64,000 nucleotides of DNA, from the NCBI RefSeq assembly GCF_007971525.1, contig NZ_CP042437.1, positions 2,046,001 to 2,110,000 on the forward strand, written 5' to 3'. The stretch comes from Mucilaginibacter ginsenosidivorax (GTDB lineage: Bacteria; Bacteroidota; Bacteroidia; Sphingobacteriales; Sphingobacteriaceae). Numbering within the stretch: position 1 is the stretch's first letter; every line of letters starts with the position of its first letter. Below are positions 1 through 64,000 of this stretch, one piece after another. Both the position numbers and the translations under genes were made by a program. Under the pieces are notes generated by a model. The model did no database searches and was not told where the DNA came from. It saw only the letters and a program-made list of their open reading frames with translations.

Positions 1-3000
1 GAAGTTTAACAAATGTTAAATCATAGATATATGAATCGTAAGTTTTGTTGTTGGTTAAGCCCTGGAAATAGGTTTTAGCATCGATGTAGTTAGAAACCGG
101 TTTGCCGCTATCGTCAACACCACTAACTTTAACACCACCACCATCGGCCACAGGATCGCGAACAGGAACTCCTTTATCGTTAAGTGAAGCGGTTACAGAA
201 GTTAAACCACTAAACTGCCCCCACCTGTTTGATAATGAAACAAATTTACCGCCAACCTGGTAATCGATGTTGGCATTAAGCACAAAGCTTTTAAAAATGG
301 TGAATGAGTTTTGGATACCGCCGGTCCATTTTGGAAGCACGCTACCAAAATATACGTTCGGATCGTTAGCATACATACCGTTGGCGGCAATAATAGGAAC
401 GCCGGCGGCATTACGTTTTATACCGTTACCGTATATCTGGCCCCACTCTTTACCTTCCTGGAACACCATGTAAGGCATATCTGTTCCCCAAACCTGGTCG
501 TTAGGGTTGGTATAGCGGGTTACACCATATTTTTTGCTAACCTCGATAACTTTGTTTTGTAGCTGGCGTGCACCATTGATGGTTACATCCCAGTTAAAGT
601 TATTGATGCGTACCGGGGTACCGCTTAAAGTAAGCTCGATACCTTTTCTTTGAATTTTACCAAAGTTGGTTAATATGCTCGAAAAACCGCTGGCTGGGTT
701 AACCGTAACCGAAGCAGGGAAATCAACATCGGTACCTGCGTAATAAGTAGCAGATAAACCTAACCTATCGTTAAGGAACCTTAAATCCAAACCTACCTCT
801 GTTTGCTTAAACACGGCACCGTGTAAGGCTGGGTCAACGCTTTGGTCAGGAGTGTTCATTAAAATGTTTGTACCAAATTTGTATTGGTTAACGCCGTAAA
901 CAGTGTTATTCCTGTATCCGCCGTAGTTATCATTAGCAGTTGCAAGCGCTTGCGGGGTTTCACCATATGATACCCTTACCTTACCAAAGCTTAACCAGTT
1001 ATTAAACTGTGGCAATAACTCGCTGAAAACAAATGAACCACCAAATGACTTAGCTAATACGCTGTTATCTTTAGGGAACAATGATGAAAACCAATCGTTA
1101 CGTACAGTACCATCTAAAAACAGGAAGTTTTTGTAACCTAATGTTGCTTTTGCAAATAACGCCCTGTATTGCTCGTTTATACGGGTGTTAAAAACTGATG
1201 GCGCACTAACCGAGTTGGTGATATTATAAAGATCGGGGATACTTAAACCATCAACAGTGTTACCACCATTATCCTTGTAGCTCCTGTTATAAATATCACT
1301 ACCGGCATTTACATCAATTTTAAAATCAGCTATCTGCTTGTTGTAATTTGCCAGCAACTCGTAGTTTTCGCGGTTTTCATAAACATTGTAAGTGCGGTAG
1401 TAATTTTTCACACCTGTTTGCGATCCGCTTTTTTGAAGGATAGCCGGGATAAATTCCTCCTGCCACTCGCTTCTTGAATTTTTACGGTAAGTTGCCTTAA
1501 TGTTAAAATCCTTATTAAGCTTGTATTGTAAATACACGTTACCATAAAAACGGTCGCGCTGATTATCCTTGGTATTAAGCTCGGCTATTTTGTACATGTT
1601 ATACCAGTAGTTACCAGCATAAAAATAACCCGGATCATCAGTTGTGTATGAAGTTGGGTTCTGGTGATTCCAGCTTACCAAGGTACCATCCGGACTTGTT
1701 AAATCCTTCAATTCTTTTATGATGCCCATATCAAGGTCGCGGTGCATCCATTGGTTAAAGTTACCTGTAGAAGCATTGGCGTAACCGTCGCTTATGTTAC
1801 CATGTACCTTTTGGCTAACAAAGTTAACATTAGCCCCTACGGTAAAGTGTTTGCCTAAATCGTAGTTAACATTTAAGTTAAATACGTTTTTCATCAGGGC
1901 GGTATACGGAACTATACCATTTACGTGCTGGTTGTTGTACGACATCCTGATGTTATAATCATCGGCCGATTTTGTGAAGGCAATGCCGTTGTTAAGGGTA
2001 GTACCTGTTTCAAAGAAATCGCGCGCGTTGTTTGGCTGCGCAACAAGCTTTGCTGTTTTAAACGAGTATTTGGTTCCCGGAGCCCATGCATACCATGGAA
2101 TATACTCCTGGCCCACCATTTTAGGACCCCAGCTGCTATCATCTGTATAATCCGGGTAGAATTTGCCATCCAAAGCTTTCCATCCTTCAGGATCGCCCGC
2201 TTTGTAATGATACTGCATTAAATCTGCAGCTGCACCACCGGCATAAGTATTTTGGTAGTTAGGCAGTATGTAAACCTTATCAAAGTTTACGCCGGCATTT
2301 AACTCGATGCCAACACCTTTAACTTTACCACCTCTTTTAGTAGTAATAACGATAGCACCATTTGCACCGGCAGAACCAAACTGCGCTGATGCAGCAGGGC
2401 CTTGCAATACCGTGATATTTTCAACATCATCGGGGTTAAGATCATCGGAGTTTGGCAGAATAGTACCATCAACAACATACAGGGCACCAGAGCTGTTACC
2501 GAAACCGGTAGCACCACGAAGCCTTACCTGTGTGTTGCGGCCCAAAGCACCTACCGACTGGCTACGTACCTGCAAACCTGCAACCTTACCTGCCAACGCA
2601 TTGTTAACGTTTGGCTGACGGATGGTGTTTAACGCATCAGACTTTACAACCTGCGCTGCGTAAGAGATAGCGCGTGAAGTTTGTTTGGTATTGAATGCAC
2701 CCGTTACCACAACCTCGCCAAGCTGGTTACTTACCGATGTAAGCACTACAACCATAGGATCGGCAGTAGCCGGCTTTTCAACCGGTGTGTAACCTACAAA
2801 CCTGAAAACAAGGGTAGCGTTTGCCGGGGCGCTTAATGAGAATTTACCGGAGGCGTTAGTTTGGGTACCTGAGGTTGTACCCTTTACAATTACGGTTACT
2901 CCCGGGATGGGCAGGCCATCATCTTTCGCGGTAACCGTACCAGTAACAGTTCGGTTTTGTGCATACGCCTGTGTTAAGCATAACAACAGAAGGCACAAAC

Positions 3001-3022
3001 TTGTGACTAAAAGTTTTTTCAT
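1..3022 (-). CDS. SusC/RagA-family TonB-linked outer membrane porin (3' end beyond window)
   Basis: Open from the ATG at 3022 to the window edge, about 1007 residues. Order seen: signal peptide ending around AYAQ (residues 1-22), a carboxypeptidase-regulatory-like beta domain (about 24-105, with the DDGLPIPGVTVIVKGT signature), a TonB plug domain (about 110-235, containing ALYVVDGT and GSAGANGAIVITTKRG), then a long beta-barrel. The last visible residues (NNKTYDSYIYDLTFVKL) match the region shortly before the barrel C-terminus in this family, so I infer that roughly 100 residues are missing. SusC proteins import oligosaccharides or other ligands across the outer membrane with a SusD lipoprotein, normally encoded directly downstream, i.e. 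to the left of this window. The substrate cannot be told from the sequence. Confidence 0.93.
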   Translation of the reverse strand, partial: MKKLLVTSLCLLLLCLTQAYAQNRTVTGTVTAKDDGLPIPGVTVIVKGTTSGTQTNASGKFSLSAPANATLVFRFVGYTPVEKPATADPMVVVLTSVSNQLGEVVVTGAFNTKQTSRAISYAAQVVKSDALNTIRQPNVNNALAGKVAGLQVRSQSVGALGRNTQVRLRGATGFGNSSGALYVVDGTILPNSDDLNPDDVENITVLQGPAASAQFGSAGANGAIVITTKRGGKVKGVGIELNAGVNFDKVYILPNYQNTYAGGAAADLMQYHYKAGDPEGWKALDGKFYPDYTDDSSWGPKMVGQEYIPWYAWAPGTKYSFKTAKLVAQPNNARDFFETGTTLNNGIAFTKSADDYNIRMSYNNQHVNGIVPYTALMKNVFNLNVNYDLGKHFTVGANVNFVSQKVHGNISDGYANASTGNFNQWMHRDLDMGIIKELKDLTSPDGTLVSWNHQNPTSYTTDDPGYFYAGNYWYNMYKIAELNTKDNQRDRFYGNVYLQYKLNKDFNIKATYRKNSRSEWQEEFIPAILQKSGSQTGVKNYYRTYNVYENRENYELLANYNKQIADFKIDVNAGSDIYNRSYKDNGGNTVDGLSIPDLYNITNSVSAPSVFNTRINEQYRALFAKATLGYKNFLFLDGTVRNDWFSSLFPKDNSVLAKSFGGSFVFSELLPQFNNWLSFGKVRVSYGETPQALATANDNYGGYRNNTVYGVNQYKFGTNILMNTPDQSVDPALHGAVFKQTEVGLDLRFLNDRLGLSATYYAGTDVDFPASVTVNPASGFSSILTNFGKIQRKGIELTLSGTPVRINNFNWDVTINGARQLQNKVIEVSKKYGVTRYTNPNDQVWGTDMPYMVFQEGKEWGQIYGNGIKRNAAGVPIIAANGMYANDPNVYFGSVLPKWTGGIQNSFTIFKSFVLNANIDYQVGGKFVSLSNRWGQFSGLTSVTASLNDKGVPVRDPVADGGGVKVSGVDDSGKPVSNYIDAKTYFQGLTNNKTYDSYIYDLTFVKL

Positions 3023-3593
3023 TGTATAAAAATCAGTTAAGTTAATTTTCTAAATTATGATTTTCGCACCAACACGCAAACAATAAAATAAAATTTTTAA
3101 CGTTACCGACTTTTTATTAAAAATAAAGAAAACTAAAGCCATTTTTGGCTCAAAAAATGTAAAACTTTTTAAAAAATCAAAAATTCATAAAAAATTCATC
3201 TTAATTAACGATAAACAGGATCATTTTCTTCAATTTTCGCCAAATATGCACGTTTTTACCCTTAAAACGGCAATAAGCACGATTTTTTGATCAAAAAACA
3301 AAGAAAACACCATTTAAACAGATAAAAGCCATCCCTGTTCTACCCGGAAATTAAGCTTTAGTTAACCAAAACAAAACACACAATGTCAATGATTTTTGTC
3401 ACCACTTCCGCAAATTCTTCGTATAAATCGTTTTACTTGATTGTTTTTTATAAAAATTGGGCCTGATTACTACATTTAAAACAATGTCTAAAATGTATCT
3501 CGCCCATTTCATTTCTTATGAGTTTATTCATGATTGTCCTATAGATTAATAGCCAAAGAATATAAACTCACCACCGACAGGTTAGCCCAAAAC
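3023..3593. other. AT-rich intergenic region, no gene seen
   Basis: About 570 bases between the susC start and the atp operon terminator. Both neighbours are on the minus strand, so the susC promoter must lie here. A near match to the Bacteroidota -7 box (TATTGTTTG, one base too long) sits about 60 bases upstream of the susC ATG, but it is not convincing. No conserved ORF, RNA fold or repeat was recognised. Confidence 0.4.
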
Positions 3594-3620
3594 AAAAAAA
3601 GCCCCCTTTTACAAGGAGGC
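3594..3620 (-). terminator. Rho-independent terminator of the atp operon
   Basis: Read on the minus strand, GCCTCC and GGGGGC arms enclose an 8-base loop (TTGTAAAA) and are followed by seven T. It lies 31 bases beyond the atpG stop codon. Confidence 0.8.
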
Positions 3621-3650
3621 CTATATAAAATAAGTTTATGATGGGCTTGT

Positions 3651-4532
3651 TTATCCGGCCAGTGCTGCCGCGCCGCTCACAATTTCGGTAAGCTCGGTAG
3701 TAATGGCTGCCTGGCGGGCCTGGTTGTATGAAAGCTTCAGAGCTTTCAGCAATTCGCCAGCATTTTCAGTCGCTTTGTCCATCGCAGTCATACGTGCACC
3801 ATGTTCAGATGCGTTTGAATCTAATACCGCACGGTATAACTGAATCTTGATATTTTTAGGGATCAGTTGCTCAACAATTTCGCGTTGGTTTGGCTCCAGG
3901 ATGTAATCAACATTTGCCGCTTTCACAGCTTCTTTTTTCTCAGGTTTTGGAACTGGTAATAACTGTTCGGCAATTAAAAATTGTACAGCAGCATTACGGA
4001 AATGGTTATACACCAACTCCACTCTATCGTACTTGCCATTCACAAAACCTTCCATAATGCTTTCAGTAATTTTTGAAGCATTCTCGAAGTTAAGGTCAAG
4101 GTATAAGTCGTTATTGTTGCCAATTACGTTGTACTTGCGCCTTTCATAAAACTCCTGGCTTTTTTTACCAATCGCTACTATCGAAACATTACCCGCCGCC
4201 AATTGCTTGCTGTATTTTTCTGCAATCAGGTTATTGGCCGTTTTAATAACGTTGGCGTTAAAAGCACCCGCCAAACCGCGGTTTGACGATACCACAACCA
4301 CCAATACACGTACAGGCTCACGCTCCTGTAAATATGGCGATGCACCATCCTCCAAACTTTCAGACAAGTTTGCCAAAAGGTCTTTCAACTTATTGGCATA
4401 TGGGCGCAATTGAACAATAGCGTTTGTAGCACGTTTCAGCTTAGCTGCCGAAACCATTTTCATGGCCTTGGTAATCTGCTGGGTTGATGTTACAGACTTT
4501 ATCCTGTTTCTTACTTCTTTTAAATTAGCCAT
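3651..4532 (-). CDS. atpG: ATP synthase F1 subunit gamma
   Basis: 293 residues, the usual length for the gamma subunit, which is the central rotor shaft linking the c-ring to the alpha3beta3 head. The N-terminal helix (MANLKEVRNRIKSVTSTQQI, then TKAMKMVSAAKLKRA) and the C-terminal helix (GARMTAMDKATENA ... LSYNQARQAAITTEL) are the two conserved halves of the coiled-coil shaft. It is the last gene of the operon, separated from atpA by a 125-base spacer filled with an inverted repeat, and followed by a terminator. The genes for beta and epsilon (atpD, atpC) are not downstream. Placing them elsewhere in the genome is common in Bacteroidota. Confidence 0.97.
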   Translation of the reverse strand: MANLKEVRNRIKSVTSTQQITKAMKMVSAAKLKRATNAIVQLRPYANKLKDLLANLSESLEDGASPYLQEREPVRVLVVVVSSNRGLAGAFNANVIKTANNLIAEKYSKQLAAGNVSIVAIGKKSQEFYERRKYNVIGNNNDLYLDLNFENASKITESIMEGFVNGKYDRVELVYNHFRNAAVQFLIAEQLLPVPKPEKKEAVKAANVDYILEPNQREIVEQLIPKNIKIQLYRAVLDSNASEHGARMTAMDKATENAGELLKALKLSYNQARQAAITTELTEIVSGAAALAG

Positions 4533-4539
4533 TCTTTAA

Positions 4540-4655
4540 GATGTGCAAATTTCAGATGTGCAGATGTGCAAATTGCAACACTGCACTGTTTATTATTTAT
4601 GTTAAGATTCCGGATGCGCAAATCATCTGCACATCTGGAATCTGCACATTTGCAT
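4540..4655. repeat. Large inverted repeat built from GATGTGCAAAT-like words (atpA-atpG spacer)
   Basis: Left arm about 4540-4574 and right arm about 4613-4655 are imperfect reverse complements. Both are made of repeated words such as CAGATGTGCA and TGTGCAAAT. The loop is about 38 bases. The element fills the whole space between the atpA stop (4658) and the atpG start (4532), so it would form a long hairpin in the polycistronic mRNA. Same architecture as the elements at 6822, 15315, 51683 and 63681. Confidence 0.8.
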
Positions 4656-4657
4656 AT

Positions 4658-6232
4658 TTAGTACTTTCCTGCCAGTTCTTTAGCTACTGTTTCCAGTACG
4701 CCTGTTATCTGATCGTCGAATTTACCTGCTTTAAGCGCAGCTAATACTTCCGGATGACGCTCCTCTAACTGACTGGTGAACTCTAATTCGAATTTCCTGA
4801 TATCTTTCACAGGTACATTACGCATCAGGTTTTTGGTACCTAAGTAAATAATTGCCACCTGTTTTTCAACAGTTACCGGCGAAAATTGTCCTTGTTTCAA
4901 TACCTCTACGTTACGGATACCTTTATCCAACACTGATTTTGTTGAAGCATCAAGGTCTGATCCAAATTTAGAGAAGGCCTCTAACTCGCGGAACTGAGCC
5001 TGGTCAAGTTTCAAAGTACCAGCTACTTTCTTCATCGATTTGATCTGCGCGTTACCACCCACACGTGATACCGAGATACCTACGTTGATGGCCGGACGGA
5101 TACCGGCGTTGAATAAGTTAGACTCTAAGAAAATCTGACCATCGGTAATTGAAATTACGTTGGTTGGGATGTATGCAGATACGTCACCAGCTTGTGTTTC
5201 GATGATAGGCAACGCGGTTAATGAACCGCCACCTTTTACGATACCACGGATAGACTCCGGAAGATCGTTCATTTGCTGCGCGATAGAATCATTTGAGTTG
5301 ATTTTAGCGGCACGCTCCAATAAACGGCTGTGCAGGTAAAATACGTCACCTGGATAAGCCTCACGGCCCGGTGGACGACGTAACAACAACGACACCTCGC
5401 GGTAAGCAACAGCCTGTTTTGATAAATCATCATAGATGATCAATGCAGGGCGGCCAGTATCGCGGAAATACTCGCCGATAGCTGCACCCGCGAAAGGAGC
5501 AAAGAACTGCATGGTAGCAGAGTCAGAAGCATTTGCGGCAACTACGATAGAGAATGGCATAGCGCCGTTTTCTTCCAGTGTGCGCACAATGTTTGCTACT
5601 GTTGACGCTTTTTGACCGCAGGCAACATATATACAGATAACCGGTTTGCCGGCATCATAAAATTCTTTTTGGTTGATGATGGTATCGATACAAACCGCAG
5701 TTTTACCGGTTTGGCGGTCACCAATAACCAACTCACGCTGGCCACGGCCGATAGGGATCATCGCGTCGATAGCTTTGATACCTGTTTGCAAAGGCTCGGT
5801 AACCGGCTGACGGTAGATAACACCCGGCGCTTTACGCTCTAAAGGCATTTCGTAAGTTTGGCCAACAATCGGTCCTTTACCATCAATTGGGTTACCTAAA
5901 GTATCAACAACACGGCCAAGCATACCTTCGCCTACGTTAATTGATGCAATACGGTTGGTACGTTTAACGGTATCACCTTCTTTAATATCGTCAGATTTAC
6001 CTAACAATACCACACCCACGTTATCTTCTTCAAGGTTAAGTACGATACCTTGTAATCCTGTTCCAAATTCAACAAGCTCACCTGATTGTACTTTTGTTAA
6101 TCCATAAACGCGTGCAATACCGTCACCCACCTGGAGTACAGTACCCACTTCTTCTAATTCAGATTCTGACTTGAAGCCTGCCAATTGCTGACGCAAAATT
6201 GCCGATACTTCGTCTGGTCTTACCTCTACCAT
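4658..6232 (-). CDS. atpA: ATP synthase F1 subunit alpha
   Basis: 524 residues, the standard length. Alpha is the non-catalytic nucleotide-binding subunit of the F1 head. The Walker A motif GDRQTGKTA is near residue 170, Walker B is in the [12 protein letters not shown] segment, and the alpha/beta signature [14 protein letters not shown] is around residue 375. The N-terminal segment ([17 protein letters not shown]) is the part that normally contacts subunit delta. It lies 33 bases downstream of atpH and is transcribed with it. Confidence 0.98.
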
Positions 6233-6265
6233 TGTTTAAATTTATTTAGAGTTTTGTTTTTACTA

Positions 6266-6814
6266 TTATTGAATTACCTTCTCGGCAAATTCTTTTTTCA
6301 ATTTTTTCAAGCTTGCAGCAATGCTGGTATCAACCTGCCTGTCGCCAACGGTTAATACAAAACCACCAATTAATGATGCATCAACCTTAGCTTCCAGTTC
6401 AACTGTTCCGCCAACAGCTTTTTGCACTTCGGCGGCAAGCGTGGCTTTATTAACTGCCGATAATTCGGTAGCCGATGTAACTTTAGCTTTAGTGATGTGC
6501 TTTTTGATGTTGAACTGGTTTATATACTCGTGGGCAGTTGTATATAAAACCTCGCCACGACCTTTATCAACCATCAGTTTAAAAAACGCTATGGTAACCT
6601 TATTTACTTTACCTAAAAATACGGCATCAAGTATCTTGGTTTTTTTGCTGTGGGCGATAATCGGGTTGCTCAAAACAGCTTTAAGCTCCGGGCTTGCCTT
6701 TAAGGTATGGATAAAAAGATCCATATCACCCTTAATCACGTCAACACTGTTTTGTTCCTGTGCAAGGTCAATAAGGGATTTAGCGTACCTGGTTCCTACC
6801 GTTAATTCTGACAT
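6266..6814 (-). CDS. atpH: ATP synthase F1 subunit delta
   Basis: 182 residues, normal for delta/OSCP, which sits on top of F1 and joins it to the peripheral stalk (AtpF). The N-terminal helical domain begins VGTRYAKSLIDLAQEQ. The C-terminal signature (DASLIGGFVLTVGDRQVDTS, then IAASLKKLKKEF) is the conserved delta motif. It follows atpF, with a 122-base spacer that holds an inverted repeat. Confidence 0.96.
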   Translation of the reverse strand: MSELTVGTRYAKSLIDLAQEQNSVDVIKGDMDLFIHTLKASPELKAVLSNPIIAHSKKTKILDAVFLGKVNKVTIAFFKLMVDKGRGEVLYTTAHEYINQFNIKKHITKAKVTSATELSAVNKATLAAEVQKAVGGTVELEAKVDASLIGGFVLTVGDRQVDTSIAASLKKLKKEFAEKVIQ

Positions 6815-6821
6815 AGTTTTT

Positions 6822-6936
6822 TTATTTCGGATTTCGAATTTTCGATTTCGGAATTTTTTATTTTGAATTTCAGGAGATTGATTTTAGATGCCAATCAGGA
6901 ATAAATCCGAAATCGAACATCCCAAATCCGAAATCC
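6822..6936. repeat. Large inverted repeat built from GATTTCGGATTTCG words (atpF-atpH spacer)
   Basis: Left arm about 6822-6856 and right arm about 6900-6936 are imperfect reverse complements made of repeated ATTTCGGATTTCGA-like words. The loop is about 43 bases. It fills the gap between the atpF stop and the atpH start. A single arm of the same word family recurs at 58052-58094, sharing the string GATGTTCGATTTCGGATTT. Confidence 0.8.
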
Positions 6937-7428
6937 CTATAACTTCACTTCTTTTAATAACTGGCTTACCAGTTCATCTTGTTTTTGCTGATCTTCAAAC
7001 TGCTTGCGTAATACTTTCTCGGCAATTTGCAGCGATAATGTAGCTACCTGGTTTTTAACATCAGCCATCGCGATAGCTTTCTGATTGTTAATTTCAACGC
7101 GGGCAAGCTCAATCATGCGCGCGCCTTCTTTGTGTGCCAGTTCTTTAGCATCAACAATCATCTGGTCTTTGACCTTACGGGCATCAGAAAGGATCTGATC
7201 GCGCTCGGCACGGGCTTGTTTTAGTAACGATTCATTCTCGTTAGTTAAACGGGACATTTCTTCTTTGGCAGCTTCGGCTTTCTGAAGCGAATCTTCAATA
7301 AAACGTTCACGATCGCTTAACGCGCCCAAGATTGGTTTCCAGGCAAATTTTCCTAATATAAACAACAGTACCGCAAATGATATCGTTGTCCAGAAAACTA
7401 AGCCTAATGCGGGAGTAACTAAATCCAT
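6937..7428 (-). CDS. atpF: ATP synthase Fo subunit b
   Basis: 163 residues. One N-terminal transmembrane helix (LVFWTTISFAVLLFILGKFA, about residues 9-28) is followed by a long charged coiled coil (about 30-150) ending in a lysine-rich tail, as expected for the peripheral-stalk b subunit that holds F1 against subunit a. It lies between atpE and atpH. Confidence 0.96.
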   Translation of the reverse strand: MDLVTPALGLVFWTTISFAVLLFILGKFAWKPILGALSDRERFIEDSLQKAEAAKEEMSRLTNENESLLKQARAERDQILSDARKVKDQMIVDAKELAHKEGARMIELARVEINNQKAIAMADVKNQVATLSLQIAEKVLRKQFEDQQKQDELVSQLLKEVKL

Positions 7429-7532
7429 AATTCTGTATAGCTATTACTTGTATAATATTCTTTTAACGGGAATTAAAACAAGCCCGGAGCCAATCGCCCC
7501 GGGTTGTTTTTTTCTTTTTTGCCTAAAATTAA

Positions 7533-7811
<279 letters not shown>

Positions 7812-7827
7812 TTATAATTAATTCAGA

Positions 7828-8916
7828 TTAATGGTGATGCTCTTCAACAGCCATACCTATAAACAGGGATGTAAGCATCGTAAAAATAAACGCCTGTAAA
7901 AATGCCACAAGCAATTCTATCATATCCATAAACACCACAAACGGAACAGAAACTGTCGACATCCATGCGGTTTTAAAGATAAAGATCAATGATATTAAAC
8001 TCAGTACGATAATGTGGCCTGCAGTAATGTTTGCAAACAAACGGATCATTAAAGCGAAAGGCTTTGAAATGATACCGATAATCTCAACCGGAACCATGAT
8101 TGGATACAACCAAACAGGGATGTCGGGAGTAAAAATGTGTTTCCAGTAGTATTTGTTACCGCTAAAATTAATAACGATTAATACAATTACCGATAATACT
8201 AAAGTTACCGCTATATTACCCGTTAAGTTAAAACCTCCCGGAAAAAACGGCACCAAACCCAACAGGTTATTGATTAATATAAAAAAGAATATAGTAAGCA
8301 ATAAAGGCATGTACCTTCCGTGCTTAATGCCTATATTAGGAATAGCCACATCATCGCGTACAAAAAGGATAACCGGCTCTAACAATGCCTGGATGCCTTT
8401 AGGCGCTTTGCCAACATTTTTCCTGTAACCGGAAGTAACAGCGAAGAAAACAATTAACAAAATAATCATTCCCATCCACATACTGGCTACGTTACGGGTA
8501 ATTGAAAAATCATAAACCTTAGCAGTTTTATCTACCTCGCCAGCTTCGTTTACAGCAACAATTTTATTGCCTTCAAGCTTGTAGCTGTAGTGGGTACCTT
8601 TATAAACCGGACCTTCTTCTTTCCCCTCTTCCTTTAACAGAACGCCAGATAAGAAAATTTCCAATCCTTTATCAGTATACAATATCACCGGCAGCGAAAT
8701 AAAGTGCTCGTGCATCAACGGAATTGTAACTGGCCAGAAGTGCGAATCGCCGATATGTTCAAATACTACCTCTTTAGGATCAAAAGGCTTTGACTCTTCT
8801 TTTTTGACATTTTCCTGCGAAAATGAAAGTGTAGGCATTACACCTAACAACAAAAAAAGCGCGGAAATCAGGAATGTTTTAAATATTTTTGAGTTCAAAA
8901 TCGAGCTGTTATACAT
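7828..8916 (-). CDS. atpB: ATP synthase Fo subunit a
   Basis: 362 residues, longer than the 240-270 of most bacteria. The extra N-terminus carries a signal-peptide-like helix (FLISALFLLLGVMPTLSFSQ) and a charged domain with PFDPKEVVFEHIGDSHFW, a feature of Bacteroidota AtpB. The C-terminal part has five or six membrane helices. The essential arginine is in the motif FALMIRLFANITAGHI (about residue 300). It forms the ion half-channels next to the c-ring. The protein ends EEHHH. Confidence 0.96.
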   Translation of the reverse strand: MYNSSILNSKIFKTFLISALFLLLGVMPTLSFSQENVKKEESKPFDPKEVVFEHIGDSHFWPVTIPLMHEHFISLPVILYTDKGLEIFLSGVLLKEEGKEEGPVYKGTHYSYKLEGNKIVAVNEAGEVDKTAKVYDFSITRNVASMWMGMIILLIVFFAVTSGYRKNVGKAPKGIQALLEPVILFVRDDVAIPNIGIKHGRYMPLLLTIFFFILINNLLGLVPFFPGGFNLTGNIAVTLVLSVIVLIVINFSGNKYYWKHIFTPDIPVWLYPIMVPVEIIGIISKPFALMIRLFANITAGHIIVLSLISLIFIFKTAWMSTVSVPFVVFMDMIELLVAFLQAFIFTMLTSLFIGMAVEEHHH

Positions 8917-8930
8917 CTAAATGAAGTTTT

Positions 8931-9317
8931 CTACCTTATTTTTTGGTTGCGCAAGTTACGTAACAAACCATAAATTTCAAAGGCCATATTTAGAAAATAT
9001 ACGTAAAAAAAATCGCCGGCAAAAACGTACCTGTTTACTGTGTTTTTCTTCAAAAAAATGAGCACAAAAAACAAGCAGGCCAATATCTTAACCGTAGTGG
9101 CCGCCAAAAAGGCCTGTGCGTACATTTCCTTGTTAATTTGGCCTACAAAAACGATAGCCATTACGGTAAAAAAAGTAAGTCCGCCAATAAAAAAAAACAT
9201 CAGCCAGAACTTTTCTATAAGAAAACCGGCATGGCCGCCATAGCCCAACACCAAAGGAGGTAACGAAATAATAACAATAAATACAAGAAAAGATAATGCG
9301 GTAGGAAGTAGTTTCAA
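8931..9317 (-). CDS. Small four-helix membrane protein of the atp operon
   Basis: About 128 residues with four predicted membrane helices (for example TALSFLVFIVIISLPPLVLG and FWLMFFFIGGLTFFTVMAIVF). A longer reading frame begins at an ATG at 9389, but that start would overlap the upstream gene by 76 bases. I prefer the TTG at 9317, whose TTGA overlaps the upstream TGA stop and gives a normal membrane protein start (KLLPTALSFLVF). Its place just before atpB suggests an AtpI-like assembly or Mg2+/c-ring helper role, which is inferred from position alone. Confidence 0.75.
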   Translation of the reverse strand: MKLLPTALSFLVFIVIISLPPLVLGYGGHAGFLIEKFWLMFFFIGGLTFFTVMAIVFVGQINKEMYAQAFLAATTVKILACLFFVLIFLKKNTVNRYVFAGDFFYVYFLNMAFEIYGLLRNLRNQKIR

Positions 9318-9547
9318 CTCTTTACGGATCTGATAACAATGTACAATGAAATAAATACCCCAACAAGCGACAAAGCGGCCGTGGCCCATTTAGTTTGATG
9401 GTTACCGGCCTGGTCTATTTTATAACCGGCAAACGCAAACACCCCGATAACGGCAATCATCTGGAAAGCTACGCCGCTAAATTTGGCATAGCTGTTTACT
9501 TCCTTACCAGCGTTATCCTTATCATCACCTTTTTCGTTTTGGGTCAT
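9314..9547 (-). CDS. AtpZ/AtpI-like membrane protein, first gene of atp operon
   Basis: 77 residues from the ATG at 9547 (a TTG six bases upstream is also possible). A charged N-terminus (QNEKGDDKDNAGKE) is followed by two membrane helices (FQMIAVIGVFAFAGYKID and AALSLVGVFISLYIVI). This is the layout of the AtpZ/AtpI family, small proteins encoded at the head of atp operons and linked to c-ring assembly and Mg2+ handling. A perfect -7 box ends three bases before the ATG, so the transcript is probably leaderless. Confidence 0.8.
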   Translation of the reverse strand: MTQNEKGDDKDNAGKEVNSYAKFSGVAFQMIAVIGVFAFAGYKIDQAGNHQTKWATAALSLVGVFISLYIVIRSVKS

Positions 9548-9550
9548 GCG

Positions 9551-9558
9551 CAAATTTA
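9551..9558 (-). promoter_or_regulatory. -7 promoter element of the atp operon
   Basis: TAAATTTG on the minus strand matches the Bacteroidota -7 consensus TAnnTTTG at every fixed position and ends three bases upstream of the ATG at 9547. No clear -33 TTTG was found at 19-20 bases distance. Confidence 0.5.
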
Positions 9559-9741
9559 TTAAACCTATTGTATAATCTTTAGTATTTTAGCAAGGCTTTT
9601 ATTAAGTAAACATTAGTTAAAACCGACAGAGTGCTTTTATAGGTGAATTTCGCGCAAAGACGCTAAGAAGCAAAGAAATAAAAGATTGTTGCTTTTGAAG
9701 AATAAGTTGGCTTTAATTAAAACACTTAATGATCAATTATT

Positions 9742-9897
9742 ATGGAAACGCATTTAAACCTGCCGGAAGAAGGTTTTTTGACTGGGGCCAATCTTTTGTT
9801 TTTAGCCGAGCTAAAGGAAGCTGTGGCAGAAGTAAACCTAATTAAAAGCGGAAAATTAAAAGGACGACCGGCGGAGGAATTACTGAAAGAGTTATAG
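9742..9897 (+). CDS. Small antitoxin-like protein, orphan
   Basis: 51 codons starting METHLNLPEEGFLTGANLL and ending GKLKGRPAEELLKEL. The acidic helical body and the C-terminal K-x-R-P/V-x-E-L-L-x-E-L pattern resemble small Bacteroidota antitoxin-like proteins that usually precede a toxin gene. No toxin gene follows: the next ORF is the SprE-like lipoprotein. A dispersed intergenic motif (gcgcaaagacgctaagaag, 9652-9670) lies upstream. Function is unknown and expression is not proven. Confidence 0.45.
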   Translation: METHLNLPEEGFLTGANLLFLAELKEAVAEVNLIKSGKLKGRPAEELLKEL

Positions 9898-9913
9898 CTG
9901 TCTGCTAATACAT

Positions 9914-12900
9914 TTGATAAATAAAACTAAATCTACTAATATAAAACCTTTGAGGCGCAACATTATTTCCATTCCTACCAAACAAATCTACTTTGTGCTG
10001 TTTGCGCTTCTGCTTGTCATAGCAGGTTGCTCGCTCGAAAAGGAAAGCGGTTTTAACCGCCAGATGCAAAACCTTACCGCGCATTACAATATCCTGTTTA
10101 ATGCCAATGAACTGTTGCGCCTTAAGCAGGAAAGCTACGCCGCCGGTTTTGTTGATTCGTATAACGAATTGCTAAATGTTTACCCCGATACCGTAAGCCA
10201 AACCAGCACTCCCGATAAAGACCTGGAACTGGCCTTTAGCAAAGCCAATAAAATCATCAACATTAAAGAGCAAAGCCATTATTTGGGCGACGCCTACCTG
10301 GTTATGGGCAAAGCCCGCTTTTTAGAAGGAAGTTATTTTGATGCGATAGAATATTTTAATTATGTAATTGCATCATATGGTAAGCAGGCTAACCTTAAAC
10401 AGGAGGCATTGATTTGGAAGGGCCGGGCGCTGTTGTATCTCAATAATCCAACTGAAGCTAAAGTGGCTATAGATACAGCCATCAAAAACATCAACCCTAA
10501 AAAAAGTACTCCAGCAGGCATTTACGCCACACAGCTGCAATACTATATTAATACCGAAGATTACCCTGCCGCAGAAGAAAGCGCTAAAACTGCCCTAAAA
10601 CTTTGCCGCGATGGCGAGCTGAAGCTCCGTTGGACATTCATTTTGGCCCAGCTACAGGAGCTTAATCAAAAACCTGATGCTGCCATAGTTAATTACGCCG
10701 GTATTGCTAAAAGCAATTCATCCTTCGAGATGGCCTTTAACGCCAACCTGAACCGCATCCGCCTGCAGGACCAGGAAAACGGCATCAAACAAAATAAGGT
10801 TGAACGCCTGCGCAAGCTGCTTAAAAATCAAAATAACAAAGAGTTTACCGATCAGATTTACTACCAGGTTGCGCAGCAACTTTATGCCGCCGGCGATATT
10901 GACGGCGCTGTAAAAAATTATAAGCTATCGGTGCGTAGCAGCATTAAAAACCAAAACCAGAAAGGCCTCTCGTACCTGCGCATTGCTGATATTGATTTTA
11001 AAAATAAAGCCGACTATGCCGGGGCCAAATTATATTACGATAGCACACTTACCTACCTGGCGCCAACCTACCCGGGTTACCAGATCATTCGCAAAAAGGC
11101 CAACAACCTGCAAATACTCACAGGCTTGCTGCAAACCATCAGCCGCGAAGATACCCTGCAAATGCTTGCCGGGCTTGACGAGCAAACACGGGCCGCACGC
11201 ATTGATGCCATGGTTAACCGTAAAATATTACAGGATAAAGCGGCAACGGTTACGGCGGCAACCAACAACGGGCAGTTTGAAAGCAGCCGAAGCGGCAATA
11301 ACCTCAATAACCAACAGGCCAATAAAAGCGGCAGCAGTACGTTTTATTTTTATAATTCCACCGCAATAAGCCTTGGCGTAAATGATTTTAAAAGGCAATG
11401 GGGCAACCGCAAGCTGGAAGATAACTGGCGCCGCAGTAAACGGTCTACCGCAAATCTGGCAGCCAATGGCAATGGCGCTATCGCATCAACTGCAGATGAT
11501 CCTTTTGCCCCCACCATGCAGGACGCAACTACACAGGCCAATGGCGACGCGGGCAGCTACCGCCAAGATTTGATTAAAAACCTGCCACTGACACCCGATT
11601 TACTCAACCGTTCAAACCTGCGGGTTTATAACGCCTATATGGATATGGCCAATTTTTACCGCGATTTATTAGGCGATAAAAAAGAGGCCATTGTAACATA
11701 CGAAGCTATACTAACGCGTTTCCCAAAAAGCACCGATAAAGCCGCGGTATATTATAACCTGTACCGCCTTTATGCCGATATTGATGCAACCAAATCTGAA
11801 GCATACAAGAATATGATCCTGAAAGAATTCGGGCAAAGTGTTTTTGCAAAAATCATCCTCGACCCGGAGTACAGCAAGCACCTTGATGATGCCAATGCAG
11901 AATTCACCATTTTGTATAATGGCGTTTATGATTTGTATGCACAAAGAAAATATACCGAAGTAATTACCCGCGCAAACGACTTGCTGGCCAAATATCCCGA
12001 CAACCGCTTTGCCGCCCAGCTATTTTATTTACGCACCATAGCAGCCGGCCACCAGGAAAAGCTTGCACCATTCATGACCGATTTGCAGCAGATAGTAGCC
12101 AAATACCCGGACGATAAGCTGGTAACACCTTTAGCGGCCCAGCATTTAACTTACATCGACTCGAACCGGGTGGAAATGGAAACACGCACTGTGGTATTAA
12201 CCGGCAACGATGTTAATGAGATACCATTTACCCCACCTGTGGCATATCAAAAACAAACAGAATACCGCCCTGAGTATCATCCATCCGCAGCAGTTGCGCT
12301 AATACCCGAGGTGCGGAAACCTGTGCCGCCTCCCGCAGCGGTAGCAAAACCTGCCCCGCCGGTCGAAAAACCTAAACCCGCCGAACCCGTTAAGCCACCA
12401 GTTAGCGCTGTGGTTGTATCGCGTAAAGATTCCGTTAAAACATTGGTTAGCACGGTAGTTGTATCCCGTAAAGATTCGGTAAAAAAATCGGTTAATACGC
12501 TGATTGTGTCCCGTAAAGATTCGGTAAAAACATTAGTTCAGTCCCCTGTACAACCAATTAACGCCAACACTGCACCAAGCGTCGATTCGGTCAGGAAACT
12601 ACTTGATCAGTTTGCAGCAGCCAAACAGGCGCAGCAAACACAACCAGCGGTAAGCGCCCCTCCTGTAATAACCGCCACGCCGGTAAACTATATATTTAGC
12701 TTACGCGATAGCAGTAACTACTATTTTGTGGTAAATGTAGGTACCGGTACAACTAACCTGGCATCATCACGTTTTGGTATTGGGCAGTACAATCGAAGCA
12801 GATTTTCGGGCAGTACCATTAAGCACGATTTAAAACCGGTGGGCGACGATAATCAGCTGATATTTGTGGGCCGTTTTTATAGCCTGGAGGATGTTAAAAA

Positions 12901-13054
12901 GTACGCCCGTTCTATAATCCCGGTAATGCCCGATATTATGAAGGTGCCCAAGGATAAATACAGTTTTTTTATCATTACAAGGGAAAATCTGGATAAATTA
13001 GCCGACAAAAAAACATTAGATAGCTATATTGATTACTATCAAAGATATTATTAA
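9914..13054 (+). CDS. sprE: T9SS lipoprotein of the SprE/PorW type (TPR protein)
   Basis: Up to 1046 residues. A hydrophobic segment with a lipobox (FALLLVIAGC, Cys about residue 39) indicates an anchored lipoprotein. The conserved SprE/PorW opening follows (FNRQMQNLTAHYNILFNANE), then many tetratricopeptide helices (about 110-760), a proline-rich linker with three 15-residue repeats, and a C-terminal globular domain (about 920-1046). SprE/PorW is required for type IX secretion and gliding in Bacteroidota and is thought to link the PorKN ring to the SprA translocon. The start is unclear: TTG at 9914 overlaps a -7 box (TACATTTG, 9909-9916), and TTG at 9950 gives a shorter, more typical signal peptide. 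The gldKLMN genes lie 4.5 kb downstream. Confidence 0.85.
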   Translation: MINKTKSTNIKPLRRNIISIPTKQIYFVLFALLLVIAGCSLEKESGFNRQMQNLTAHYNILFNANELLRLKQESYAAGFVDSYNELLNVYPDTVSQTSTPDKDLELAFSKANKIINIKEQSHYLGDAYLVMGKARFLEGSYFDAIEYFNYVIASYGKQANLKQEALIWKGRALLYLNNPTEAKVAIDTAIKNINPKKSTPAGIYATQLQYYINTEDYPAAEESAKTALKLCRDGELKLRWTFILAQLQELNQKPDAAIVNYAGIAKSNSSFEMAFNANLNRIRLQDQENGIKQNKVERLRKLLKNQNNKEFTDQIYYQVAQQLYAAGDIDGAVKNYKLSVRSSIKNQNQKGLSYLRIADIDFKNKADYAGAKLYYDSTLTYLAPTYPGYQIIRKKANNLQILTGLLQTISREDTLQMLAGLDEQTRAARIDAMVNRKILQDKAATVTAATNNGQFESSRSGNNLNNQQANKSGSSTFYFYNSTAISLGVNDFKRQWGNRKLEDNWRRSKRSTANLAANGNGAIASTADDPFAPTMQDATTQANGDAGSYRQDLIKNLPLTPDLLNRSNLRVYNAYMDMANFYRDLLGDKKEAIVTYEAILTRFPKSTDKAAVYYNLYRLYADIDATKSEAYKNMILKEFGQSVFAKIILDPEYSKHLDDANAEFTILYNGVYDLYAQRKYTEVITRANDLLAKYPDNRFAAQLFYLRTIAAGHQEKLAPFMTDLQQIVAKYPDDKLVTPLAAQHLTYIDSNRVEMETRTVVLTGNDVNEIPFTPPVAYQKQTEYRPEYHPSAAVALIPEVRKPVPPPAAVAKPAPPVEKPKPAEPVKPPVSAVVVSRKDSVKTLVSTVVVSRKDSVKKSVNTLIVSRKDSVKTLVQSPVQPINANTAPSVDSVRKLLDQFAAAKQAQQTQPAVSAPPVITATPVNYIFSLRDSSNYYFVVNVGTGTTNLASSRFGIGQYNRSRFSGSTIKHDLKPVGDDNQLIFVGRFYSLEDVKKYARSIIPVMPDIMKVPKDKYSFFIITRENLDKLADKKTLDSYIDYYQRYY
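12401..12535 (+). repeat. Three tandem 45-bp repeats inside the sprE-like gene
   Basis: Units at 12401-12445, 12446-12490 and 12491-12535 each encode a 15-residue block around the core VSRKDSVK. They keep frame and lie in the proline-rich linker between the TPR part and the C-terminal domain, so copy number could change without breaking the protein. Confidence 0.9.
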
Positions 13055-13059
13055 ATAAA

Positions 13060-15312
13060 ATGAAGATCTACAATAAAAAGCCAGCCCTTAGTCCGCAGGA
13101 AATACGACACTATAACTGGTATATATGGCGCGCCGTAATAGCCCTTTTTGTTTTTGTGGCACTGATGATAACGCTCACCGTTTTTGATGTATTTGGCCAG
13201 CTTCCTTCTTTCCGCGATTTGGAAAACCCCAAAAGTAACCTTGCATCAGAAGTTATATCATCTGATAAACAGGTTTTAGGTACGTATTACATTCAAAACC
13301 GGTCAAATGTTACCTATAAAGAGTTATCGCCTAACGTTATTAATGCTTTAGTTGCTACTGAAGACAAGCGCTTTTACGACCATTCGGGGATTGATTTCGG
13401 CCGCAGTTTTACTATATTCCTGCACCTGCTTATAGGGCAAAAACAGGGAGGCAGTACTATTACCCAGCAACTGGCGAAGAACTTATTTACCGAAAAATCA
13501 AATAACCCATTTGTGCGGATAACCCAAAAGCTGCAGGAGTGGATAACAGCAGTTAAATTAGAGCGCCATTATACCAAAGAAGAAATACTAACGATGTACT
13601 TAAACACCGTTGATTTTGGTGCTTACAATACATACGGTATAAAATCGGCTGCACGTACCTATTTTAATACTACGCCGGATAAATTGATGCCCGATCAGGC
13701 CGCATTATTAATAGGAATGGTTAATGGGCCTGGCATCTACTCTCCTATCAGGCATCCACTTAATGCTATAAATCGCCGTAACCTTGTACTTAACCGGATG
13801 CAGGAACAAGGTTTTTTAAGCAGTGGCCAGGTAGCCGAATTTAAACAGAAACCGCTTGGTTTAAACTTTCACCAAAATAATCATTTTGATGGCCCCGCCC
13901 CTTACTTCAGATCGGTGCTTAAAAAAGAGATTCAAAAGATTTTTAAAGAACAAAGTATCAATCGCCCCGATGGTACACCCTATGATCTTGACCGCGACGG
14001 CTTAAAAATTTACACCACCATTGATGCCACGATGCAGCAATATGCCGAAGAGGCCCAGCAGGAGTACATGAAAAACCTGCAGGTACAGTTCAATGATCAC
14101 TGGCGGGGGCAAAACCTGGCCAAAAGCATCCACAATTTTAAATTCCTGATAAACCAGGGGATGCTGAAAAGCGACAGGTACAAACAGCTGAAAATGCAAG
14201 GCATGAACGACGAGGATATCAAAACCAATTTTGATACCAAAGATACCCTGAACCTGTTTACCTGGCATGGCAATATTGATACCGTAATGCGGCCTACCGA
14301 TTCTATTATATACTGTAAAATGCTTTTGCGCAACGCCCTTATGAGTATGGACCCGACCACCGGCTATGTTAAAGCCTGGGTAGGCGGCACCAACTTTGAG
14401 CATTTTAAGTACGACCAGGTTAAAAATGGCACCCGCCAGGTAGGTTCAACAGCAAAACCATTTACGTACGCGGTGGCCATTGATAACGGTTATTCGCCAT
14501 GTTTAAAAATAAATAACGTACCCGATACCATCCGCGGTTATGGCGATCCTTGGTGCCCCCGCTCATCACCATCAGAAACCTTGCCGGGCTTTATAACCCT
14601 GCGCCAGGCATTGGCCCATTCACAAAACTGGGTAACAGCCCACGTAATGAGTGAGGTGAAGCCCGAGCCTGTTGTAGAGCTGATTAAAAAAATGGGGATA
14701 ACCAGTGCCGTACCCGCCTACCCATCTATATGCCTGGGCACATTTGATGCATCGGTATTTGAAATGACGGCGGCATACTCGGTATTTGCCAACCACGGTT
14801 TATGGACCGAACCTACTTATATATTGCGTATTGAAGATAAAAACGGCAATGTTTTATATAGCCATACCCCAAAAGTAGTGCAGGCCATGAACCCGCAAAC
14901 CGCTTACGTAATGACCTATATGTTAAAAGGCGTTATTGAGGATGGAACAGGATCAAGGCTGGCTTATAAATACGGGCTGCGTAACCCTATAGGCGGCAAA
15001 ACCGGTACCACCAACGGCAACTCCGATGGTTGGTTTATCGGCATCACCCCTCAGCTGGTAACCGGCCTGTGGACGGGTTGCGAAGACCGGGACATCGCTT
15101 TTCAATCAACCCGCCTGGGCGAGGGAGCAAACAGCGCGTTGCCTATATTTGCGTTATACATGAAAAAAGTATACGCGAATGCTGCCCTCGGCATCAAAAA
15201 AACGGTTGATTTTGACGCCCCAAAAACAGGCGTAAGCATTGTATTAGATTGCGGCCAGTACAACCAGCAACAGCAAGGGACCAATGAAGTGGATAAGAAA
15301 TTAGATTTCTAA
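13060..15312 (+). CDS. Penicillin-binding protein 1A (bifunctional transglycosylase/transpeptidase)
   Basis: 750 residues with one N-terminal membrane anchor (VIALFVFVALMITLTVF, about 25-45). The GT51 glycosyltransferase domain has ATEDKRFYDHSGIDFGRS with the catalytic Glu, GGSTITQQLAKNLF, and the third motif in KLERHYTKEEILTMYLN. The transpeptidase domain has the SxxK active site in QVGSTAKPFTYA (about residue 465), an SQN motif in ALAHSQNWVT and KTG in GGKTGTTNGNSDGWF. It polymerises and cross-links peptidoglycan at the outer face of the cytoplasmic membrane. It starts 5 bases after the sprE stop, so the two genes are probably co-transcribed. Confidence 0.96.
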   Translation: MKIYNKKPALSPQEIRHYNWYIWRAVIALFVFVALMITLTVFDVFGQLPSFRDLENPKSNLASEVISSDKQVLGTYYIQNRSNVTYKELSPNVINALVATEDKRFYDHSGIDFGRSFTIFLHLLIGQKQGGSTITQQLAKNLFTEKSNNPFVRITQKLQEWITAVKLERHYTKEEILTMYLNTVDFGAYNTYGIKSAARTYFNTTPDKLMPDQAALLIGMVNGPGIYSPIRHPLNAINRRNLVLNRMQEQGFLSSGQVAEFKQKPLGLNFHQNNHFDGPAPYFRSVLKKEIQKIFKEQSINRPDGTPYDLDRDGLKIYTTIDATMQQYAEEAQQEYMKNLQVQFNDHWRGQNLAKSIHNFKFLINQGMLKSDRYKQLKMQGMNDEDIKTNFDTKDTLNLFTWHGNIDTVMRPTDSIIYCKMLLRNALMSMDPTTGYVKAWVGGTNFEHFKYDQVKNGTRQVGSTAKPFTYAVAIDNGYSPCLKINNVPDTIRGYGDPWCPRSSPSETLPGFITLRQALAHSQNWVTAHVMSEVKPEPVVELIKKMGITSAVPAYPSICLGTFDASVFEMTAAYSVFANHGLWTEPTYILRIEDKNGNVLYSHTPKVVQAMNPQTAYVMTYMLKGVIEDGTGSRLAYKYGLRNPIGGKTGTTNGNSDGWFIGITPQLVTGLWTGCEDRDIAFQSTRLGEGANSALPIFALYMKKVYANAALGIKKTVDFDAPKTGVSIVLDCGQYNQQQQGTNEVDKKLDF

Positions 15313-15314
15313 AA

Positions 15315-15527
15315 TTGTTCATTGGTTCAGTGTTGTTCATTGGTTCACTGGTTCATTAGTTCATTGGTCTGCTTCATTACTTGAATAATTGCCAGTGGTC
15401 TAATTTGTTTCGTGTTTATTGGTTCTTCTTATGAAACTATTTAATCAACCGCCAAATCTAATTGAACTTTTCACCAATGAACCAGTGAACTAATGAACCA
15501 ATGAACAACACTGAACCAATGAACAGC
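15315..15527. repeat. Large inverted repeat built from TTCATTGGTTCA words (pbp1A-uvrC spacer)
   Basis: Left arm about 15315-15368 and right arm about 15470-15527, each 50-58 bases, are near-perfect reverse complements. Both consist of repeated words such as GTTCATTGGTTCA, GTTCACTG and GTTCATTAG. The loop is about 100 bases. The element starts just after the PBP stop and its last base is next to the uvrC ATG (15529). The locus at 51683 belongs to the same word family and also shares AACTTTTCACCAATGAAC. Confidence 0.85.
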
Positions 15528-15528
15528 A

Positions 15529-17337
15529 ATGGATAAATTCGATTACCGGGAAGCATTAAAAAACATCCCCCATAAACCGGGAGTTTACCAATATTGGGAC
15601 GAGGAGAAGGAGCTGATATACATCGGCAAGGCTAAAGACCTGCGTAACCGTGTTGGGTCTTATTTTAATAAAGACATTAACATTAATGCCAAAACGCGGG
15701 TTTTGGTATCCAAAATCCGCGATATAACTTTTACCATTGTAGATACCGAGGTAGATGCATGGCTGCTTGAAAACAGCATGATCAAAAAGCATCAGCCCAG
15801 GTATAATGTACTGCTTAAGGATGATAAAACTTATCCATGGGTAATTATCAAAAACGAAAATTTTCCCCGTATTTTCTGGACAAGACGTATTGTTAAGGAT
15901 GGATCAAAATATCTGGGGCCGTATGCATCAATAAGCATGATGCACAACATTTTGGGGCTGATAAAGGAAACCTATCCCCTGCGCACCTGCAACCTGGCGC
16001 TAACCCGCGAAAATATTGATAAGGGCAAATTCAAAGTTTGCCTGGAGTACCAATTAGGCAACTGCAAAGGGCCCTGCCAAAACTACCAGACAGAAGAAGA
16101 CTACGACAATAGCATAGCTGATATTACCGATATCCTGAACGGTAAGATAGGCGCTATATTACGCCGCCTTAAAGGCGAGATGGAGGCAGCTGTAGCCGAA
16201 TACAACTACGAGCTTGCCCACCGGCTGAAACGTAAGTTTGATTTGCTGGAGAATTACCAAAGCAAATCAACCATCGTAAACTCGTCCATTACCGATGTGG
16301 ACGTGTTTAACATAGCATCAGAAGAGAAACTGGCCTTTGTGAACTATTTAAAGGTGATGAATGGCACTATTATCCAAACACAAACCATCGAGCTTAAAAA
16401 GCGCCTGGATGAAAGCGACGAGGAACTGCTTACTTTAGCCATTATCGAATTCAGGAGCCGGTATAACAGCACATCAAAAGAAGTGATTGTGCCTTTTGAT
16501 ATTGATGTGGAAGACCATCCCGGTATTAAATTCACGGTGCCAAAACTGGGCGAAAAACGTAAGCTGCTCGATTTGTCGCAAAAGAATGTGCAGTATTTCA
16601 AAAAGGAAAAAATTGATCAGTATGAAAAGTTGAATCCCGAAATCCGCACCGAGCGATTGCTGACGCAGATGATGAAGGATTTACGGATGAACCAATTGCC
16701 ACGTCATATTGAATGTTTTGATAACTCCAACTTCCAGGGCAAATATCCGGTTTCGGCCATAGTGGTATTTAAAGATGGCAAGCCCTCAAAAAAAGACTAC
16801 CGCCATTTCCACGTAAAAACGGTAGAAGGGCCAAATGACTTTGCCACAATGGAAGAAGCCGTTCACCGCCGCTATCGCCGCATGCTTGATGAGGGTACCG
16901 AACTACCTCAACTCATTATTATAGATGGAGGTAAGGGGCAACTGTCAAGCGCCATGCATAGCTTGAAACTATTGGGGATAGACAAACAAGTAACCGTGAT
17001 AGGCATAGCCAAACGCCTGGAAGAATTATATTACCCTAATGACCAGTACCCCATGTACCTGGATAAAAAATCAGAGACGCTTAAGGTGATCCAGCATCTG
17101 CGGGATGAGGCACACCGTTTTGGCATCACCTTTCACCGTAAGATACGCGACAAAGGCACGCTGGCTACCGAATTGGAACTGATAGAAGGCATAGGCAAAA
17201 CCACAGCCGAAAAACTCTTAAAATACTTTAAATCTGTAAAAAAGATCCGCGAAGCTAATGAGGAGTTATTGCTTGAAGTTGTTAATTTAAAACAGGCGAA
17301 GGCGATTTTGGGATATTTTGATCAAAGTCAAAATTAA
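15529..17337 (+). CDS. uvrC: Excinuclease ABC subunit C
   Basis: 602 residues, the typical length. The N-terminal GIY-YIG nuclease has PGVYQYW ... LIYIGKAKDLRNRVGSYF (about residues 17-46). It is followed by the cysteine cluster CLEYQLGNCKGPC, the UVR UvrB-binding helix pair (about 205-245), the RNase H-like second nuclease domain (about 385-530, with ECFDNSNFQG and IIDGGKGQ), and a C-terminal helix-hairpin-helix (LIEGIGKTTAEKLLKYF). It makes both incisions flanking damaged bases in nucleotide excision repair. Confidence 0.98.
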   Translation: MDKFDYREALKNIPHKPGVYQYWDEEKELIYIGKAKDLRNRVGSYFNKDININAKTRVLVSKIRDITFTIVDTEVDAWLLENSMIKKHQPRYNVLLKDDKTYPWVIIKNENFPRIFWTRRIVKDGSKYLGPYASISMMHNILGLIKETYPLRTCNLALTRENIDKGKFKVCLEYQLGNCKGPCQNYQTEEDYDNSIADITDILNGKIGAILRRLKGEMEAAVAEYNYELAHRLKRKFDLLENYQSKSTIVNSSITDVDVFNIASEEKLAFVNYLKVMNGTIIQTQTIELKKRLDESDEELLTLAIIEFRSRYNSTSKEVIVPFDIDVEDHPGIKFTVPKLGEKRKLLDLSQKNVQYFKKEKIDQYEKLNPEIRTERLLTQMMKDLRMNQLPRHIECFDNSNFQGKYPVSAIVVFKDGKPSKKDYRHFHVKTVEGPNDFATMEEAVHRRYRRMLDEGTELPQLIIIDGGKGQLSSAMHSLKLLGIDKQVTVIGIAKRLEELYYPNDQYPMYLDKKSETLKVIQHLRDEAHRFGITFHRKIRDKGTLATELELIEGIGKTTAEKLLKYFKSVKKIREANEELLLEVVNLKQAKAILGYFDQSQN

Positions 17338-17362
17338 GTTATTGACCGTCAATATCGAATAT

Positions 17363-17443
17363 CCGTCATTGCGAGGTACGACGCAATCCCCTACCTGCTA
17401 AGTCTCAAATAGTTCGGGATTGCTTCGTACCTCGCAATGACGG
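17363..17443. repeat. REP-like palindrome (CGTCATTGCGAGG family) with a T-tract
   Basis: The arms CCGTCATTGCGAGGTACGA (left) and tcgtacctcgcaatgacgg (right) flank a loop of about 40 bases. The right arm is followed by TAGTTTTTTTT, so the element may also end uvrC transcription. A half copy is at 47813. Confidence 0.75.
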
Positions 17444-17465
17444 TAGTTTTTTTTATATAAAATGC

Positions 17466-17499
17466 AAAAAGTCAAAACCATACCGGTTTTGACTTTTTA
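17466..17499. terminator. Bidirectional terminator between uvrC and gldN
   Basis: A perfect inverted repeat, AAAAAGTCAAAACC / GGTTTTGACTTTTT, sits between convergent genes, with runs of A on one side and T on the other. Confidence 0.7.
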
Positions 17500-17521
17500 C
17501 TTTTGAATTTTGACTTAACAA

Positions 17522-18511
17522 TTAGTATTGCCAAAGGTTAAGTTCCCAATCCATCAAACTCTTTTTGATTCGTTCCGATTCGTAAAGCTTGTCTATCCCC
17601 TGGGCGTAATCTTTAACGCGTTCGTCTTTATCATTACTTTGTTTCACGATATAACTGGCGAAGATCCGCTTCATGAAAACATCATCAAAACTTAAGCCTG
17701 TTGCATCGCTGGCGCGGCTAACCACTTCTTTGGTTGCCAATACCTGGCGGGCTTCAGGAAAATAAATCCAGAAAGCAGGCTGATAATCTACATCTGCGCC
17801 ACCTACGCCTTTTGGCTTAACAAGCGGCGCTATGCCGATGATGCGTGGCTCAAATATAGACCGCTGACGATCAAACACCCAATCTTCCTTTATACGATAT
17901 TTCAATACGCTATCAGGGTTAAATTCACTGGCTACCATTGTAGATCCTATTTCATTGCCGTTGGCATCAAATTTCTTAACCACGCTACTGTCTGCACCGG
18001 ATAGGCGTCCTTTGGCCTGCGAACCACTTAACGGTGTGCTAAAGCTATCGCCGTTAACGTCATCCTTTTTACCTGGTGTCGGGTCATAAGCCGTTAGCTC
18101 GCCCGCTGTAATAGCATCCAGCAAAACATCAATTAAACGGCGTTTTGGCGATGCAAGGTAAGTATTCATTTTATCGCGTACATCAATCTCGCGCCATACC
18201 CTTTTTGCAAAGGCAACATCGCTTTCGCGCAGGTTAGGGTACGGAGTTACTTTTGCACTTAAAATGTTATTCTTTTTATAGTAGCCATCAAGCGGCCTTT
18301 CAAAGGGCTTCATTGGCTTTTTGTTAGCAGTATCAGGAGTTGCCTGGCTGGCCACTGTATTGGGTGGTTGCGGTGGCGGAGGCGTAGCCCTCCTTTTTGC
18401 AGCTGCAGAGGTGCCTGTTGATTTCCTGGTTGATTTTTTTGCAGGCTTTTTTTGCGCATAAGCGCCAATACAGGCTATACAAAGTAAAACAATTAAAATT
18501 CTCTTTTTCAT
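17522..18511 (-). CDS. gldN: Type IX secretion system protein GldN/PorN
   Basis: 329 residues with a signal peptide (RILIVLLCIACIGAYAQ), a Lys/Pro-rich linker (about 20-70), and the conserved GldN domain (about 85-329, with RPLDGYYKKNNIL near its start and AFWIYFPEARQVLA near the middle). GldN is periplasmic and, with the lipoprotein GldK, forms the large ring under the outer membrane that is part of the T9SS. It is the last gene of gldKLMN and starts 6 bases after the gldM stop, so the two are translated from one message. Confidence 0.95.
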   Translation of the reverse strand: MKKRILIVLLCIACIGAYAQKKPAKKSTRKSTGTSAAAKRRATPPPPQPPNTVASQATPDTANKKPMKPFERPLDGYYKKNNILSAKVTPYPNLRESDVAFAKRVWREIDVRDKMNTYLASPKRRLIDVLLDAITAGELTAYDPTPGKKDDVNGDSFSTPLSGSQAKGRLSGADSSVVKKFDANGNEIGSTMVASEFNPDSVLKYRIKEDWVFDRQRSIFEPRIIGIAPLVKPKGVGGADVDYQPAFWIYFPEARQVLATKEVVSRASDATGLSFDDVFMKRIFASYIVKQSNDKDERVKDYAQGIDKLYESERIKKSLMDWELNLWQY

Positions 18512-18517
18512 ACGCGT

Positions 18518-20032
18518 TTAATTTGCGGATAATACAATTGCGTCCAGCCCGCGTGGTGTGCCATCCGGGCCAACAGCCACAATATCTTTAAATACCACTG
18601 TAGTACCTGGTGTAACAGTATTCAATGCCGATTTCATTGCTCCGGTAAGTTCGCCGCTTGAGCCCGAATATATGATGGCATCCTGGCGTGGTTTTATAAT
18701 TAACACCGTAAAACGGGTAACGTTAAATTTGGCATCGAAATCAAAGTTGTCAAGTTTGGCAAAAAGCCTGTCTTGCGCCCTTAAGTTAGCAGCGCTGGTT
18801 GAACCACCACTTTTGCCACCAAACTGCGCTTTAGGATCAGGGATTCGTTTTATACGAAAATCTGATGCGCCTAAAACCATCCCTTTTTCACCTGTAACAG
18901 TAATCTTTGCAGCACCAACATTACTTACTTTCACGGTATAATGCCCTGCGGAACCGCTGATGGAGCCACCGCTCATGCTTACATTTAAGCTTGAAGTTGG
19001 CACGCCAGGTGCCGACACTGAAACGGGGTTAGCAACCCCTATATACAATACATTCATTTTATCCGGAGATACCACAGCCGATGGTCTTGCAACCATATAG
19101 TCCTGTGAAAATGTGTACCTTTTATCCGGCCCGCCATCAACAGCTTTAACAACCAATTCGCCGCTCATGGTATGCTTACCTTCGCCACTTGCAGTAGTTG
19201 TATAAGTACCTATACCGTCTTTCGTAGGCACTGGCGATCCTCCCACCGTAATAGTTGGATTGGTATGTGAATCATAAGCTGTCAAATAAATATCTGCCTT
19301 AAACTGCTGACCGGCTAAAACATAGCTGCTTGGTGCAACTGCCACTGCGCGGAATGCATTTAGGGTAACCTCTGCTTTATCAACGTTGCTGTATAGTTTC
19401 TTTACAACCTCATTTTCTGCATTTTTAGTATCAGCCTGTATTTTGGCAAGTGTGGTTATGGTTGCACCCAACGGAATACCTTCGCCAAAATATGCTTGTT
19501 GCCAGCTCTTTTGCTGCATCCCGGTATTTGCCTTTGGCGCATCAGCATTTAAAGAAAAATTTACACCTTCGGCATCCTTGCCTAATAATTGCAACAATTT
19601 AGCACGTGTAGCTTCTATCTTATCCTTTAAAACATCGGCCTTCTTGCCATTAATCATCACTTCTGATGAGATGTCTAAATTATCGCGGGCCATGATATCA
19701 TCAATTTCTTTATTGATACCACCACCTTTTTCAGTCAACTCAACTTTTAAATCTTCAATATATTTGTTAAGGTCAGCAGTAATCGATTTTGCTTCCTTAG
19801 CAGCATTAAGATATTTAGCTTTATCGGGCTGAGCTTTTATTTTCGCTTCAAATGCACTATAAGTAGACTGTAAGCTGGTATTTACATTCTTTGTTGATGC
19901 ATCCAAACTTTTGGTAATATTTTTAAAAGCATCCAACAGGTTCTCTGGCACGTTTAGGGCAATTAAGCCTAAAAGCACCAGGTATAAGATACCTATCATT
20001 CGCTGTCTTGGGGTTTCCTTACCTCCGGCCAT
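18518..20032 (-). CDS. gldM: Type IX secretion system motor protein GldM/PorM
   Basis: 504 residues. The opening MAGGKETPRQRMIGILYLVL and the single membrane helix (IGILYLVLLGLIALNVP) are diagnostic. The helix is followed by a long periplasmic region with a helical domain (about 40-220) and several beta domains (about 220-504). GldM dimers pass through the inner membrane, couple with GldL to the proton motive force and reach the GldKN ring, which powers secretion and gliding. It lies 39 bases after gldL. Confidence 0.97.
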   Translation of the reverse strand: MAGGKETPRQRMIGILYLVLLGLIALNVPENLLDAFKNITKSLDASTKNVNTSLQSTYSAFEAKIKAQPDKAKYLNAAKEAKSITADLNKYIEDLKVELTEKGGGINKEIDDIMARDNLDISSEVMINGKKADVLKDKIEATRAKLLQLLGKDAEGVNFSLNADAPKANTGMQQKSWQQAYFGEGIPLGATITTLAKIQADTKNAENEVVKKLYSNVDKAEVTLNAFRAVAVAPSSYVLAGQQFKADIYLTAYDSHTNPTITVGGSPVPTKDGIGTYTTTASGEGKHTMSGELVVKAVDGGPDKRYTFSQDYMVARPSAVVSPDKMNVLYIGVANPVSVSAPGVPTSSLNVSMSGGSISGSAGHYTVKVSNVGAAKITVTGEKGMVLGASDFRIKRIPDPKAQFGGKSGGSTSAANLRAQDRLFAKLDNFDFDAKFNVTRFTVLIIKPRQDAIIYSGSSGELTGAMKSALNTVTPGTTVVFKDIVAVGPDGTPRGLDAIVLSAN

Positions 20033-20071
20033 CTATATAAATCTTAGCTTTTAAAAAATTCTGTTTAATAA

Positions 20072-20881
20072 TTAACTAACACGTGGCTGGTTCATGGCTG
20101 TAAGCATGTTGCCATATATAGCGTTCAATGATCCCAGGTTTTTTGCTAAACGGCCAACTTCTTCCTTAAACTGTTTCGAATCATCTAACGACTCGTTAAA
20201 GTTGTTCATAGTTAAGGCCATGTTTTGGTAAAACTTGCTCATCGATTTTAAGTGCGCGTTTGAATCCTGTAACTCCAGCTCATAAACGGCATTTAAAGAT
20301 CCTAAGTTTTTAGCCAGTTTGTTTACCTGCTCATGATAAGCTTTTGAATCTACATTGGTATCGGCCATTTCGGCTAAGTTGGCCGAAGCTTTTTCAAATG
20401 CGGCGCTCAGGTTATCGTAGCTTGCAGTTGCTGCTTTAACTTTAGTTGTAAAAGCAATGGTAGCTTCGCCGGCATCAGTTACTCTTGATATAGCGGCTAC
20501 TTTATCGCCAAAAGTTCTTAAACCATCGCCCAGGCTACGTACCAGGTCCGGACCAATTTTGGCATCATCAAGCATTTTATCTAAAGCGGCTGTACTGTTG
20601 GTTGCACCAATAGCAACCGGATGCGATGATGATTTTGGCAGTTCGCCCTGGAAATCCTCATTCAGCTCAGGGTATACCCGCACCCAATCAACCTCTTTGT
20701 CTTCACGTTGTAATCCTAAAATAAAGAAAAGTATAGCCTCGGTTGTTAAACCCGCGGTAATAAACTCAGAAGCATATTTCCAGTGTTGAATTTTAAATAA
20801 CAAACCGATGATAACTACCGTTGCACCGATTGAAATAATGTTTCCTATTCCAAATGGTTTTTTCTTTCCAGTTCCAGCCAT
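20072..20881 (-). CDS. gldL: Type IX secretion system motor protein GldL/PorL
   Basis: 269 residues. The first 60 contain two membrane helices (IISIGATVVIIGLLFKIQHW and FITAGLTTEAILFFILGL). The charged residues that GldL uses for proton flow are expected in this region, for example Lys-His around KIQHWKY and Glu in TTEAILF. The rest is a cytoplasmic helical domain with a repeated pattern, VNKLAKNLGSLNAVYE and VGRLAKNLGSLNAIYG. With GldM it forms the rotary motor of the T9SS. Confidence 0.97.
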   Translation of the reverse strand: MAGTGKKKPFGIGNIISIGATVVIIGLLFKIQHWKYASEFITAGLTTEAILFFILGLQREDKEVDWVRVYPELNEDFQGELPKSSSHPVAIGATNSTAALDKMLDDAKIGPDLVRSLGDGLRTFGDKVAAISRVTDAGEATIAFTTKVKAATASYDNLSAAFEKASANLAEMADTNVDSKAYHEQVNKLAKNLGSLNAVYELELQDSNAHLKSMSKFYQNMALTMNNFNESLDDSKQFKEEVGRLAKNLGSLNAIYGNMLTAMNQPRVS

Positions 20882-20929
20882 AATAATCAGAAATAACTTT
20901 GTTTTTAGATTTTACGTTTATTGTTTTGT

Positions 20930-22243
20930 TTATCGTTTGTCTTTGATATCCCGGCCCAGGTAACTTGTTACGCAGCGGAAACCGATATATGATTTAGCGG
21001 TATCCTGGTACTCGTAGGTACGGGTAGAATTTTGAAGGAAGTAACCGATATCTTTCCATGATCCGCCACGTACAACTTTACGTTTAAGCACTTCGGGATC
21101 AGAAGATTTTGCCTCAACGGCAAAGGTTGGAGCAAGGTCATGAACAAATGTTGAAGCGGACTCGTCAAAAGCTGATGACGTCCACTCTGCCACATTGCCG
21201 GCCATGTTATATAAGCCGTAATCATTAGGGAAATAGGAACGTACATTTACGGTGTATGCACCACCGTCATCTGTATAATTACCACGGCCGGGCTTAAAGT
21301 TTGCCAGTAAACAGCCTTTTGCGTTTTTAATGTAAGGACCACCCCATGGGTAATCGGTACCTAACCTGCCACCACGGGCAGCATATTCAAATTCACCTTC
21401 GGTAGGTAAGCGATAATCGGCACGCGGAGGTAAATGTCTTGAATTTTTATAAGCTTCGTTATAACGTGTGCGCCAAACGGTAAAAGCCCTTGCCTGTCTC
21501 CAGGTAACACCTACTACCGGGTAATTGCGGAAGGCAGGATGCGAAAAATAAGCCTCGACCATAGGCTCGTTAGCTGCGTACGAAAAATCGCTTAACCAAA
21601 CCAATGTATCAGGATATACGGTAACGGTATCGCGCAGAATGAAATCCGAACGCCTTGATTTTGGATCGTTACGGTGGTTTGCAGCGTCGCGCAGTACCAT
21701 AAGCGCATAGTTGTATTTAAGCAGGCGTACATCCAGTTCATCGCGATCAAACACCCGGTCTTCGTTTTGGTAAAACATTCCCTGCAGTTTTGATCTGTTG
21801 CTTGCAGCTCCCTTTTTACTACTCCAAACAGGGTTCTTTTTTACATACGCCCAGTTGATGTATTTTTTACCGTTTGAGGTAGCTCCCCGGCCGCCTTTTG
21901 GCTGCAGGTAATATTTATTATCGTTTACGTAGTTGGTAATGGCAATAGAGTCACGTACCCAAAATACAAATTTTTTGTATTCGCTATTGGTAATTTCTGT
22001 TTGGTCCATAAAAAATGGAGCCTCGGTTACCTGTTTTGGCTGGGCAGTTTGCGCAAAGGTTACATCCTGATCTGTTTGGCCCATCATAAACGACCCGCCT
22101 GGTATATAAACCATTCCGTAAGGCACTTCGGCCTTAAAAGAACGCTGCGGCACCCCGGTTAGCTCGCCCCTATCGCCGCCGCCACCGCAACCACTTAACA
22201 CACTACCAGCTAAAACAACTATTAAAAAGTATATCTGCTTCAT
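20930..22243 (-). CDS. gldK: Type IX secretion system lipoprotein GldK/PorK
   Basis: 437 residues. A lipobox (LAGSVLSGCGGG, Cys about 19) anchors it in the outer membrane. The body is a formylglycine-generating-enzyme-like/sulfatase-modifying fold: GGSFMMGQTDQD near the start, ADYRLPTEGEFEYAARGG in the middle, GLYNMAGNVAEWTSSAF and VVRGGSWKD near the end. In the T9SS this fold is structural, building the GldKN ring. First gene of the gldKLMN operon. Confidence 0.96.
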   Translation of the reverse strand: MKQIYFLIVVLAGSVLSGCGGGGDRGELTGVPQRSFKAEVPYGMVYIPGGSFMMGQTDQDVTFAQTAQPKQVTEAPFFMDQTEITNSEYKKFVFWVRDSIAITNYVNDNKYYLQPKGGRGATSNGKKYINWAYVKKNPVWSSKKGAASNRSKLQGMFYQNEDRVFDRDELDVRLLKYNYALMVLRDAANHRNDPKSRRSDFILRDTVTVYPDTLVWLSDFSYAANEPMVEAYFSHPAFRNYPVVGVTWRQARAFTVWRTRYNEAYKNSRHLPPRADYRLPTEGEFEYAARGGRLGTDYPWGGPYIKNAKGCLLANFKPGRGNYTDDGGAYTVNVRSYFPNDYGLYNMAGNVAEWTSSAFDESASTFVHDLAPTFAVEAKSSDPEVLKRKVVRGGSWKDIGYFLQNSTRTYEYQDTAKSYIGFRCVTSYLGRDIKDKR

Positions 22244-22495
22244 TTTAAAATCAAAAATCAGTTATAAAAATATAACATTATAAGACCCCCGAATATATCA
22301 AATTTGCGTTACCGCGCCAAAAAACATTTAAATTAAGCAATAAAAAGCCCTTTTAAATGCTATGAGCATTGTTTTATTAATAAATTACAGTGCAAAAAAC
22401 AATGAACTAACTAACTACTAAAGTGTAAATTAGATGTCACTAATACGCTATTAACTACCAAAAAGTTTCGAACTCGTAAATAAATTTCCTTTTTT

Positions 22496-23254
22496 TTATT
22501 TATTTACCAATTTACAATACTGTTCAATAGCCATTGTCATAGATGGCGCAGCAGGCGTTGGTGCAGGAATATCAAGTATTAAACCCGCTTCAAGCACAGC
22601 TTTGTGGGTTGTAGCACCAAAGGCTGCTATACGTGTATTATTCTGTTTAAAATCGGGAAAGTTTTTATAGAGGGACTGGATGCTTGAAGGACTGAAAAAG
22701 GCGATAACATCATAAAATACCTCGGCCAGGTCTGATAGATCGCTGCAAACGGTACGGAATAACACTGCCGGTGTAAAGTTGTAACCATTCTCCAGCAAAA
22801 AGCGCTGGGTTTCTTCGGCAGCTACGTCCGAGCACGGGTATAAGAATTTTTCGGCAGAATGTTTCTTTAATACTTCGGCTAAATCGGCGGCCGTTTGCTT
22901 GCCAAAAAAGATTTTGCGCTTGCGGTACTGAATATACTTTTGAAGATAAAGTGCAATTGTTTCCGACAAACAAAAGTATTTCATTTCCACAGGCACTTCA
23001 AAACGCATTTCTTCACAAATGCGGAAGAAATGGTCGGCAGAGTTGCGGCTGGTAAAAATAACCGCGGTAAAATCGCCCAGGTTAATTTTTTCCTTCCTGA
23101 AATCCTTTGCCGGTACGCCCTCAACATGAATAAATGATCTGAAATCAATTTTCAAATTCAGCTTTTTAGCCAGCTCGGCGTACGGATTTTTGTCGTTTTC
23201 GGGTTTTGATAAAGTAACTAATATACTTTTAACCTTTTTCTTTCTGTCTTCCAA
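22496..23254 (-). CDS. hemD: Uroporphyrinogen-III synthase
   Basis: 252 residues, usual for HemD, which closes hydroxymethylbilane to uroporphyrinogen III in haem and sirohaem synthesis. Sequence identity in this family is low. The supporting features are the two-lobed alpha/beta layout, FTAVIFTSRNSADHFF at about 65-80 (the 'ftSxna' segment), KFLYPCSDVAAEE, and FFSPSSIQSLYKNFP followed by RIAAFGATTHKAVLEAG near the C-terminus. It ends 250 bases from gldK. In many Bacteroidota hemD is paired with the DUF4271 gene, as here. Confidence 0.85.
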   Translation of the reverse strand: MEDRKKKVKSILVTLSKPENDKNPYAELAKKLNLKIDFRSFIHVEGVPAKDFRKEKINLGDFTAVIFTSRNSADHFFRICEEMRFEVPVEMKYFCLSETIALYLQKYIQYRKRKIFFGKQTAADLAEVLKKHSAEKFLYPCSDVAAEETQRFLLENGYNFTPAVLFRTVCSDLSDLAEVFYDVIAFFSPSSIQSLYKNFPDFKQNNTRIAAFGATTHKAVLEAGLILDIPAPTPAAPSMTMAIEQYCKLVNK

Positions 23255-23272
23255 GTCAATTCTTTTAACTAC

Positions 23273-24250
23273 CTAAATCCTAATGTTTAATGCCTTTATC
23301 AAAATTAAAATAGGGCAAATTTCGAGGGCACAAAGATACGTAAATAAATAAAATTTGTGAAATCTAAAAGTAGAAATTATGTTTACGCTGCTCCTGAGAT
23401 ATTGCCATATAAAAATTATGATAACAATGATGAGTGTGAGGGTAAGCAATACCGGGATGTACTGAGCGCCCAATAAGCTAAAACATATCACTACCGGTAA
23501 AAAAACGAACGCTATATTAAAATAAGTAAGGTGTAGTATGTTCAGGTATTCGGTTACCAGTTTATTAATATCAAACACAAAACCCAGCAGTTTAAGTACA
23601 ACAAATTTTAGCGCAAACAAAGCAATAACACCAATAGTAAGCAACACAAAAAGCCTGCTGCCGCTTACCACATAATAAACGCCTTTATAGGCTGCCAACT
23701 GGTATAAAAACAGGCTAAAAGTTAAACAGAAAAGCAAAAACAATCCCAAAAAAGCCCATAGGCTTACCACCCCATCTTCTTTGCCCGCCTGCGATAAAAC
23801 GCGCTTGCTATAAAATGAATGCCATACAAAACTCACATCGCTGTTAAGGGTGATATTTAATATTGCCGTATATAGCAGCAGGCAAATAATAATTGCAATA
23901 ACCCATGGGTCGCGCTGCGGGCGGCTTAGGCCATCTTTTACTTTACCTTTTGTTTTTAAATGAATATCTAAAAATCCATATCCTTTATATTGGGTGCGGG
24001 CAAGTAGGCTATCAGTAAATTCATTGGTGGTGCTTGAATCGGGCATACGGATAAAGCGCATCGCTATTGAATCGGCCACAAAAAGTTTTCGGGCCTGCAT
24101 AGCGTTGGCAACAGAATCGAGCAGGGAATTACCGCCGATACCGATATGCCTGTAGGATGGAGCCTTGCGTACCGCCGCAGAATCTTGCTGGCCAAAGACG
24201 GCAAAAACAACGCAGCACATCAACAAAAAACTTAAGGCAATTAAACGCAT
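23273..24250 (-). CDS. DUF4271 membrane protein
   Basis: 325 residues. An N-terminal signal peptide (LIALSFLLMCCVVFAVFGQ) is followed by a periplasmic stretch of about 110 residues and then about six or seven membrane helices (from WVIAIIICLLLYTAILNITL onward). Placed in the Bacteroidota DUF4271 family by this layout and by its position 18 bases upstream of hemD, which is the usual neighbour. Molecular function is unknown. Confidence 0.8.
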   Translation of the reverse strand: MRLIALSFLLMCCVVFAVFGQQDSAAVRKAPSYRHIGIGGNSLLDSVANAMQARKLFVADSIAMRFIRMPDSSTTNEFTDSLLARTQYKGYGFLDIHLKTKGKVKDGLSRPQRDPWVIAIIICLLLYTAILNITLNSDVSFVWHSFYSKRVLSQAGKEDGVVSLWAFLGLFLLFCLTFSLFLYQLAAYKGVYYVVSGSRLFVLLTIGVIALFALKFVVLKLLGFVFDINKLVTEYLNILHLTYFNIAFVFLPVVICFSLLGAQYIPVLLTLTLIIVIIIFIWQYLRSSVNIISTFRFHKFYLFTYLCALEICPILILIKALNIRI

Positions 24251-24333
24251 CTAAAAATCGACCCTTTAAAATTCGCTGCAAAATTAAGGTAATAATTGGT
24301 TGTTTTGTAATGGCTGGTAATTAAAGATAAGCG

Positions 24334-25044
24334 TTAAATAACCACACCCGTAGCTGCCCAAAAAACCAGGAAACCCGGTTTGCTTTTTTTAACAATAATA
24401 CGCCTGAGTACCCGGTTAGGGTTTGGATGAATATTAAGCACATCAATATTATGATGATCGCTTTCTGTCATGATATTCTTTTTGCCCCATTTGGCCAGGT
24501 TATGTAGCAGATAACTAAAGTTTTCATCGCCTGTAGTTATATCATTGTAGTAATCGGGCAATGTAAAATCCTTTATTTCGGTACCGTCATTATAAATCAG
24601 CTGTATCTGTAGCTGCGACGGGCCTTCTGAACTGGTAACACTTAAATACATCCCCTGGTATTTCTTCTTAGGAACATTAAAAGCAAACCCACCCTCGCCC
24701 GAAACATACCGGGCTTGTTGGCCCACACTGTCCCGGTTATTATAGTGCAGTTTAATTGCCGGATGCATGTCAGAAGCTGGTATCAGCGAATTATCAGGCA
24801 AGGCATGAGGATCTCTATTGTCGCAATAAACGGCTGCCGACATGGTGAGGTAACCGTCGCCATCGCCGTTACCATCAATACCTTTTGTCCAGCTTTTAAG
24901 TAAACCATTAAAGCAAGTGCTAACCGGGCGGGCATTTAGTAAAGTGTCTATATTGATTTGAATTGCTTTACCTGCCCGTTGCGCGTTGGCCACGGTTGAA
25001 AACAAAAGAAATGCCGTAAAAATAATAGCTGGTTTGAGGCCCAT
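24334..25044 (-). CDS. Secreted protein of unknown function
   Basis: 236 residues with a clear signal peptide (PAIIFTAFLLFSTVANAQ). The mature part is beta-rich with no motif I recognise. It contains a Gly/Asp loop (KGIDGNGDGDGYLTM, about 54-68) of the kind that can bind calcium, though this is only suggestive. The ending VKKSKPGFLVFWAATGVVI is hydrophobic. No family assignment. It is separate from the genes on either side. Confidence 0.6.
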   Translation of the reverse strand: MGLKPAIIFTAFLLFSTVANAQRAGKAIQINIDTLLNARPVSTCFNGLLKSWTKGIDGNGDGDGYLTMSAAVYCDNRDPHALPDNSLIPASDMHPAIKLHYNNRDSVGQQARYVSGEGGFAFNVPKKKYQGMYLSVTSSEGPSQLQIQLIYNDGTEIKDFTLPDYYNDITTGDENFSYLLHNLAKWGKKNIMTESDHHNIDVLNIHPNPNRVLRRIIVKKSKPGFLVFWAATGVVI

Positions 25045-25095
25045 AATGTTATTGATTGGGCTAAAGATATAAAACCAATACGGAGCCTGAAGTAT

Positions 25096-25263
25096 TTATT
25101 GGGGCAGTTTTTTTAACAACTCCTTTGCTGGCACGGCTTTAAAGCCGCCTTTATTATCGCCAACAATGAGGCTTCTGTCATTCAAAGCGGCGTTTTCAAC
25201 TAATTTACGGTTAGCTCTTTTCAAGCCTTCCATAACCTTTGATGCGAATTCATCAATATTCAT
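25096..25263 (-). CDS. Antitoxin-like small protein paired with a broken zeta-toxin fragment
   Basis: 55 residues from the ATG at 25263, which lies one base after the stop of the upstream fragment. An in-frame ATG at 25287 is less likely because it overlaps that fragment. The sequence is helical and charged and ends FKAVPAKELLKKLPQ, a C-terminal pattern shared with the small ORF at 9742 and seen in small Bacteroidota proteins that accompany zeta-type toxins. I infer an antitoxin role from this and from the neighbour. Confidence 0.5.
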   Translation of the reverse strand: MNIDEFASKVMEGLKRANRKLVENAALNDRSLIVGDNKGGFKAVPAKELLKKLPQ

Positions 25264-25264
25264 A

Positions 25265-25423
25265 TTAGTATTTGCTTTCGTTATCATCGCTTTGCCTTAA
25301 AATAGTATTCCAAATATCGGCTTTAACAAACTCGTAACAGTTAAGCAGTTCGGGTAAAACGGTGTAACTTGCCGTTGTTTTACCGGCGCCATTACAGCCC
25401 GCTATGATGTATAAATTTGGCAT
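25265..25423 (-). pseudogene. Zeta-toxin-like P-loop fragment, truncated
   Basis: 52 residues beginning MPNLYIIAGCNGAGKTTASY. This is the N-terminal Walker A strand-loop-helix of Bacteroidota zeta-type/UDP-sugar kinase toxins, with GCNGAGKT as the P-loop. In the family, the segment after EFV normally continues with an Asp-Glu motif and about 130 more residues. Here EFVKADIWNTILRQSDD ends in a stop codon at residue 53. All catalytic residues after the P-loop are missing, so the fragment cannot be an active kinase. It was missed by simple ORF length cut-offs. Confidence 0.65.
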
Positions 25424-25566
25424 TAATTTTTTAATAATAAAGATAGACTAAAAAAACACAATTGCAGTGTTAATACCGTTATCAGTATAATTGCCAAAAC
25501 TAAGGGGTAATGTTAAAACTATTTGGTTGCCAGCAGTACTTCAACAATATCTATTACGTATAATTG

Positions 25567-28077
25567 ATGATGCAAAACCTATTTAAAACCATTTGTTTGT
25601 TTTTAATTGCTGCAATGGCATTTAGCCAGGACTGCCCAGCCCAGGTCAAAAAAAAGAAAGCCCATTTATCGGTAAGGGATTCCCTGCGGGAAAAAGTTTT
25701 GAAGCGCGATTCGGTGATCCGTTCCTTTAAAAACGTTGATGGTTCGGTAAATATCCTGCTGGGCAAGATTGAAGATTATACCACATCATATGTTGAAACC
25801 AATTCAGATCTCGCGCGCGGTTTTGACACCTTAGAGATTAGTCAGGAATTGCCAACGTTAGAGCAGCGTATGGCCTTAATGCGTAACGCTATCGATCGTT
25901 CATCAACCCTGGGTAACCTAATTACCATCAGGGATATTATCGATCACCTGAAAGATCAGATGAACTCCTGGGAAGACCGGGTAACCATTTATAACAACCA
26001 GCTTGATGGCATACGGGCCAAAGTGTCTGACTTTAAATCGGATACCGTATTACGCAATGCCCCTGCCGACAGCAGCCTGAGGGCCAAAACCATTGCGCAG
26101 GTAGAGGATTTGGATGCCAAATGGAAAAGCCTTGATAGCGCCGCTCAAAAATCAATGATCAGGGTTGGCTTATTAGAGAACAGGGTATCGGCATTATCCA
26201 TATTGCTTATCGACCTTGACGATCGGATAGATTTAAAAATTCACGAGTTTACCCTTAAAGCACTCACCAATGAGTATGGCTTTATCTGGAACCCGCATAA
26301 AAGCAAAACACCTAATGATTTGGGTACCGCTGTTACTAAAACCAGTAGGTTGGTTTACATTTTGTACGCCTACTTTATCGTCAGCAAATCCAACTATGTG
26401 GCGCACGTGGTTAACCTGTTGATACTGGTAGCATTTTTTGCCTGGATTTACAGCAGCCGCAGAAAAATTACCCGATTAAACACAGGTCATGAGGGCGTTT
26501 TTGAGCAAACCAATTATATTGTAAAGTATCCTTACCTGTCAACCTTAACAGTTTTCAGTATCATCGCGCCGTATTTGTATGACCATGCCACACAGGCATT
26601 TACACATACCATGTTTTTAATTATGATGGCAAGCATAGGTGTTTTAATTAAACACAACTGGCCCAAGCCGTTATATAAATTTTATAAAGTACTGTTTATA
26701 GCTGCTGTATTTTTCTGTATCAGTAGTTTAATGGTGATAGTAACCTATTTGGATAGAGTTATATTGCTGGTTGTTTCAGGGGTGGTTATATATTATTCGT
26801 CACAATTTCTCAAACAGCTAAAAAAAGATGGGGCGGGTTATCCGCCTTATATGGTTTTAATATCGAAGTTATTTATCGGCCTGCAGGCTTTTTCGGTATT
26901 GTTAAATATTTGCGGACGGTTTAGCCTGGCCAAAATAATATCGGTAAGCGCTACGCTGAACCTGTGCCTGGGCATGGGCTTTTATTTGCTGCTGCAGATA
27001 CTGATGGAAAGTTTGTTTTTACAATTGGAGGGTAATAAAAAAGCAGGCAACAGCCTTACATCGTTTCTTGATTTTAAGGAATTACAAAAAAAATCAAAAG
27101 GCTTCCTGGTAAAAATTATTGGGATATTATGGCTGGTAGCCTTAGCCAAAAACCTTGCCATCGACGATTTTATTTACGACCAGGCCAACGATTTTTTGAA
27201 TTCGCCGCACCAGGTAAGCAGCACAGCCTTCACCTTCCGCAGTATTTTGGTGTTTGTGGCCGTAATTTGGGTGTCGGGCCTGGTGGCCCGCGTTATCAGT
27301 TATTTTTATGATTTTGCAGGGCAGCAAACCAAGCTTACACCGCAGGCCAAAAAAACACGTTCCTCAATACTACTCATCCGGCTAACCGTGTTTGTAGTTG
27401 GTTTTTTTGTAGCTATAACAGCTGCAGGTATCCCAATGGATAGGGTAACCATTATAATTGGCGCATTAGGTGTAGGTATTGGCTTTGGTTTACAAAATAT
27501 AGTTAATAACCTGGTATCCGGTGTGATACTGGCATTTGAAAAACCAGTACAGGTGGGCGACATCATAGAGGTGAGCGGAAAATCGGGCACCATAACCGAG
27601 ATCGGTATCCGATCGAGCAAGATTGAATGCGGCGATGGATCAGAACTGATTATACCCAACGGCGACCTGATATCGCAGCATGTGGTGAACTGGACTTTGA
27701 GCAACAATAATCGCCGGGTTGAGTTGGTGATCAGGGTTGCATATGGGTCGGATGTAGCTAAAGTACAAAAGGTTTTGAACAGCGTTGTTCAGGGGCACCC
27801 TGATATTATGAAAACCCCATCACCATCTGTATACTTAAATACCTTTAGCGATTCGGCCATCGAATTTAAAGCCCTGTTTTGGGCCGAGGATATTACGAAG
27901 TGGCAAAGCCTGAAAAGTAGTGTAATGCTTGAAATATACATTGAGTTTGAAAAAGAGGGTATAGAAATACCAAAGGGGCAAAAAGAGATACAGGTTAATT
28001 TTCCGGGTGGCCTGGGCAGCCCGGTAGCGCCACCAAATCAGGCAGGCGGCGAGGCCGGTTTGCCCGCAGGGCGTTAA
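25567..28077 (+). CDS. Mechanosensitive ion channel of the MscS superfamily
   Basis: 836 residues from the ATG at 25567 (a second ATG follows immediately and a TTG precedes). Signal peptide (TICLFLIAAMAFSQDCPAQ), a periplasmic coiled-coil region (about 25-245), some 10-11 membrane helices (about 250-640), then the MscS pore and beta domain: IIIGALGVGIGFGLQNIVNN, SGVILAFEKPVQVGDIIEV, and IPNGDLISQHVVNW. The large N-terminus makes it MscK/MscM-like. It opens under membrane tension to release solutes during hypo-osmotic shock. Confidence 0.93.
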   Translation: MMQNLFKTICLFLIAAMAFSQDCPAQVKKKKAHLSVRDSLREKVLKRDSVIRSFKNVDGSVNILLGKIEDYTTSYVETNSDLARGFDTLEISQELPTLEQRMALMRNAIDRSSTLGNLITIRDIIDHLKDQMNSWEDRVTIYNNQLDGIRAKVSDFKSDTVLRNAPADSSLRAKTIAQVEDLDAKWKSLDSAAQKSMIRVGLLENRVSALSILLIDLDDRIDLKIHEFTLKALTNEYGFIWNPHKSKTPNDLGTAVTKTSRLVYILYAYFIVSKSNYVAHVVNLLILVAFFAWIYSSRRKITRLNTGHEGVFEQTNYIVKYPYLSTLTVFSIIAPYLYDHATQAFTHTMFLIMMASIGVLIKHNWPKPLYKFYKVLFIAAVFFCISSLMVIVTYLDRVILLVVSGVVIYYSSQFLKQLKKDGAGYPPYMVLISKLFIGLQAFSVLLNICGRFSLAKIISVSATLNLCLGMGFYLLLQILMESLFLQLEGNKKAGNSLTSFLDFKELQKKSKGFLVKIIGILWLVALAKNLAIDDFIYDQANDFLNSPHQVSSTAFTFRSILVFVAVIWVSGLVARVISYFYDFAGQQTKLTPQAKKTRSSILLIRLTVFVVGFFVAITAAGIPMDRVTIIIGALGVGIGFGLQNIVNNLVSGVILAFEKPVQVGDIIEVSGKSGTITEIGIRSSKIECGDGSELIIPNGDLISQHVVNWTLSNNNRRVELVIRVAYGSDVAKVQKVLNSVVQGHPDIMKTPSPSVYLNTFSDSAIEFKALFWAEDITKWQSLKSSVMLEIYIEFEKEGIEIPKGQKEIQVNFPGGLGSPVAPPNQAGGEAGLPAGR

Positions 28078-28221
28078 ATTTATTGCCTTGTTAGGGGCCT
28101 AATGGATACACCGTAAACCGGGCAAATAATGTCCTGCAACTTTTTTGTGCGCAGGATAATAGGTACGCCACAAACAATAGCGAACCCTGTTATAACTATT
28201 ATTTAGCGCCACAGATAATTT

Positions 28222-28258
28222 AAATGCTGATAACCCGCGGGGCTTATCAGCATTTTTT
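28222..28258 (+). terminator. Rho-independent terminator after the MscS gene
   Basis: AAATGCTGATAA and TTATCAGCATTT pair around a CCCGCGGGGC loop and are followed by T residues. It lies about 145 bases after the stop codon. Nothing else was recognised between 28078 and 28440. Confidence 0.8.
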
Positions 28259-28443
28259 GGTACCGGAGCATCTGTATACTATACGCTCTTGTACACATAA
28301 CTGTTGGTTGATTACAAGGGGGATTGGCTATACTAATTGAATTTGATTATGGGCGAACTAACAGCGCCAGGAAGCATGATACAATTGCTGCTTGTATACA
28401 TATCTGTCAAATTATTGTATTAAAACCTTTATTATCATTTATC

Positions 28444-28475
28444 ATTGCCTGCCTGATTTGAAAGTATTATTTTTG
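28444..28475 (+). promoter_or_regulatory. Putative promoter of the hybrid regulator gene
   Basis: TATTTTTG at 28468-28475 matches TAnnTTTG. ATTG at 28444-28447 is a one-mismatch -33 element with 20 bases between. The leader to the ATG at 28526 would be about 45 bases. Confidence 0.4.
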
Positions 28476-28525
28476 ATAAACAAGTAGTTATAGCATATTC
28501 AAATAGTCAGTTGTTGGATATTTAC

Positions 28526-31471
28526 ATGTATAGGAATAATATTTTTCCATATAAGTACATTAAGTGTTGCACGGTTTTAATGTGCCTGGCATTATCGTGC
28601 TTGGTAAACCGGGCAGTTGCGCAACAGGCCGCCATAATACGGGGCAGCGATTTCGGCAAACATAACCAGGTATTTCTTGATGATTCCCTTTGGTTTTTCC
28701 ATCCCGGCGAATTGCCTGGCCAAAACCAGTCTATAACCAGCACTGCCGGTTGGGATACCCTGCACAATACCATTTTTGGCAAAACTAATGCGCCACGGCA
28801 ATGGCGGGGCATGGGTTGGTTTGGTTTATGGGTAAGGGCGGATACAGCGCTGGTAAACAAAAAACTCTTCATCAGTATTAATCATGATGGTGCTTCTGAA
28901 CTATTTTTGGATGGCAAACCTATAGGTGGCTACGGAAAGGTTGGACACTCGGCACACCAAATGGAAGCTATCCGTGCACCAAGGGAACTAATACCGCTTT
29001 GGTTAGCCGATACCCGCCCTCACCTGCTTACCATCCGGTATTCAAATTTTTTTGGTGTTTACTCCAATTTCCTGGGATTCCAGCTTTCTATCGGCGATTA
29101 TGTAAAACGTGCCCAAAAAACAAGCGATGGTAAACGGCTGCTTGATTATTTGCCCATGTTTGCTGCTGCGCAGTTAATATTGGGGCTTTTACATTTCCTG
29201 TTTTTCCTGTTTTACCCCAGGCAAAAGCTTAATGCCTATTATGCGCTGTTTGTATTGCTGATAGGCATCAACGGAATTGCTGTTTACCAATTTTATTTAA
29301 CACCATACCCATCGATACAATACCTTGCCGATTTTACAACTTTTGCGTGCAAGGCGCTCATTATGTGGTCGGCGGTAATTTTGCTGTACGTGCTTAATTA
29401 CCGCCGGGTACCACGCTGGCGCGTGGCGGCATTAACCGTCATTACGCTGTTTTATTTTACAAGTTATATTTTAACGTTTTGGGTTTTCAGGGCGGATAAA
29501 TGGGATGACTATTTTTCGGTAGCCTATTTTGTGTGTATGATGGATGGGTTATGGTCGGCAGCACAGGTTATTAAAAGGGGACAAAAAGATGCATGGCTTA
29601 TTGGCATTGGTGTTGGCACCATAATATTGGTTTATTTTTTTGCCTGGGATGATACGTTTTCTGTTTGGGCCTATGGGCTCAACTCCATGCGCTTGTTTGT
29701 TATGGGCGCCGGATCATTGGTACTGCCGTTTTGTTTATCACTTTACCTTGCGCTTGATTTTGCACGCACTAATCAAAATCTTACAGTAAAACTGCGGGAG
29801 GTTGAAAACCTATCAGCCCGGGCCCTTGCCCAGGAGGCCGAGAAAACTGAACTGATAGCCACAGAGGCCCGGCGACTGGAGCAAATTGTGCAACTGCGTA
29901 CTGCTGAGCTAAAAGAACAGGCCGATAAACTGATGGAGTTGGATGCGGTAAAATCGCGCTTTTTTACCAATATTACCCACGAGTTTAAAACGCCGCTTAC
30001 ACTAATCATGAACCCGGCTAAGGAGTTATTGCATACCGCTACCGGAGATACTAATAGAAACCTCCGGCTGATTATTTCCAATGCCGAACGTTTGCTGCAG
30101 TTGATAAATCAGTTGCTTGATTTAAGCAAGGTAGAAAGCGGCCTTATGGGCATAAACCTTGCACCTGTAGATTTTGTGGCGCTTATAAGGCTGCATACGC
30201 TCTCCTACGAATCGCTCGCTTTACAAAAAGGCATTTCCCTGCATTTTAAAGCCGACCAGGATGTTTTTTGGATGCTAACCGACAGGGATAAGATGGACAA
30301 GGTAATCCTCAATATATTATCAAACGCACTAAAATTTACTGACGAAGGGACCATAGAAATTACTTTATGCCAAAATTTGGAAGCACAAACCAACACCTTT
30401 ACGCTTACCATAAGGGATACAGGTAAAGGGATACCCGCCGCCAAGCTGCCGTACATTTTTACCCGCTTTTACCAGGCCGATCCGTCGGATACGCGATCGG
30501 AAGAGGGCACCGGTATTGGCCTGGCGCTTACGAAAGAGCTGGTTGAATTGATGGGTGGTCAAATAACCGCCGACAGCACCGAGGGTTTGTTTACCCTTAT
30601 CCGCATTGATATGCCATACCGGGCTGCCGATGCTGTTATTGAACAGGCATCGGAGTTGGTATTCAATGAATTATTTACGCCGATGGCAACTACCGATGAG
30701 GTTTTGGTGGCCGATGAAAGCAGCCCGCTCATCCTGCTTATTGAAGACCATCCTGAACTGAGGGAATTTATACGACAATCGTTAGGTGGCCGGTACCGGC
30801 TAATTACCGCAGGCGATGGTGAGGAAGGCATAACACTTGGTTTAAAGCACATACCCAACCTGGTTATTACCGACTTGATGATGCCCAGGGTAAGTGGCTA
30901 TGAAGTGAGCAAAACGCTTAAAGGAGATGAAAAAACCAGCCATATTCCGGTGATCATCCTAACCGCCAGGGCCGACGTAGACAGCCGCATCCAGGGTATA
31001 GAAACCGGTGCCGATGGTTATTTGGCCAAACCCTTCGATCAGCGGGAATTGCTCGCCTTAATCGAAAATCTAATCAATATACGCGAGCAATTACGACTGC
31101 GCTACAGTACAAGCGACCTCTGGCTTAAAAACACCATCGTTCTGCCGTCAATTGAGCAGGATTTTATAGCGAGAATACGCCAGGCTGTTGAAAGCCACCT
31201 AAATGAAGAAGGTTACAGTGCCGATCAGCTTGCCTCAGATATGGGACTTAGCCGCACGCAATTACACCGTAAATTAAAAGGCCTTATTGGCCAGGCCCCG
31301 GGCGAACTCATCCGGATTGTTCGCCTGCAATATGCGCATGACCTTTTAGAACGCCGCGTGGCAACGGTATCCGAGGTGGCATATATGGTTGGCTTTGGCA
31401 GCCCTGCCAGCTTCTCGGCCAGTTTCTCGCGCCATTTCGGCTTCGCCCCAAGCAAGGTAGTTGAGGCCTAA
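28526..31471 (+). CDS. Hybrid two-component regulator: 7TM-DISM sensor, histidine kinase, receiver, AraC DNA-binding domain
   Basis: 981 residues from the ATG at 28526 (TTG codons at 28511 and 28514 are alternatives). Domains in order: signal peptide (ends near AVAQ), a periplasmic beta-sandwich sensor (about 35-190, with LFLDGKPIGGYGKVG), a seven-helix membrane block (about 205-410, 7TM-DISM type), a coiled coil, HisKA with ITHEFKTPLTL (His about 485), HATPase (NILSNALKFT, DTGKGIP, GTGIGLAL), a receiver with ITDLMMPR (Asp about 783), and a C-terminal AraC-type double helix-turn-helix (last 100). All phosphorelay residues are present. This joins the HTCS layout to a DISM sensor instead of the usual beta-propeller. 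It directly precedes three units that carry a shared direct-repeat operator, so it is the likely local regulator. Confidence 0.92.
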   Translation: MYRNNIFPYKYIKCCTVLMCLALSCLVNRAVAQQAAIIRGSDFGKHNQVFLDDSLWFFHPGELPGQNQSITSTAGWDTLHNTIFGKTNAPRQWRGMGWFGLWVRADTALVNKKLFISINHDGASELFLDGKPIGGYGKVGHSAHQMEAIRAPRELIPLWLADTRPHLLTIRYSNFFGVYSNFLGFQLSIGDYVKRAQKTSDGKRLLDYLPMFAAAQLILGLLHFLFFLFYPRQKLNAYYALFVLLIGINGIAVYQFYLTPYPSIQYLADFTTFACKALIMWSAVILLYVLNYRRVPRWRVAALTVITLFYFTSYILTFWVFRADKWDDYFSVAYFVCMMDGLWSAAQVIKRGQKDAWLIGIGVGTIILVYFFAWDDTFSVWAYGLNSMRLFVMGAGSLVLPFCLSLYLALDFARTNQNLTVKLREVENLSARALAQEAEKTELIATEARRLEQIVQLRTAELKEQADKLMELDAVKSRFFTNITHEFKTPLTLIMNPAKELLHTATGDTNRNLRLIISNAERLLQLINQLLDLSKVESGLMGINLAPVDFVALIRLHTLSYESLALQKGISLHFKADQDVFWMLTDRDKMDKVILNILSNALKFTDEGTIEITLCQNLEAQTNTFTLTIRDTGKGIPAAKLPYIFTRFYQADPSDTRSEEGTGIGLALTKELVELMGGQITADSTEGLFTLIRIDMPYRAADAVIEQASELVFNELFTPMATTDEVLVADESSPLILLIEDHPELREFIRQSLGGRYRLITAGDGEEGITLGLKHIPNLVITDLMMPRVSGYEVSKTLKGDEKTSHIPVIILTARADVDSRIQGIETGADGYLAKPFDQRELLALIENLINIREQLRLRYSTSDLWLKNTIVLPSIEQDFIARIRQAVESHLNEEGYSADQLASDMGLSRTQLHRKLKGLIGQAPGELIRIVRLQYAHDLLERRVATVSEVAYMVGFGSPASFSASFSRHFGFAPSKVVEA

Positions 31472-31526
31472 TATTTAACTATTAATAGTAGTTTGAAGGC
31501 AAAATTGTCTCCTGAAGATAAAAATT

Positions 31527-31592
31527 GCAACAAAATCGAAAGCATTTGCAACATTAGCGAAAGTGAATTTTCCGAACACATATGTTTATTTG
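31527..31592 (+). promoter_or_regulatory. Direct-repeat operator/promoter 1, upstream of the Sdp-like cassette
   Basis: Half-sites GCAACAAAATCGAAAG (31527-31542) and GCAACATTAGCGAAAG (31548-31563) start exactly 21 bases apart. They are followed after 21 bases by TTTATTTG (31585-31592), a one-mismatch -7 box. No -33 TTTG is present, as expected for an activator-dependent promoter. The same layout occurs at 33982 and 35272. Two 16-bp direct repeats with 21-bp phasing fit two AraC-type helix-turn-helix domains on one face of DNA. Confidence 0.75.
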
Positions 31593-31633
31593 CCTTTAAA
31601 ATAATTCAATAATTTACAATAAACATCTTACTT

Positions 31634-32407
31634 ATGGAATCAATTCAAAATGCAGCTTTAAACCGTGAAGACAAATTAGAAACTACAAGGACTGCTAAGG
31701 TATACACACTAAGCGGCCCCGCTACAGAGTTATTATTGCCAGGTAGCGGAGTGGTTATAGTAGCCAACGGCAACTCAACGTTTTATGACCAATTGGAACA
31801 GGCAGTTGTTTCATTAGATACTGACAAGATTAATGATTTGGCTTACAAAAACAAATTGGCCGTTAACAAGCTCAACAAAGTATCTGACGAGGAGGCGTTG
31901 GCGGCTTTAAAAGCAGCTCCGTTTATTGTCGACCTGAATTATGGAACGAAGACAATCGCTATAAATTTATTTACCATTAAAGATGTAGAAATCACAAAGG
32001 TGCTCTTTGCTTTTTCGGGAGGAGACTTTGATGCAAATAATTTTAAATATACCGTTTATTCAGATGATGAATTAATTATTGAACCAAAGGTTATGGTTAT
32101 TCTTCATCAACCACATTTATCTGAATTAGAAAAGCAGGCAGTTAATATTCCAATCGAAAGATCTTCGATGAAATTTGGAAAGGTGGGGGGCGATGATACC
32201 CAATTCGCCACGCCAGCTTTAATAACCGCTACCTTAACGCCAGGCATTTTGGTTGCAACTGTTGCGACAATAGTTGGGTCACGTTGTCTTAAGTGGTATC
32301 AGGAGGCTACAACCAACGACATACCTGCCGCCGCCTTTAAAACCTCCAATCCAACAGTAAAGGAACTGGTTTTGGCCCGTCAAAAAATTATAGCGCGCAC
32401 CATTTAA
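31634..32407 (+). CDS. Unknown protein, first gene of Sdp-like cassette; possible peptide precursor
   Basis: 257 residues, no family recognised. There is no N-terminal signal peptide: it starts polar (MESIQNAALNREDKLETTRT). The middle is a mixed alpha/beta region. Near the C-terminus, a hydrophobic stretch (ALITATLTPGILVATVATIV, about 194-213) follows a double glycine (GKVGGDD) and is followed by a single Cys in GSRCLKWYQ. This is the arrangement one might expect of a precursor whose hydrophobic part is released, but no sequence similarity supports it. It is preceded by a regulated promoter and followed after 10 bases by the SdpA-like gene. Confidence 0.55.
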   Translation: MESIQNAALNREDKLETTRTAKVYTLSGPATELLLPGSGVVIVANGNSTFYDQLEQAVVSLDTDKINDLAYKNKLAVNKLNKVSDEEALAALKAAPFIVDLNYGTKTIAINLFTIKDVEITKVLFAFSGGDFDANNFKYTVYSDDELIIEPKVMVILHQPHLSELEKQAVNIPIERSSMKFGKVGGDDTQFATPALITATLTPGILVATVATIVGSRCLKWYQEATTNDIPAAAFKTSNPTVKELVLARQKIIARTI

Positions 32408-32417
32408 AAGAAATCAC

Positions 32418-32927
32418 TTGAAACTAAATGATTACATAGGCTTATTATTAGGCCTCATGCTGGCCAAGTATTTTATTATTTCGGTGATGAGATATTTTCC
32501 GTTTGCAAAAAATTGGATAGACAGAGCTGATACACTTACGCTTATTCCAACCTGGACCTTTTTTGCGCCGGAACCCAACAGTACCGATTATTACCTTTTT
32601 TACAGAGTTTTTTCAGAAGACTTTCAGTCTCCATGGAGATTAACTGAGTTTGGCAACAAAAGAGCCTGGTACGGTTTTTTGTGGAACCCAAACCGGCGGC
32701 ATAGGAAAGCTTTCTTTGATCTCTGCCAGTTAATATTGACAGTACCCGTTGAATCTCAGGAAGAAATATTATTTGGAGTGCCTTATTTACTGGTATTAAA
32801 TCATGTAAATTATTTGTGCCGCCATGACTTAGGGCAATTAATTCAGTTTACAATTGCCAGGAAGGTGCCATGCCAGGGGGATAACCTTTCACAGGTATTT
32901 ATATCTAACACACATCAATTATCTTAA
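32418..32927 (+). CDS. SdpA-like/HTTM-partner membrane-associated protein
   Basis: 169 residues from a TTG start 10 bases after the previous stop. It has one N-terminal membrane helix (DYIGLLLGLMLAKYFIISVM) followed by the motif IPTWTFFAPEPNSTDYYLFYR (about 42-62). Small proteins with a 'W-x-F-F-x-P-x-P ... D/N-Y' motif usually sit directly upstream of HTTM/SdpB membrane proteins, and SdpA of the Bacillus SDP system has a comparable segment. I therefore assign it as the soluble/anchored partner of the next gene. The pair is translationally coupled (TAATG overlap). Confidence 0.55.
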   Translation: MKLNDYIGLLLGLMLAKYFIISVMRYFPFAKNWIDRADTLTLIPTWTFFAPEPNSTDYYLFYRVFSEDFQSPWRLTEFGNKRAWYGFLWNPNRRHRKAFFDLCQLILTVPVESQEEILFGVPYLLVLNHVNYLCRHDLGQLIQFTIARKVPCQGDNLSQVFISNTHQLS

Positions 32928-33772
32928 TGCTTGTAGACTTAAGTAAATTATTCAGCCCATCTGAAGGCGGCGCCGTTATGTTAACTACTCTCTGCGTCGC
33001 CTTTACAGTTATATTTATGAGTATCGAATATTTGTACCTGATTCAAAAACGCAGATTTGATACAAATACATTTTTTTCATGGGAAATTTCGGGTGCAAGA
33101 GATGGCTGGCTGTTTACAGGGTGGCGGGCAACTTTCTTCAACTCTGTTTTTGAAGGCAACAGATTTAGGGTGATCATCATCTTACGTTTGCTACTCGCCG
33201 CTTTGATTGTAGTCAATATAGAAAATCGTTTCTTTGTAAGTTTTTGCCTGTTTGTGCTTTTTTTCATATCCTGTTTAATCAATATCAGGCACACTCATGG
33301 GCGGGACGGGGCTGATGAGATTACATTTATAATATTATTAGGTTTAGCATCTTATTATGCTATTGATAAAGGATCGCTTTTAAGATGGGTTGGGCCGGGT
33401 TTTATTATAGCACAGCTTACGTTATCTTATTTTATATCCGGAATCTATAAACTAAAATCAGGTACATGGAGGGATGGCAGCGCTGTGAAAAAAGTATTGG
33501 CTACCGTTATTTACGGTAAACCCGGTTTGCTGTTCATCTTTAAAAATAAAACGGCGGCAATATTTTTCTGTTGGCTAATTATTATCTGGGAATGTACATT
33601 TCCCCTGGTATTTTTTTTGCCTCGGCCAATATGTTTTATTTGGTTAGTATTGGGCGCTGCATTTCATATATCCATGGCATTTGTTATGGGGTTAAACACA
33701 TTTCTGTTTTCGTTTCTATCAGCATACCCGTTATTTTTCCTCCTGCTTTCACAAACTCGCGTTTTGTGTTAA
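32927..33772 (+). CDS. SdpB-like/HTTM-family polytopic membrane protein
   Basis: 281 residues with about seven membrane helices. The segment YFISGIYKLKSGTWRDGSAV (about 165-184) is the characteristic HTTM/vitamin-K-carboxylase-like/SdpB signature (helix, then K-x-x-x-W-R-D-G). The end is strongly hydrophobic. In the SDP toxin operon SdpB works with SdpA to mature the secreted peptide. HTTM proteins elsewhere have unknown roles. Its start codon overlaps the stop of the SdpA-like gene by one base. Function here is inferred from architecture only. Confidence 0.6.
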   Translation: MLVDLSKLFSPSEGGAVMLTTLCVAFTVIFMSIEYLYLIQKRRFDTNTFFSWEISGARDGWLFTGWRATFFNSVFEGNRFRVIIILRLLLAALIVVNIENRFFVSFCLFVLFFISCLINIRHTHGRDGADEITFIILLGLASYYAIDKGSLLRWVGPGFIIAQLTLSYFISGIYKLKSGTWRDGSAVKKVLATVIYGKPGLLFIFKNKTAAIFFCWLIIIWECTFPLVFFLPRPICFIWLVLGAAFHISMAFVMGLNTFLFSFLSAYPLFFLLLSQTRVLC

Positions 33773-33981
33773 CGTATTTCACCACTACAAACATTTGATA
33801 GGTATTATACAGATGGTATGATTATGTTATAATAACTCATTTTCGTGTGATTGCTTCAGATGGGAAGCCAAAAAGCGACTGAAAACCTCCTGGTGTAGCG
33901 CATGTTACACGGGCTTTAATGCAGCTATGCATTATAACTACCAGTTAACTACATGCCCAAATATTAAACGTGGAAAGAAAT

Positions 33982-34046
33982 GGAACAAACTCGAAAGCAT
34001 GCGCAACATGTACAAAAGTATTTTTTAACAGTGTAGGGTTTATTTG
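33982..34046 (+). promoter_or_regulatory. Direct-repeat operator/promoter 2, upstream of the lipoprotein gene
   Basis: Half-sites GGAACAAACTCGAAAG (33982-33997) and GCAACATGTACAAAAG (34003-34018) start 21 bases apart, then 20 bases to TTTATTTG (34039-34046). The -7 region TTTATTTGCC is identical to operator 1, although the flanking sequence is not. Confidence 0.75.
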
Positions 34047-34086
34047 CCTCCTTACATCAACATCCACTAAAGAAAATCTACCAGTT

Positions 34087-35136
34087 ATGAAAACACACAC
34101 AAAACACATTGCATTTACCACCAAACAAAACATCATCAAACCTCTCGGACAAAATGGGAACGGAACAATATCTGCCAAATCGCTTATTTTATATCCCTTC
34201 ATTTTTATGCTGCTGGTCGCTTTTACTGGTTGCGGAAAACCTTCTAACAACCCCATCCCCAATGTAATCAATATTTCGGCCTGTGCTATTACAAGCGATG
34301 TGGACCAGGCGCTTGGTGCACGTAACTTTGAATATGATGATAAAGGCCTGCTTACAAAAATGACAGGGCCCAATTATTATTACGGCCCCTTTGTACGCAC
34401 TATTACTACATCTAAAGTTATAGATGCCTATCCCAGTGCCTCGGTTGACGGCCAGGGGAACCATTTTTACGGCAATATTAACATTACCTATAGTTACAGT
34501 GGCGGCAGCGGAAATATTTATGATGGTAACCCTCAATTTTTGCATCAACTGTTTTACAGCACCATATCAAACTCGTTAATGAAAACCGATTCTATGTTTC
34601 AATTCAATTATGACGATGCAAAGAAACACCTTACTACAGTACTTGCACCTGGTAACGGATCGCAGGACGCCCTGGGTTTTACGCTTTTCAGGACCGAACT
34701 CGTTTTTGCTTATGATGCCAACGACAACGTAAGCCAGGTGAAAATTATATATGATTACTCTAAAAAAACTGTTGTTTACCCATCCGGTGAAAGCCGGACA
34801 GATTATATACAAAAATCTGACGAAACACTTAATATTACTTATGACGACAAACCTTCGCCATACACCGCTATCACCAAATATTGGAAATTTATAGGCAACG
34901 ATTTTGGCGGCTATGGCGCATACAACCTGGATAAGCTTCGTTTTTGGTTAGGTCGTTGCGCAATCCTAAGCAAAAACAACCCAATCAAAATTACCGGCAA
35001 ACTGATAACGGTTGGCGGCCAGCCGGCAGCTACCATTAACTCAACCATTACCTACCAGTACAACGACAAGAATTTCCCGGTTAGCATGGCACTTGATGGC
35101 TCGGGCATAAACGCTTTTACTTACAACTGCAAATAG
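34087..35136 (+). CDS. Lipoprotein of unknown function
   Basis: 349 residues from the ATG at 34087. A longer frame begins at 33970, but that ATG lies upstream of and partly within the operator, so I reject it. A long N-terminus leads to a membrane segment with a lipobox (FIFMLLVAFTGCGK). The mature part is beta-rich with Tyr-Asp and Tyr-x-Tyr-Asn patterns (FEYDDKGLLTKM, FAYDANDNVSQV, ITYQYNDKNFPVSMAL) resembling YD-type or DUF4595-like surface lipoproteins. It is probably on the outer membrane. It is controlled by its own copy of the shared operator, so it belongs functionally with the neighbouring units. Confidence 0.7.
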   Translation: MKTHTKHIAFTTKQNIIKPLGQNGNGTISAKSLILYPFIFMLLVAFTGCGKPSNNPIPNVINISACAITSDVDQALGARNFEYDDKGLLTKMTGPNYYYGPFVRTITTSKVIDAYPSASVDGQGNHFYGNINITYSYSGGSGNIYDGNPQFLHQLFYSTISNSLMKTDSMFQFNYDDAKKHLTTVLAPGNGSQDALGFTLFRTELVFAYDANDNVSQVKIIYDYSKKTVVYPSGESRTDYIQKSDETLNITYDDKPSPYTAITKYWKFIGNDFGGYGAYNLDKLRFWLGRCAILSKNNPIKITGKLITVGGQPAATINSTITYQYNDKNFPVSMALDGSGINAFTYNCK

Positions 35137-35271
35137 ATTTCGTTTAACGCACCGCTGTCACATAAATAACCACAGCGTATTGTATCATCTTGTAAATTAT
35201 TTGACATAATGGCAAATATATTTCTCTATTAAGCGACCATCCTGCTGATAATTTACGCCTGGGTTAATTAT

Positions 35272-35336
35272 GCAACAAAATCAAAAGGATATGCAACAAA
35301 CTCGAAAGAATTTTTCAGCCAATTTATGTCCCTTTG
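35272..35336 (+). promoter_or_regulatory. Direct-repeat operator/promoter 3, upstream of the five-gene operon
   Basis: Half-sites GCAACAAAATCAAAAG (35272-35287) and GCAACAAACTCGAAAG (35293-35308) start 21 bases apart. They are followed after 20 bases by TCCCTTTG (35329-35336), a one-mismatch -7 box. The spacing equals operators 1 and 2 although the rest of the flank differs. Confidence 0.75.
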
Positions 35337-35379
35337 ATTTCCTGGAAAGCTTTAGTATTAAAGAACAAACCTACTACCT

Positions 35380-36666
35380 ATGAAAAAAACTTTTAAATCG
35401 GAAATTTACCGCTTTGCGGCGGGTACTTTAAAACTTATAAAAATAGCTGCATTTGCTGGCATCCTGCTTTTCGCCGGCTGTGGTAAAGAGTCGGCCCCGG
35501 CAACCAAAACAGACAACGGAACTGGGACCGGAACCGGAACCGGAACGGGAACGGGTACTGGTACCGGAAGCGGAAGCGGAAGCGGAACCGTAGTTGATAC
35601 TCTTACCCCCAGCAAAATTGCTGTAACTGTTTTAGATGATGAAGTAAATACCTTTATGACCACTTATAACGTGCCGTCAGTATCTGTGGCCATCACCAAA
35701 GGAGAAAAATTGGTTTACCTGAAAGCGTACGGCACCAGCGATAAATCTAACGGCACCAAGGCGATGATCAGCGATCGTTACCGTTTAGCCAGCCTTTCAA
35801 AACAGTTCACGTCGGTGGCTATTATGAAATTGCTTGATCAGGGTAAAATAAAGCTGGACGACAAAGTATTTGGCGATGGTGCTTTATTGGGTAAAACCTA
35901 TGGTACAAAAGCCTACGGTGCGCACATTACCGATATTACTGTTGATGAACTGCTGCATCATACATCCGGAGGCTGGGGTAATACAGTTAACGACCCAATG
36001 TTCAGTAACCCGGGGATGACAGCGGCACAACTCATCACCTGGACCTTAGATAACCGCCCGCTTGACCATGTACCAGGCACAAACTACGACTACTCCAACT
36101 TTGGCTATTGCATATTAGGCCGCGTGATAGAAAAAATTACCAGTCAAACTTATGAAGAAGCTGTAAAAACATTGGTGTTAACACCAATAGGAATTACCGA
36201 TATGACGATTGGCGGTAACACGTTTGTCCAGAAACTACCTAAAGAAGTTACTTATTACGGCCAGAGTGGCGAAGACCCCTATGCCTACAACATCAGCAGA
36301 ATGGACTCGCACGGGGGATGGGTTGCCACAGCTGCCGACCTGGCCAGGTTCCTGGTATATATTGATAAATTTCCGGTACGAACAGATATTCTTTCTTCAA
36401 CAGCGTTGACAACCATGTATACAGGCTCGACAGCTAATGCGGCTTATGGATGCGGATGGGCTATTGCCGGCAAAAACTATTTTCACCAGGGAAGTTTACC
36501 CGGTACAGCCACAGAGCAGGCCCGGCTGGATAACGGGTTTAACTTTGTGATTTTGACCAATACACGCAGTTTTAAAGTCAATTTTGACAATGACTTAGAC
36601 CAGATATTCTGGAAAGCTTACGCCAAAAATCCAACCTGGGCCACTGATGACTTATTCATTAAATAA
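35380..36666 (+). CDS. Serine hydrolase lipoprotein of the beta-lactamase/class C family
   Basis: 428 residues. Lipobox in FAGILLFAGCGK (Cys about 32), then a low-complexity Gly-Thr/Gly-Ser linker (about 46-70), then a beta-lactamase-type fold: SxxK active site in RLASLSKQFTSVA (about 139-142), a Tyr motif in YDYSNFGYCILG (about 240), and a His-x-Gly motif in YFHQGSLPG near 370. Members are esterases, D-Ala-D-Ala carboxypeptidases/amidases or peptidases. The exact substrate cannot be read from sequence. It leads an operon with four small genes and is preceded by operator 3. Probably exposed on the outer membrane. Confidence 0.88.
   Translation: MKKTFKSEIYRFAAGTLKLIKIAAFAGILLFAGCGKESAPATKTDNGTGTGTGTGTGTGTGTGSGSGSGTVVDTLTPSKIAVTVLDDEVNTFMTTYNVPSVSVAITKGEKLVYLKAYGTSDKSNGTKAMISDRYRLASLSKQFTSVAIMKLLDQGKIKLDDKVFGDGALLGKTYGTKAYGAHITDITVDELLHHTSGGWGNTVNDPMFSNPGMTAAQLITWTLDNRPLDHVPGTNYDYSNFGYCILGRVIEKITSQTYEEAVKTLVLTPIGITDMTIGGNTFVQKLPKEVTYYGQSGEDPYAYNISRMDSHGGWVATAADLARFLVYIDKFPVRTDILSSTALTTMYTGSTANAAYGCGWAIAGKNYFHQGSLPGTATEQARLDNGFNFVILTNTRSFKVNFDNDLDQIFWKAYAKNPTWATDDLFIK
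35514..35590 (+). repeat. Hexanucleotide-like repeat encoding a Gly-Thr/Gly-Ser linker
   Basis: About twelve imperfect GGAACC / GGAAGC units encode alternating Gly-Thr and then Gly-Ser. Because the unit is 6 bases, copy-number change would alter only linker length. Confidence 0.85.
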
Positions 36667-36674
36667 AATCGGAG

Positions 36675-37289
36675 ATGAATAAAGTTAGAATATTATACAA
36701 CATAAATTTTTGGCTATTAATGTTTTTCACAAACATAGCGGCTTTTGCACAGGATAAAAATGAAACCGGGCGGCTTGCCGCAACTAATGAAAACCATCAA
36801 CTACTTACAAGCATTACCGGCTCATGGATATTTACCGGAAAGCATACTTTCGCAGGTAGTAAACATAAACCCATTGAATTTGCCGGCAGTATGGTAAGAA
36901 AGGCATTGTGGGATAACCGGTACTTTACATCGGAAGTTACCGGCCAGGATATCCCTATGCCTTGGTCGAACGGAAAGTTGGTTACTTTACATGAAATGAC
37001 TACTGAAGGATACGATAATGTGAAAGGAAAATTTATAAGCGCCTACATTAACAATGAATTTGAAACAGGTATTATTCTGTTGGAGGGCAGCTACGACCCC
37101 GGCACAAAGATAATTACCTATGATGGCGAAACGCTATCTCCTCCAAGAGGCGATGCGCCTGCCGGTGCCATGCGCAAATTTCATGTGCTTCTTAAATTTA
37201 TAAATGATAGTCATTATACTCTTGAATGGCATGAAAGCATTGGTGGAAAAGAACTTTTTGATACCGTGCTAAATTTTACCCGGCAATAA
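36675..37289 (+). CDS. Secreted DUF1579-family protein
   Basis: 204 residues with a signal peptide (INFWLLMFFTNIAAFAQ). The mature part is a single calycin-like beta-barrel domain with SITGSWIFTGKHTF at the start and the repeated 'kGkf ... G.yd...k..ty.g' pattern (KGKFISAYINNEFETG, GSYDPGTKIITYDGE) typical of DUF1579. Such proteins are predicted to bind small ligands, and no enzyme activity is established. It starts 8 bases after the serine hydrolase stop, so it is in the same operon. Confidence 0.75.
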   Translation: MNKVRILYNINFWLLMFFTNIAAFAQDKNETGRLAATNENHQLLTSITGSWIFTGKHTFAGSKHKPIEFAGSMVRKALWDNRYFTSEVTGQDIPMPWSNGKLVTLHEMTTEGYDNVKGKFISAYINNEFETGIILLEGSYDPGTKIITYDGETLSPPRGDAPAGAMRKFHVLLKFINDSHYTLEWHESIGGKELFDTVLNFTRQ

Positions 37290-37317
37290 ACAGTAAACCT
37301 TTAAATAAAACACGATC

Positions 37318-37896
37318 ATGAAACGCAATACTTTCCTTCAAATACTCTCTGTAACAAGCGCTGTTTTAGCCAGCCCGGTTAGCCTAATTGCCAAAAGTTA
37401 TACCATGCTCAGAGAAAAGGCCGGCTATAAAATAGATGCCGGGACCGATCGCTTTCAGAAGCCTATCAACCTGTTTGATGGAGATACGTTTTACACCAAA
37501 GTATCCACCAAAGACACCGATGGCGATTTATACGTGTATGAATCATCACGCGTAAAAAAAGGAGGACCAAACCTCCATCTTCATTATAACCAGGATGAAT
37601 GGTGGTACATTTTAGAAGGTGAGTTTGTGATAAAAGTGGGCGATAAAATGCACCATGTTAAGCCGGGCGATAGCGTGTTTGGCCCGCGTGGAGTGCCGCA
37701 TGCATTTTCGAAGGTTGGAGAAGGTGTAGGGCGTATGCTCACTACATTCCAGCCGGCTGGTAAAATGGAAGAGTGTTTTATAGCCATAAGCGAAGGACAA
37801 ATGAAAGGCAAACCCGAAGCCGAGCAGGACGAATTCAGGAAACAACACGGCTTTGAGCGGGTTGGGCCGCCAATTGACATACTGAAAGCCTTTTAA
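37318..37896 (+). CDS. Cupin-domain protein, probably exported
   Basis: 192 residues. The N-terminus (FLQILSVTSAVLASPVSLIA) looks like an export signal. A single cupin barrel follows: motif 1 HLHYNQDEWWYILEGEF (about 86-102; two His, one Gln and one Glu as possible metal ligands) and motif 2 PGDSVFGPRGVPHAF (about 116-130). Small mononuclear cupins are dioxygenases, isomerases or binding proteins. The substrate is unknown. Third gene of the operon behind operator 3. Confidence 0.8.
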   Translation: MKRNTFLQILSVTSAVLASPVSLIAKSYTMLREKAGYKIDAGTDRFQKPINLFDGDTFYTKVSTKDTDGDLYVYESSRVKKGGPNLHLHYNQDEWWYILEGEFVIKVGDKMHHVKPGDSVFGPRGVPHAFSKVGEGVGRMLTTFQPAGKMEECFIAISEGQMKGKPEAEQDEFRKQHGFERVGPPIDILKAF

Positions 37897-37927
37897 TTAC
37901 AACCACTTACCGTAGTAATAAATAGTT

Positions 37928-38410
37928 ATGAAATTCAATAGTTTTAAGTTAGTAATAGTTGGGATGTGCTGGCTGTATGGTTTTAAAGCCTACAGCCAGC
38001 AAACAGACACCACCCGGGAAAACCCGCAGATCAGGCAACTGATTAAAAATTACGAAGACGCCTGGAACCGCCACGACCCAAAAGGCCTGGCCGACAACTA
38101 TACAGTTGACGCCACCTGGGTTAACTGGTTTGGAGCCTATTATAAAGGGCGGGACGATATTCAATTTCATTATCAGCAAGTGCATACCACCTATTTTAAA
38201 GCAACGCATTATTATACGCGTGCGGTTGAAGATATTACCTACCCGTATCCTAACCTCGCTATATCACACGTGCGTACAGGCTTAGATGGCGACGAACGTT
38301 TTCCGGGCCAAACTTTTGAGTTCAGGAGGATGATTGTACTGGTAAAACGCGATGGCACCTGGAAAATTCTTGCCGGGCAAAATGCCAAACTGGAAAAAGG
38401 GATAAAATAA
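37928..38410 (+). CDS. SnoaL/NTF2-like protein (SgcJ/EcaC type), exported
   Basis: 160 residues with a signal peptide (LVIVGMCWLYGFKAYSQ). The NTF2-like cone begins IRQLIKNYEDAWNRHDPKGL and continues with DATWVNWFGAYYKGRDDI. The domain ends in a typical 'RDGTWKILAGQNAKL'. This fold forms a pocket used by isomerases, hydrolases and binding proteins. Function is not predictable. Fourth gene of the operon. Confidence 0.8.
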   Translation: MKFNSFKLVIVGMCWLYGFKAYSQQTDTTRENPQIRQLIKNYEDAWNRHDPKGLADNYTVDATWVNWFGAYYKGRDDIQFHYQQVHTTYFKATHYYTRAVEDITYPYPNLAISHVRTGLDGDERFPGQTFEFRRMIVLVKRDGTWKILAGQNAKLEKGIK

Positions 38411-38416
38411 ATTGAG

Positions 38417-39253
38417 ATGAATAACGATGCTACCACTTTTAAACAAAAACTGAGCCGGGCATACCTATGGCTTGTTCCACCGGTAACTATGGTTGTTGGG
38501 TTTGGCATAGCGCCTGTTAGCTATAAAATATACTTACCTGTTTGGTTGCTGAACGCTTGTTTAATAATCCTTTCCGCATACCATCTTGGCCTGCGTAAAC
38601 TGTGGGCGCAAGGACCATCCGGCAAACAACAAGCTATTACCGCGCTGTTACTATTTATGCCCTGGTTGTTGTTTTCCATGTTCGCTGGCATGGGGCCACC
38701 GCCCTCAACGCTGCAGGGCTGGGTTAATACAGCTGCCGAACAGCAAACACGTTATGCTATACTTATAGCAGGCGGCATATTGCTTTTGTTGGGTGCCGCC
38801 CTGCTCAAAACGCAATTACAGGCAACCGGCGAAAACCTGTATTCTATACTGGCATTTGCAGCCTTGAGCATCGCAATGCCCCTGTTTATAATCAATATGG
38901 CATTCTGGGGTTATTACCTTACCGATGCTTTCCGGGTATTTGCTGCAAACCCGGATGCGAAACGCCCTGAGTTGTACGTTGCCATAAAAAGCTTATTTTA
39001 TGTAATCAGCGTGGCCGAAGTTATATTGATGTACCTGGGCACCTTCCTTTTTGCGGTGGCGCTCAAAATAACAGGCTCGCTTAGCAAACCTTCAGCGCGT
39101 TGGTTTATAGGCTGCAGCTTAATTGCCATTTTGCTGGAACTAATACCTCCTTCCTGGCCGGAGCCCTTTGGTACAGCAGGCTTCCTGGTAGCTATACCCG
39201 CCATTCCTTTTGTAATGTATTACCTTATTGGGGTACGCTTACTTGTTCGATGA
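38417..39253 (+). CDS. Polytopic membrane protein of unknown function
   Basis: 278 residues with about eight hydrophobic helices spread over the whole length, short loops and no recognisable motif. It starts 6 bases after the NTF2-like gene and ends the five-gene operon. A stem-loop follows directly. Confidence 0.6.
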   Translation: MNNDATTFKQKLSRAYLWLVPPVTMVVGFGIAPVSYKIYLPVWLLNACLIILSAYHLGLRKLWAQGPSGKQQAITALLLFMPWLLFSMFAGMGPPPSTLQGWVNTAAEQQTRYAILIAGGILLLLGAALLKTQLQATGENLYSILAFAALSIAMPLFIINMAFWGYYLTDAFRVFAANPDAKRPELYVAIKSLFYVISVAEVILMYLGTFLFAVALKITGSLSKPSARWFIGCSLIAILLELIPPSWPEPFGTAGFLVAIPAIPFVMYYLIGVRLLVR

Positions 39254-39284
39254 CATAAGGGTACCTTTAGGGTCTCCTTATGCC
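39254..39284 (+). other. Stem-loop at operon end
   Basis: CATAAGG and CCTTATG pair, with an inner ACC/GGT, around a TTTAG-containing loop. No T-run follows, so termination strength is uncertain. Confidence 0.4.
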
Positions 39285-39404
39285 ATGATCATAAGTTGCT
39301 AAAACGATCCTTAATTTCACCCCCTTCCTCATCTTCACAAATCCAGATTTTTGCTTAAGGATAAGCATAATCAACATAGGCCTTAAGAAACTCATATTTA
39401 CGCT

Positions 39405-39412
39405 TACCTTTG
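39405..39412 (+). promoter_or_regulatory. -7 element of hemW, leaderless arrangement
   Basis: TACCTTTG fully matches TAnnTTTG and ends four bases before the hemW ATG. No -33 TTTG at the expected distance. Confidence 0.5.
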
Positions 39413-39416
39413 CCAA

Positions 39417-40538
39417 ATGGCCGGCATCTACATACATATCCCCTTTTGCAAACAAGCTTGTCATTACTGCGATTTCCATTTCAGCACATCGCCACAATAT
39501 AAGGATGAGCTGGTGCAGGCATTGGTAAGCGAAATTAAACTGCAAAAGAATTACCTGAACAGTGAAACAGTTGAGACCATTTACTTTGGCGGCGGCACCC
39601 CTTCGGTACTGGCAGCAGACGAAATTCAGCTGCTTATTAATACCATAACAGAACTGCATACCGTTGCCTCAGGTGCCGAAATTACGCTGGAAGCCAACCC
39701 GGATGATTTGGATGTGGCCAAAGTAAAGGCGTTTAAACAAACCGATGTAAACCGTTTTAGTATTGGCATCCAATCTTTTTTTGACGAGGATTTAGTTTGG
39801 ATGAACCGAGCCCACCGGGCCCGCGAATCTGAAACGGCAGTAAAAAGGGTACAGGATGCCGGGTTTGAAAACATTACGGCCGATTTAATTTACGGTTACC
39901 CCTTACTCACTGATACCAAATGGAAGCAAAACCTGGATAGGATCTTTGAATTGTCTATCCCACACGTATCCGCTTATTCTATGACGGTAGAGCCGCAAAC
40001 CGCGCTGGCGGCCTTTATCAGCAAAAAAAAGCAGCCACCCATGAACGATCAGCAAAGCGCCGCCCAGTTTATGGTACTGATGCAGGCCATGGCCGATCAT
40101 GGTTTTGAGCATTACGAAATATCAAACTTTGCCTTACCGGGTAAATACTCAAAACATAACTCCAACTATTGGCAGGGGGTTAAATACCTGGGCATTGGCC
40201 CATCGGCACACTCCTACAATGGCGAGGTTAGGCAGTGGAATATTGCCAATAACGCTAAATACACTAAAGCCATCATAGGCGGCAAAATTCCCGCCGAAAC
40301 AGAAACCCTTACCGAAGCTAATCGGTTAAACGAATACATCATGACCTCCATCCGTACCATGTGGGGGTTAAGCTTGAACCGGCTAAATGCTATAGCTAAA
40401 GGCGCGGCAGATCAACTCCAGGTAGAAGCCCGCGAGTTTTTTGATAAAGAATGGATTACCGAAAAGGATGGTATCATCTATCTGACAGCCACGGGCAAGC
40501 TGTATGCCGATAATATAGCTGCCGGTCTCTTCTTCTAA
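39417..40538 (+). CDS. hemW: Radical SAM haem chaperone HemW
   Basis: 373 residues. The radical SAM cluster CX3CX2C is in CKQACHYCDF (about residues 12-21). The next conserved pieces are YFGGGTPSVL, LEANPDDL, RFSIGIQSF, LIYGYPLLT and the C-terminal HemW domain beginning around KYLGIGPSAHSYNG. The Cys that follows Phe in true coproporphyrinogen dehydrogenases is not needed in HemW. HemW binds haem and helps insert it into respiratory proteins. It is often mis-annotated as oxygen-independent coproporphyrinogen III oxidase. Confidence 0.93.
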   Translation: MAGIYIHIPFCKQACHYCDFHFSTSPQYKDELVQALVSEIKLQKNYLNSETVETIYFGGGTPSVLAADEIQLLINTITELHTVASGAEITLEANPDDLDVAKVKAFKQTDVNRFSIGIQSFFDEDLVWMNRAHRARESETAVKRVQDAGFENITADLIYGYPLLTDTKWKQNLDRIFELSIPHVSAYSMTVEPQTALAAFISKKKQPPMNDQQSAAQFMVLMQAMADHGFEHYEISNFALPGKYSKHNSNYWQGVKYLGIGPSAHSYNGEVRQWNIANNAKYTKAIIGGKIPAETETLTEANRLNEYIMTSIRTMWGLSLNRLNAIAKGAADQLQVEAREFFDKEWITEKDGIIYLTATGKLYADNIAAGLFF

Positions 40539-40717
40539 TTTACGCTACCCTAAAACGGTGTAAGAAACAGTCTCTCCAAATAAAACCGCTTTCTACAACT
40601 GGCCGTATCTTTCAATAAACAATAATTAAAACGTCAAGAGCTCGTGGCGGTTTGGTTATTAAAAACACAAACAATCAGGCGCGAAGGCGCCATTAAAAAA
40701 TTACAAAAATTACCGAA

Positions 40718-41266
40718 ATGAAAAAAATAATTTTCGCCGCCATTGCATTAGCGACTTTTGCAATAGCCCCCACAGTACAGGCCCAAACCAAAATGGTAGG
40801 TGGCGCAGCAATGCATCCAACTAAAAACATTATTGAAAATGCAGTCAATTCAAAAGATCACACCACACTGGTTGCAGCTGTAAAGGCCGCTGGTCTGGTA
40901 GAAACATTGTCGTCTGCAGGCCCTTTCACCGTATTTGCACCAACTAACGAGGCTTTTAACAAACTGCCCGCCGGCACAGTTGACAACCTGATTAAGCCAG
41001 AAAACAAAACAACCTTAACTAAAATTTTAACATACCACGTTATTGCAGGCAAACTGAGCGCGGCCGACCTATGGGCAAAAGTTAAAGCAGGTATGGGTAA
41101 AGCTGAGTTAAGCACCATGAGCGGCGGCAAATTAACCGTTATGGCACAAGGCAAAAAACTATACCTGGTTGACGAAAAAGGCGGTAAATCATGGATCACT
41201 ATTGCCGATGTTAACCAAAGTAATGGCCTAATTCATGTAGTGAATACTGTTTTAATGCCCCGGTAG
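40718..41266 (+). CDS. Secreted fasciclin-domain protein
   Basis: 182 residues with a signal peptide (IIFAAIALATFAIAPTVQAQ). One FAS1 domain follows (about 45-182): NIIENAVNSKDHTTLVAAVK, GPFTVFAPTNEAFNKLP, TKILTYHVIAGKLS, and NGLIHVVNTVLMP at the end. FAS1 domains mediate adhesion to cells or matrix. It is a single-gene unit with its own terminator. Confidence 0.92.
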   Translation: MKKIIFAAIALATFAIAPTVQAQTKMVGGAAMHPTKNIIENAVNSKDHTTLVAAVKAAGLVETLSSAGPFTVFAPTNEAFNKLPAGTVDNLIKPENKTTLTKILTYHVIAGKLSAADLWAKVKAGMGKAELSTMSGGKLTVMAQGKKLYLVDEKGGKSWITIADVNQSNGLIHVVNTVLMPR

Positions 41267-41302
41267 ATAATTATTACGCCTGCTGTTACATATATTAATA
41301 AA

Positions 41303-41342
41303 AAGGAAACCTGGCAGTAATGTGTCGGGTTTCTTTTTTTTA
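41303..41342 (+). terminator. Rho-independent terminator after the fasciclin gene
   Basis: AAGGAAACC and GGGTTTCTT arms enclose about 15 bases, followed by a T-run. Confidence 0.75.
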
Positions 41343-41410
41343 ATCGATTTAAGTAGAAGGCTGATAGTAAATTGAAAAATGTCAAAAGAATTTCAAAAAA
41401 ACGGTTAAAC

Positions 41411-41441
41411 CTTGAGTGTTTTTTATGGTTAATTAATTTTG
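41411..41441 (+). promoter_or_regulatory. Promoter of the cupin_8 gene pair
   Basis: TAATTTTG (41434-41441) is a full -7 match. CTTG (41411-41414) is a near -33 element, with 19 bases between. The ATG is 20 bases downstream. Confidence 0.5.
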
Positions 41442-41461
41442 CATGTTAATTAATTGTGAAG

Positions 41462-42340
41462 ATGAGCATACTACTTGGCCCCATTGACCGGGTTGATAAT
41501 ATAGGCAAGGAGGATTTTATTAACAACTATTTAAATCCGCGTAAACCGCTGATTATTCGCAAGGCCACCCAAAACTGGCCGGCCTTACAAAAATGGACAT
41601 TTGAGTACCTGAAAGAAGTTGTTGGCGATAAAACCGTTCCGCTTTATGATAGTTCAAAAGCCGATCCATCAAAAGCGATAAATGCATCGGCCAGCGAGAT
41701 GAAGTTTGCTGATTATATCAACCTGATACAAAAACAGCCAACTGATTTGCGTATTTTTTTATTCGACCCCATAAAACACGCGCCGAAACTGTTGGATGAT
41801 TACCGCTCGCCTACCGATTTAATGGGTGGTTTTTTAGATAAATATCCTAACATGTTTTTTGGCGGTGCCGGCTCTGTTACTTTTTTACATTACGATATTG
41901 ACCTGGCCCACATTTTCCATACCCACTTTAACGGCCGCAAAAAGGTAATTTTGTTTGACCAAAAATGGACTGAAAGGCTATATTGTATCCCCTTTGCCAC
42001 CTATGCGCTTGAGGATTACGATATTGAAAATCCGGATTTTGAAAAATTCCCGGCGTTAAACGGTATTGAAGGGCTGGAAGCAATCTTAGAACATGGCGAT
42101 ACCCTGTTTATGCCTACCGGGTACTGGCACTGGATGAAATATCTCGACGGATCGTTCTCGATTTCATTGCGGGCATGGGATAAATCATGGGCTATTAAAG
42201 CCAAAAGCCTGTATAACTTAACATTGCAGCGTAAGTTTGATAATATGATGAAAGCCCGTTTTAAAAAAGACTATATGGATTGGAAAGAAAAACTGGCTAT
42301 TAAACGTGCCGAAAAGGCTATGTTTATGAGTAAAAGATGA
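41462..42340 (+). CDS. Cupin-like/JmjC-type protein, paralogue 1
   Basis: 292 residues from the ATG at 41462 (a GTG six bases upstream is possible). Cupin_8/JmjC fold: N-terminal NYLNPRKPLIIRKATQNWPA, the metal motif HxD in TFLHYDIDLAHIFH (about 141-154), and the distal His in GDTLFMPTGYWHWMKYL. Such proteins are Fe(II)/2-oxoglutarate protein or RNA hydroxylases. It ends with a basic helical tail (RFKKDYMDWKEKLAIKRAEK). A close paralogue follows 124 bases downstream. Confidence 0.85.
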   Translation: MSILLGPIDRVDNIGKEDFINNYLNPRKPLIIRKATQNWPALQKWTFEYLKEVVGDKTVPLYDSSKADPSKAINASASEMKFADYINLIQKQPTDLRIFLFDPIKHAPKLLDDYRSPTDLMGGFLDKYPNMFFGGAGSVTFLHYDIDLAHIFHTHFNGRKKVILFDQKWTERLYCIPFATYALEDYDIENPDFEKFPALNGIEGLEAILEHGDTLFMPTGYWHWMKYLDGSFSISLRAWDKSWAIKAKSLYNLTLQRKFDNMMKARFKKDYMDWKEKLAIKRAEKAMFMSKR

Positions 42341-42464
42341 AGCAGGTACATTTTTTTTGACATCCCCCGGTTACCTTTTGGTGTTTTATTTCGTTCCTTT
42401 GTTTACTTTTTGGTAATACTGTAGTATCCCTAATTAAATTTAACCCAACCGGAAGGTAACATTT

Positions 42465-43346
42465 ATGAGTTTTATACTTAAGCCCATTGATACTGTTGAA
42501 AATATCTCTCCAGAGGATTTCAAGAACAACTATTTAAACCCGCGCCGTCCGTTAGTCATTAAGGGCCTCACCAAAACGTGGCCAGCCCGCGAAAAATGGA
42601 CACCAGAATATCTTAAGAGCGTTGTTGGCAATAAGGTAGTGCCATTGTACGATAACTCCAAAGCCGATCCATCAAAACCCATCAACTCATCGGCAACAGA
42701 AATGCCTTTTGATGAATATATTGACCTGATACGCAGTAAACCCACAGAGTTGCGTATCTTCTTTTTTAATATTTTTAAACAGGCGCCACAACTGTTAAAT
42801 GATATTGTATTACCCAAAGACCTTATGGGTGGTTTTTTAGAAAGCATGCCCGGCATGTTCTTCGGCGGATCAAACTCGGTGACGTTTTTACATTATGATA
42901 TCGATTTACCCCATATTTTCCACACTCATTTTGGCGGGCGTAAACATGTGATACTATTTGAAAATAAATGGAAGCGCCGTTTATATTGTATCCCTAACGC
43001 TACCTATGCGCTGGAGGATTATGATGTGCTGAACCCCGATGTAAAGAAATTTCCGGCCCTGGATGGTGTAGAAGGTACCGAAGTATTTTTAGAACACGGC
43101 GATACACTGTTTATGCCTACCGGCTATTGGCACTGGATGAAATATATTGATGGCTCCTATTCCTTAAGCCTGCGTGCCTGGGATGCATCCATGACCCGCA
43201 AAGCCGCCAGTTTGTATAACCTGGCTATTAAAGGCGGCGTAGATAGCCTGCTCAAAATGGCTTTTAAGGAAAAATACGCAAAATTTCGCGAGGAACTGGC
43301 TGTTAAATGGGCTAATAAGGAGTTGGCAGCGGGCAAGCCTTTTTGA
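42465..43346 (+). CDS. Cupin-like/JmjC-type protein, paralogue 2
   Basis: 293 residues, similar to the upstream gene over its whole length, including NYLNPRRPLVIKGL, TFLHYDIDLPHIFHTHF and DTLFMPTGYWHWMKY. The HxD and distal His are kept, so both copies should bind iron. The pair arose by tandem duplication and has diverged mainly at surface positions and in the C-terminal tail. It is followed by a terminator at 43400. Substrate unknown. Confidence 0.85.
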   Translation: MSFILKPIDTVENISPEDFKNNYLNPRRPLVIKGLTKTWPAREKWTPEYLKSVVGNKVVPLYDNSKADPSKPINSSATEMPFDEYIDLIRSKPTELRIFFFNIFKQAPQLLNDIVLPKDLMGGFLESMPGMFFGGSNSVTFLHYDIDLPHIFHTHFGGRKHVILFENKWKRRLYCIPNATYALEDYDVLNPDVKKFPALDGVEGTEVFLEHGDTLFMPTGYWHWMKYIDGSYSLSLRAWDASMTRKAASLYNLAIKGGVDSLLKMAFKEKYAKFREELAVKWANKELAAGKPF

Positions 43347-43399
43347 TTTCTGTTGCCTGGTACGTGATGTCGGGCCCGGGTTTTATTAAAGACTTTTTA

Positions 43400-43430
43400 T
43401 GGCGGTGAGGTTTTCTTCACCGCTATTTTT
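43400..43430 (+). terminator. Rho-independent terminator after the cupin_8 pair
   Basis: GGCGGTGA and TTCACCGC pair around GGTTTTC, followed by TATTTTTA. Confidence 0.75.
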
Positions 43431-43900
43431 ATTTCTACCATTGGCTGTATCTTCATAGCCGGGTCAAACGCATCTGATTGGGTTAACATAACTTAACACA
43501 TTTCAGATAAAATATTTACAAATATCTAATAGTCAATATTTTATAATTAATCATGGTTAACACTAATTTACTGTTTTTGGCAACTCAAAAGCATGTAAAT
43601 GTTTGCGGTTGTTGTCGGCCCTGGCAAGGAGCCTAAAGGGCCGGGATATTTTAACCAGTGCCAGGCGTCAACACAAGGTATGGTCTGATGGTTATAATTA
43701 TATCTTTTTACATGGTAAGCTCATTACTTTAGCCAGTTAAATAACAGGTCATCGTCAATAAATATTTTTATGCGCTGGCCTGCCTATTGTACAGGTTGAA
43801 GATCCCGCCAACGTTGAAAAAAGCTAAAAAGTAATAGACACCTATACGGCAAAAGTTGGCTGTGACGACACAGCCAACGGAAAACAGCGCACATCATCTT
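43431..43900. other. Intergenic region without a recognisable gene
   Basis: About 470 bases between a plus-strand terminator and the end of a minus-strand gene. Only very short ORFs are present. No repeat, RNA or promoter was recognised, although the stretch around 43540-43570 is very A/T-rich. Confidence 0.4.
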
Positions 43901-44878
43901 TCACCACCTCTCCAATCCCAGGAGCTTTTTCCCTAAATCAGATAATTCAGCAACCGGGTTTTGTTTTTCGCGCTCCATAGGGTCGCCGGGGAAAGCATAA
44001 CCTTGCATGGCTTCACGGCTTTGCCAGCTGTTAATGCGCCACTGCCTCAATTCTTCATTATCTTCCTGGGCGGGCATCATGGCTATATATTGGGCTATTC
44101 TCACTTTGTTGTTACTGGTATTAGGGCGGATGCCATGGGGTTGCAGGCTATTAAATATCAGCAGGTCGCCGGCTTCCAGTTTTACCTTCTCTATCTCAAA
44201 GCCTGTGGTATCTGGCTTGTAATGGTCCCTGTCGGCAGGCTGGGTAAGTTTCCAGGTGTCGTAGGTACGGTACAATTCGGGGATGCACTGAAAACCGCCC
44301 ATGGTTTCGTCTGTCTGGTCGGCCAGTGCCAGTACGCCCTGCACGTTTTGCGGCCTTGTTTCGGGGTCATAATCCCAATGGATAAACCCCTTGTATTCAA
44401 AACCTGGTTTAAGCGGAAAGTTAAGGTTGGCCCTGTCAATAGTAACCCAAAGTTTTTCGGTTCCCCAAATATCGGCAAAGGCCGCATGCACTTTGGGGTA
44501 CTGACGATTATCCCACATCAATTGCTGGTTATAAATCTCTACCATACCTGTATTGTTCAGCTCGGTCATTTGCATTTGGGCGTTGGGCCTTTTATACCAG
44601 GTTTCTATATTATCGGCATCCTTGCCTTCGTATTGCCACAGGTAAGCGGCCAGCTTGGCAACCTGCTCTTTAGGTACGGCATTTTTTATGATCACGTATC
44701 CATTTTCTACCCAAAACTTCCAGTCTGCTTCGTTGAGTATGTGCAAGGGCTCGTTATTCTTGCGTTCGTTGAGGCGAATGCTGCTGGTTTTGGCTGTAGA
44801 TGGATTGCCGGGGATTTCTTTATGAGCGTTTTCCGGCCCGGGTGTGATAGTCATGGTGGTGTCTGTTGTCTTCATCAT
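43901..44878 (-). CDS. Phytanoyl-CoA dioxygenase-family Fe(II)/2OG oxygenase
   Basis: 325 residues. After an uncharacteristic polar N-terminus of about 45 residues, the PhyH fold starts with FWVENGYVIIKNAVPKEQV. The iron-binding HxD is in GFIHWDYDPETRP (about 174). The distal His and the Arg that binds 2-oxoglutarate are in LQPHGIRPNTSNNKVRI (about 258-274). The substrate is unknown. It is transcribed divergently from an AraC-family gene, which suggests local control. Several Met codons near the start (44878, 44875) make the exact start uncertain. Confidence 0.85.
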   Translation of the reverse strand: MMKTTDTTMTITPGPENAHKEIPGNPSTAKTSSIRLNERKNNEPLHILNEADWKFWVENGYVIIKNAVPKEQVAKLAAYLWQYEGKDADNIETWYKRPNAQMQMTELNNTGMVEIYNQQLMWDNRQYPKVHAAFADIWGTEKLWVTIDRANLNFPLKPGFEYKGFIHWDYDPETRPQNVQGVLALADQTDETMGGFQCIPELYRTYDTWKLTQPADRDHYKPDTTGFEIEKVKLEAGDLLIFNSLQPHGIRPNTSNNKVRIAQYIAMMPAQEDNEELRQWRINSWQSREAMQGYAFPGDPMEREKQNPVAELSDLGKKLLGLERW

Positions 44879-44897
44879 TTGTATTGGTTTAATAATA

Positions 44898-44905
44898 CAA
44901 ATCTA
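44898..44905 (-). promoter_or_regulatory. -7 element of the PhyH gene
   Basis: TAGATTTG on the minus strand fully matches TAnnTTTG, about 20 bases upstream of the start. Confidence 0.4.
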
Positions 44906-44946
44906 TCGCCCCTGGCAAAGGCGGCTATTCTTTACAATGACCAATA

Positions 44947-44978
44947 TTTGCTCTGTATTAACCAGATATGTATCTTTA
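44947..44978 (+). promoter_or_regulatory. Promoter of the AraC-family gene
   Basis: TTTG at 44947-44950, 20-base spacer, TATCTTTA (one mismatch to TAnnTTTG) at 44971-44978. It overlaps the divergent PhyH promoter region, so a regulator bound here could control both. Confidence 0.5.
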
Positions 44979-45002
44979 TTGAACATCAATGAACAATAAG
45001 GC

Positions 45003-45851
45003 ATGGATAAGATACAGTTGGAGGTAGTTGATTTTGAACCGGGCAAATCATTCAAGCTGTTTTCGCCCAGGCTTCGCAACACCTTCCTGTGGCATTACCA
45101 CCCCGAATATGAACTGGTATACGTAGAGGCTGATGCCGGGATAAGGCATGTTGGCTCTCATATATCAGGGTATACCCAAAGCGATTTGGTTTTAATCGGC
45201 AGCAATTTGCCCCACCTTAATTTTGATTACCGCCTCCGCAGCGATTATCACCAGATTGTTGTTCAGTTGCGGGAAGATTTTTTGGGTACAGCGGTTGGCA
45301 TAACACCCGAGTTTACCCCCATTAACCAGCTATTTAAAAAAGCGGCCAACGGCATTGCATTTCATGGCGAAACCAAGAACATAGCAGTACAAAAGCTAAA
45401 GCAGTTACCGGCGTTAAATTCATTCGGCCAATTATTGGCGCTGATGGAGATTTTCCATGTACTGGCCAATTCTGCCGAGATAACCATTTTGAATGCTGAC
45501 GATATCAGCCTGCAATTTTTTTTGAAAGATAAAATCAGGATGGGTGCTGTGTATGAATACATCGGCAGTAACTACAACCGCAACCCCGATGTAAATGTGG
45601 TAGCGGCCAAAGTAAATTTTACCACAGCGGCATTTTGCAGGTATTTCAAAAAACAAACCAACATTACCTTCACCGATTTTGTAAACCAGTACCGCGTTGA
45701 TGTTGCCAAAAACCTGCTGATGCAGGATAAAAATGTAACCGAAGTGTGTTACGCTGTTGGCTTCGAAAGTTTATCGTACTTTAACAAACTTTTCAATAAA
45801 ATGGTGGGCCAAAATCCGTCGGATTTTAAAAGGCATTGGATTAACAAGTAA
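45003..45851 (+). CDS. AraC-family transcriptional regulator with cupin sensor
   Basis: 282 residues. The N-terminal cupin (about 1-140) contains FLWHYHPEYELVYVE and GSNLPHLN. The C-terminal double helix-turn-helix (about 185-282) has VNVVAAKVNFTTAAFCRYFK and VTEVCYAVGFESLSYFNKLF, then GQNPSDFKR. It is divergent from the PhyH oxygenase gene 124 bases away, which it probably regulates. The inducer is not known. Its stop is only 4 bases from the end of the convergent nadR gene. Confidence 0.9.
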   Translation: MDKIQLEVVDFEPGKSFKLFSPRLRNTFLWHYHPEYELVYVEADAGIRHVGSHISGYTQSDLVLIGSNLPHLNFDYRLRSDYHQIVVQLREDFLGTAVGITPEFTPINQLFKKAANGIAFHGETKNIAVQKLKQLPALNSFGQLLALMEIFHVLANSAEITILNADDISLQFFLKDKIRMGAVYEYIGSNYNRNPDVNVVAAKVNFTTAAFCRYFKKQTNITFTDFVNQYRVDVAKNLLMQDKNVTEVCYAVGFESLSYFNKLFNKMVGQNPSDFKRHWINK

Positions 45852-45855
45852 AATC

Positions 45856-46848
45856 CTAAACCGCCCCCGTTTTAATAAATTGCACTACCGCCTTACCTGC
45901 TTTTTCAAACCTTTCGTCCCAGTCATTGCCCTGTATTAGCACATAGTGGATACCATGATTGGCCAACTCCTGTTTGTGGCTTTCGTCCAGCCGGTTCCTG
46001 TCGTTCTCATTAAGGCGGGTGCCGTCCTGTACATAGGGTGCATCAACATCCAGGTATATATACAAATCAAAATGGTTAGTTGCTTCAACCCATTCGGGCA
46101 CCTGCAAATCCTTATCAAACAAAAAATGACTGTATGACCGGGTAGTATTCAGGTCGGTATCTACAAACAAAATCTTGTTTGCTTCTTTTATCTTTTCGTT
46201 GATGGTTTTGGCGTGCAGTTCGGCTATTTGCAACAGATCTTCTTCGGTACATTCATTGGTATGCTCCAAAATATCGCGGGCCATTTCGGGCACATCAAGG
46301 GTATGAAAATGATGGGCCAGTCGTTTTGCCATTGTGGTTTTCCCGGTAGATTCGGTACCCAGCAGGCATATCTTTTTGGTAAAATAAGGCTTGGCAGCAT
46401 CGGCCAAAAAGTTCCAGAAAGCAAAAGGTTTTTCCCTGATCTGGGTAGCCGATACAGGTACAAGTTTTCGTGGCTCGTCAAATATCATGCTTTCGCAATT
46501 CAAAAACCGCCCCATGTAGGCCCCATAAGTTTCCGATGCAAATATGATATCAATAGCTGGTAGTTCCTTTAGCAAATAATTGGCCCAGATGCGGGATACC
46601 CCTTCTGACGATGCGGAGGTATTTGGCAGTACGGCTTCGTCGTAGTTTAACAGCCATGGCCTTACTTTACTGTTTTCTTTATAGGTTTCCTTAACCCATT
46701 CCAACCTCTGACTTCCCCATATAGGTTCGTCATAACTGGCGCTTACCAAAACAATCAAATCATCGCAATGCTGTAAAGCAAAATCAATTAACGCGATGTG
46801 CCCTTTGTGCAAAGGCATAAACTTGCCTATAACCAAACCTCTTTTCAT
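45856..46848 (-). CDS. nadR: NadR-type bifunctional NMN adenylyltransferase/ribosylnicotinamide kinase
   Basis: 330 residues. The N-terminal nucleotidyltransferase has GKFMPLHKGHIALIDFAL (the HxGH-like motif) and later SATQIREKPFAFW (the ISxTxxR-like motif). The C-terminal kinase starts with the P-loop LLGTESTGKTTMAKRLA (about 172-188). There is no N-terminal DNA-binding domain, so it is an enzyme, not the enterobacterial repressor form. It salvages nicotinamide riboside to NAD. It has a well-formed promoter. Confidence 0.9.
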   Translation of the reverse strand: MKRGLVIGKFMPLHKGHIALIDFALQHCDDLIVLVSASYDEPIWGSQRLEWVKETYKENSKVRPWLLNYDEAVLPNTSASSEGVSRIWANYLLKELPAIDIIFASETYGAYMGRFLNCESMIFDEPRKLVPVSATQIREKPFAFWNFLADAAKPYFTKKICLLGTESTGKTTMAKRLAHHFHTLDVPEMARDILEHTNECTEEDLLQIAELHAKTINEKIKEANKILFVDTDLNTTRSYSHFLFDKDLQVPEWVEATNHFDLYIYLDVDAPYVQDGTRLNENDRNRLDESHKQELANHGIHYVLIQGNDWDERFEKAGKAVVQFIKTGAV

Positions 46849-46864
46849 CCATTAAAATCCCGGC

Positions 46865-46896
46865 CAAATGTATAAAGCTTTTGAACAAATCTCAAA
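46865..46896 (-). promoter_or_regulatory. Promoter of nadR
   Basis: Perfect Bacteroidota promoter on the minus strand: TTTG (46893-46896), exactly 20 bases, TACATTTG (46865-46872). The ATG follows 17 bases later. This is the best housekeeping-type promoter seen in the window. Confidence 0.65.
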
Positions 46897-46904
46897 TATG
46901 ATAT

Positions 46905-47324
46905 TTAGCTGGTATGATCGCACACTATTTTCCACTCCCCGTTAATTTTACGGAACCAAAGAGTGTAATAACCACCAAGCTCATCCTTAATTCGCTTAAG
47001 GTGCCATTTACCCAAAACGAAGGCATTAGTTGCATCAAGCACTTTAACCTGCAACAGGGTAAACTTAAGCTGCCCCATGGCCACCTTACCCGGATAACGC
47101 TTTTTATAATGATCAAGCGTAGTTTGCCAGCCGTAATCAGGCCCGGTTTTACCTATAAACACCAGCGAATCTGACTTCCAATAGCCCTGCATAAAACCTT
47201 CAACATCGCCACGGTTCCAGGCTTTTTCCTGGGTATACATTAAATTGGCAATTGCCTGCTTATCCTGCGCACGGCACACACAAACCAAAAGGATAAAGAG
47301 AAAAGAGAACGTAAGTTTTTTCAT
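46905..47324 (-). CDS. Secreted NTF2-like (DUF4440) protein
   Basis: 139 residues with a signal peptide (LTFSFLFILLVCVCRAQ) and one NTF2-like domain: IANLMYTQEKAWNRGDVEGF at the start, YWKSDSLVFIGKTGP, and the terminal GGYYTLWFRKINGEWKIVCD. This is the SgcJ/DUF4440 layout. Function unknown. It is similar in fold, but not closely in sequence, to the gene at 37928. Confidence 0.8.
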   Translation of the reverse strand: MKKLTFSFLFILLVCVCRAQDKQAIANLMYTQEKAWNRGDVEGFMQGYWKSDSLVFIGKTGPDYGWQTTLDHYKKRYPGKVAMGQLKFTLLQVKVLDATNAFVLGKWHLKRIKDELGGYYTLWFRKINGEWKIVCDHTS

Positions 47325-47492
47325 ACTTTGAATATAAACACGATTTTCAAGATTTACCAGGATTTTGTTTTGTATAAATTAATGATCCGGTATTACATAA
47401 CGTGCCCATCAGGCCTGTTCGGTTCAGACACGACATCTTTGCCATCAACTATCTTCCTCTGCCTGCAATTCTGTTTCTAATAATTTATTGCT

Positions 47493-47500
47493 TAAATTTG
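47493..47500 (+). promoter_or_regulatory. -7 element, very short leader
   Basis: TAAATTTG fully matches the consensus and ends five bases before the ATG at 47506. Confidence 0.45.
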
Positions 47501-47505
47501 CCTTC

Positions 47506-47787
47506 ATGAAACGGGTTTCAAAAATCATTCTTTTCGTAATTGCGCTTGGCTTAATGATAGGTGCAAGACAGCCTGTAAAGGCACAATGTGCGCAATGTGC
47601 TGCAACTGTAGAAACTAATACCAAAAGCGGCGGTAATGCGGCTAAAGGCCTTAATAAAGGCATCCTGTTTTTGCTTGGCGCCCCTTACTTTGCAGTTGCT
47701 ATAGGCGGGTATATCTGGTACAAAAAATATCGCCGTAAAAACGTTAACCTTAACGAAATGCGGCACGAGAGGCTTAACCTTAATTAA
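47506..47787 (+). CDS. Small membrane protein of unknown function
   Basis: 93 residues from the ATG at 47506. Signal peptide-like start (ILFVIALGLMIGARQPVKAQ), then a CAQCAA motif right after the predicted cleavage site. A second membrane helix (ILFLLGAPYFAVAIGGYIWY) is followed by a basic tail (KKYRRKNVNL). No family function known. The CxxC after cleavage could bind metal or form a disulfide, but nothing else supports that. Confidence 0.65.
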   Translation: MKRVSKIILFVIALGLMIGARQPVKAQCAQCAATVETNTKSGGNAAKGLNKGILFLLGAPYFAVAIGGYIWYKKYRRKNVNLNEMRHERLNLN

Positions 47788-47812
47788 GCATACAGCGAAA
47801 GATCGTCATTGC

Positions 47813-47832
47813 TTCGTACCTCGCAATGACGG
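47813..47832. repeat. REP-like short palindrome (half copy)
   Basis: CGTCATTG and CAATGACG pair. The right side (gcttcgtacctcgcaatga) is identical to the right arm of the element at 17363, so this is a deleted copy of the same family. Confidence 0.7.
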
Positions 47833-47899
47833 AGAAATGTGTCAGGATAGTGATCAAAATAAAAAAGGTCTTACGTTAACATCCCCCCCACTACCCACT

Positions 47900-48304
47900 A
47901 TGCCCGAAACGCCAAAATCATGGGCTATGCTCAAATGTAAATGTCCGCGTTGCCGCAGGGGCAATATGTTCCAGGGCGGGCCTTATAGTTTTGCAAACAA
48001 AATAAATTTAAACTGCCCGCATTGTAACCTGTACTTTGAAATTGAGCCCGGCTATTTTTACGCGGCCATGTATGTTAGTTACGCGCTTAATGTGCTGGAG
48101 GCCCTGGGCCTTGCCTTGCTTACCTATTTAGTTACGCACAATTCCGATTCGCCATGGTTATATCTTGGTGTATTGATAGGGGGCTGTATTTTTATGGCTC
48201 CTATTAATTTCAGATATTCGCGGGTGCTTTTGTTATACTGGTTATCGCCAAAGATACATTACCAGGCTTATTTAGATACCGATGATTTACCAGGAAAGTC
48301 TTGA
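47900..48304 (+). CDS. DUF983 membrane protein
   Basis: 134 residues from the ATG at 47900. An upstream in-frame ATG at 47837 lies almost in the REP-like repeat and is less likely. Two zinc-ribbon-like CxxC pairs (KCPRCRRGNMF and LNCPHCNLYFEIEPGYFYAAM) are followed by two membrane helices, the DUF983 signature. Function unknown. Its end overlaps the next gene by 23 bases. Confidence 0.85.
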   Translation: MPETPKSWAMLKCKCPRCRRGNMFQGGPYSFANKINLNCPHCNLYFEIEPGYFYAAMYVSYALNVLEALGLALLTYLVTHNSDSPWLYLGVLIGGCIFMAPINFRYSRVLLLYWLSPKIHYQAYLDTDDLPGKS

Positions 48305-48944
48305 TTTTTTAAAAGATCTGGCCGAAAATAATAACCGCGACTGGTTTACGGCCAACAAAGAACGATACGATGCGGCACGTGAAAACGTGATTGATTTTAC
48401 CGGCCAGTTACTTGCCAAACTGCAAAAGATAGACCCGGCCATTGATGAAACCGTGGACGCCAAAAAACGGGTAATGCGCATTTACCGGGATATCCGTTTC
48501 AGCAAGAATAAAACACCATATAAAAACAATTTCGGCGTAAGCATTCCGTCTGGCGGTTCAAGAGGAGGCACGGTTGAGTTTTATTTGCAAATTCAACCAG
48601 GCAATTCTTTTATAGGCGGTGGCTACTGGATGCCCGAGGCACCACACCTGAAAGTTATTCGCCAGGAAATAGATTATAACGCCTCAGAATTGAAGGCTAT
48701 TATTGACGATAAAGCATTTGTGAAGCTATTTGGCGATTTCAGAAAACAAGAACAATTAAAGTCTGTTCCTCGTGAATATAGCGCCGAAAATGAAAACATC
48801 GACCTGCTGAAACTAAAAAGTTTTGTTGCCTGGCACAAAATTACCGACGAGGAAATAACTTCAGGAGATGCCGTGCAACTGGTAGCCGATATTTGCAGCA
48901 AAATATACCCGTTGAATGTTTTCCTGAAAAACGCGCTTGCATAG
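48282..48944 (+). CDS. DUF2461 (TIGR02453) protein
   Basis: 220 residues. It begins ESLDFLKDLAENNNRDWFTA, followed by MRIYRDIRFSKNKTPYKNNF and GGGYWMPEAPHLKVIRQEI. These three conserved blocks define the DUF2461 family. Cytoplasmic, function unknown. It overlaps the DUF983 gene by 23 bases, so the two are likely co-translated. Confidence 0.88.
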   Translation: MIYQESLDFLKDLAENNNRDWFTANKERYDAARENVIDFTGQLLAKLQKIDPAIDETVDAKKRVMRIYRDIRFSKNKTPYKNNFGVSIPSGGSRGGTVEFYLQIQPGNSFIGGGYWMPEAPHLKVIRQEIDYNASELKAIIDDKAFVKLFGDFRKQEQLKSVPREYSAENENIDLLKLKSFVAWHKITDEEITSGDAVQLVADICSKIYPLNVFLKNALA

Positions 48945-48967
48945 TATACCCACTTAATACCTATTTT

Positions 48968-49774
48968 ATGAAAATCAAATATCTTTTATTAGCCGCTATT
49001 TGTTGTTTGGGCTTTAACTCATGTAAAATATTATCGCCAAAAGAGTATAAATCATTAGTTGCACAGCGCGATTCATTGAATACCCGTACCGGCAACCTGG
49101 AAGAAGAACTTTCGCGCCTGCAAAACGATACCGCGCGCCTGCACCGCCAGATAAACGATTTACGCGACAATAACAACGCTTTAAATAACAACCTGGATGT
49201 TACGTCGACGAAAGCAAACCAACTGGCTGTTGACCTGCAAAAGCGCGAAGCTCGATTAAAAGAAGTTGAGGAGATTCTTAAAAAGCGCGACGAGGCAACT
49301 AATGCGCTAAAAAACAAACTGCAAAAAGCATTACTGGGCTTTCAGCAAAGCGGCTTAACGGTAGATATCCGTAACGGTAAAGTATATGTATCGCTTACAG
49401 ATAAGCTGCTTTTCCCGTCGGGCAGTATCATTATTGACGATAAAGGGAAAGAGGCGCTAAAGCAACTGGCCGCTGTACTAAACAAAGAGCCAGACATCAA
49501 TATGGCTGTTGAAGGCCATACCGACGATAAAAAAGTAAAAAATCTTGGCCAGATTAAAGATAACTGGGATTTGAGCGTACTGCGTGCCACATCGGTAACC
49601 CGTTACCTCACCGAAGTGGAGATGGTTGACCCTCACCGCCTCACCGCTACCGGTAAAGGCGAGTTTCAGCCAATTGACACGGCCGATAGCGACGAGGCCC
49701 GTACTAAAAACCGGAGGATTGAAATTGTGCTCACCCCTAAACTGGATGAACTTTATAACCTGATAAGTAAATAA
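48968..49774 (+). CDS. OmpA-family lipoprotein
   Basis: 268 residues from the ATG at 48968 (an ATG at 48893 lies inside the previous gene and gives a poor leader). Lipobox in LAAICCLGFNSC (Cys about 18), a long coiled coil (about 25-115) and a C-terminal OmpA peptidoglycan-binding domain (about 135-265: LLFPSGSIIIDDKG, DINMAVEGHTDDKK, LSVLRATSVTRYL, TKNRRIEIVL). Anchors the outer membrane to peptidoglycan. A strong terminator follows immediately. Confidence 0.92.
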   Translation: MKIKYLLLAAICCLGFNSCKILSPKEYKSLVAQRDSLNTRTGNLEEELSRLQNDTARLHRQINDLRDNNNALNNNLDVTSTKANQLAVDLQKREARLKEVEEILKKRDEATNALKNKLQKALLGFQQSGLTVDIRNGKVYVSLTDKLLFPSGSIIIDDKGKEALKQLAAVLNKEPDINMAVEGHTDDKKVKNLGQIKDNWDLSVLRATSVTRYLTEVEMVDPHRLTATGKGEFQPIDTADSDEARTKNRRIEIVLTPKLDELYNLISK

Positions 49775-49775
49775 C

Positions 49776-49811
49776 AAAAAAAGCTCCCGAACAATCCCGG
49801 GAGCTTTTTTA
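49776..49811 (+). terminator. Rho-independent terminator after the OmpA gene
   Basis: AAAAAAGCTCCCG and CGGGAGCTTTTTT pair perfectly around AACAATCC. The 270 bases that follow, to 50086, hold nothing recognisable. Confidence 0.9.
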
Positions 49812-50086
49812 TTATTCGATGCCGCCGCCGCTGGTTTTCAACCCGTGGTGATTATGGTTTCAGCATTCAGCTGAAATTTGGCTAACAAATGATCAACCAG
49901 CAGTTTGCGTTAGTGATAGTAGCGGATACCGGCCATGTGGCTAAGGCCCGTGTAGTATGAGCGGATAGCACGGGCCGCAGGCAACGCCCTGAAAATTGAT
50001 TTGGTGCGGGTCATTCATTTAATAAATAGCAGCCAATGGTAATCGTGAAAAATATTGTGTAGGTTAGTTAACCTAAAAATATTCAC

Positions 50087-51259
50087 ATGTTAAAGAAATA
50101 CATATTTATGTTGCTGGGCATGCTGAGCACAATTGCCGCTTGTGCCCAAACAAACCCGGTTATTATTCCGCCATACCTACATATGCAGGGCGACTCGGTT
50201 CAGGGCAAGCTGCTGGTTGCCGCGCTGAATGATTTTTTAAACCAGGTTTCAAAACCGAACAAGGAAAATACATTGGTGTTAAAAGATGCTTTGCCAGAAA
50301 CATCGGTCTTACTGGACGAAATAAGAGGTATGGCTGACGGAAGCGGCACCGACAAAAAAAATATTTACCCTTGTTATTTAATTAATGCTGCCTTGCTGGA
50401 TAGTACAAGCTATTTAATTCAGCTGGCATACATGGGGGGAACCAATTCGGCCCCGGTGTTGCGGGCAAGTTTTACCCTCGCCGCTAAAAAAGTCGGAGGC
50501 CGGTACTATTTTAGTTCGGCACTGAAAAGCAACACCCAGGCATGGCAGGTAAAAAAGGATGGGAACTTTTCTTTTTATTACAATACGCCGCTAAACCTGG
50601 ATAAAGTAAATGTGTATGTAAAAAAGGCAAAGGAGTTTGATAAAAGGCTGCACGCGCCCAATTATGCTACTCAGGTATACCTGTGCAACAATCTGCCCAA
50701 CGCGATGCGTCTTTTGGGAATTGATTATAAACTGGATTACAACGGTTACGGACAAAGTAATTTATCGGCCTTTGAAAACGGCATCGATTTAGCATTAACA
50801 GGCAGGGACGTAAACGATCCTGCAGCTTTAGATTTGCATGACCTCTGGCATAGCAGGCTGCATCGCGCTGTACCGATTGCGGTGATAAATAAGCCGCTTG
50901 ACGAGGCCAGTGCCTACTTATATGGTGGTAGCTGGGGCATTAGCTGGCCTGATATATTGAAACGTTTTAAAACCTATATGGGCGATAATAAAGATTGGCT
51001 GGCGGCTTTTAACGACAATAAAAACTTTGGCGTCAATCAGCAATATCACCTATATGTATCGTACGTAATAAACGCGTTAATTATACAGCAGCTTGAAAAA
51101 GATAAAGGTTTTGCAGCAGTAATTGAATTGATTAGCTGCGGTAAAAGGGAACCAGGTAACGAAAACTATTTTAAAGCGCTGGAAAAAATAACGGGCATTA
51201 CCAAAGCAAACTTTAACGACCGGGTAGCAAAGCTGCTTGAGGCCGAAGGCTCAAAATAG
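50087..51259 (+). CDS. Secreted protein with a gluzincin-like HDxxH pattern, function unknown
   Basis: 390 residues with a signal peptide (YIFMLLGMLSTIAACAQ). No family recognised with certainty. In the centre, DLHDLWHSRLHR gives H251-D-L-W-H255, and DEASAYLYGGSWG supplies Glu273. The spacing resembles the HExxH-x18-E of gluzincin metallopeptidases, with Asp in place of the catalytic Glu and one residue less. The last 110 residues are helical (YHLYVSYVINALIIQQLEKD). It may be a degenerate metallopeptidase-like domain. This is an inference from motif spacing only. Confidence 0.55.
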   Translation: MLKKYIFMLLGMLSTIAACAQTNPVIIPPYLHMQGDSVQGKLLVAALNDFLNQVSKPNKENTLVLKDALPETSVLLDEIRGMADGSGTDKKNIYPCYLINAALLDSTSYLIQLAYMGGTNSAPVLRASFTLAAKKVGGRYYFSSALKSNTQAWQVKKDGNFSFYYNTPLNLDKVNVYVKKAKEFDKRLHAPNYATQVYLCNNLPNAMRLLGIDYKLDYNGYGQSNLSAFENGIDLALTGRDVNDPAALDLHDLWHSRLHRAVPIAVINKPLDEASAYLYGGSWGISWPDILKRFKTYMGDNKDWLAAFNDNKNFGVNQQYHLYVSYVINALIIQQLEKDKGFAAVIELISCGKREPGNENYFKALEKITGITKANFNDRVAKLLEAEGSK

Positions 51260-51369
51260 TTTCAAATAAAAATTACTGAGCGCGGTTAAGCACCTATCCG
51301 GCTATGTTACCTGGTATATAGTTACCAGATAGGTGCCTGACGGCGTTAATAATAGTAAAAGGATAAGCC

Positions 51370-51672
51370 CTATTCCATCTCTTCCATCAGCGTATTAAAA
51401 ATCACAAACTTTTCATCAAACATTTGCTGATGGGTGGCCTGCAACTTATGCAAGTGGTTCATGTAATACTGCTGAAACTGATCAATGCTGTCGGCATTAT
51501 ACTGGATGCAGTAAGTAACCCCCTCGTTCGGAGAATCGATAACCCTTAAAACGCGGTGCGAGCTAAAATGCCCCGTAGCCATTACAGCCGGGATATGGAT
51601 GGTTTTCATATAATGAAGCCATTCGTCGTGGATAGCTTCGTCAAGTATTATAGTATCGTTATATACAATCAT
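51370..51672 (-). CDS. DUF4286 protein
   Basis: 100 residues. The ferredoxin-like small domain starts MIVYNDTIILDEAIHDEWLH and holds HIPAVMATGHFSSHRVLRV and VTYCIQYNADSIDQFQQY, all conserved in DUF4286. Function unknown. It lies downstream of the TPR gene, separated by an inverted-repeat element. Confidence 0.88.
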   Translation of the reverse strand: MIVYNDTIILDEAIHDEWLHYMKTIHIPAVMATGHFSSHRVLRVIDSPNEGVTYCIQYNADSIDQFQQYYMNHLHKLQATHQQMFDEKFVIFNTLMEEME

Positions 51673-51682
51673 GGGCGCAAAT

Positions 51683-51859
51683 TTAGTTCATTGGTTCATT
51701 AGTTCACTAGTTCATTGGTATTAATTTGCCAATAGCACCGGCGAGCTGTAGTCTTTTTACAAGGTTAGTTCATTTGTTAACTGGTATTAATTTGCCAATA
51801 GCATAAGCGACTTAATAAACTTTTCACCAATGAACTAATGAACCAGTGAACCAATGAAC
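51683..51859. repeat. Large inverted repeat built from TTCATTGGTTCA words (DUF4286-TPR spacer)
   Basis: Left arm about 51683-51720 and right arm about 51824-51859 are reverse complements made of GTTCATTG/GTTCATTAG/GTTCACT words. The loop also holds two direct copies of a 21-base unit beginning GGTATTAATTTGCC (51717 and 51783). It fills the spacer up to the TPR stop at 51862. Confidence 0.85.
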
Positions 51860-51861
51860 GA

Positions 51862-53667
51862 TCAGGAATCCGTTTTATCGCCCCGCAGCAATCTGAACCG
51901 TTTACGGGCTTCGTTTATCCAGAGGCTGCCGGGATAATCGGTGATTATTTTCTGGTACCAGGCTTTGGCATTTATTTTATCATCAAGGTGGTTTTCGTAA
52001 ATGTCGCCCAGCATAAAAACGGCGTCGTCAGCCCAAAGTTCGGTAGGATGATCGTCGAAGATTTTTTTGAGCAGAGGGACCGCATCATTATAGTTTTTCT
52101 GTTGAATGAAAATGCGCGATTTGGCCATCAATATATCGTCGTTAAGGCTGTTGCCCGGGAATTTTTTGTCTATACTGTCTAAAGTCATCAATGCTTTTTC
52201 GGGTTGCTCAGCAAAAATCCGGAGGTCGGCCCGGGCATATATTTTTAATGCACCGCCGGAGCTATCGGCAGCAGTATTGTCATTTATTAACAATAACAGA
52301 TTCAGCGCGTCATTTGCTATTAACTGCGATGTAGCCGCCTTCAATACATCCAGCTGCCCTTTGGCCCAGGTAAAATCGCCGGTATAATAGGCCATTTTTG
52401 CATTACGAAATTTGGCATCCTGGCCTACGTTGGTATTCTCAAAACTTTTTTCAACCTGGCTATACGTCAGGGTAGCTTCCCAGGGCAGGTTGTTCAGCAT
52501 GTACACATCGCCCAAATCAAGCTTACAACCGGCAAGCAACTCGGCGCGGATGTTAGGGATAGTAATGGCGCTCTCCAATAATTTTTGAGCATCATTAAGT
52601 TTGTGGAGTTTAAATGCTTGCAAATTGGCCAGCTTTTGCATAGCAAAAACCGTATTATTATTACGCCCGAATTCGGCAAGCAGGGCAATGTAATCCTGTT
52701 CAAGACCCAGCAGATCGGCAGGAGTGTATTTGCCCGTGGTCACCTTTAAGTTTTTGGTGTTGATAAGCTCGATCTTAGCAGGAATATACAGTGGATTGTT
52801 TGCACCCTTGGCAATAATATATTCATAACCACGAATTGCAGCATCATAAGCCTCGCTGCTGGTAAGCGTTCGGCACAACTCGTAAATATTATTGCCATCA
52901 TCATTTTGCCTGCGGCTGAGTGCCAGGGCCTGGTTAAGCGCAAGGTCATACTCTTTTTGCTGCATATATTGCCAGGTGAGCAACTCAATATAAATGGTTT
53001 GTTGCGGGTCTTTTTGAATACGCCTTAGCAGTGCTGCCTTAAGCAGGTCATAGTCGGCTGCACCTTCAAACACTATGGCAAAATTGCTTTCGGCCTGGGT
53101 AATAAAACTTGGATTTGCCGGTAAAAAATTAAGATACTCATCGGTAAGCGATATCTTGTCGCGTTTAAAACGATAAAGGTTAATGAGCTCATAAGTAAAA
53201 GCTTCGTCGTTTTTAAGCAGTTTACGGCCTTGAATAAATATTTTTATGGCGTAATCAATATTCGCATTCTGGTAAAACTGGTTGGCCAGGCTGGCAATCT
53301 CCATTTGGTCGGCAGGCAGGTTTTTCAGCAGGTCGTCATATATATTGTTTGCTTTATCAAGCTTGCCCTGCTGGGTGTAAATAGTGCCCAGCATTATTTG
53401 GTACTGGCTTACGTTAGGGTGTTTACGCTGCAGTTTTTTTGTAATGCTTTCGGCCTCATCAAATTTTTTGAGGTTTAAAAGGGTATTTACGTAATAGGAG
53501 TAATAGGTTTCGTTGTTTTGCTTGTATAGTTTCTGATAAATTTCGAGCGCTTTTTGGGTTTCGCCATTGGCATTGTATTGCATGGCCAATTGAAGTTCAT
53601 TATCCTGTGCAAACAATGTACAGGTACCCAATAAAACAAAAATAATAATTGCAAATAAAACCCTCAT
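51862..53667 (-). CDS. Tetratricopeptide repeat protein, exported
   Basis: 601 residues with a signal peptide (VLFAIIIFVLLGTCTLFAQ). TPR helices cover most of the sequence (for example YNANGETQKALEIYQKLYKQ at the start, and NDAVPLLKKIFDDHPTELWA then DDAVFMLGDIYENH near the end). It is probably a periplasmic or outer-membrane scaffold. No specific partner is indicated. A perfect -7 box lies five bases upstream of the ATG. Confidence 0.85.
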   Translation of the reverse strand: MRVLFAIIIFVLLGTCTLFAQDNELQLAMQYNANGETQKALEIYQKLYKQNNETYYSYYVNTLLNLKKFDEAESITKKLQRKHPNVSQYQIMLGTIYTQQGKLDKANNIYDDLLKNLPADQMEIASLANQFYQNANIDYAIKIFIQGRKLLKNDEAFTYELINLYRFKRDKISLTDEYLNFLPANPSFITQAESNFAIVFEGAADYDLLKAALLRRIQKDPQQTIYIELLTWQYMQQKEYDLALNQALALSRRQNDDGNNIYELCRTLTSSEAYDAAIRGYEYIIAKGANNPLYIPAKIELINTKNLKVTTGKYTPADLLGLEQDYIALLAEFGRNNNTVFAMQKLANLQAFKLHKLNDAQKLLESAITIPNIRAELLAGCKLDLGDVYMLNNLPWEATLTYSQVEKSFENTNVGQDAKFRNAKMAYYTGDFTWAKGQLDVLKAATSQLIANDALNLLLLINDNTAADSSGGALKIYARADLRIFAEQPEKALMTLDSIDKKFPGNSLNDDILMAKSRIFIQQKNYNDAVPLLKKIFDDHPTELWADDAVFMLGDIYENHLDDKINAKAWYQKIITDYPGSLWINEARKRFRLLRGDKTDS

Positions 53668-53672
53668 CTAAT

Positions 53673-53680
53673 CAAAAATA
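53673..53680 (-). promoter_or_regulatory. -7 element of the TPR gene, short leader
   Basis: TATTTTTG on the minus strand fully matches TAnnTTTG and ends five bases before the ATG at 53667. Confidence 0.45.
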
Positions 53681-53758
53681 GGTAATTAATACGAATGCCA
53701 GGGTCACTTTCGGTTAATATCCGTATAAAGGTAACACCGGGTAAAATTGTAGTGACAT

Positions 53759-53790
53759 TTTGATAACGTTAACTAATTTTATCTAATTTG
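53759..53790 (+). promoter_or_regulatory. Possible promoter of the S9-like/two-component operon
   Basis: TTTG at 53759-53762, 20 bases, then CTAATTTG (53783-53790), an imperfect -7 box. The ATG is 29 bases further on. Confidence 0.35.
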
Positions 53791-53819
53791 ACCTGATTAA
53801 TAAAATGGCATAAGCAAAT

Positions 53820-55706
53820 ATGTTTGGGCGTTTAAGGATTTTTCTTTTTATTGTATTTACAACAATTATATGTTCATGCAAACATGTAAAGCAAATTCCA
53901 ATTGCCGATTTTTTTAAGACTCCTGAGAAAACAGTTTTCAAAATATCTCCCGATGGCAAGTACATAGCATACCTGAAGCCATACAAGGATAAACAAAACC
54001 TGTTCATACAATCGCTGGCCGATGGTACCGAACATATGGAAACATCCTTTGATGATTACCCAGTAAACGGATGGTATTTTTGGACTTATAACAATCAACT
54101 GGTTTTTAACCAGGATATTGTGGCAAACGATGGATTTAAAATGTACGCGCTTGATATATCTACGCACCAGATACGTACGATCTTGTCGCTCGAAAAAGTG
54201 AGGGTGAACCTGGTTAACCGCAACAAGCAACAGCCAGACATTATCACCATCAGGATGAACAAGCGCGATCCTGCTAATTTTGATATCTACCGCCTGAATA
54301 TTAAAACGGGCGAACTTTCGCCCTACCTCATCAACCCCGGTAATATAACGGAATGGTTTCCGGATGCCGATGGCAAAATCCGGCTGGTAAAATCGTCAGA
54401 TGGGGTAGATGAAACCATTTTATACCGGCCTGATGATAACTCGCCCTTTAAACCCATTATCCAGAATAATTTTAAAAATTCGGTAAGGCCTATTGCTTTT
54501 GCCGGCTCAAAAAATAACTTTTACGCCTTATCAAATGTAAACCGCGATAAAATGGCGCTGGTTGAAATTAATGCGGAAGATGGAAAAGAACAGCGTACCA
54601 TTTTCAGTAACAGCAATGCCGATTTAATGTATGTTGAGTATTATAAAAATAAACATCGCCTTGAATTTGCCAGCTGGGATGAGGCCAAACCACGAAAGTA
54701 TTTTTTATCGCCCGATATACAACGTTTGTATAAAAAATTGGGCGACTTGCTTAAAGGCAACGAAGTAAGGGTGGTTGACCGCGACAGTTCTGAAAATAAG
54801 TTCATATTATATACCTATACCGATCGCAGCCCTGGCACTTACTACCTGTATGAAGCCCGCACTTGTAAGCTAACTAAACTGGGCGATACTAATCCATCTT
54901 TAATTCCTTCGGAGTTGTGTTCTATGCAGCCCATTGCCTACAAAGCCAGTGATGGCCTAACCATCAATGGCTATTTGACCATGCCACTGGGCAATAAAAA
55001 AACTAATTTACCTGTAGTAGTAATGCCACACGATGGGCCCTGGGCCCGCGATACCTGGGGGTACGACGAGCAGGTGCAATTTTTGGCCAACAGGGGTTAC
55101 GCGGTTTTCCAGATGAATTACCGCGGATCAACCGGGTATGGCAAAGCTTTCAGGAGCGCGGGATACAAGCAGGTAGGTGGCAAAATTCAGGATGATATAA
55201 CCGATGGTGTACATTGGCTGATAGATAAAAAAATAGCTAACCCCAAAAAGATTGCCATTTTTGGCGGCCGCTTTGGCGGTTTTTCGGCATTGTATGGTGT
55301 GTCTTTCCACCCAGAGTTATATAATTGCGCTGTTGTACAATACGGGCTCATTAACTTTTTTACCTATATTAAGGATGCCCCGCCGTTTTTTAAACCTTAT
55401 TTAAAAATGACTTATGAAATGGTTGGCAACCCCGAAACTGATGCTGATAGGCTAAGGGCTATATCGCCGGTGTTTCATACTGATAAAATAAAGGTGCCTT
55501 TGATTATTTTCCAGGGCGCTAAAGATCAGCGCGCCAATATTAGCGAACTGAACCATTTTGTTTACGAATTACGGAAGCATGATGTGGATGTAAAATATTT
55601 TTTGAAACCCAATGAACGCGCTTTTTTCAGGAGTGAGCGTAACCGGTTTGAAATGTATACCGAGATAGAAAAATTCCTGGATTACAACATGGGGGTTAAA
55701 CCATAG
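53820..55706 (+). CDS. S9 prolyl-oligopeptidase homologue lacking catalytic Ser and His (pseudoenzyme)
   Basis: 628 residues. The N-terminus is lipoprotein-like (FLFIVFTTIICSCKH). A beta-propeller (about 35-370, with KISPDGKYIAYLKPY) is followed by an alpha/beta-hydrolase domain (about 375-628, with VVMPHDGPWARDTWGYD and MNYRGSTGYGKAF). The nucleophile elbow, normally G-x-S-x-G-G, reads FGGRFGGFSALYG: Arg484 (CGC) replaces Ser. Asp569 is kept in FQGAKDQRA. The His of the usual DEGHGF motif is Ala601 in NERAFFR. The protein therefore cannot act as a serine peptidase. It is 5 bases upstream of a histidine kinase gene, in one operon with it and a response regulator. Confidence 0.9.
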   Translation: MFGRLRIFLFIVFTTIICSCKHVKQIPIADFFKTPEKTVFKISPDGKYIAYLKPYKDKQNLFIQSLADGTEHMETSFDDYPVNGWYFWTYNNQLVFNQDIVANDGFKMYALDISTHQIRTILSLEKVRVNLVNRNKQQPDIITIRMNKRDPANFDIYRLNIKTGELSPYLINPGNITEWFPDADGKIRLVKSSDGVDETILYRPDDNSPFKPIIQNNFKNSVRPIAFAGSKNNFYALSNVNRDKMALVEINAEDGKEQRTIFSNSNADLMYVEYYKNKHRLEFASWDEAKPRKYFLSPDIQRLYKKLGDLLKGNEVRVVDRDSSENKFILYTYTDRSPGTYYLYEARTCKLTKLGDTNPSLIPSELCSMQPIAYKASDGLTINGYLTMPLGNKKTNLPVVVMPHDGPWARDTWGYDEQVQFLANRGYAVFQMNYRGSTGYGKAFRSAGYKQVGGKIQDDITDGVHWLIDKKIANPKKIAIFGGRFGGFSALYGVSFHPELYNCAVVQYGLINFFTYIKDAPPFFKPYLKMTYEMVGNPETDADRLRAISPVFHTDKIKVPLIIFQGAKDQRANISELNHFVYELRKHDVDVKYFLKPNERAFFRSERNRFEMYTEIEKFLDYNMGVKP

Positions 55707-55711
55707 CGGTT

Positions 55712-57355
55712 ATGCCGGCACAAAAAACTGCTTACCGGAAAAACTTTTTGCTGATCATCATATTCCTGGTGCTCATATCCATAACATTTGTAGTAGCGCT
55801 TTTTATATCGTACAGCCTTACATCTAAATATGTCGAAAATGAGTTCTCGTCAAAAAAGGTAGATGTATTGGAACAAACGTTAAAGCCATACTACGATTTT
55901 TTCCAGAATAAGATCCCCGAGATACAATTTTACGGTGGCTTTTTAGATTCGGCTTCGGCCCGTAAATATGCGTCAACGGTTTTTAAAGAATACCGGTTTG
56001 TAAAAAAGATTGTTTTTTATGATGTGCAGATAGGTACCCGGGAGCCAGTGGTGCTACGGGCAAATAACCTTGATATTTCGGTAAAAGCTATTTACCTGTA
56101 CGGCCAGGGCAAAAATAAAATATGGGGTGCAAGACAACGGCATATAGGCGATGAACCGGATTTTACAGCCATGGCGTCCAAATTGCGTAACTATATTGCA
56201 TTTTCGGATACCACACGGTTGCCCAGCCAGGACGAGATGTATAAAACCTTCTGGGATGTAAAACCTAATAAAATTACCTACACCAATACTTTACGTCCCC
56301 TTGATGTTAAAAACTACCGCGAGCTGCTGCGGGGCAAAACAGTATCTGAACCGTATAAACAAAACATGATGACTTTTTACCTTGAGCCACTTTTGCTAAA
56401 GGTGAAAAATACCCATCATGAGCTTTACCAAAATGTATCTATCCAGCCGGTAGTTTATGACCCTATTGATAGCGAGGGCAACAAACTGGTAACCGAGGTT
56501 TCATTTCCTGGTGCTTTTTCTGATTACAAGTTGTTCTTCAGCTCGGAGCAGGGATACCTTACTGCCGAAACCAACCGGCGCTTTATGCCTATCGGGGCTG
56601 CAGTGTTAGTGATAACGCTTTTTTTGGTTGCTATAGGGTGGTTAATTTACCGCAACCTGAATGTGAATATCAAGCTGTTTAAACTACAGTACGATTTTAT
56701 AAACAACTTTACCCATGAGTTTAAAACCCCGGTAAGCGTAATAAAAATTGCCGGGTCGAATTTAAAAGGCGATGGCGAGCTTACCGAACGGCAGCGCAAA
56801 CATTACGGAAAAATTTTGGACGAAGAAGCAGATAAACTAAACGATTTGATGAACAAGTTGTTATCATTCACCCAGCTGGAAAATAAATCAATCAATATTA
56901 AAAAAGAGGAAATTGTAGTGAATGATTTTGTAGAGCGTTATATTGATACTTTTAAAATTAAATACCCAGACTTTAAATTGAATTATACCAGTAACGGTGT
57001 GCACACTTTTTATACCGACCCGGTGCTTTTGGGTAGTATATTTCAAAACCTGGTTGAGAACGCTTACAAGTATTCGCACCCCAAAAAAAAGGAACTTAAC
57101 ATCAATATCGTACAAAAAAAGGGAAATATTGTGTTCTCTTTTATAGATAAGGGGATAGGTATTCCCCGGCATGAACAGCACAATGTATTTAAGAAATTTT
57201 ACAGGATAGAGAACCAATATAACCAAAACGGGAGCGTAGGTTTGGGTTTGGCATTTTGTAAAGAACTGGTTAATTTTATGGACGGCGAGATAACGGTGAA
57301 CAGTAAGGTTAATGAAGGTTCGGAATTTATAGTTACGCTTCCAAACGAAAATTAA
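55712..57355 (+). CDS. Sensor histidine kinase, RprX-like
   Basis: 547 residues. Membrane helices at about 11-33 and 290-312 enclose a periplasmic sensor domain of about 255 residues. The HisKA box is FTHEFKTPVSVIKIAGSN (about 336-353). The ATPase domain follows with NLVENAYKYS (N-box), DKGIGIP and SVGLGLAFCKELV. No HAMP domain is evident. It is followed after 3 bases by the response regulator and preceded by the S9-like pseudoenzyme, which may act as its periplasmic partner. Confidence 0.93.
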   Translation: MPAQKTAYRKNFLLIIIFLVLISITFVVALFISYSLTSKYVENEFSSKKVDVLEQTLKPYYDFFQNKIPEIQFYGGFLDSASARKYASTVFKEYRFVKKIVFYDVQIGTREPVVLRANNLDISVKAIYLYGQGKNKIWGARQRHIGDEPDFTAMASKLRNYIAFSDTTRLPSQDEMYKTFWDVKPNKITYTNTLRPLDVKNYRELLRGKTVSEPYKQNMMTFYLEPLLLKVKNTHHELYQNVSIQPVVYDPIDSEGNKLVTEVSFPGAFSDYKLFFSSEQGYLTAETNRRFMPIGAAVLVITLFLVAIGWLIYRNLNVNIKLFKLQYDFINNFTHEFKTPVSVIKIAGSNLKGDGELTERQRKHYGKILDEEADKLNDLMNKLLSFTQLENKSINIKKEEIVVNDFVERYIDTFKIKYPDFKLNYTSNGVHTFYTDPVLLGSIFQNLVENAYKYSHPKKKELNINIVQKKGNIVFSFIDKGIGIPRHEQHNVFKKFYRIENQYNQNGSVGLGLAFCKELVNFMDGEITVNSKVNEGSEFIVTLPNEN

Positions 57356-57358
57356 AGT

Positions 57359-58051
57359 ATGAACAAAGAAATCAAAATTGCGCTGGTTGAAGATGACGAA
57401 AACCTGCGTTTCCTGGTTGCCGAACGTTTGCAAACCGAAGGTTACAAAGTGCTGGAAGCCGACAATGGCGAAGATGCGGAAACAATGATACTGGCCGAAA
57501 ATCCTGATATTGTATTGCTCGACTGGATGCTGCCCGGCAAAACAGGGTCGGAGGTTTGCGGCAACATCAGGGAAAGCGGGTATGATAAATTGGTGATTAT
57601 GATGACCGCCAAAGCCCAGGATGTTGATAAGATTGAAGCTTACAACTTTGGCGTATCAGACTATATCACTAAGCCATTTAACATGGACGTGCTTGTAGCT
57701 ATGATTGACAGCAAAATTAAATTCAGCCTGAACAGTGAGAAGGCAGAATCGTACAAGTTTGCCAATATGGAGCACCTGCCTAATACCCACTTACTCATTC
57801 GTGATGGCCGTAAAATTGAACTTACCATATTAGAGAACCGGATACTACTATATTTCCTTAAAAATAAAAACAAGGTTATTAACCGCGAAGAGCTGATGAT
57901 GGAAGTATGGGGCTACAACGCCGATGTAAATACCCGTACCCTGGATATGCACATTGTGCGCCTGCGCAAAAAGATAGAAACAAATGCCGATTCGCCGCAA
58001 TATCTACAAACTGTGCGGGGGATAGGTTATAAGTTTGTGTACAATCAGTAA
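57359..58051 (+). CDS. OmpR-family response regulator, RprY-like
   Basis: 230 residues. The receiver has an acidic pocket (ALVEDDENLR), phospho-acceptor Asp in VLLDWMLPG (about 57) and Lys in ITKPFN (about 106). The C-terminal winged helix (about 135-230) contains LTILENRILLYFLKNKNKVI and the usual ending RTLDMHIVRLRKKIE then TVRGIGYKF. It is the cognate partner of the kinase 3 bases upstream. Targets are unknown. Confidence 0.95.
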   Translation: MNKEIKIALVEDDENLRFLVAERLQTEGYKVLEADNGEDAETMILAENPDIVLLDWMLPGKTGSEVCGNIRESGYDKLVIMMTAKAQDVDKIEAYNFGVSDYITKPFNMDVLVAMIDSKIKFSLNSEKAESYKFANMEHLPNTHLLIRDGRKIELTILENRILLYFLKNKNKVINREELMMEVWGYNADVNTRTLDMHIVRLRKKIETNADSPQYLQTVRGIGYKFVYNQ

Positions 58052-58094
58052 CGATTTCGAAATTGAGATGTTCGATTTCGGATTTGGAATTGAA
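58052..58094. repeat. Single-arm copy of the GATTTCGGATTTCG word family
   Basis: This segment carries GATGTTCGATTTCGGATTT, the same string found in the right arm of the element at 6822-6936 (reverse complement). No second arm is present. Confidence 0.65.
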
Positions 58095-58106
58095 TAGACG
58101 TATGAT

Positions 58107-58135
58107 AACGTCATTGCTTTTACAGGTAATGACGT
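58107..58135. terminator. Hairpin between convergent response regulator and methyltransferase genes
   Basis: ACGTCATT and AATGACGT pair around GCTTTTACAGGT. It lacks a T-run, so it is only a possible terminator. It is related to the CGTCATTG palindromes at 17363 and 47813. Confidence 0.4.
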
Positions 58136-58137
58136 GC

Positions 58138-58755
58138 CTATTTCCTGTAAACCCTGGCCACAATAAAATCGCCAAAAAAAGTTCGTTCGCTTTTTGGAGA
58201 ATAGTTGTTGCGATTAAAGCAAGCCTCAATTTCCGGTAGCTTATTAGCTTCTATACCGTCAATAAGCCTGAAAAATAAAAACATGCTTTTTAAAAGGAAG
58301 GCCTGCCAGCATTTACCTTTTAATTGAAAATCGCAATTGAGCCAAAGTCCATTGGGTTTTAGTAACGTATGTATTTTATTAAATACCCTGTTTAATGTTC
58401 CTTCCGTAAAATTATCGAATAAAAAAGGAGTTATCACTACATCGAAGCCGGCGGGGAGGTTGACGCCCTCAATAACATCATTTATAAAAACAATCTCATT
58501 GCCGCCGGTATTCCTCTTTTTGGATAGCTGCATCATCCGTTTTGCTGCTTCTACATAGGTTATCTTTAACCCTGTTGGATGCAACTTTGTAATTTCGTCA
58601 AGTATCCAGCCTGTGCCTCCGCCAACTATGAGTATATTATTGTTGGGGCGAATGTGATCAATTAAATAAAGCTGCGTATTGATTATGGCTTTACCATAAA
58701 CTAAACGCGAAAGGAAATCGTAAAATCCGGCCGAATTATTAAAGCTGGCAGCCAT
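58138..58755 (-). CDS. Class I SAM-dependent methyltransferase
   Basis: 205 residues. Motif I is NILIVGGGTGWILDEITKL (about 35-53), motif II YVEAAKRMMQLSKKR, motif III around PAGFDVVITPFLFDNF, and motif IV in KPNGLWLNCDF. Small methyltransferase of unknown substrate. It starts 1 base from the end of the UbiA-like gene, which makes a lipid-quinone or lipid-modifying role plausible but unproven. Confidence 0.88.
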   Translation of the reverse strand: MAASFNNSAGFYDFLSRLVYGKAIINTQLYLIDHIRPNNNILIVGGGTGWILDEITKLHPTGLKITYVEAAKRMMQLSKKRNTGGNEIVFINDVIEGVNLPAGFDVVITPFLFDNFTEGTLNRVFNKIHTLLKPNGLWLNCDFQLKGKCWQAFLLKSMFLFFRLIDGIEANKLPEIEACFNRNNYSPKSERTFFGDFIVARVYRK

Positions 58756-58756
58756 A

Positions 58757-59668
58757 TCAATGGCTTTTGAAGATTAGGTTGACGGCTAACAGCACTACGT
58801 ACTGAAGGACGAGCACACCATCCATAAAAAAGAAATAATAATACTCGTCTTTTTTCCAGGCCGATTTAAAGATAAGCCAGCCGGTTAAAAATACAGTCAA
58901 TGTTAACGCAAAAAAATCGGGGCTAAATCCATTGTTCCTGAAAATAAACAGGAGAACCACGTAGCCGGCTAATAATACCTGGCAAAACAGGTATGCATTT
59001 TTTTCGCCCCAAACTACGGGGATGGTTTTCAGGCCCATTTTGCGGTCGTCAAAAAGGTCTCGGATATCAAAAGGTATAGTGAGTGCGCCTATGAATAAAA
59101 ATCGTTTGGCTATTAGTATAGTAGTATCGCGCATGGATACACTGGCGGCATGGAAATGCATTGCCTCGAGTATAGGGAATAGCACGCAACTCATTGTCCA
59201 TACCAGGGTAATAAGAAATGGTTTTAGGCCGGGTATATTACGCAGCCCGAATTTTTGCTCGCCTACAGCAAACAGGGGGAGGCCATATGCAAATGATAAA
59301 ATACCCAGAAAAACCAGGAGGATTTTTGATTCAATGGTAATCAAAAAAAATAATGGAACCAGCGATAATAACGAAACTATGGTAAACGTAACCATAAGCC
59401 GGTAATGAGCAAAAAACCAGCGTACACGTTTATAAGGCGATGTTTCGGGTTTTTGAGGTTTGGTTATAATAATACAGAAGTTATATATTCCTAATGTAGA
59501 AGTAAACAGCAAACCCAATACCGGCAACACCGGTTTTGACCCTATTAAGTGGAATGTTACCAAGGCTTGTGCTACCGCACAAAGCGACATGAAGATATTA
59601 CTGAACAGCAGAAAATCAAAAACAGACTGAAGCGTTCTTTTCATTGGTAATGAATGTGCCTGGGGCAT
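58757..59668 (-). CDS. UbiA-like membrane prenyltransferase homologue
   Basis: 303 residues (ATG at 59668, three bases after the upstream stop; Met at 59644 is an alternative) with about eight membrane helices. The second Asp-rich motif of UbiA enzymes is present (FDIRDLFDDRKMGLKTIPVV, about 198-217). The first motif, normally NDxxD, is replaced by GIYNFCIIITKPQKPETSP. So it is either a divergent enzyme with an altered prenyl-diphosphate site or a non-catalytic relative. Second gene of a three-gene minus-strand operon. Confidence 0.7.
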   Translation of the reverse strand: MPQAHSLPMKRTLQSVFDFLLFSNIFMSLCAVAQALVTFHLIGSKPVLPVLGLLFTSTLGIYNFCIIITKPQKPETSPYKRVRWFFAHYRLMVTFTIVSLLSLVPLFFLITIESKILLVFLGILSFAYGLPLFAVGEQKFGLRNIPGLKPFLITLVWTMSCVLFPILEAMHFHAASVSMRDTTILIAKRFLFIGALTIPFDIRDLFDDRKMGLKTIPVVWGEKNAYLFCQVLLAGYVVLLFIFRNNGFSPDFFALTLTVFLTGWLIFKSAWKKDEYYYFFFMDGVLVLQYVVLLAVNLIFKSH

Positions 59669-59671
59669 ATG

Positions 59672-60952
59672 TTATGTAAGCTTACCCGAAGGAGCATGCC
59701 CGGCTTTTAATGTAAATATCGTAATCTCTGGTAATATTCCAACCCTGCCGTACAAACCAACAAAGCCATAACCTACATTTACATATAATTGTTGGCTGCC
59801 TTGCTGGTAGTGGCCCGCCCATTCGTTATAAACGTATTTTATTGGGCTCCACTGAAAGTCGTTTGTACGTACACCAAATTGCATACCATGCGTATGGCCC
59901 GAGAACATGACATCAATTTGCGGGTAATCTTTTAAAACCTGTGCCCGCCAGTGCGAAGGATCATGTGATAGCAGAAGTTTTACTGGCAGATCATCGGTGT
60001 TTTTGGTAGCCAGCTCCATGCGGCCATATTTAGGGAAGCGGCTGTGCAGGCTCCAGTTTTCGATGCCGAGGATGCCGATTTCTTCACCATTTATTTTAAG
60101 GCGGCGATTCTCGTTGCGCAATAAATCCCAGCCCATGTTTTTGTGGGTAAGTATCAGATCCTGGTGATCCTTTATTTTATCTGCTGCATTTGGCCAGTCG
60201 CCATAATCCCCGTAATCGTGATTACCGAAAGATGAGTATACGCCAAGTGGCGCCTTCACTTTGCTGAAAATATCCTGGTAATCCCTCATTTCGTTGGCCT
60301 GGCCATTAACCAGGTCGCCGGTAAAAAATATAAAATCAGGCTTCTCTTTCAAAAGCATTTCTACCCCGCCCAGTACCGCTTTTTTATTGTAAAAACTTCC
60401 GGAATGAATATCAGAAATTTGACCCAGTTTAATGCCGTCAAATGCCTTTGGCAAATTGGGCAGGTATAGGGTTTGATAGCGTACATGATAATCATATAAG
60501 CCCTTGGCCATATTTATTTTTATAGCAGCCAACGGAATAGCCCCGGCAAGCAACCCCGCCTTTAGTAAAAACTCTGACCGTGGAATGTTTTCCGGAGGAA
60601 CGAGCGCATTATAGTCGGATGTTTGATTTTTAAACCTGTTTTTACGCCATGCCAGCAAACGTTTGATATCATCAATAATCAGGAACGGTAAAAATGTGAG
60701 TTTGCCAATAAATAGCAGCGAAAATATGAGCAGGCCCGCTGCACGAACGCCAAGGCCTGCAAAATGTACATAAACACCGGTAAGTAAGCCGAAAATAACA
60801 ATAAGGCAAGCTGCCCAGTATAAAAAGGTAAATACTTTTTTTCGTAAAAAATGCCATTTCTGGAAAGCTCCACGAATGCCGTTTAATACATAAAGGTCAA
60901 TTAGCAAAAGTGCCGAAATGATTAATATGATATTAAGTGCCTGTTCCGTCAT
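59672..60952 (-). CDS. Membrane-anchored metallophosphoesterase
   Basis: 426 residues. The N-terminal third has four membrane helices. The calcineurin-like phosphoesterase domain (about 165-426) shows all metal motifs: KLGQISDIHSGSF (DxH), FIFFTGDLVN (GDxxx), SSFGNHDYGD (GNHD), and FSGHTHGMQFG (GHxH) with the His of LLSHDPSHW before it. The YkuE/UshA-like group acts on nucleotides or lipid phosphates. First gene of the operon with the UbiA-like and methyltransferase genes. Confidence 0.9.
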   Translation of the reverse strand: MTEQALNIILIISALLLIDLYVLNGIRGAFQKWHFLRKKVFTFLYWAACLIVIFGLLTGVYVHFAGLGVRAAGLLIFSLLFIGKLTFLPFLIIDDIKRLLAWRKNRFKNQTSDYNALVPPENIPRSEFLLKAGLLAGAIPLAAIKINMAKGLYDYHVRYQTLYLPNLPKAFDGIKLGQISDIHSGSFYNKKAVLGGVEMLLKEKPDFIFFTGDLVNGQANEMRDYQDIFSKVKAPLGVYSSFGNHDYGDYGDWPNAADKIKDHQDLILTHKNMGWDLLRNENRRLKINGEEIGILGIENWSLHSRFPKYGRMELATKNTDDLPVKLLLSHDPSHWRAQVLKDYPQIDVMFSGHTHGMQFGVRTNDFQWSPIKYVYNEWAGHYQQGSQQLYVNVGYGFVGLYGRVGILPEITIFTLKAGHAPSGKLT

Positions 60953-60958
60953 CTATAG

Positions 60959-60966
60959 CAAAGGTA
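60959..60966 (-). promoter_or_regulatory. -7 element of the phosphoesterase operon, short leader
   Basis: TACCTTTG on the minus strand fully matches TAnnTTTG and ends six bases before the ATG at 60952. Confidence 0.45.
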
Positions 60967-61074
60967 TCAATATTAAAGTTTTTTTGTGATTGAATAAAAG
61001 CTAATCTGGTGTAGTTTGGCAAATCGGCAGGGCATTAAGCCTTCCAGGAGCAATTTGGGAATAATGTATTCTTT

Positions 61075-61082
61075 TATATTTG
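61075..61082 (+). promoter_or_regulatory. -7 element directly in front of the Rpn-type nuclease gene
   Basis: TATATTTG fully matches the consensus and is followed at once by ATGATG. TTTG lies 17 bases upstream (61054-61057). A leaderless transcript is likely. Confidence 0.5.
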
Positions 61083-62018
61083 ATGATGCACAAAAGTAAA
61101 CCACCTGTTACCGGGAAATATATAGATCCCCTGGTAGATTTTGCCTTTAAAAAGATATTTGGAAGTGAACCTAATAAGGATTTGCTCACTGCTTTTTTAA
61201 ACGAAGTTTTTAGAGGACGCAAACACATTGTTGATTTGGTTTATAATAAGAATGAGCATCCGGGAGATTTAAAAGATGAAGGTGCTGCTATATTCGATTT
61301 ACTTTGTACCGGTGCGGACGGCGAGCAATTTTTGATAGAGGTACAAAGAGGACGGCAAGGATATTTTAAGGAAAGAGCTTTATTTTACACCAGCCGCTTA
61401 ATAAGCAACCAGGCACCAAAAGGCAGACGGAGCGATTGGGCTTATAATTTGACGGAAGTATATCTGGTTGCTTTGTTGGAGGATTTCACATTAGAGATTG
61501 ATACTGAGCTTGGTTACTTACACGATATTTGCCTGTGTAACAGGGAGACCGGTAAAATATTTTACGATAAACTGGGTTATACATATATTGAATTGAGTAG
61601 ATTTGTAAAAACGGAGACCCAGTTGGAAACCGATTTAGACAAATGGCTGTATGTTTTAAAAAACATGAGTCAAATGGATAAGATTCCGGTTTATTTAAGG
61701 AAACCGATATTTGAAAAACTATTTAACATAGCGGAATATACTAACCTGAGCAAGGAGGAAAAAACGATGTACGATAGCAGCTTAAAATACAAATGGGACA
61801 ATAAAAATGTACTGGATTATGCTTTAAATGAAGGTAGAGAGGCTGGCAGACAGGAGGGTATTAAAGAGGGTAGGCAGGAAGGCATTAAAGAAGGCATGGA
61901 AAGGGGTAAATATGAAGAAGCCATTGCAATTGCCAGTGAAATGAAAAAGGAGGGCTTCCCGGCAGTTCAAATAGCAAAGTTCACTAAACTATCAATTGAA
62001 GAGATAGAAAAGCTTTAG
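61083..62018 (+). CDS. Rpn-type recombination-promoting nuclease (PD-(D/E)XK transposase-family protein)
   Basis: 311 residues from the ATG at 61083. N-terminus YIDPLVDFAFKKIFGSEPNK is the family signature. The nuclease core is around HPGDLKDEGAAIFDLLCTGA ... FLIEVQRGRQGYFKERALFY (Asp, then ExQ, about 70-105). The C-terminus has near-identical charged repeats (EGRQEGIKEGRQEGIKEG). Rpn proteins cut DNA and promote recA-independent recombination. They are often called transposases, but there are no inverted terminal repeats or target duplications here. Confidence 0.88.
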   Translation: MMHKSKPPVTGKYIDPLVDFAFKKIFGSEPNKDLLTAFLNEVFRGRKHIVDLVYNKNEHPGDLKDEGAAIFDLLCTGADGEQFLIEVQRGRQGYFKERALFYTSRLISNQAPKGRRSDWAYNLTEVYLVALLEDFTLEIDTELGYLHDICLCNRETGKIFYDKLGYTYIELSRFVKTETQLETDLDKWLYVLKNMSQMDKIPVYLRKPIFEKLFNIAEYTNLSKEEKTMYDSSLKYKWDNKNVLDYALNEGREAGRQEGIKEGRQEGIKEGMERGKYEEAIAIASEMKKEGFPAVQIAKFTKLSIEEIEKL

Positions 62019-62044
62019 TTTATATATTGGAAAACATGTAAATT

Positions 62045-62080
62045 AAAAAACCTGCAACTTGTAAAGTTTGCAGGTTTTTT
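62045..62080 (+). terminator. Rho-independent terminator after the Rpn gene
   Basis: AAAAAACCTGCAA and TTTGCAGGTTTTTT pair around CTTGTAAAG. Confidence 0.85.
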
Positions 62081-62172
62081 ATTGGATTTAAAGGGCTGAT
62101 AATTTAATCCTTCCCCAGCATCCAAATAATGCTATATCTAAAGTTGTAGAACGCTAAATTTTTTTCAATTAT

Positions 62173-63678
62173 TTAATAACGGTCATCATCCAAATCAAGA
62201 TCGTCTTCGTCAGGTTGCAGGTTAAACAAACTGTTAAACATATCCGAAAATGCAAAACCATTATCCAGAAATCCTTTGTTTAATTGCGAAAATTCAGACA
62301 GGCCGTGCAACACAAACTCCATCAGCAATAAAGTTTGGTTTTCGCTCAGGCGCGGATGCAGTTTTTTCACCAGGTCTTTTAAGCCAGCCACTTCAGATAA
62401 TTCTCTTTTATAGTCAATTGCCGACATGTCATCAACTAAAGCAAGGTTATTGCCCTCGCCAAACCAATTGATAATGCTGGCATAAGGATTTACTCCTTTA
62501 GCCTTTTTAGCCTTTTCAGGGTCGGGGAAAAACGTTAGCAACAGTGTTTTAATAGCTTTACCTATCAGGATGTTGGCCACTTTGCCGGGGCCTTCCAACT
62601 CGCCCTCGTAAACCAATTCAATTTTGCCGGTTATGGCCGGGATAACACCCAAAAAGTCGGTAATGCGTACAAAGGTGCCAGGTTCATGGTTCATGATCAT
62701 CCGGCGTTCGGCATTACTAACCAGGTTTTCATAAGCCGATATGGTTAAGCGCGCCGATACGCCCGATTTTTTGTCGATATACTCGGAGTTGCGGGCCTCA
62801 AAAGCAATTTGCTCAATAAGGTCTTTTACCAGGTCATCGGCTTCAACGGTGTTACGTTGCTCGTCAGTCAACGATGCTTCCTGCTGGGTGATCTTTCTTG
62901 AAATTTCAACCGTACGCGGGTAGTGCGTTAATATCTGGCTTTCAATCCTGTCTTTCAACGGCGTAACAATGGAACCACGGTTGGTATAATCTTCAGGGTT
63001 GGCTGTAAATACAAACTGGATATCTAAAGGCAGTCGCAACTTAAAACCGCGTATCTGGATATCTCTTTCCTGTAAGATATTGAATAGCGATACCTGGATA
63101 CGTGCCTGCAAATCGGGCAATTCGTTAATCACGAATATACCGCGGTGTGCACGCGGGATTAATCCAAAGTGGATAACACGCTCGTCAGAATAGGTTAGTT
63201 TTAATGTGGCGGCTTTAATAGGGTCCACATCGCCAATTAAATCGGCTACAGTAACATCGGGCGTAGCGAGTTTTTCGGTGTAACGCTCTGAGCGGTGAAT
63301 CCAGCCAATTGGCGTTTCGTCTCCTTTTTCTTCGATAACACTATGGCCGTACCACGATATTGGATTATACGGATCGTCAAACAGATCTGATCCTATAATA
63401 TAGGGCACATATTCATCAAGTAAATTGATTAGCAAACGCGCTATACGGGTTTTTGCCTGGCCACGTAAGCCAAGCAGTAAAATATTGTGGCGCGATAAAA
63501 TGGCTGTTTGCAAATCGGGTATTACTGTATCCTCAAAACCGATGATACCTGCAAATCCACCTTCACGTTTTTTAAGCTGTTCTATAAGGTTGGCGCGCAA
63601 TTCGTCCTTAACCGAACGGCTTTTATAACCGCTTTTTTTTAGCTGACCGAGGTTTTTTATATCTAATAATTTACTCAT
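62173..63678 (-). CDS. MoxR/magnesium-chelatase-type AAA+ ATPase
   Basis: 501 residues from the ATG at 63678. A longer frame to 63807 runs through the inverted-repeat element and is rejected. Walker A is divergent: NILLLGLRGQAKTRIARLL (about 65-83). Walker B/sensor region: GIFVINELPDLQARIQVSLF, then FVFTANPEDYTNRG. It resembles chelatase subunit I/ChlI or MoxR proteins, which work with a VWA-domain partner. That partner is the gene at the window's right edge. Confidence 0.85.
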   Translation of the reverse strand: MSKLLDIKNLGQLKKSGYKSRSVKDELRANLIEQLKKREGGFAGIIGFEDTVIPDLQTAILSRHNILLLGLRGQAKTRIARLLINLLDEYVPYIIGSDLFDDPYNPISWYGHSVIEEKGDETPIGWIHRSERYTEKLATPDVTVADLIGDVDPIKAATLKLTYSDERVIHFGLIPRAHRGIFVINELPDLQARIQVSLFNILQERDIQIRGFKLRLPLDIQFVFTANPEDYTNRGSIVTPLKDRIESQILTHYPRTVEISRKITQQEASLTDEQRNTVEADDLVKDLIEQIAFEARNSEYIDKKSGVSARLTISAYENLVSNAERRMIMNHEPGTFVRITDFLGVIPAITGKIELVYEGELEGPGKVANILIGKAIKTLLLTFFPDPEKAKKAKGVNPYASIINWFGEGNNLALVDDMSAIDYKRELSEVAGLKDLVKKLHPRLSENQTLLLMEFVLHGLSEFSQLNKGFLDNGFAFSDMFNSLFNLQPDEDDLDLDDDRY

Positions 63679-63680
63679 TG

Positions 63681-63835
63681 TTGAATTTGAAAATTTGTGG
63701 ATTTGAAGATTTGAAAATGGAAACCCCATGATCTTCAAATTGCCAGCTGATGTCTTTATTTTATTGGGGAAGTTATGTCTGTCGAAATTGAAAAATAACA
63801 TTTTCAAATCTTCAAATTAACACATCTTCAAATTA
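63681..63835. repeat. Large inverted repeat built from GATTTGAAGATTTG words (AAA-VWA spacer)
   Basis: Left arm about 63681-63720 and right arm about 63799-63835 are reverse complements made of ATTTGAAGATTTGAAAAT words. The loop is about 78 bases. The element fills the gap between the start of the ATPase gene and the stop of the VWA gene. Confidence 0.85.
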
Positions 63836-64000
63836 GCGTACCGTTTTTCTTCTGTTCTTAATATAATCTTCAAAAATATACTCACCTAAGCCATTCAGCG
63901 AACTGTAAAAGGCCTTGCCGCCATTAGTCTCTGTAAATTTACGCACAAACTGTTGCAGGTAAGGGTCTTTGGCTATCATAAAGGTGGTGATAGGTATTTT
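63833..64000 (-). CDS. VWA-domain protein, C-terminal end only
   Basis: 55 codons plus stop, open to the window edge. KIPITTFMIAKDPYLQQFVR and the following GGKAFYSSLNGLGEYIFEDY match the C-terminal end of the VWA-domain proteins that are partners of MoxR/chelatase AAA ATPases in Bacteroidota. The gene continues to the right of the window. It lies upstream of the AAA gene in the same operon, with the inverted repeat between. Confidence 0.75.
   Translation of the reverse strand, partial: KIPITTFMIAKDPYLQQFVRKFTETNGGKAFYSSLNGLGEYIFEDYIKNRRKTVR

Follow-up and report, generated by a model that had tools for sequence, protein, structure and literature searches.

A catalytically dead S9-type protein kept beside a sensor histidine kinase in Mucilaginibacter and its relatives suggests a non-cutting signalling partner

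Introduction

The mammalian proteins DPP6 and DPP10 are catalytically dead members of the S9 family that serve as auxiliary subunits of Kv4 channels, and the fly DPP10 is an ortholog that is still active and has a partner role too (PMC4873792). LuxP is a periplasmic protein that provides input to a histidine kinase, LuxQ, which has a sensor made of paired PAS-like (PDC) domains (PMC8534201), and non-catalytic protease relatives, CspC and CspA, take part in signal reception in Clostridioides difficile (PMC5809512). As to a precedent for a propeller coupled to a kinase, the main text of one paper does not mention PorZ (PMC8050853), and the passages of another, in which the PorZ propellers are compared with the BT4663 sensor, contain no link to S9 proteins (PMC5121618). 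An S9 pseudo-peptidase tied to a histidine kinase was not found in the open-licence literature (titles and abstract openings, among the matches listed).

Here, we describe such a pairing in a 64,000-nucleotide stretch of DNA from Mucilaginibacter ginsenosidivorax (hereafter, the window), in which a gene for an S9-type protein precedes those for a sensor kinase and a response regulator (Table 1). The locus is like DPP6 and DPP10 in that a dead S9 propeller-hydrolase protein is linked to a membrane signalling protein, and Gly, the commonest replacement among the operon copies, is also found at the nucleophile position of DPP10. However, DPP6 and DPP10 are DPP4-like animal membrane proteins with an ion channel as partner and with binding shown, whereas the window has an acylaminoacyl-peptidase-like putative lipoprotein beside a bacterial kinase, its candidate partner. 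The pairing of a candidate periplasmic protein with a histidine kinase recalls LuxP/LuxQ, but LuxP binds AI-2 and its proposed counterpart in the operon is an S9 pseudo-peptidase; CspC and CspA, unlike the S9 protein, belong to the subtilisin family and function in spore germination without a two-component system.

Results

Table 1. Features of the locus in the window
Feature	Position	Strand	Basis
TPR-repeat protein, divergently transcribed neighbour	51862..53667	-	Pfam TPR matches
Strongly conserved element GGGTAAAATTGTAGTGACATTTTGATAAC, candidate operon promoter or binding site for the regulator	53739..53767	+	11 aligned Mucilaginibacter upstream regions
S9-type pseudo-peptidase, putative lipoprotein, beta-propeller and alpha/beta-hydrolase fold	53820..55706	+	ORF, Pfam, model
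Arg484 codon (CGC), aligned with the nucleophile Ser	55269..55271	+	Translation and profile alignment to 5l8s
Asp569 codon (GAT), aligned with the catalytic Asp, kept	55524..55526	+	Translation and profile alignment to 5l8s
Ala601 codon (GCT), aligned with the catalytic His	55620..55622	+	Translation and profile alignment to 5l8s
Membrane-bound sensor histidine kinase, 547 aa	55712..57355	+	HisKA and HATPase_c (Pfam)
Sensor domain of the kinase (residues 38-290, approximately), periplasmic, with a fold predicted to be dCACHE-like	55823..56581	+	Model
OmpR/PhoB-type response regulator, 230 aa	57359..58051	+	Response_reg and Trans_reg_C (Pfam)

The S9 protein has 628 amino acids and its frame is open throughout. 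Its closest solved relative by sequence is the acylaminoacyl peptidase 5l8s (E 2e-72), an active enzyme with Ser, Asp and His, for which we know of no kinase link; the solved DPP10 structure 4wjl is also among the sequence matches. Profile alignment places Arg484 (in FGGRFGGF), Asp569 (in GAKDQRA) and Ala601 (in NERAFFR) opposite the Ser, Asp and His motifs of 5l8s (GGSYGG, GAKDPR and DEGHGF, respectively), so that, of the features of an active S9 enzyme, the fold and the catalytic Asp are present and the GxSxGG Ser and the catalytic His are missing. The fold is predicted to be intact: the Peptidase_S9 domain (Pfam PF00326) scores 137.7 bits against a cut-off of 22.6, the model has a mean pLDDT of 90.2, and its best solved structural match is again 5l8s (TM 0.81/0.84). 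The residues, the open frame, the otherwise intact fold and a kinase starting 5 bases downstream, all put forward in a sequence-only reading of this DNA, are thus borne out. The lipoprotein signal was assessed by eye; a Cys is aligned with Cys20 in 108 of 119 alignment rows. The genome has 28 other PF00326 matches, and GxSxGG is kept in all nine of those examined, so that loss of the Ser is not genome-wide.

The transmembrane segments of the kinase were likewise assessed by eye. Its sensor domain (model with mean pLDDT of 83.8) has no Pfam match at 0.001, and Foldseek returned nothing at E <= 0.001, the best hit being weak (E 9.3e-3, TM 0.31). The top rows obtained with VIA-align come from the sensing regions of chemoreceptors and kinases, with Z up to 10.2, the value for TlpA's ligand-binding domain (192 residues aligned at 3.8 A); two of them, 5wbf and 9hvj, are titled dCACHE, and the remaining ones we take to be dCACHE domains. 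As modelled, the sensor therefore looks dCACHE-like. Relatives of this domain were found in eight of 247 genomes of the class, all eight in the family of M. ginsenosidivorax and none outside it. The two-component system had been read as RprX/RprY-like, and the regulator is indeed of the OmpR type, as is that of RprX/RprY in Bacteroides and Porphyromonas. The RprY identity was rejected, however: the regulator reaches 125.2 bits with NCBIfam NF051850 against a cut-off of 370, below the 194.8 bits obtained with a PhoB model (cut-off 296.2), and the family-only sensor is a further difference.

The S9 stop codon ends 5 nt before the ATG of the kinase (55706 and 55712), whose own stop ends 3 nt before the ATG of the regulator (57355 and 57359), and this three-gene order, with S9 first, is found in most of the bacterial family. 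A TPR gene lies near the operon in many genera but not all, with a match in 74 of the 95 loci L001-L095, in 16 of the 18 loci of genus g14 and in all those of g1, g7, g18, g20 and g21, and with none in the 25 loci of g16, the eight of g4 and the four of g15; the stretches compared differ in length. GGGTAAAATTGTAGTGACATTTTGATAAC is located within the 152-nt gap between the TPR and S9 genes, and 113 of the 120 Mucilaginibacter genomes have its 20-base core when up to 2 mismatches are allowed. When the element was used to seek regulon targets, the whole 29-mer, at <=3 mismatches, occurred once in its own genome and gave no targets; a shorter form found one additional weak site.

Linkage to the kinase, as the sequence-only reading would have it, is conserved across the family: a kinase lies directly downstream in 184 of the 198 S9 loci examined, with a median gap of 6 nt (179 of the linked loci measured). 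The other 14 loci are 12 relatives that have no adjacent kinase, L089, in which the adjoining kinase is split over two frames, and L213, in which the S9 frame is broken. In a sample of the taxonomic order, an S9 relative (E <= 1e-40) was found in 150 of the 151 genomes, as was a kinase match (E <= 1e-30); the single exception, G067, has neither, nor a regulator match at 1e-60. The kinase can nevertheless exist without the S9 protein, because five of the six genomes of genus g11 retain kinase, regulator and TPR gene (the last in 5/5 loci) with no S9 gene between. This genus attaches at the base of the tree, and its lack of S9 may be either ancestral or the result of a later loss. Two of 11 near-invariant sensor sites are changed in g11, compared with 0-2 in twelve control groups, and its mean identity is the lowest both for the sensor (0.320) and for the cytoplasmic part (0.566), so that its sensor shows no clear relaxation of the kind sought as a sign of contact with S9. 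A first run of direct coupling analysis gave somewhat more S9-sensor than S9-cytoplasm couplings; with entropy matching, the top 200 S9 pairs were divided between sensor and cytoplasmic domain as 103 vs 97 (78 effective sequences), and those of the regulator, used as a control, as 96 vs 104.

The catalytic positions were compared in 169 distinct operon S9 proteins from Mucilaginibacter, Pedobacter, Sphingobacterium and others. Ser and His are both absent in 139 of these, one is absent in 11 and both are present in 19; overall, the Ser is absent in 144, with five proteins in which it is gone and the His present. All 12 unlinked relatives examined keep both. The nucleophile position is Gly in 126/169 and Arg in 18/169, Gly replacing Ser in every losing group and Arg being restricted to Mucilaginibacter, whereas the His position of losing copies is occupied by many different residues and the catalytic Asp is kept in 167/169. 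The Arg, Asp and Ala of the window recur in Mucilaginibacter sp. OK283 (L031, 95% identical) and in three further orthologues (L032-L034, 86-87% identical); the substitutions are therefore not sequencing errors, a possibility that the sequence-only reading had raised.

The Ser state changes 12 times on the S9 tree and nine times on a kinase and regulator tree from which S9 was excluded, and the Ser-His pair changes nine times on each; resampling of a set of 50 rows, with 1000 bootstrap trees, gave 9-11 and 8-10 changes. A single ancient loss, with the Ser-less copies as one clade, was rejected on two trees under the models used (p-AU 9.8e-40 and 1.1e-5). From these reconstructions, the catalytic residues appear to have been lost about eight or nine separate times within one bacterial family. 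Orthologues of the same operon that keep the triad had been named as a sign of recent decay; such copies do exist, as the 19 with Ser and His show, and Olivibacter sitiensis (L077) represents one intact lineage. Their branches, however, are deep and separate from one another, so that the losses are old and repeated and not a recent decay in this strain. Since both of the deepest branches of the operon clade include copies with an intact pair, the operon came first and the loss of catalytic residues later.

Judged by dN/dS, which is 0.009-0.073 across 18 pairs of copies that lack an intact Ser-His pair, these copies are under strong purifying selection, comparable to that on the kinase, in agreement with the earlier proposal that the protein has been kept. 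Intact operon copies and unlinked relatives have 102 conserved sites in common; 73 of these are still conserved at >=90% in the 83 dead copies, and only six (474, 484, 507, 523, 566 and 601) fall below 60%. Loss of catalytic residues from a sequence still under purifying selection is the pattern expected of an auxiliary pseudo-peptidase like DPP6 and DPP10.

Discussion

We think that the S9 protein is probably a non-catalytic accessory subunit, or co-sensor, of the adjacent histidine kinase. The lipoprotein would be located in the periplasm, would still hold a ligand (by descent, a peptide) between its propeller and hydrolase domains, and would dock on the dCACHE-like domain of the kinase; ligand-dependent opening and closing of the S9 protein might then alter kinase activity, by analogy with LuxP-LuxQ and with DPP6/DPP10-Kv4. 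LuxP itself has a periplasmic-binding-protein fold. A dCACHE domain is usually itself the binding site of a small ligand, so that a co-sensor is not required.

More broadly, we see an even chance that the S9 protein is a bacterial counterpart of DPP6 and DPP10, with the S9 fold serving a two-component system as its co-receptor throughout the family. The ability to bind a partner would have arisen on an active enzyme, freeing the active site for at least eight parallel losses, each from Ser to Gly, and a few lineages would retain a putatively active, dual-function version. Repeated loss of the active site would be possible because a partner role needs no hydrolysis, and Gly would be favoured because the nucleophile elbow is strained at that position. 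The active fly DPP10 fits an order in which the partner role came first and catalysis was lost later (PMC4873792).

A functional pseudo-peptidase might instead share only a promoter with the two-component system, as a co-expressed output or envelope protein (a binding protein, chaperone or inhibitor) that makes no contact with the kinase. The operon position and the joint absence in G067 fit co-regulation as well as they fit contact, genus g11 has the kinase without S9, and the coupling analysis gave no clear contact signal; however, the S9-kinase order with its 6-nt median gap in 184/198 loci is tighter than regulon membership requires, and, as judged by eye, each of the two proteins would face the periplasm, so that we regard this explanation as rather unlikely. 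Much less probable is a heteromer with an active S9 peptidase encoded elsewhere in the genome, for which the dead copy would act as a regulator or scaffold: S9 enzymes are often oligomeric and the other S9 domains examined have GxSxGG, but the conserved neighbour is a kinase and the ancestor of the operon protein itself had the triad. That the S9 protein is still catalytic through other residues is more doubtful again, as Gly and Arg are not usable nucleophiles, the His has given way to a wide variety of residues and sites 474, 507, 523 and 566 have been released too; retention of Asp569 could also reflect a purely structural role. Recent decay or sequencing error is scarcely credible, for although the S9 frame is broken in two in two g16 genomes (G142 and G187), one match, in G001, contains a TAG and some matches in draft genomes are weak or short (e.g., G079, G123 and G153), G152, with an intact S9, has almost the same kinase and regulator as G187, the window's residues are the same in close orthologues and catalytic residues are lost in most of the distant ones, and dN/dS is far below 1.

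The operon gives a clue to the input of a two-component system found throughout Mucilaginibacter, Pedobacter and Sphingobacterium. It also calls for caution, since many would-be "S9 family peptidase" proteins of these genera cannot be peptidases. One operon combines eight or nine parallel catalytic losses, intermediate states and a genus without S9, so that whether the partner role preceded the loss, and whether catalysis is needed, become directly testable by swapping orthologues. A dead S9 protein kept intact beside a kinase suggests that it is now a non-cutting signalling partner.

An S9-type protein without its catalytic serine and histidine

The operon of Mucilaginibacter ginsenosidivorax lies in a genome assembled as a single contig of 7.81 Mb. 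The sequence-only reading had described its S9-type protein (hereafter S9) as catalytically dead, with Arg484 and Ala601 in place of Ser and His and with Asp569 kept; all three residues were confirmed when the sequence was re-read, and in a profile alignment they stand opposite GGSYGG, GAKDPR and DEGHGF of the solved acylaminoacyl peptidase 5l8s. Its structure is predicted with confidence (mean pLDDT 90.2) and resembles those of S9 enzymes (5l8s, E 2.1e-40, TM 0.81/0.84). By eye, the N-terminus carries a putative lipoprotein signal, and a Cys is aligned with the putative lipid Cys20 in 108 of 119 rows. S9-type domains elsewhere in the same genome number 28, and the nine examined all keep GxSxGG.

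Features of the operon and its surroundings (window coordinates)
Feature	Position	Strand	Size	Remarks
Three-gene operon	53820-58051	+		S9-type protein, histidine kinase, response regulator
S9-type putative lipoprotein	53820-55706	+	628 aa	first operon gene
Histidine kinase		+	547 aa	5 nt past S9 stop
OmpR/PhoB-type response regulator		+	230 aa	3 nt past kinase stop
TPR gene	51862-53667	-		divergent neighbour
Candidate autoregulatory site	53739-53767		29 bases	between divergent TPR and S9 genes
ORF	61080-62018			presumably resembles a PD-(D/E)XK nuclease family (Rpn-like) transposase

Counted whether or not they are the operon copy, S9 relatives (E <= 1e-40) turn up in 191 of the 201 family-sample genomes and in 150 of the 151 order-sample genomes; those 150 also carry the kinase (E <= 1e-30), and the remaining genome, G067, has neither the kinase nor a regulator match at 1e-60. 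At 184 of the 198 S9 loci whose neighbourhoods were read, the kinase lies directly downstream on the same strand, after a median gap of 6 nt (179 loci measured). The other 14 are 12 relatives without an adjoining kinase, all with Ser and His present, L089, where the kinase adjoins S9 but spans two frames, and L213, where the S9 frame is broken. Some genomes occur in both collections, so distinct proteins were counted separately (n = 169): Ser and His are both missing from 139, six have Ser only, five His only and 19 both, and Asp is kept in 167. The homologue alignment called for by the sequence-only reading finds both the Ser/His loss and the kinase link conserved. Genome G004 (L147) has, besides an operon copy that lacks the full triad, a second, unlinked S9 relative that has it (GGSYGG, NEGHGF).

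Sequencing error and decay

Sequencing error or decay in the window's S9 is ruled out by the matching Arg and Ala in L031-L035, five loci 84-95% identical to it, and by low dN/dS. Strain OK283, among the nearest named Mucilaginibacter relatives, has an S9 95% identical. By the Nei-Gojobori method, S9 gave 0.009-0.073 in 18 pairs without an intact Ser-His pair, 0.044 in the window's own pair and 0.017 in one pair of intact copies, and the kinase 0.011-0.070 in the 18 pairs; these ratios, from 23 pairs of which four were saturated without a value and 19 valued, the intact one included, are rough, dS exceeding 1 in several, yet none is near 1. The dN/dS comparison suggested beforehand places copies without the intact catalytic pair far below 1.

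Two loci from single-contig genomes, L213 (G142) and L247 (G187), have S9 split into two overlapping frames beside an open kinase; because G187 and G152 (L214) have almost the same kinase and regulator and the S9 frame of G152 is intact, the breakage is an error or recent. Separately, the kinases matched in G117 and G166 contain one TAA each.

Repeated loss and continued selection

A tree was built from 119 chosen S9 rows; its 110 operon proteins group together in a single clade (support 100), apart from nine unlinked relatives, all with a full triad. Inside that clade, intact copies are scattered over many distinct branches (Olivibacter and the genera coded g6, g8, g13, g15, g18, g21, g22 and g25), and a single clade of Ser-less rows is rejected (p-AU 9.8e-40 for S9, 1.1e-5 for kinase plus regulator). 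By parsimony, the Ser state changed at least 12 times on the S9 tree, some of these changes being Ser without His inside Mucilaginibacter, and nine times on the kinase-plus-regulator tree, which contains no S9 column and leaves out those Mucilaginibacter rows; the joint Ser-His state changed nine times on both. A 50-row bootstrap tree (1000 replicates) gave 9-11 Ser changes and 8-10 pair changes. Parsimony alone does not separate gain from loss; loss is the simpler reading because the outgroups are intact, and the catalytic pair would then have been lost about eight or nine times. Ser can be lost before His, since five distinct proteins without Ser still have His.

Among the distinct proteins, the residue at the Ser position is Gly in 126, Ser in 25 and Arg in 18, Arg being confined to Mucilaginibacter rows, the window's subclade included. 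The Ser codon of operon copies is AGC or AGT, from which Gly is one step away, as are equally Asn, Thr, Cys, Ile and Arg. Outside Mucilaginibacter and the genus coded g3, fetched rows have Gly in 70 of 90 and Ser in 19 (one of them an unlinked second copy), with one unread. The backbone of the nucleophile elbow is strained, and the restriction to Gly or Ser in these rows points to this strain, that is, to a fold still under selection. Some Mucilaginibacter copies (L005, L007, L014, L016, L046-L048, L053) have Ser at 484 (GGSFGG or GSSFGG) and no His, as if the position drifts from Gly to Ser and back.

Comparison of 83 copies without Ser and His with 19 intact operon copies and nine unlinked relatives showed that, of 102 sites that both intact sets conserve, 73 remain at least 90% conserved in the dead set. 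Only six drop below 60%: 474, 484 (Ser), 507, 523, 566 (Gly, three residues before Asp) and 601 (His). S9 is very probably a functional pseudo-enzyme.

S9 as a proposed partner of the kinase

The N-terminal part of the kinase (query residues 1-323) was found in eight of 247 class-sample genomes, all the family's own, and in none outside the family. Its sensor (predicted fold, pLDDT 83.8) gave weak Foldseek matches, the best a dCACHE domain (E 9.3e-3); in VIA-align, chemoreceptor and kinase sensing domains ranked highest (Z up to 10.2, with 3.8 A over 192 residues), and because Z 7-8 is common for unmatched models we call it only dCACHE-like. As an identity, the name RprX/RprY-like given earlier is not supported: by the NCBI RprY model, on which it scores 125.2 bits against a cut-off of 370, the regulator is not RprY. 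The candidate autoregulatory element is almost invariant across 11 aligned Mucilaginibacter loci; 113 of 120 Mucilaginibacter genomes contain its 20-base core (<=2 mismatches), mostly as a single copy, and a 17-base form (<=4 mismatches), counted with no chance control, lies within 300 nt upstream of S9 at 23 loci in other genera.

Cooperation between S9 and kinase is favoured by the position and gap conserved family-wide, by their joint absence in G067, by a periplasmic orientation of both, as judged by eye, and by a sensor specific to the family. Against it, or silent on it, stands genus g11, in which TPR gene, kinase and regulator keep their order without S9 between them in five of six genomes (L243, L245, L246, L248, L249; genomes of 1.3-2.0 Mb); as g11 sits at the base of the tree, S9 may have been lost or not yet have joined. 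In the g11 sensor, 2 of 11 near-invariant sites changed, against 0-2 in twelve control groups, and an entropy-matched coupling analysis divided the top 200 S9 pairs 103 to 97 between the kinase's sensor and its cytoplasmic domain. These five, with G008, G009, G043, G067 and G080, make up the ten family-sample genomes without S9. The latter five have no close kinase either; since four of them do not exceed 83% completeness, and a partial regulator at 57% identity is present in G008, the joint absence is solid in G067 alone.

As precedents, the mammalian S9 proteins DPP6 and DPP10, which have Asp and Gly, respectively, at the Ser position, serve as Kv4 channel subunits, and fly DPP10 combines channel binding with peptide cleavage, two functions independent according to the authors (PMC4873792). 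LuxQ is a kinase that carries a pair of PAS-like sensor domains and detects AI-2 via periplasmic LuxP (PMC8534201), and the pseudoprotease CspC is a germinant receptor in C. difficile (PMC5809512). The literature matches listed include no case that combines an S9 pseudo-peptidase, a two-component operon and many parallel losses. Linkage, selection and these precedents incline us towards S9 being an accessory subunit of the kinase. The loss of catalytic residues in kinase-linked S9 is real, conserved and repeated, and this one operon allows many tests of whether the partner role preceded the loss of catalysis.
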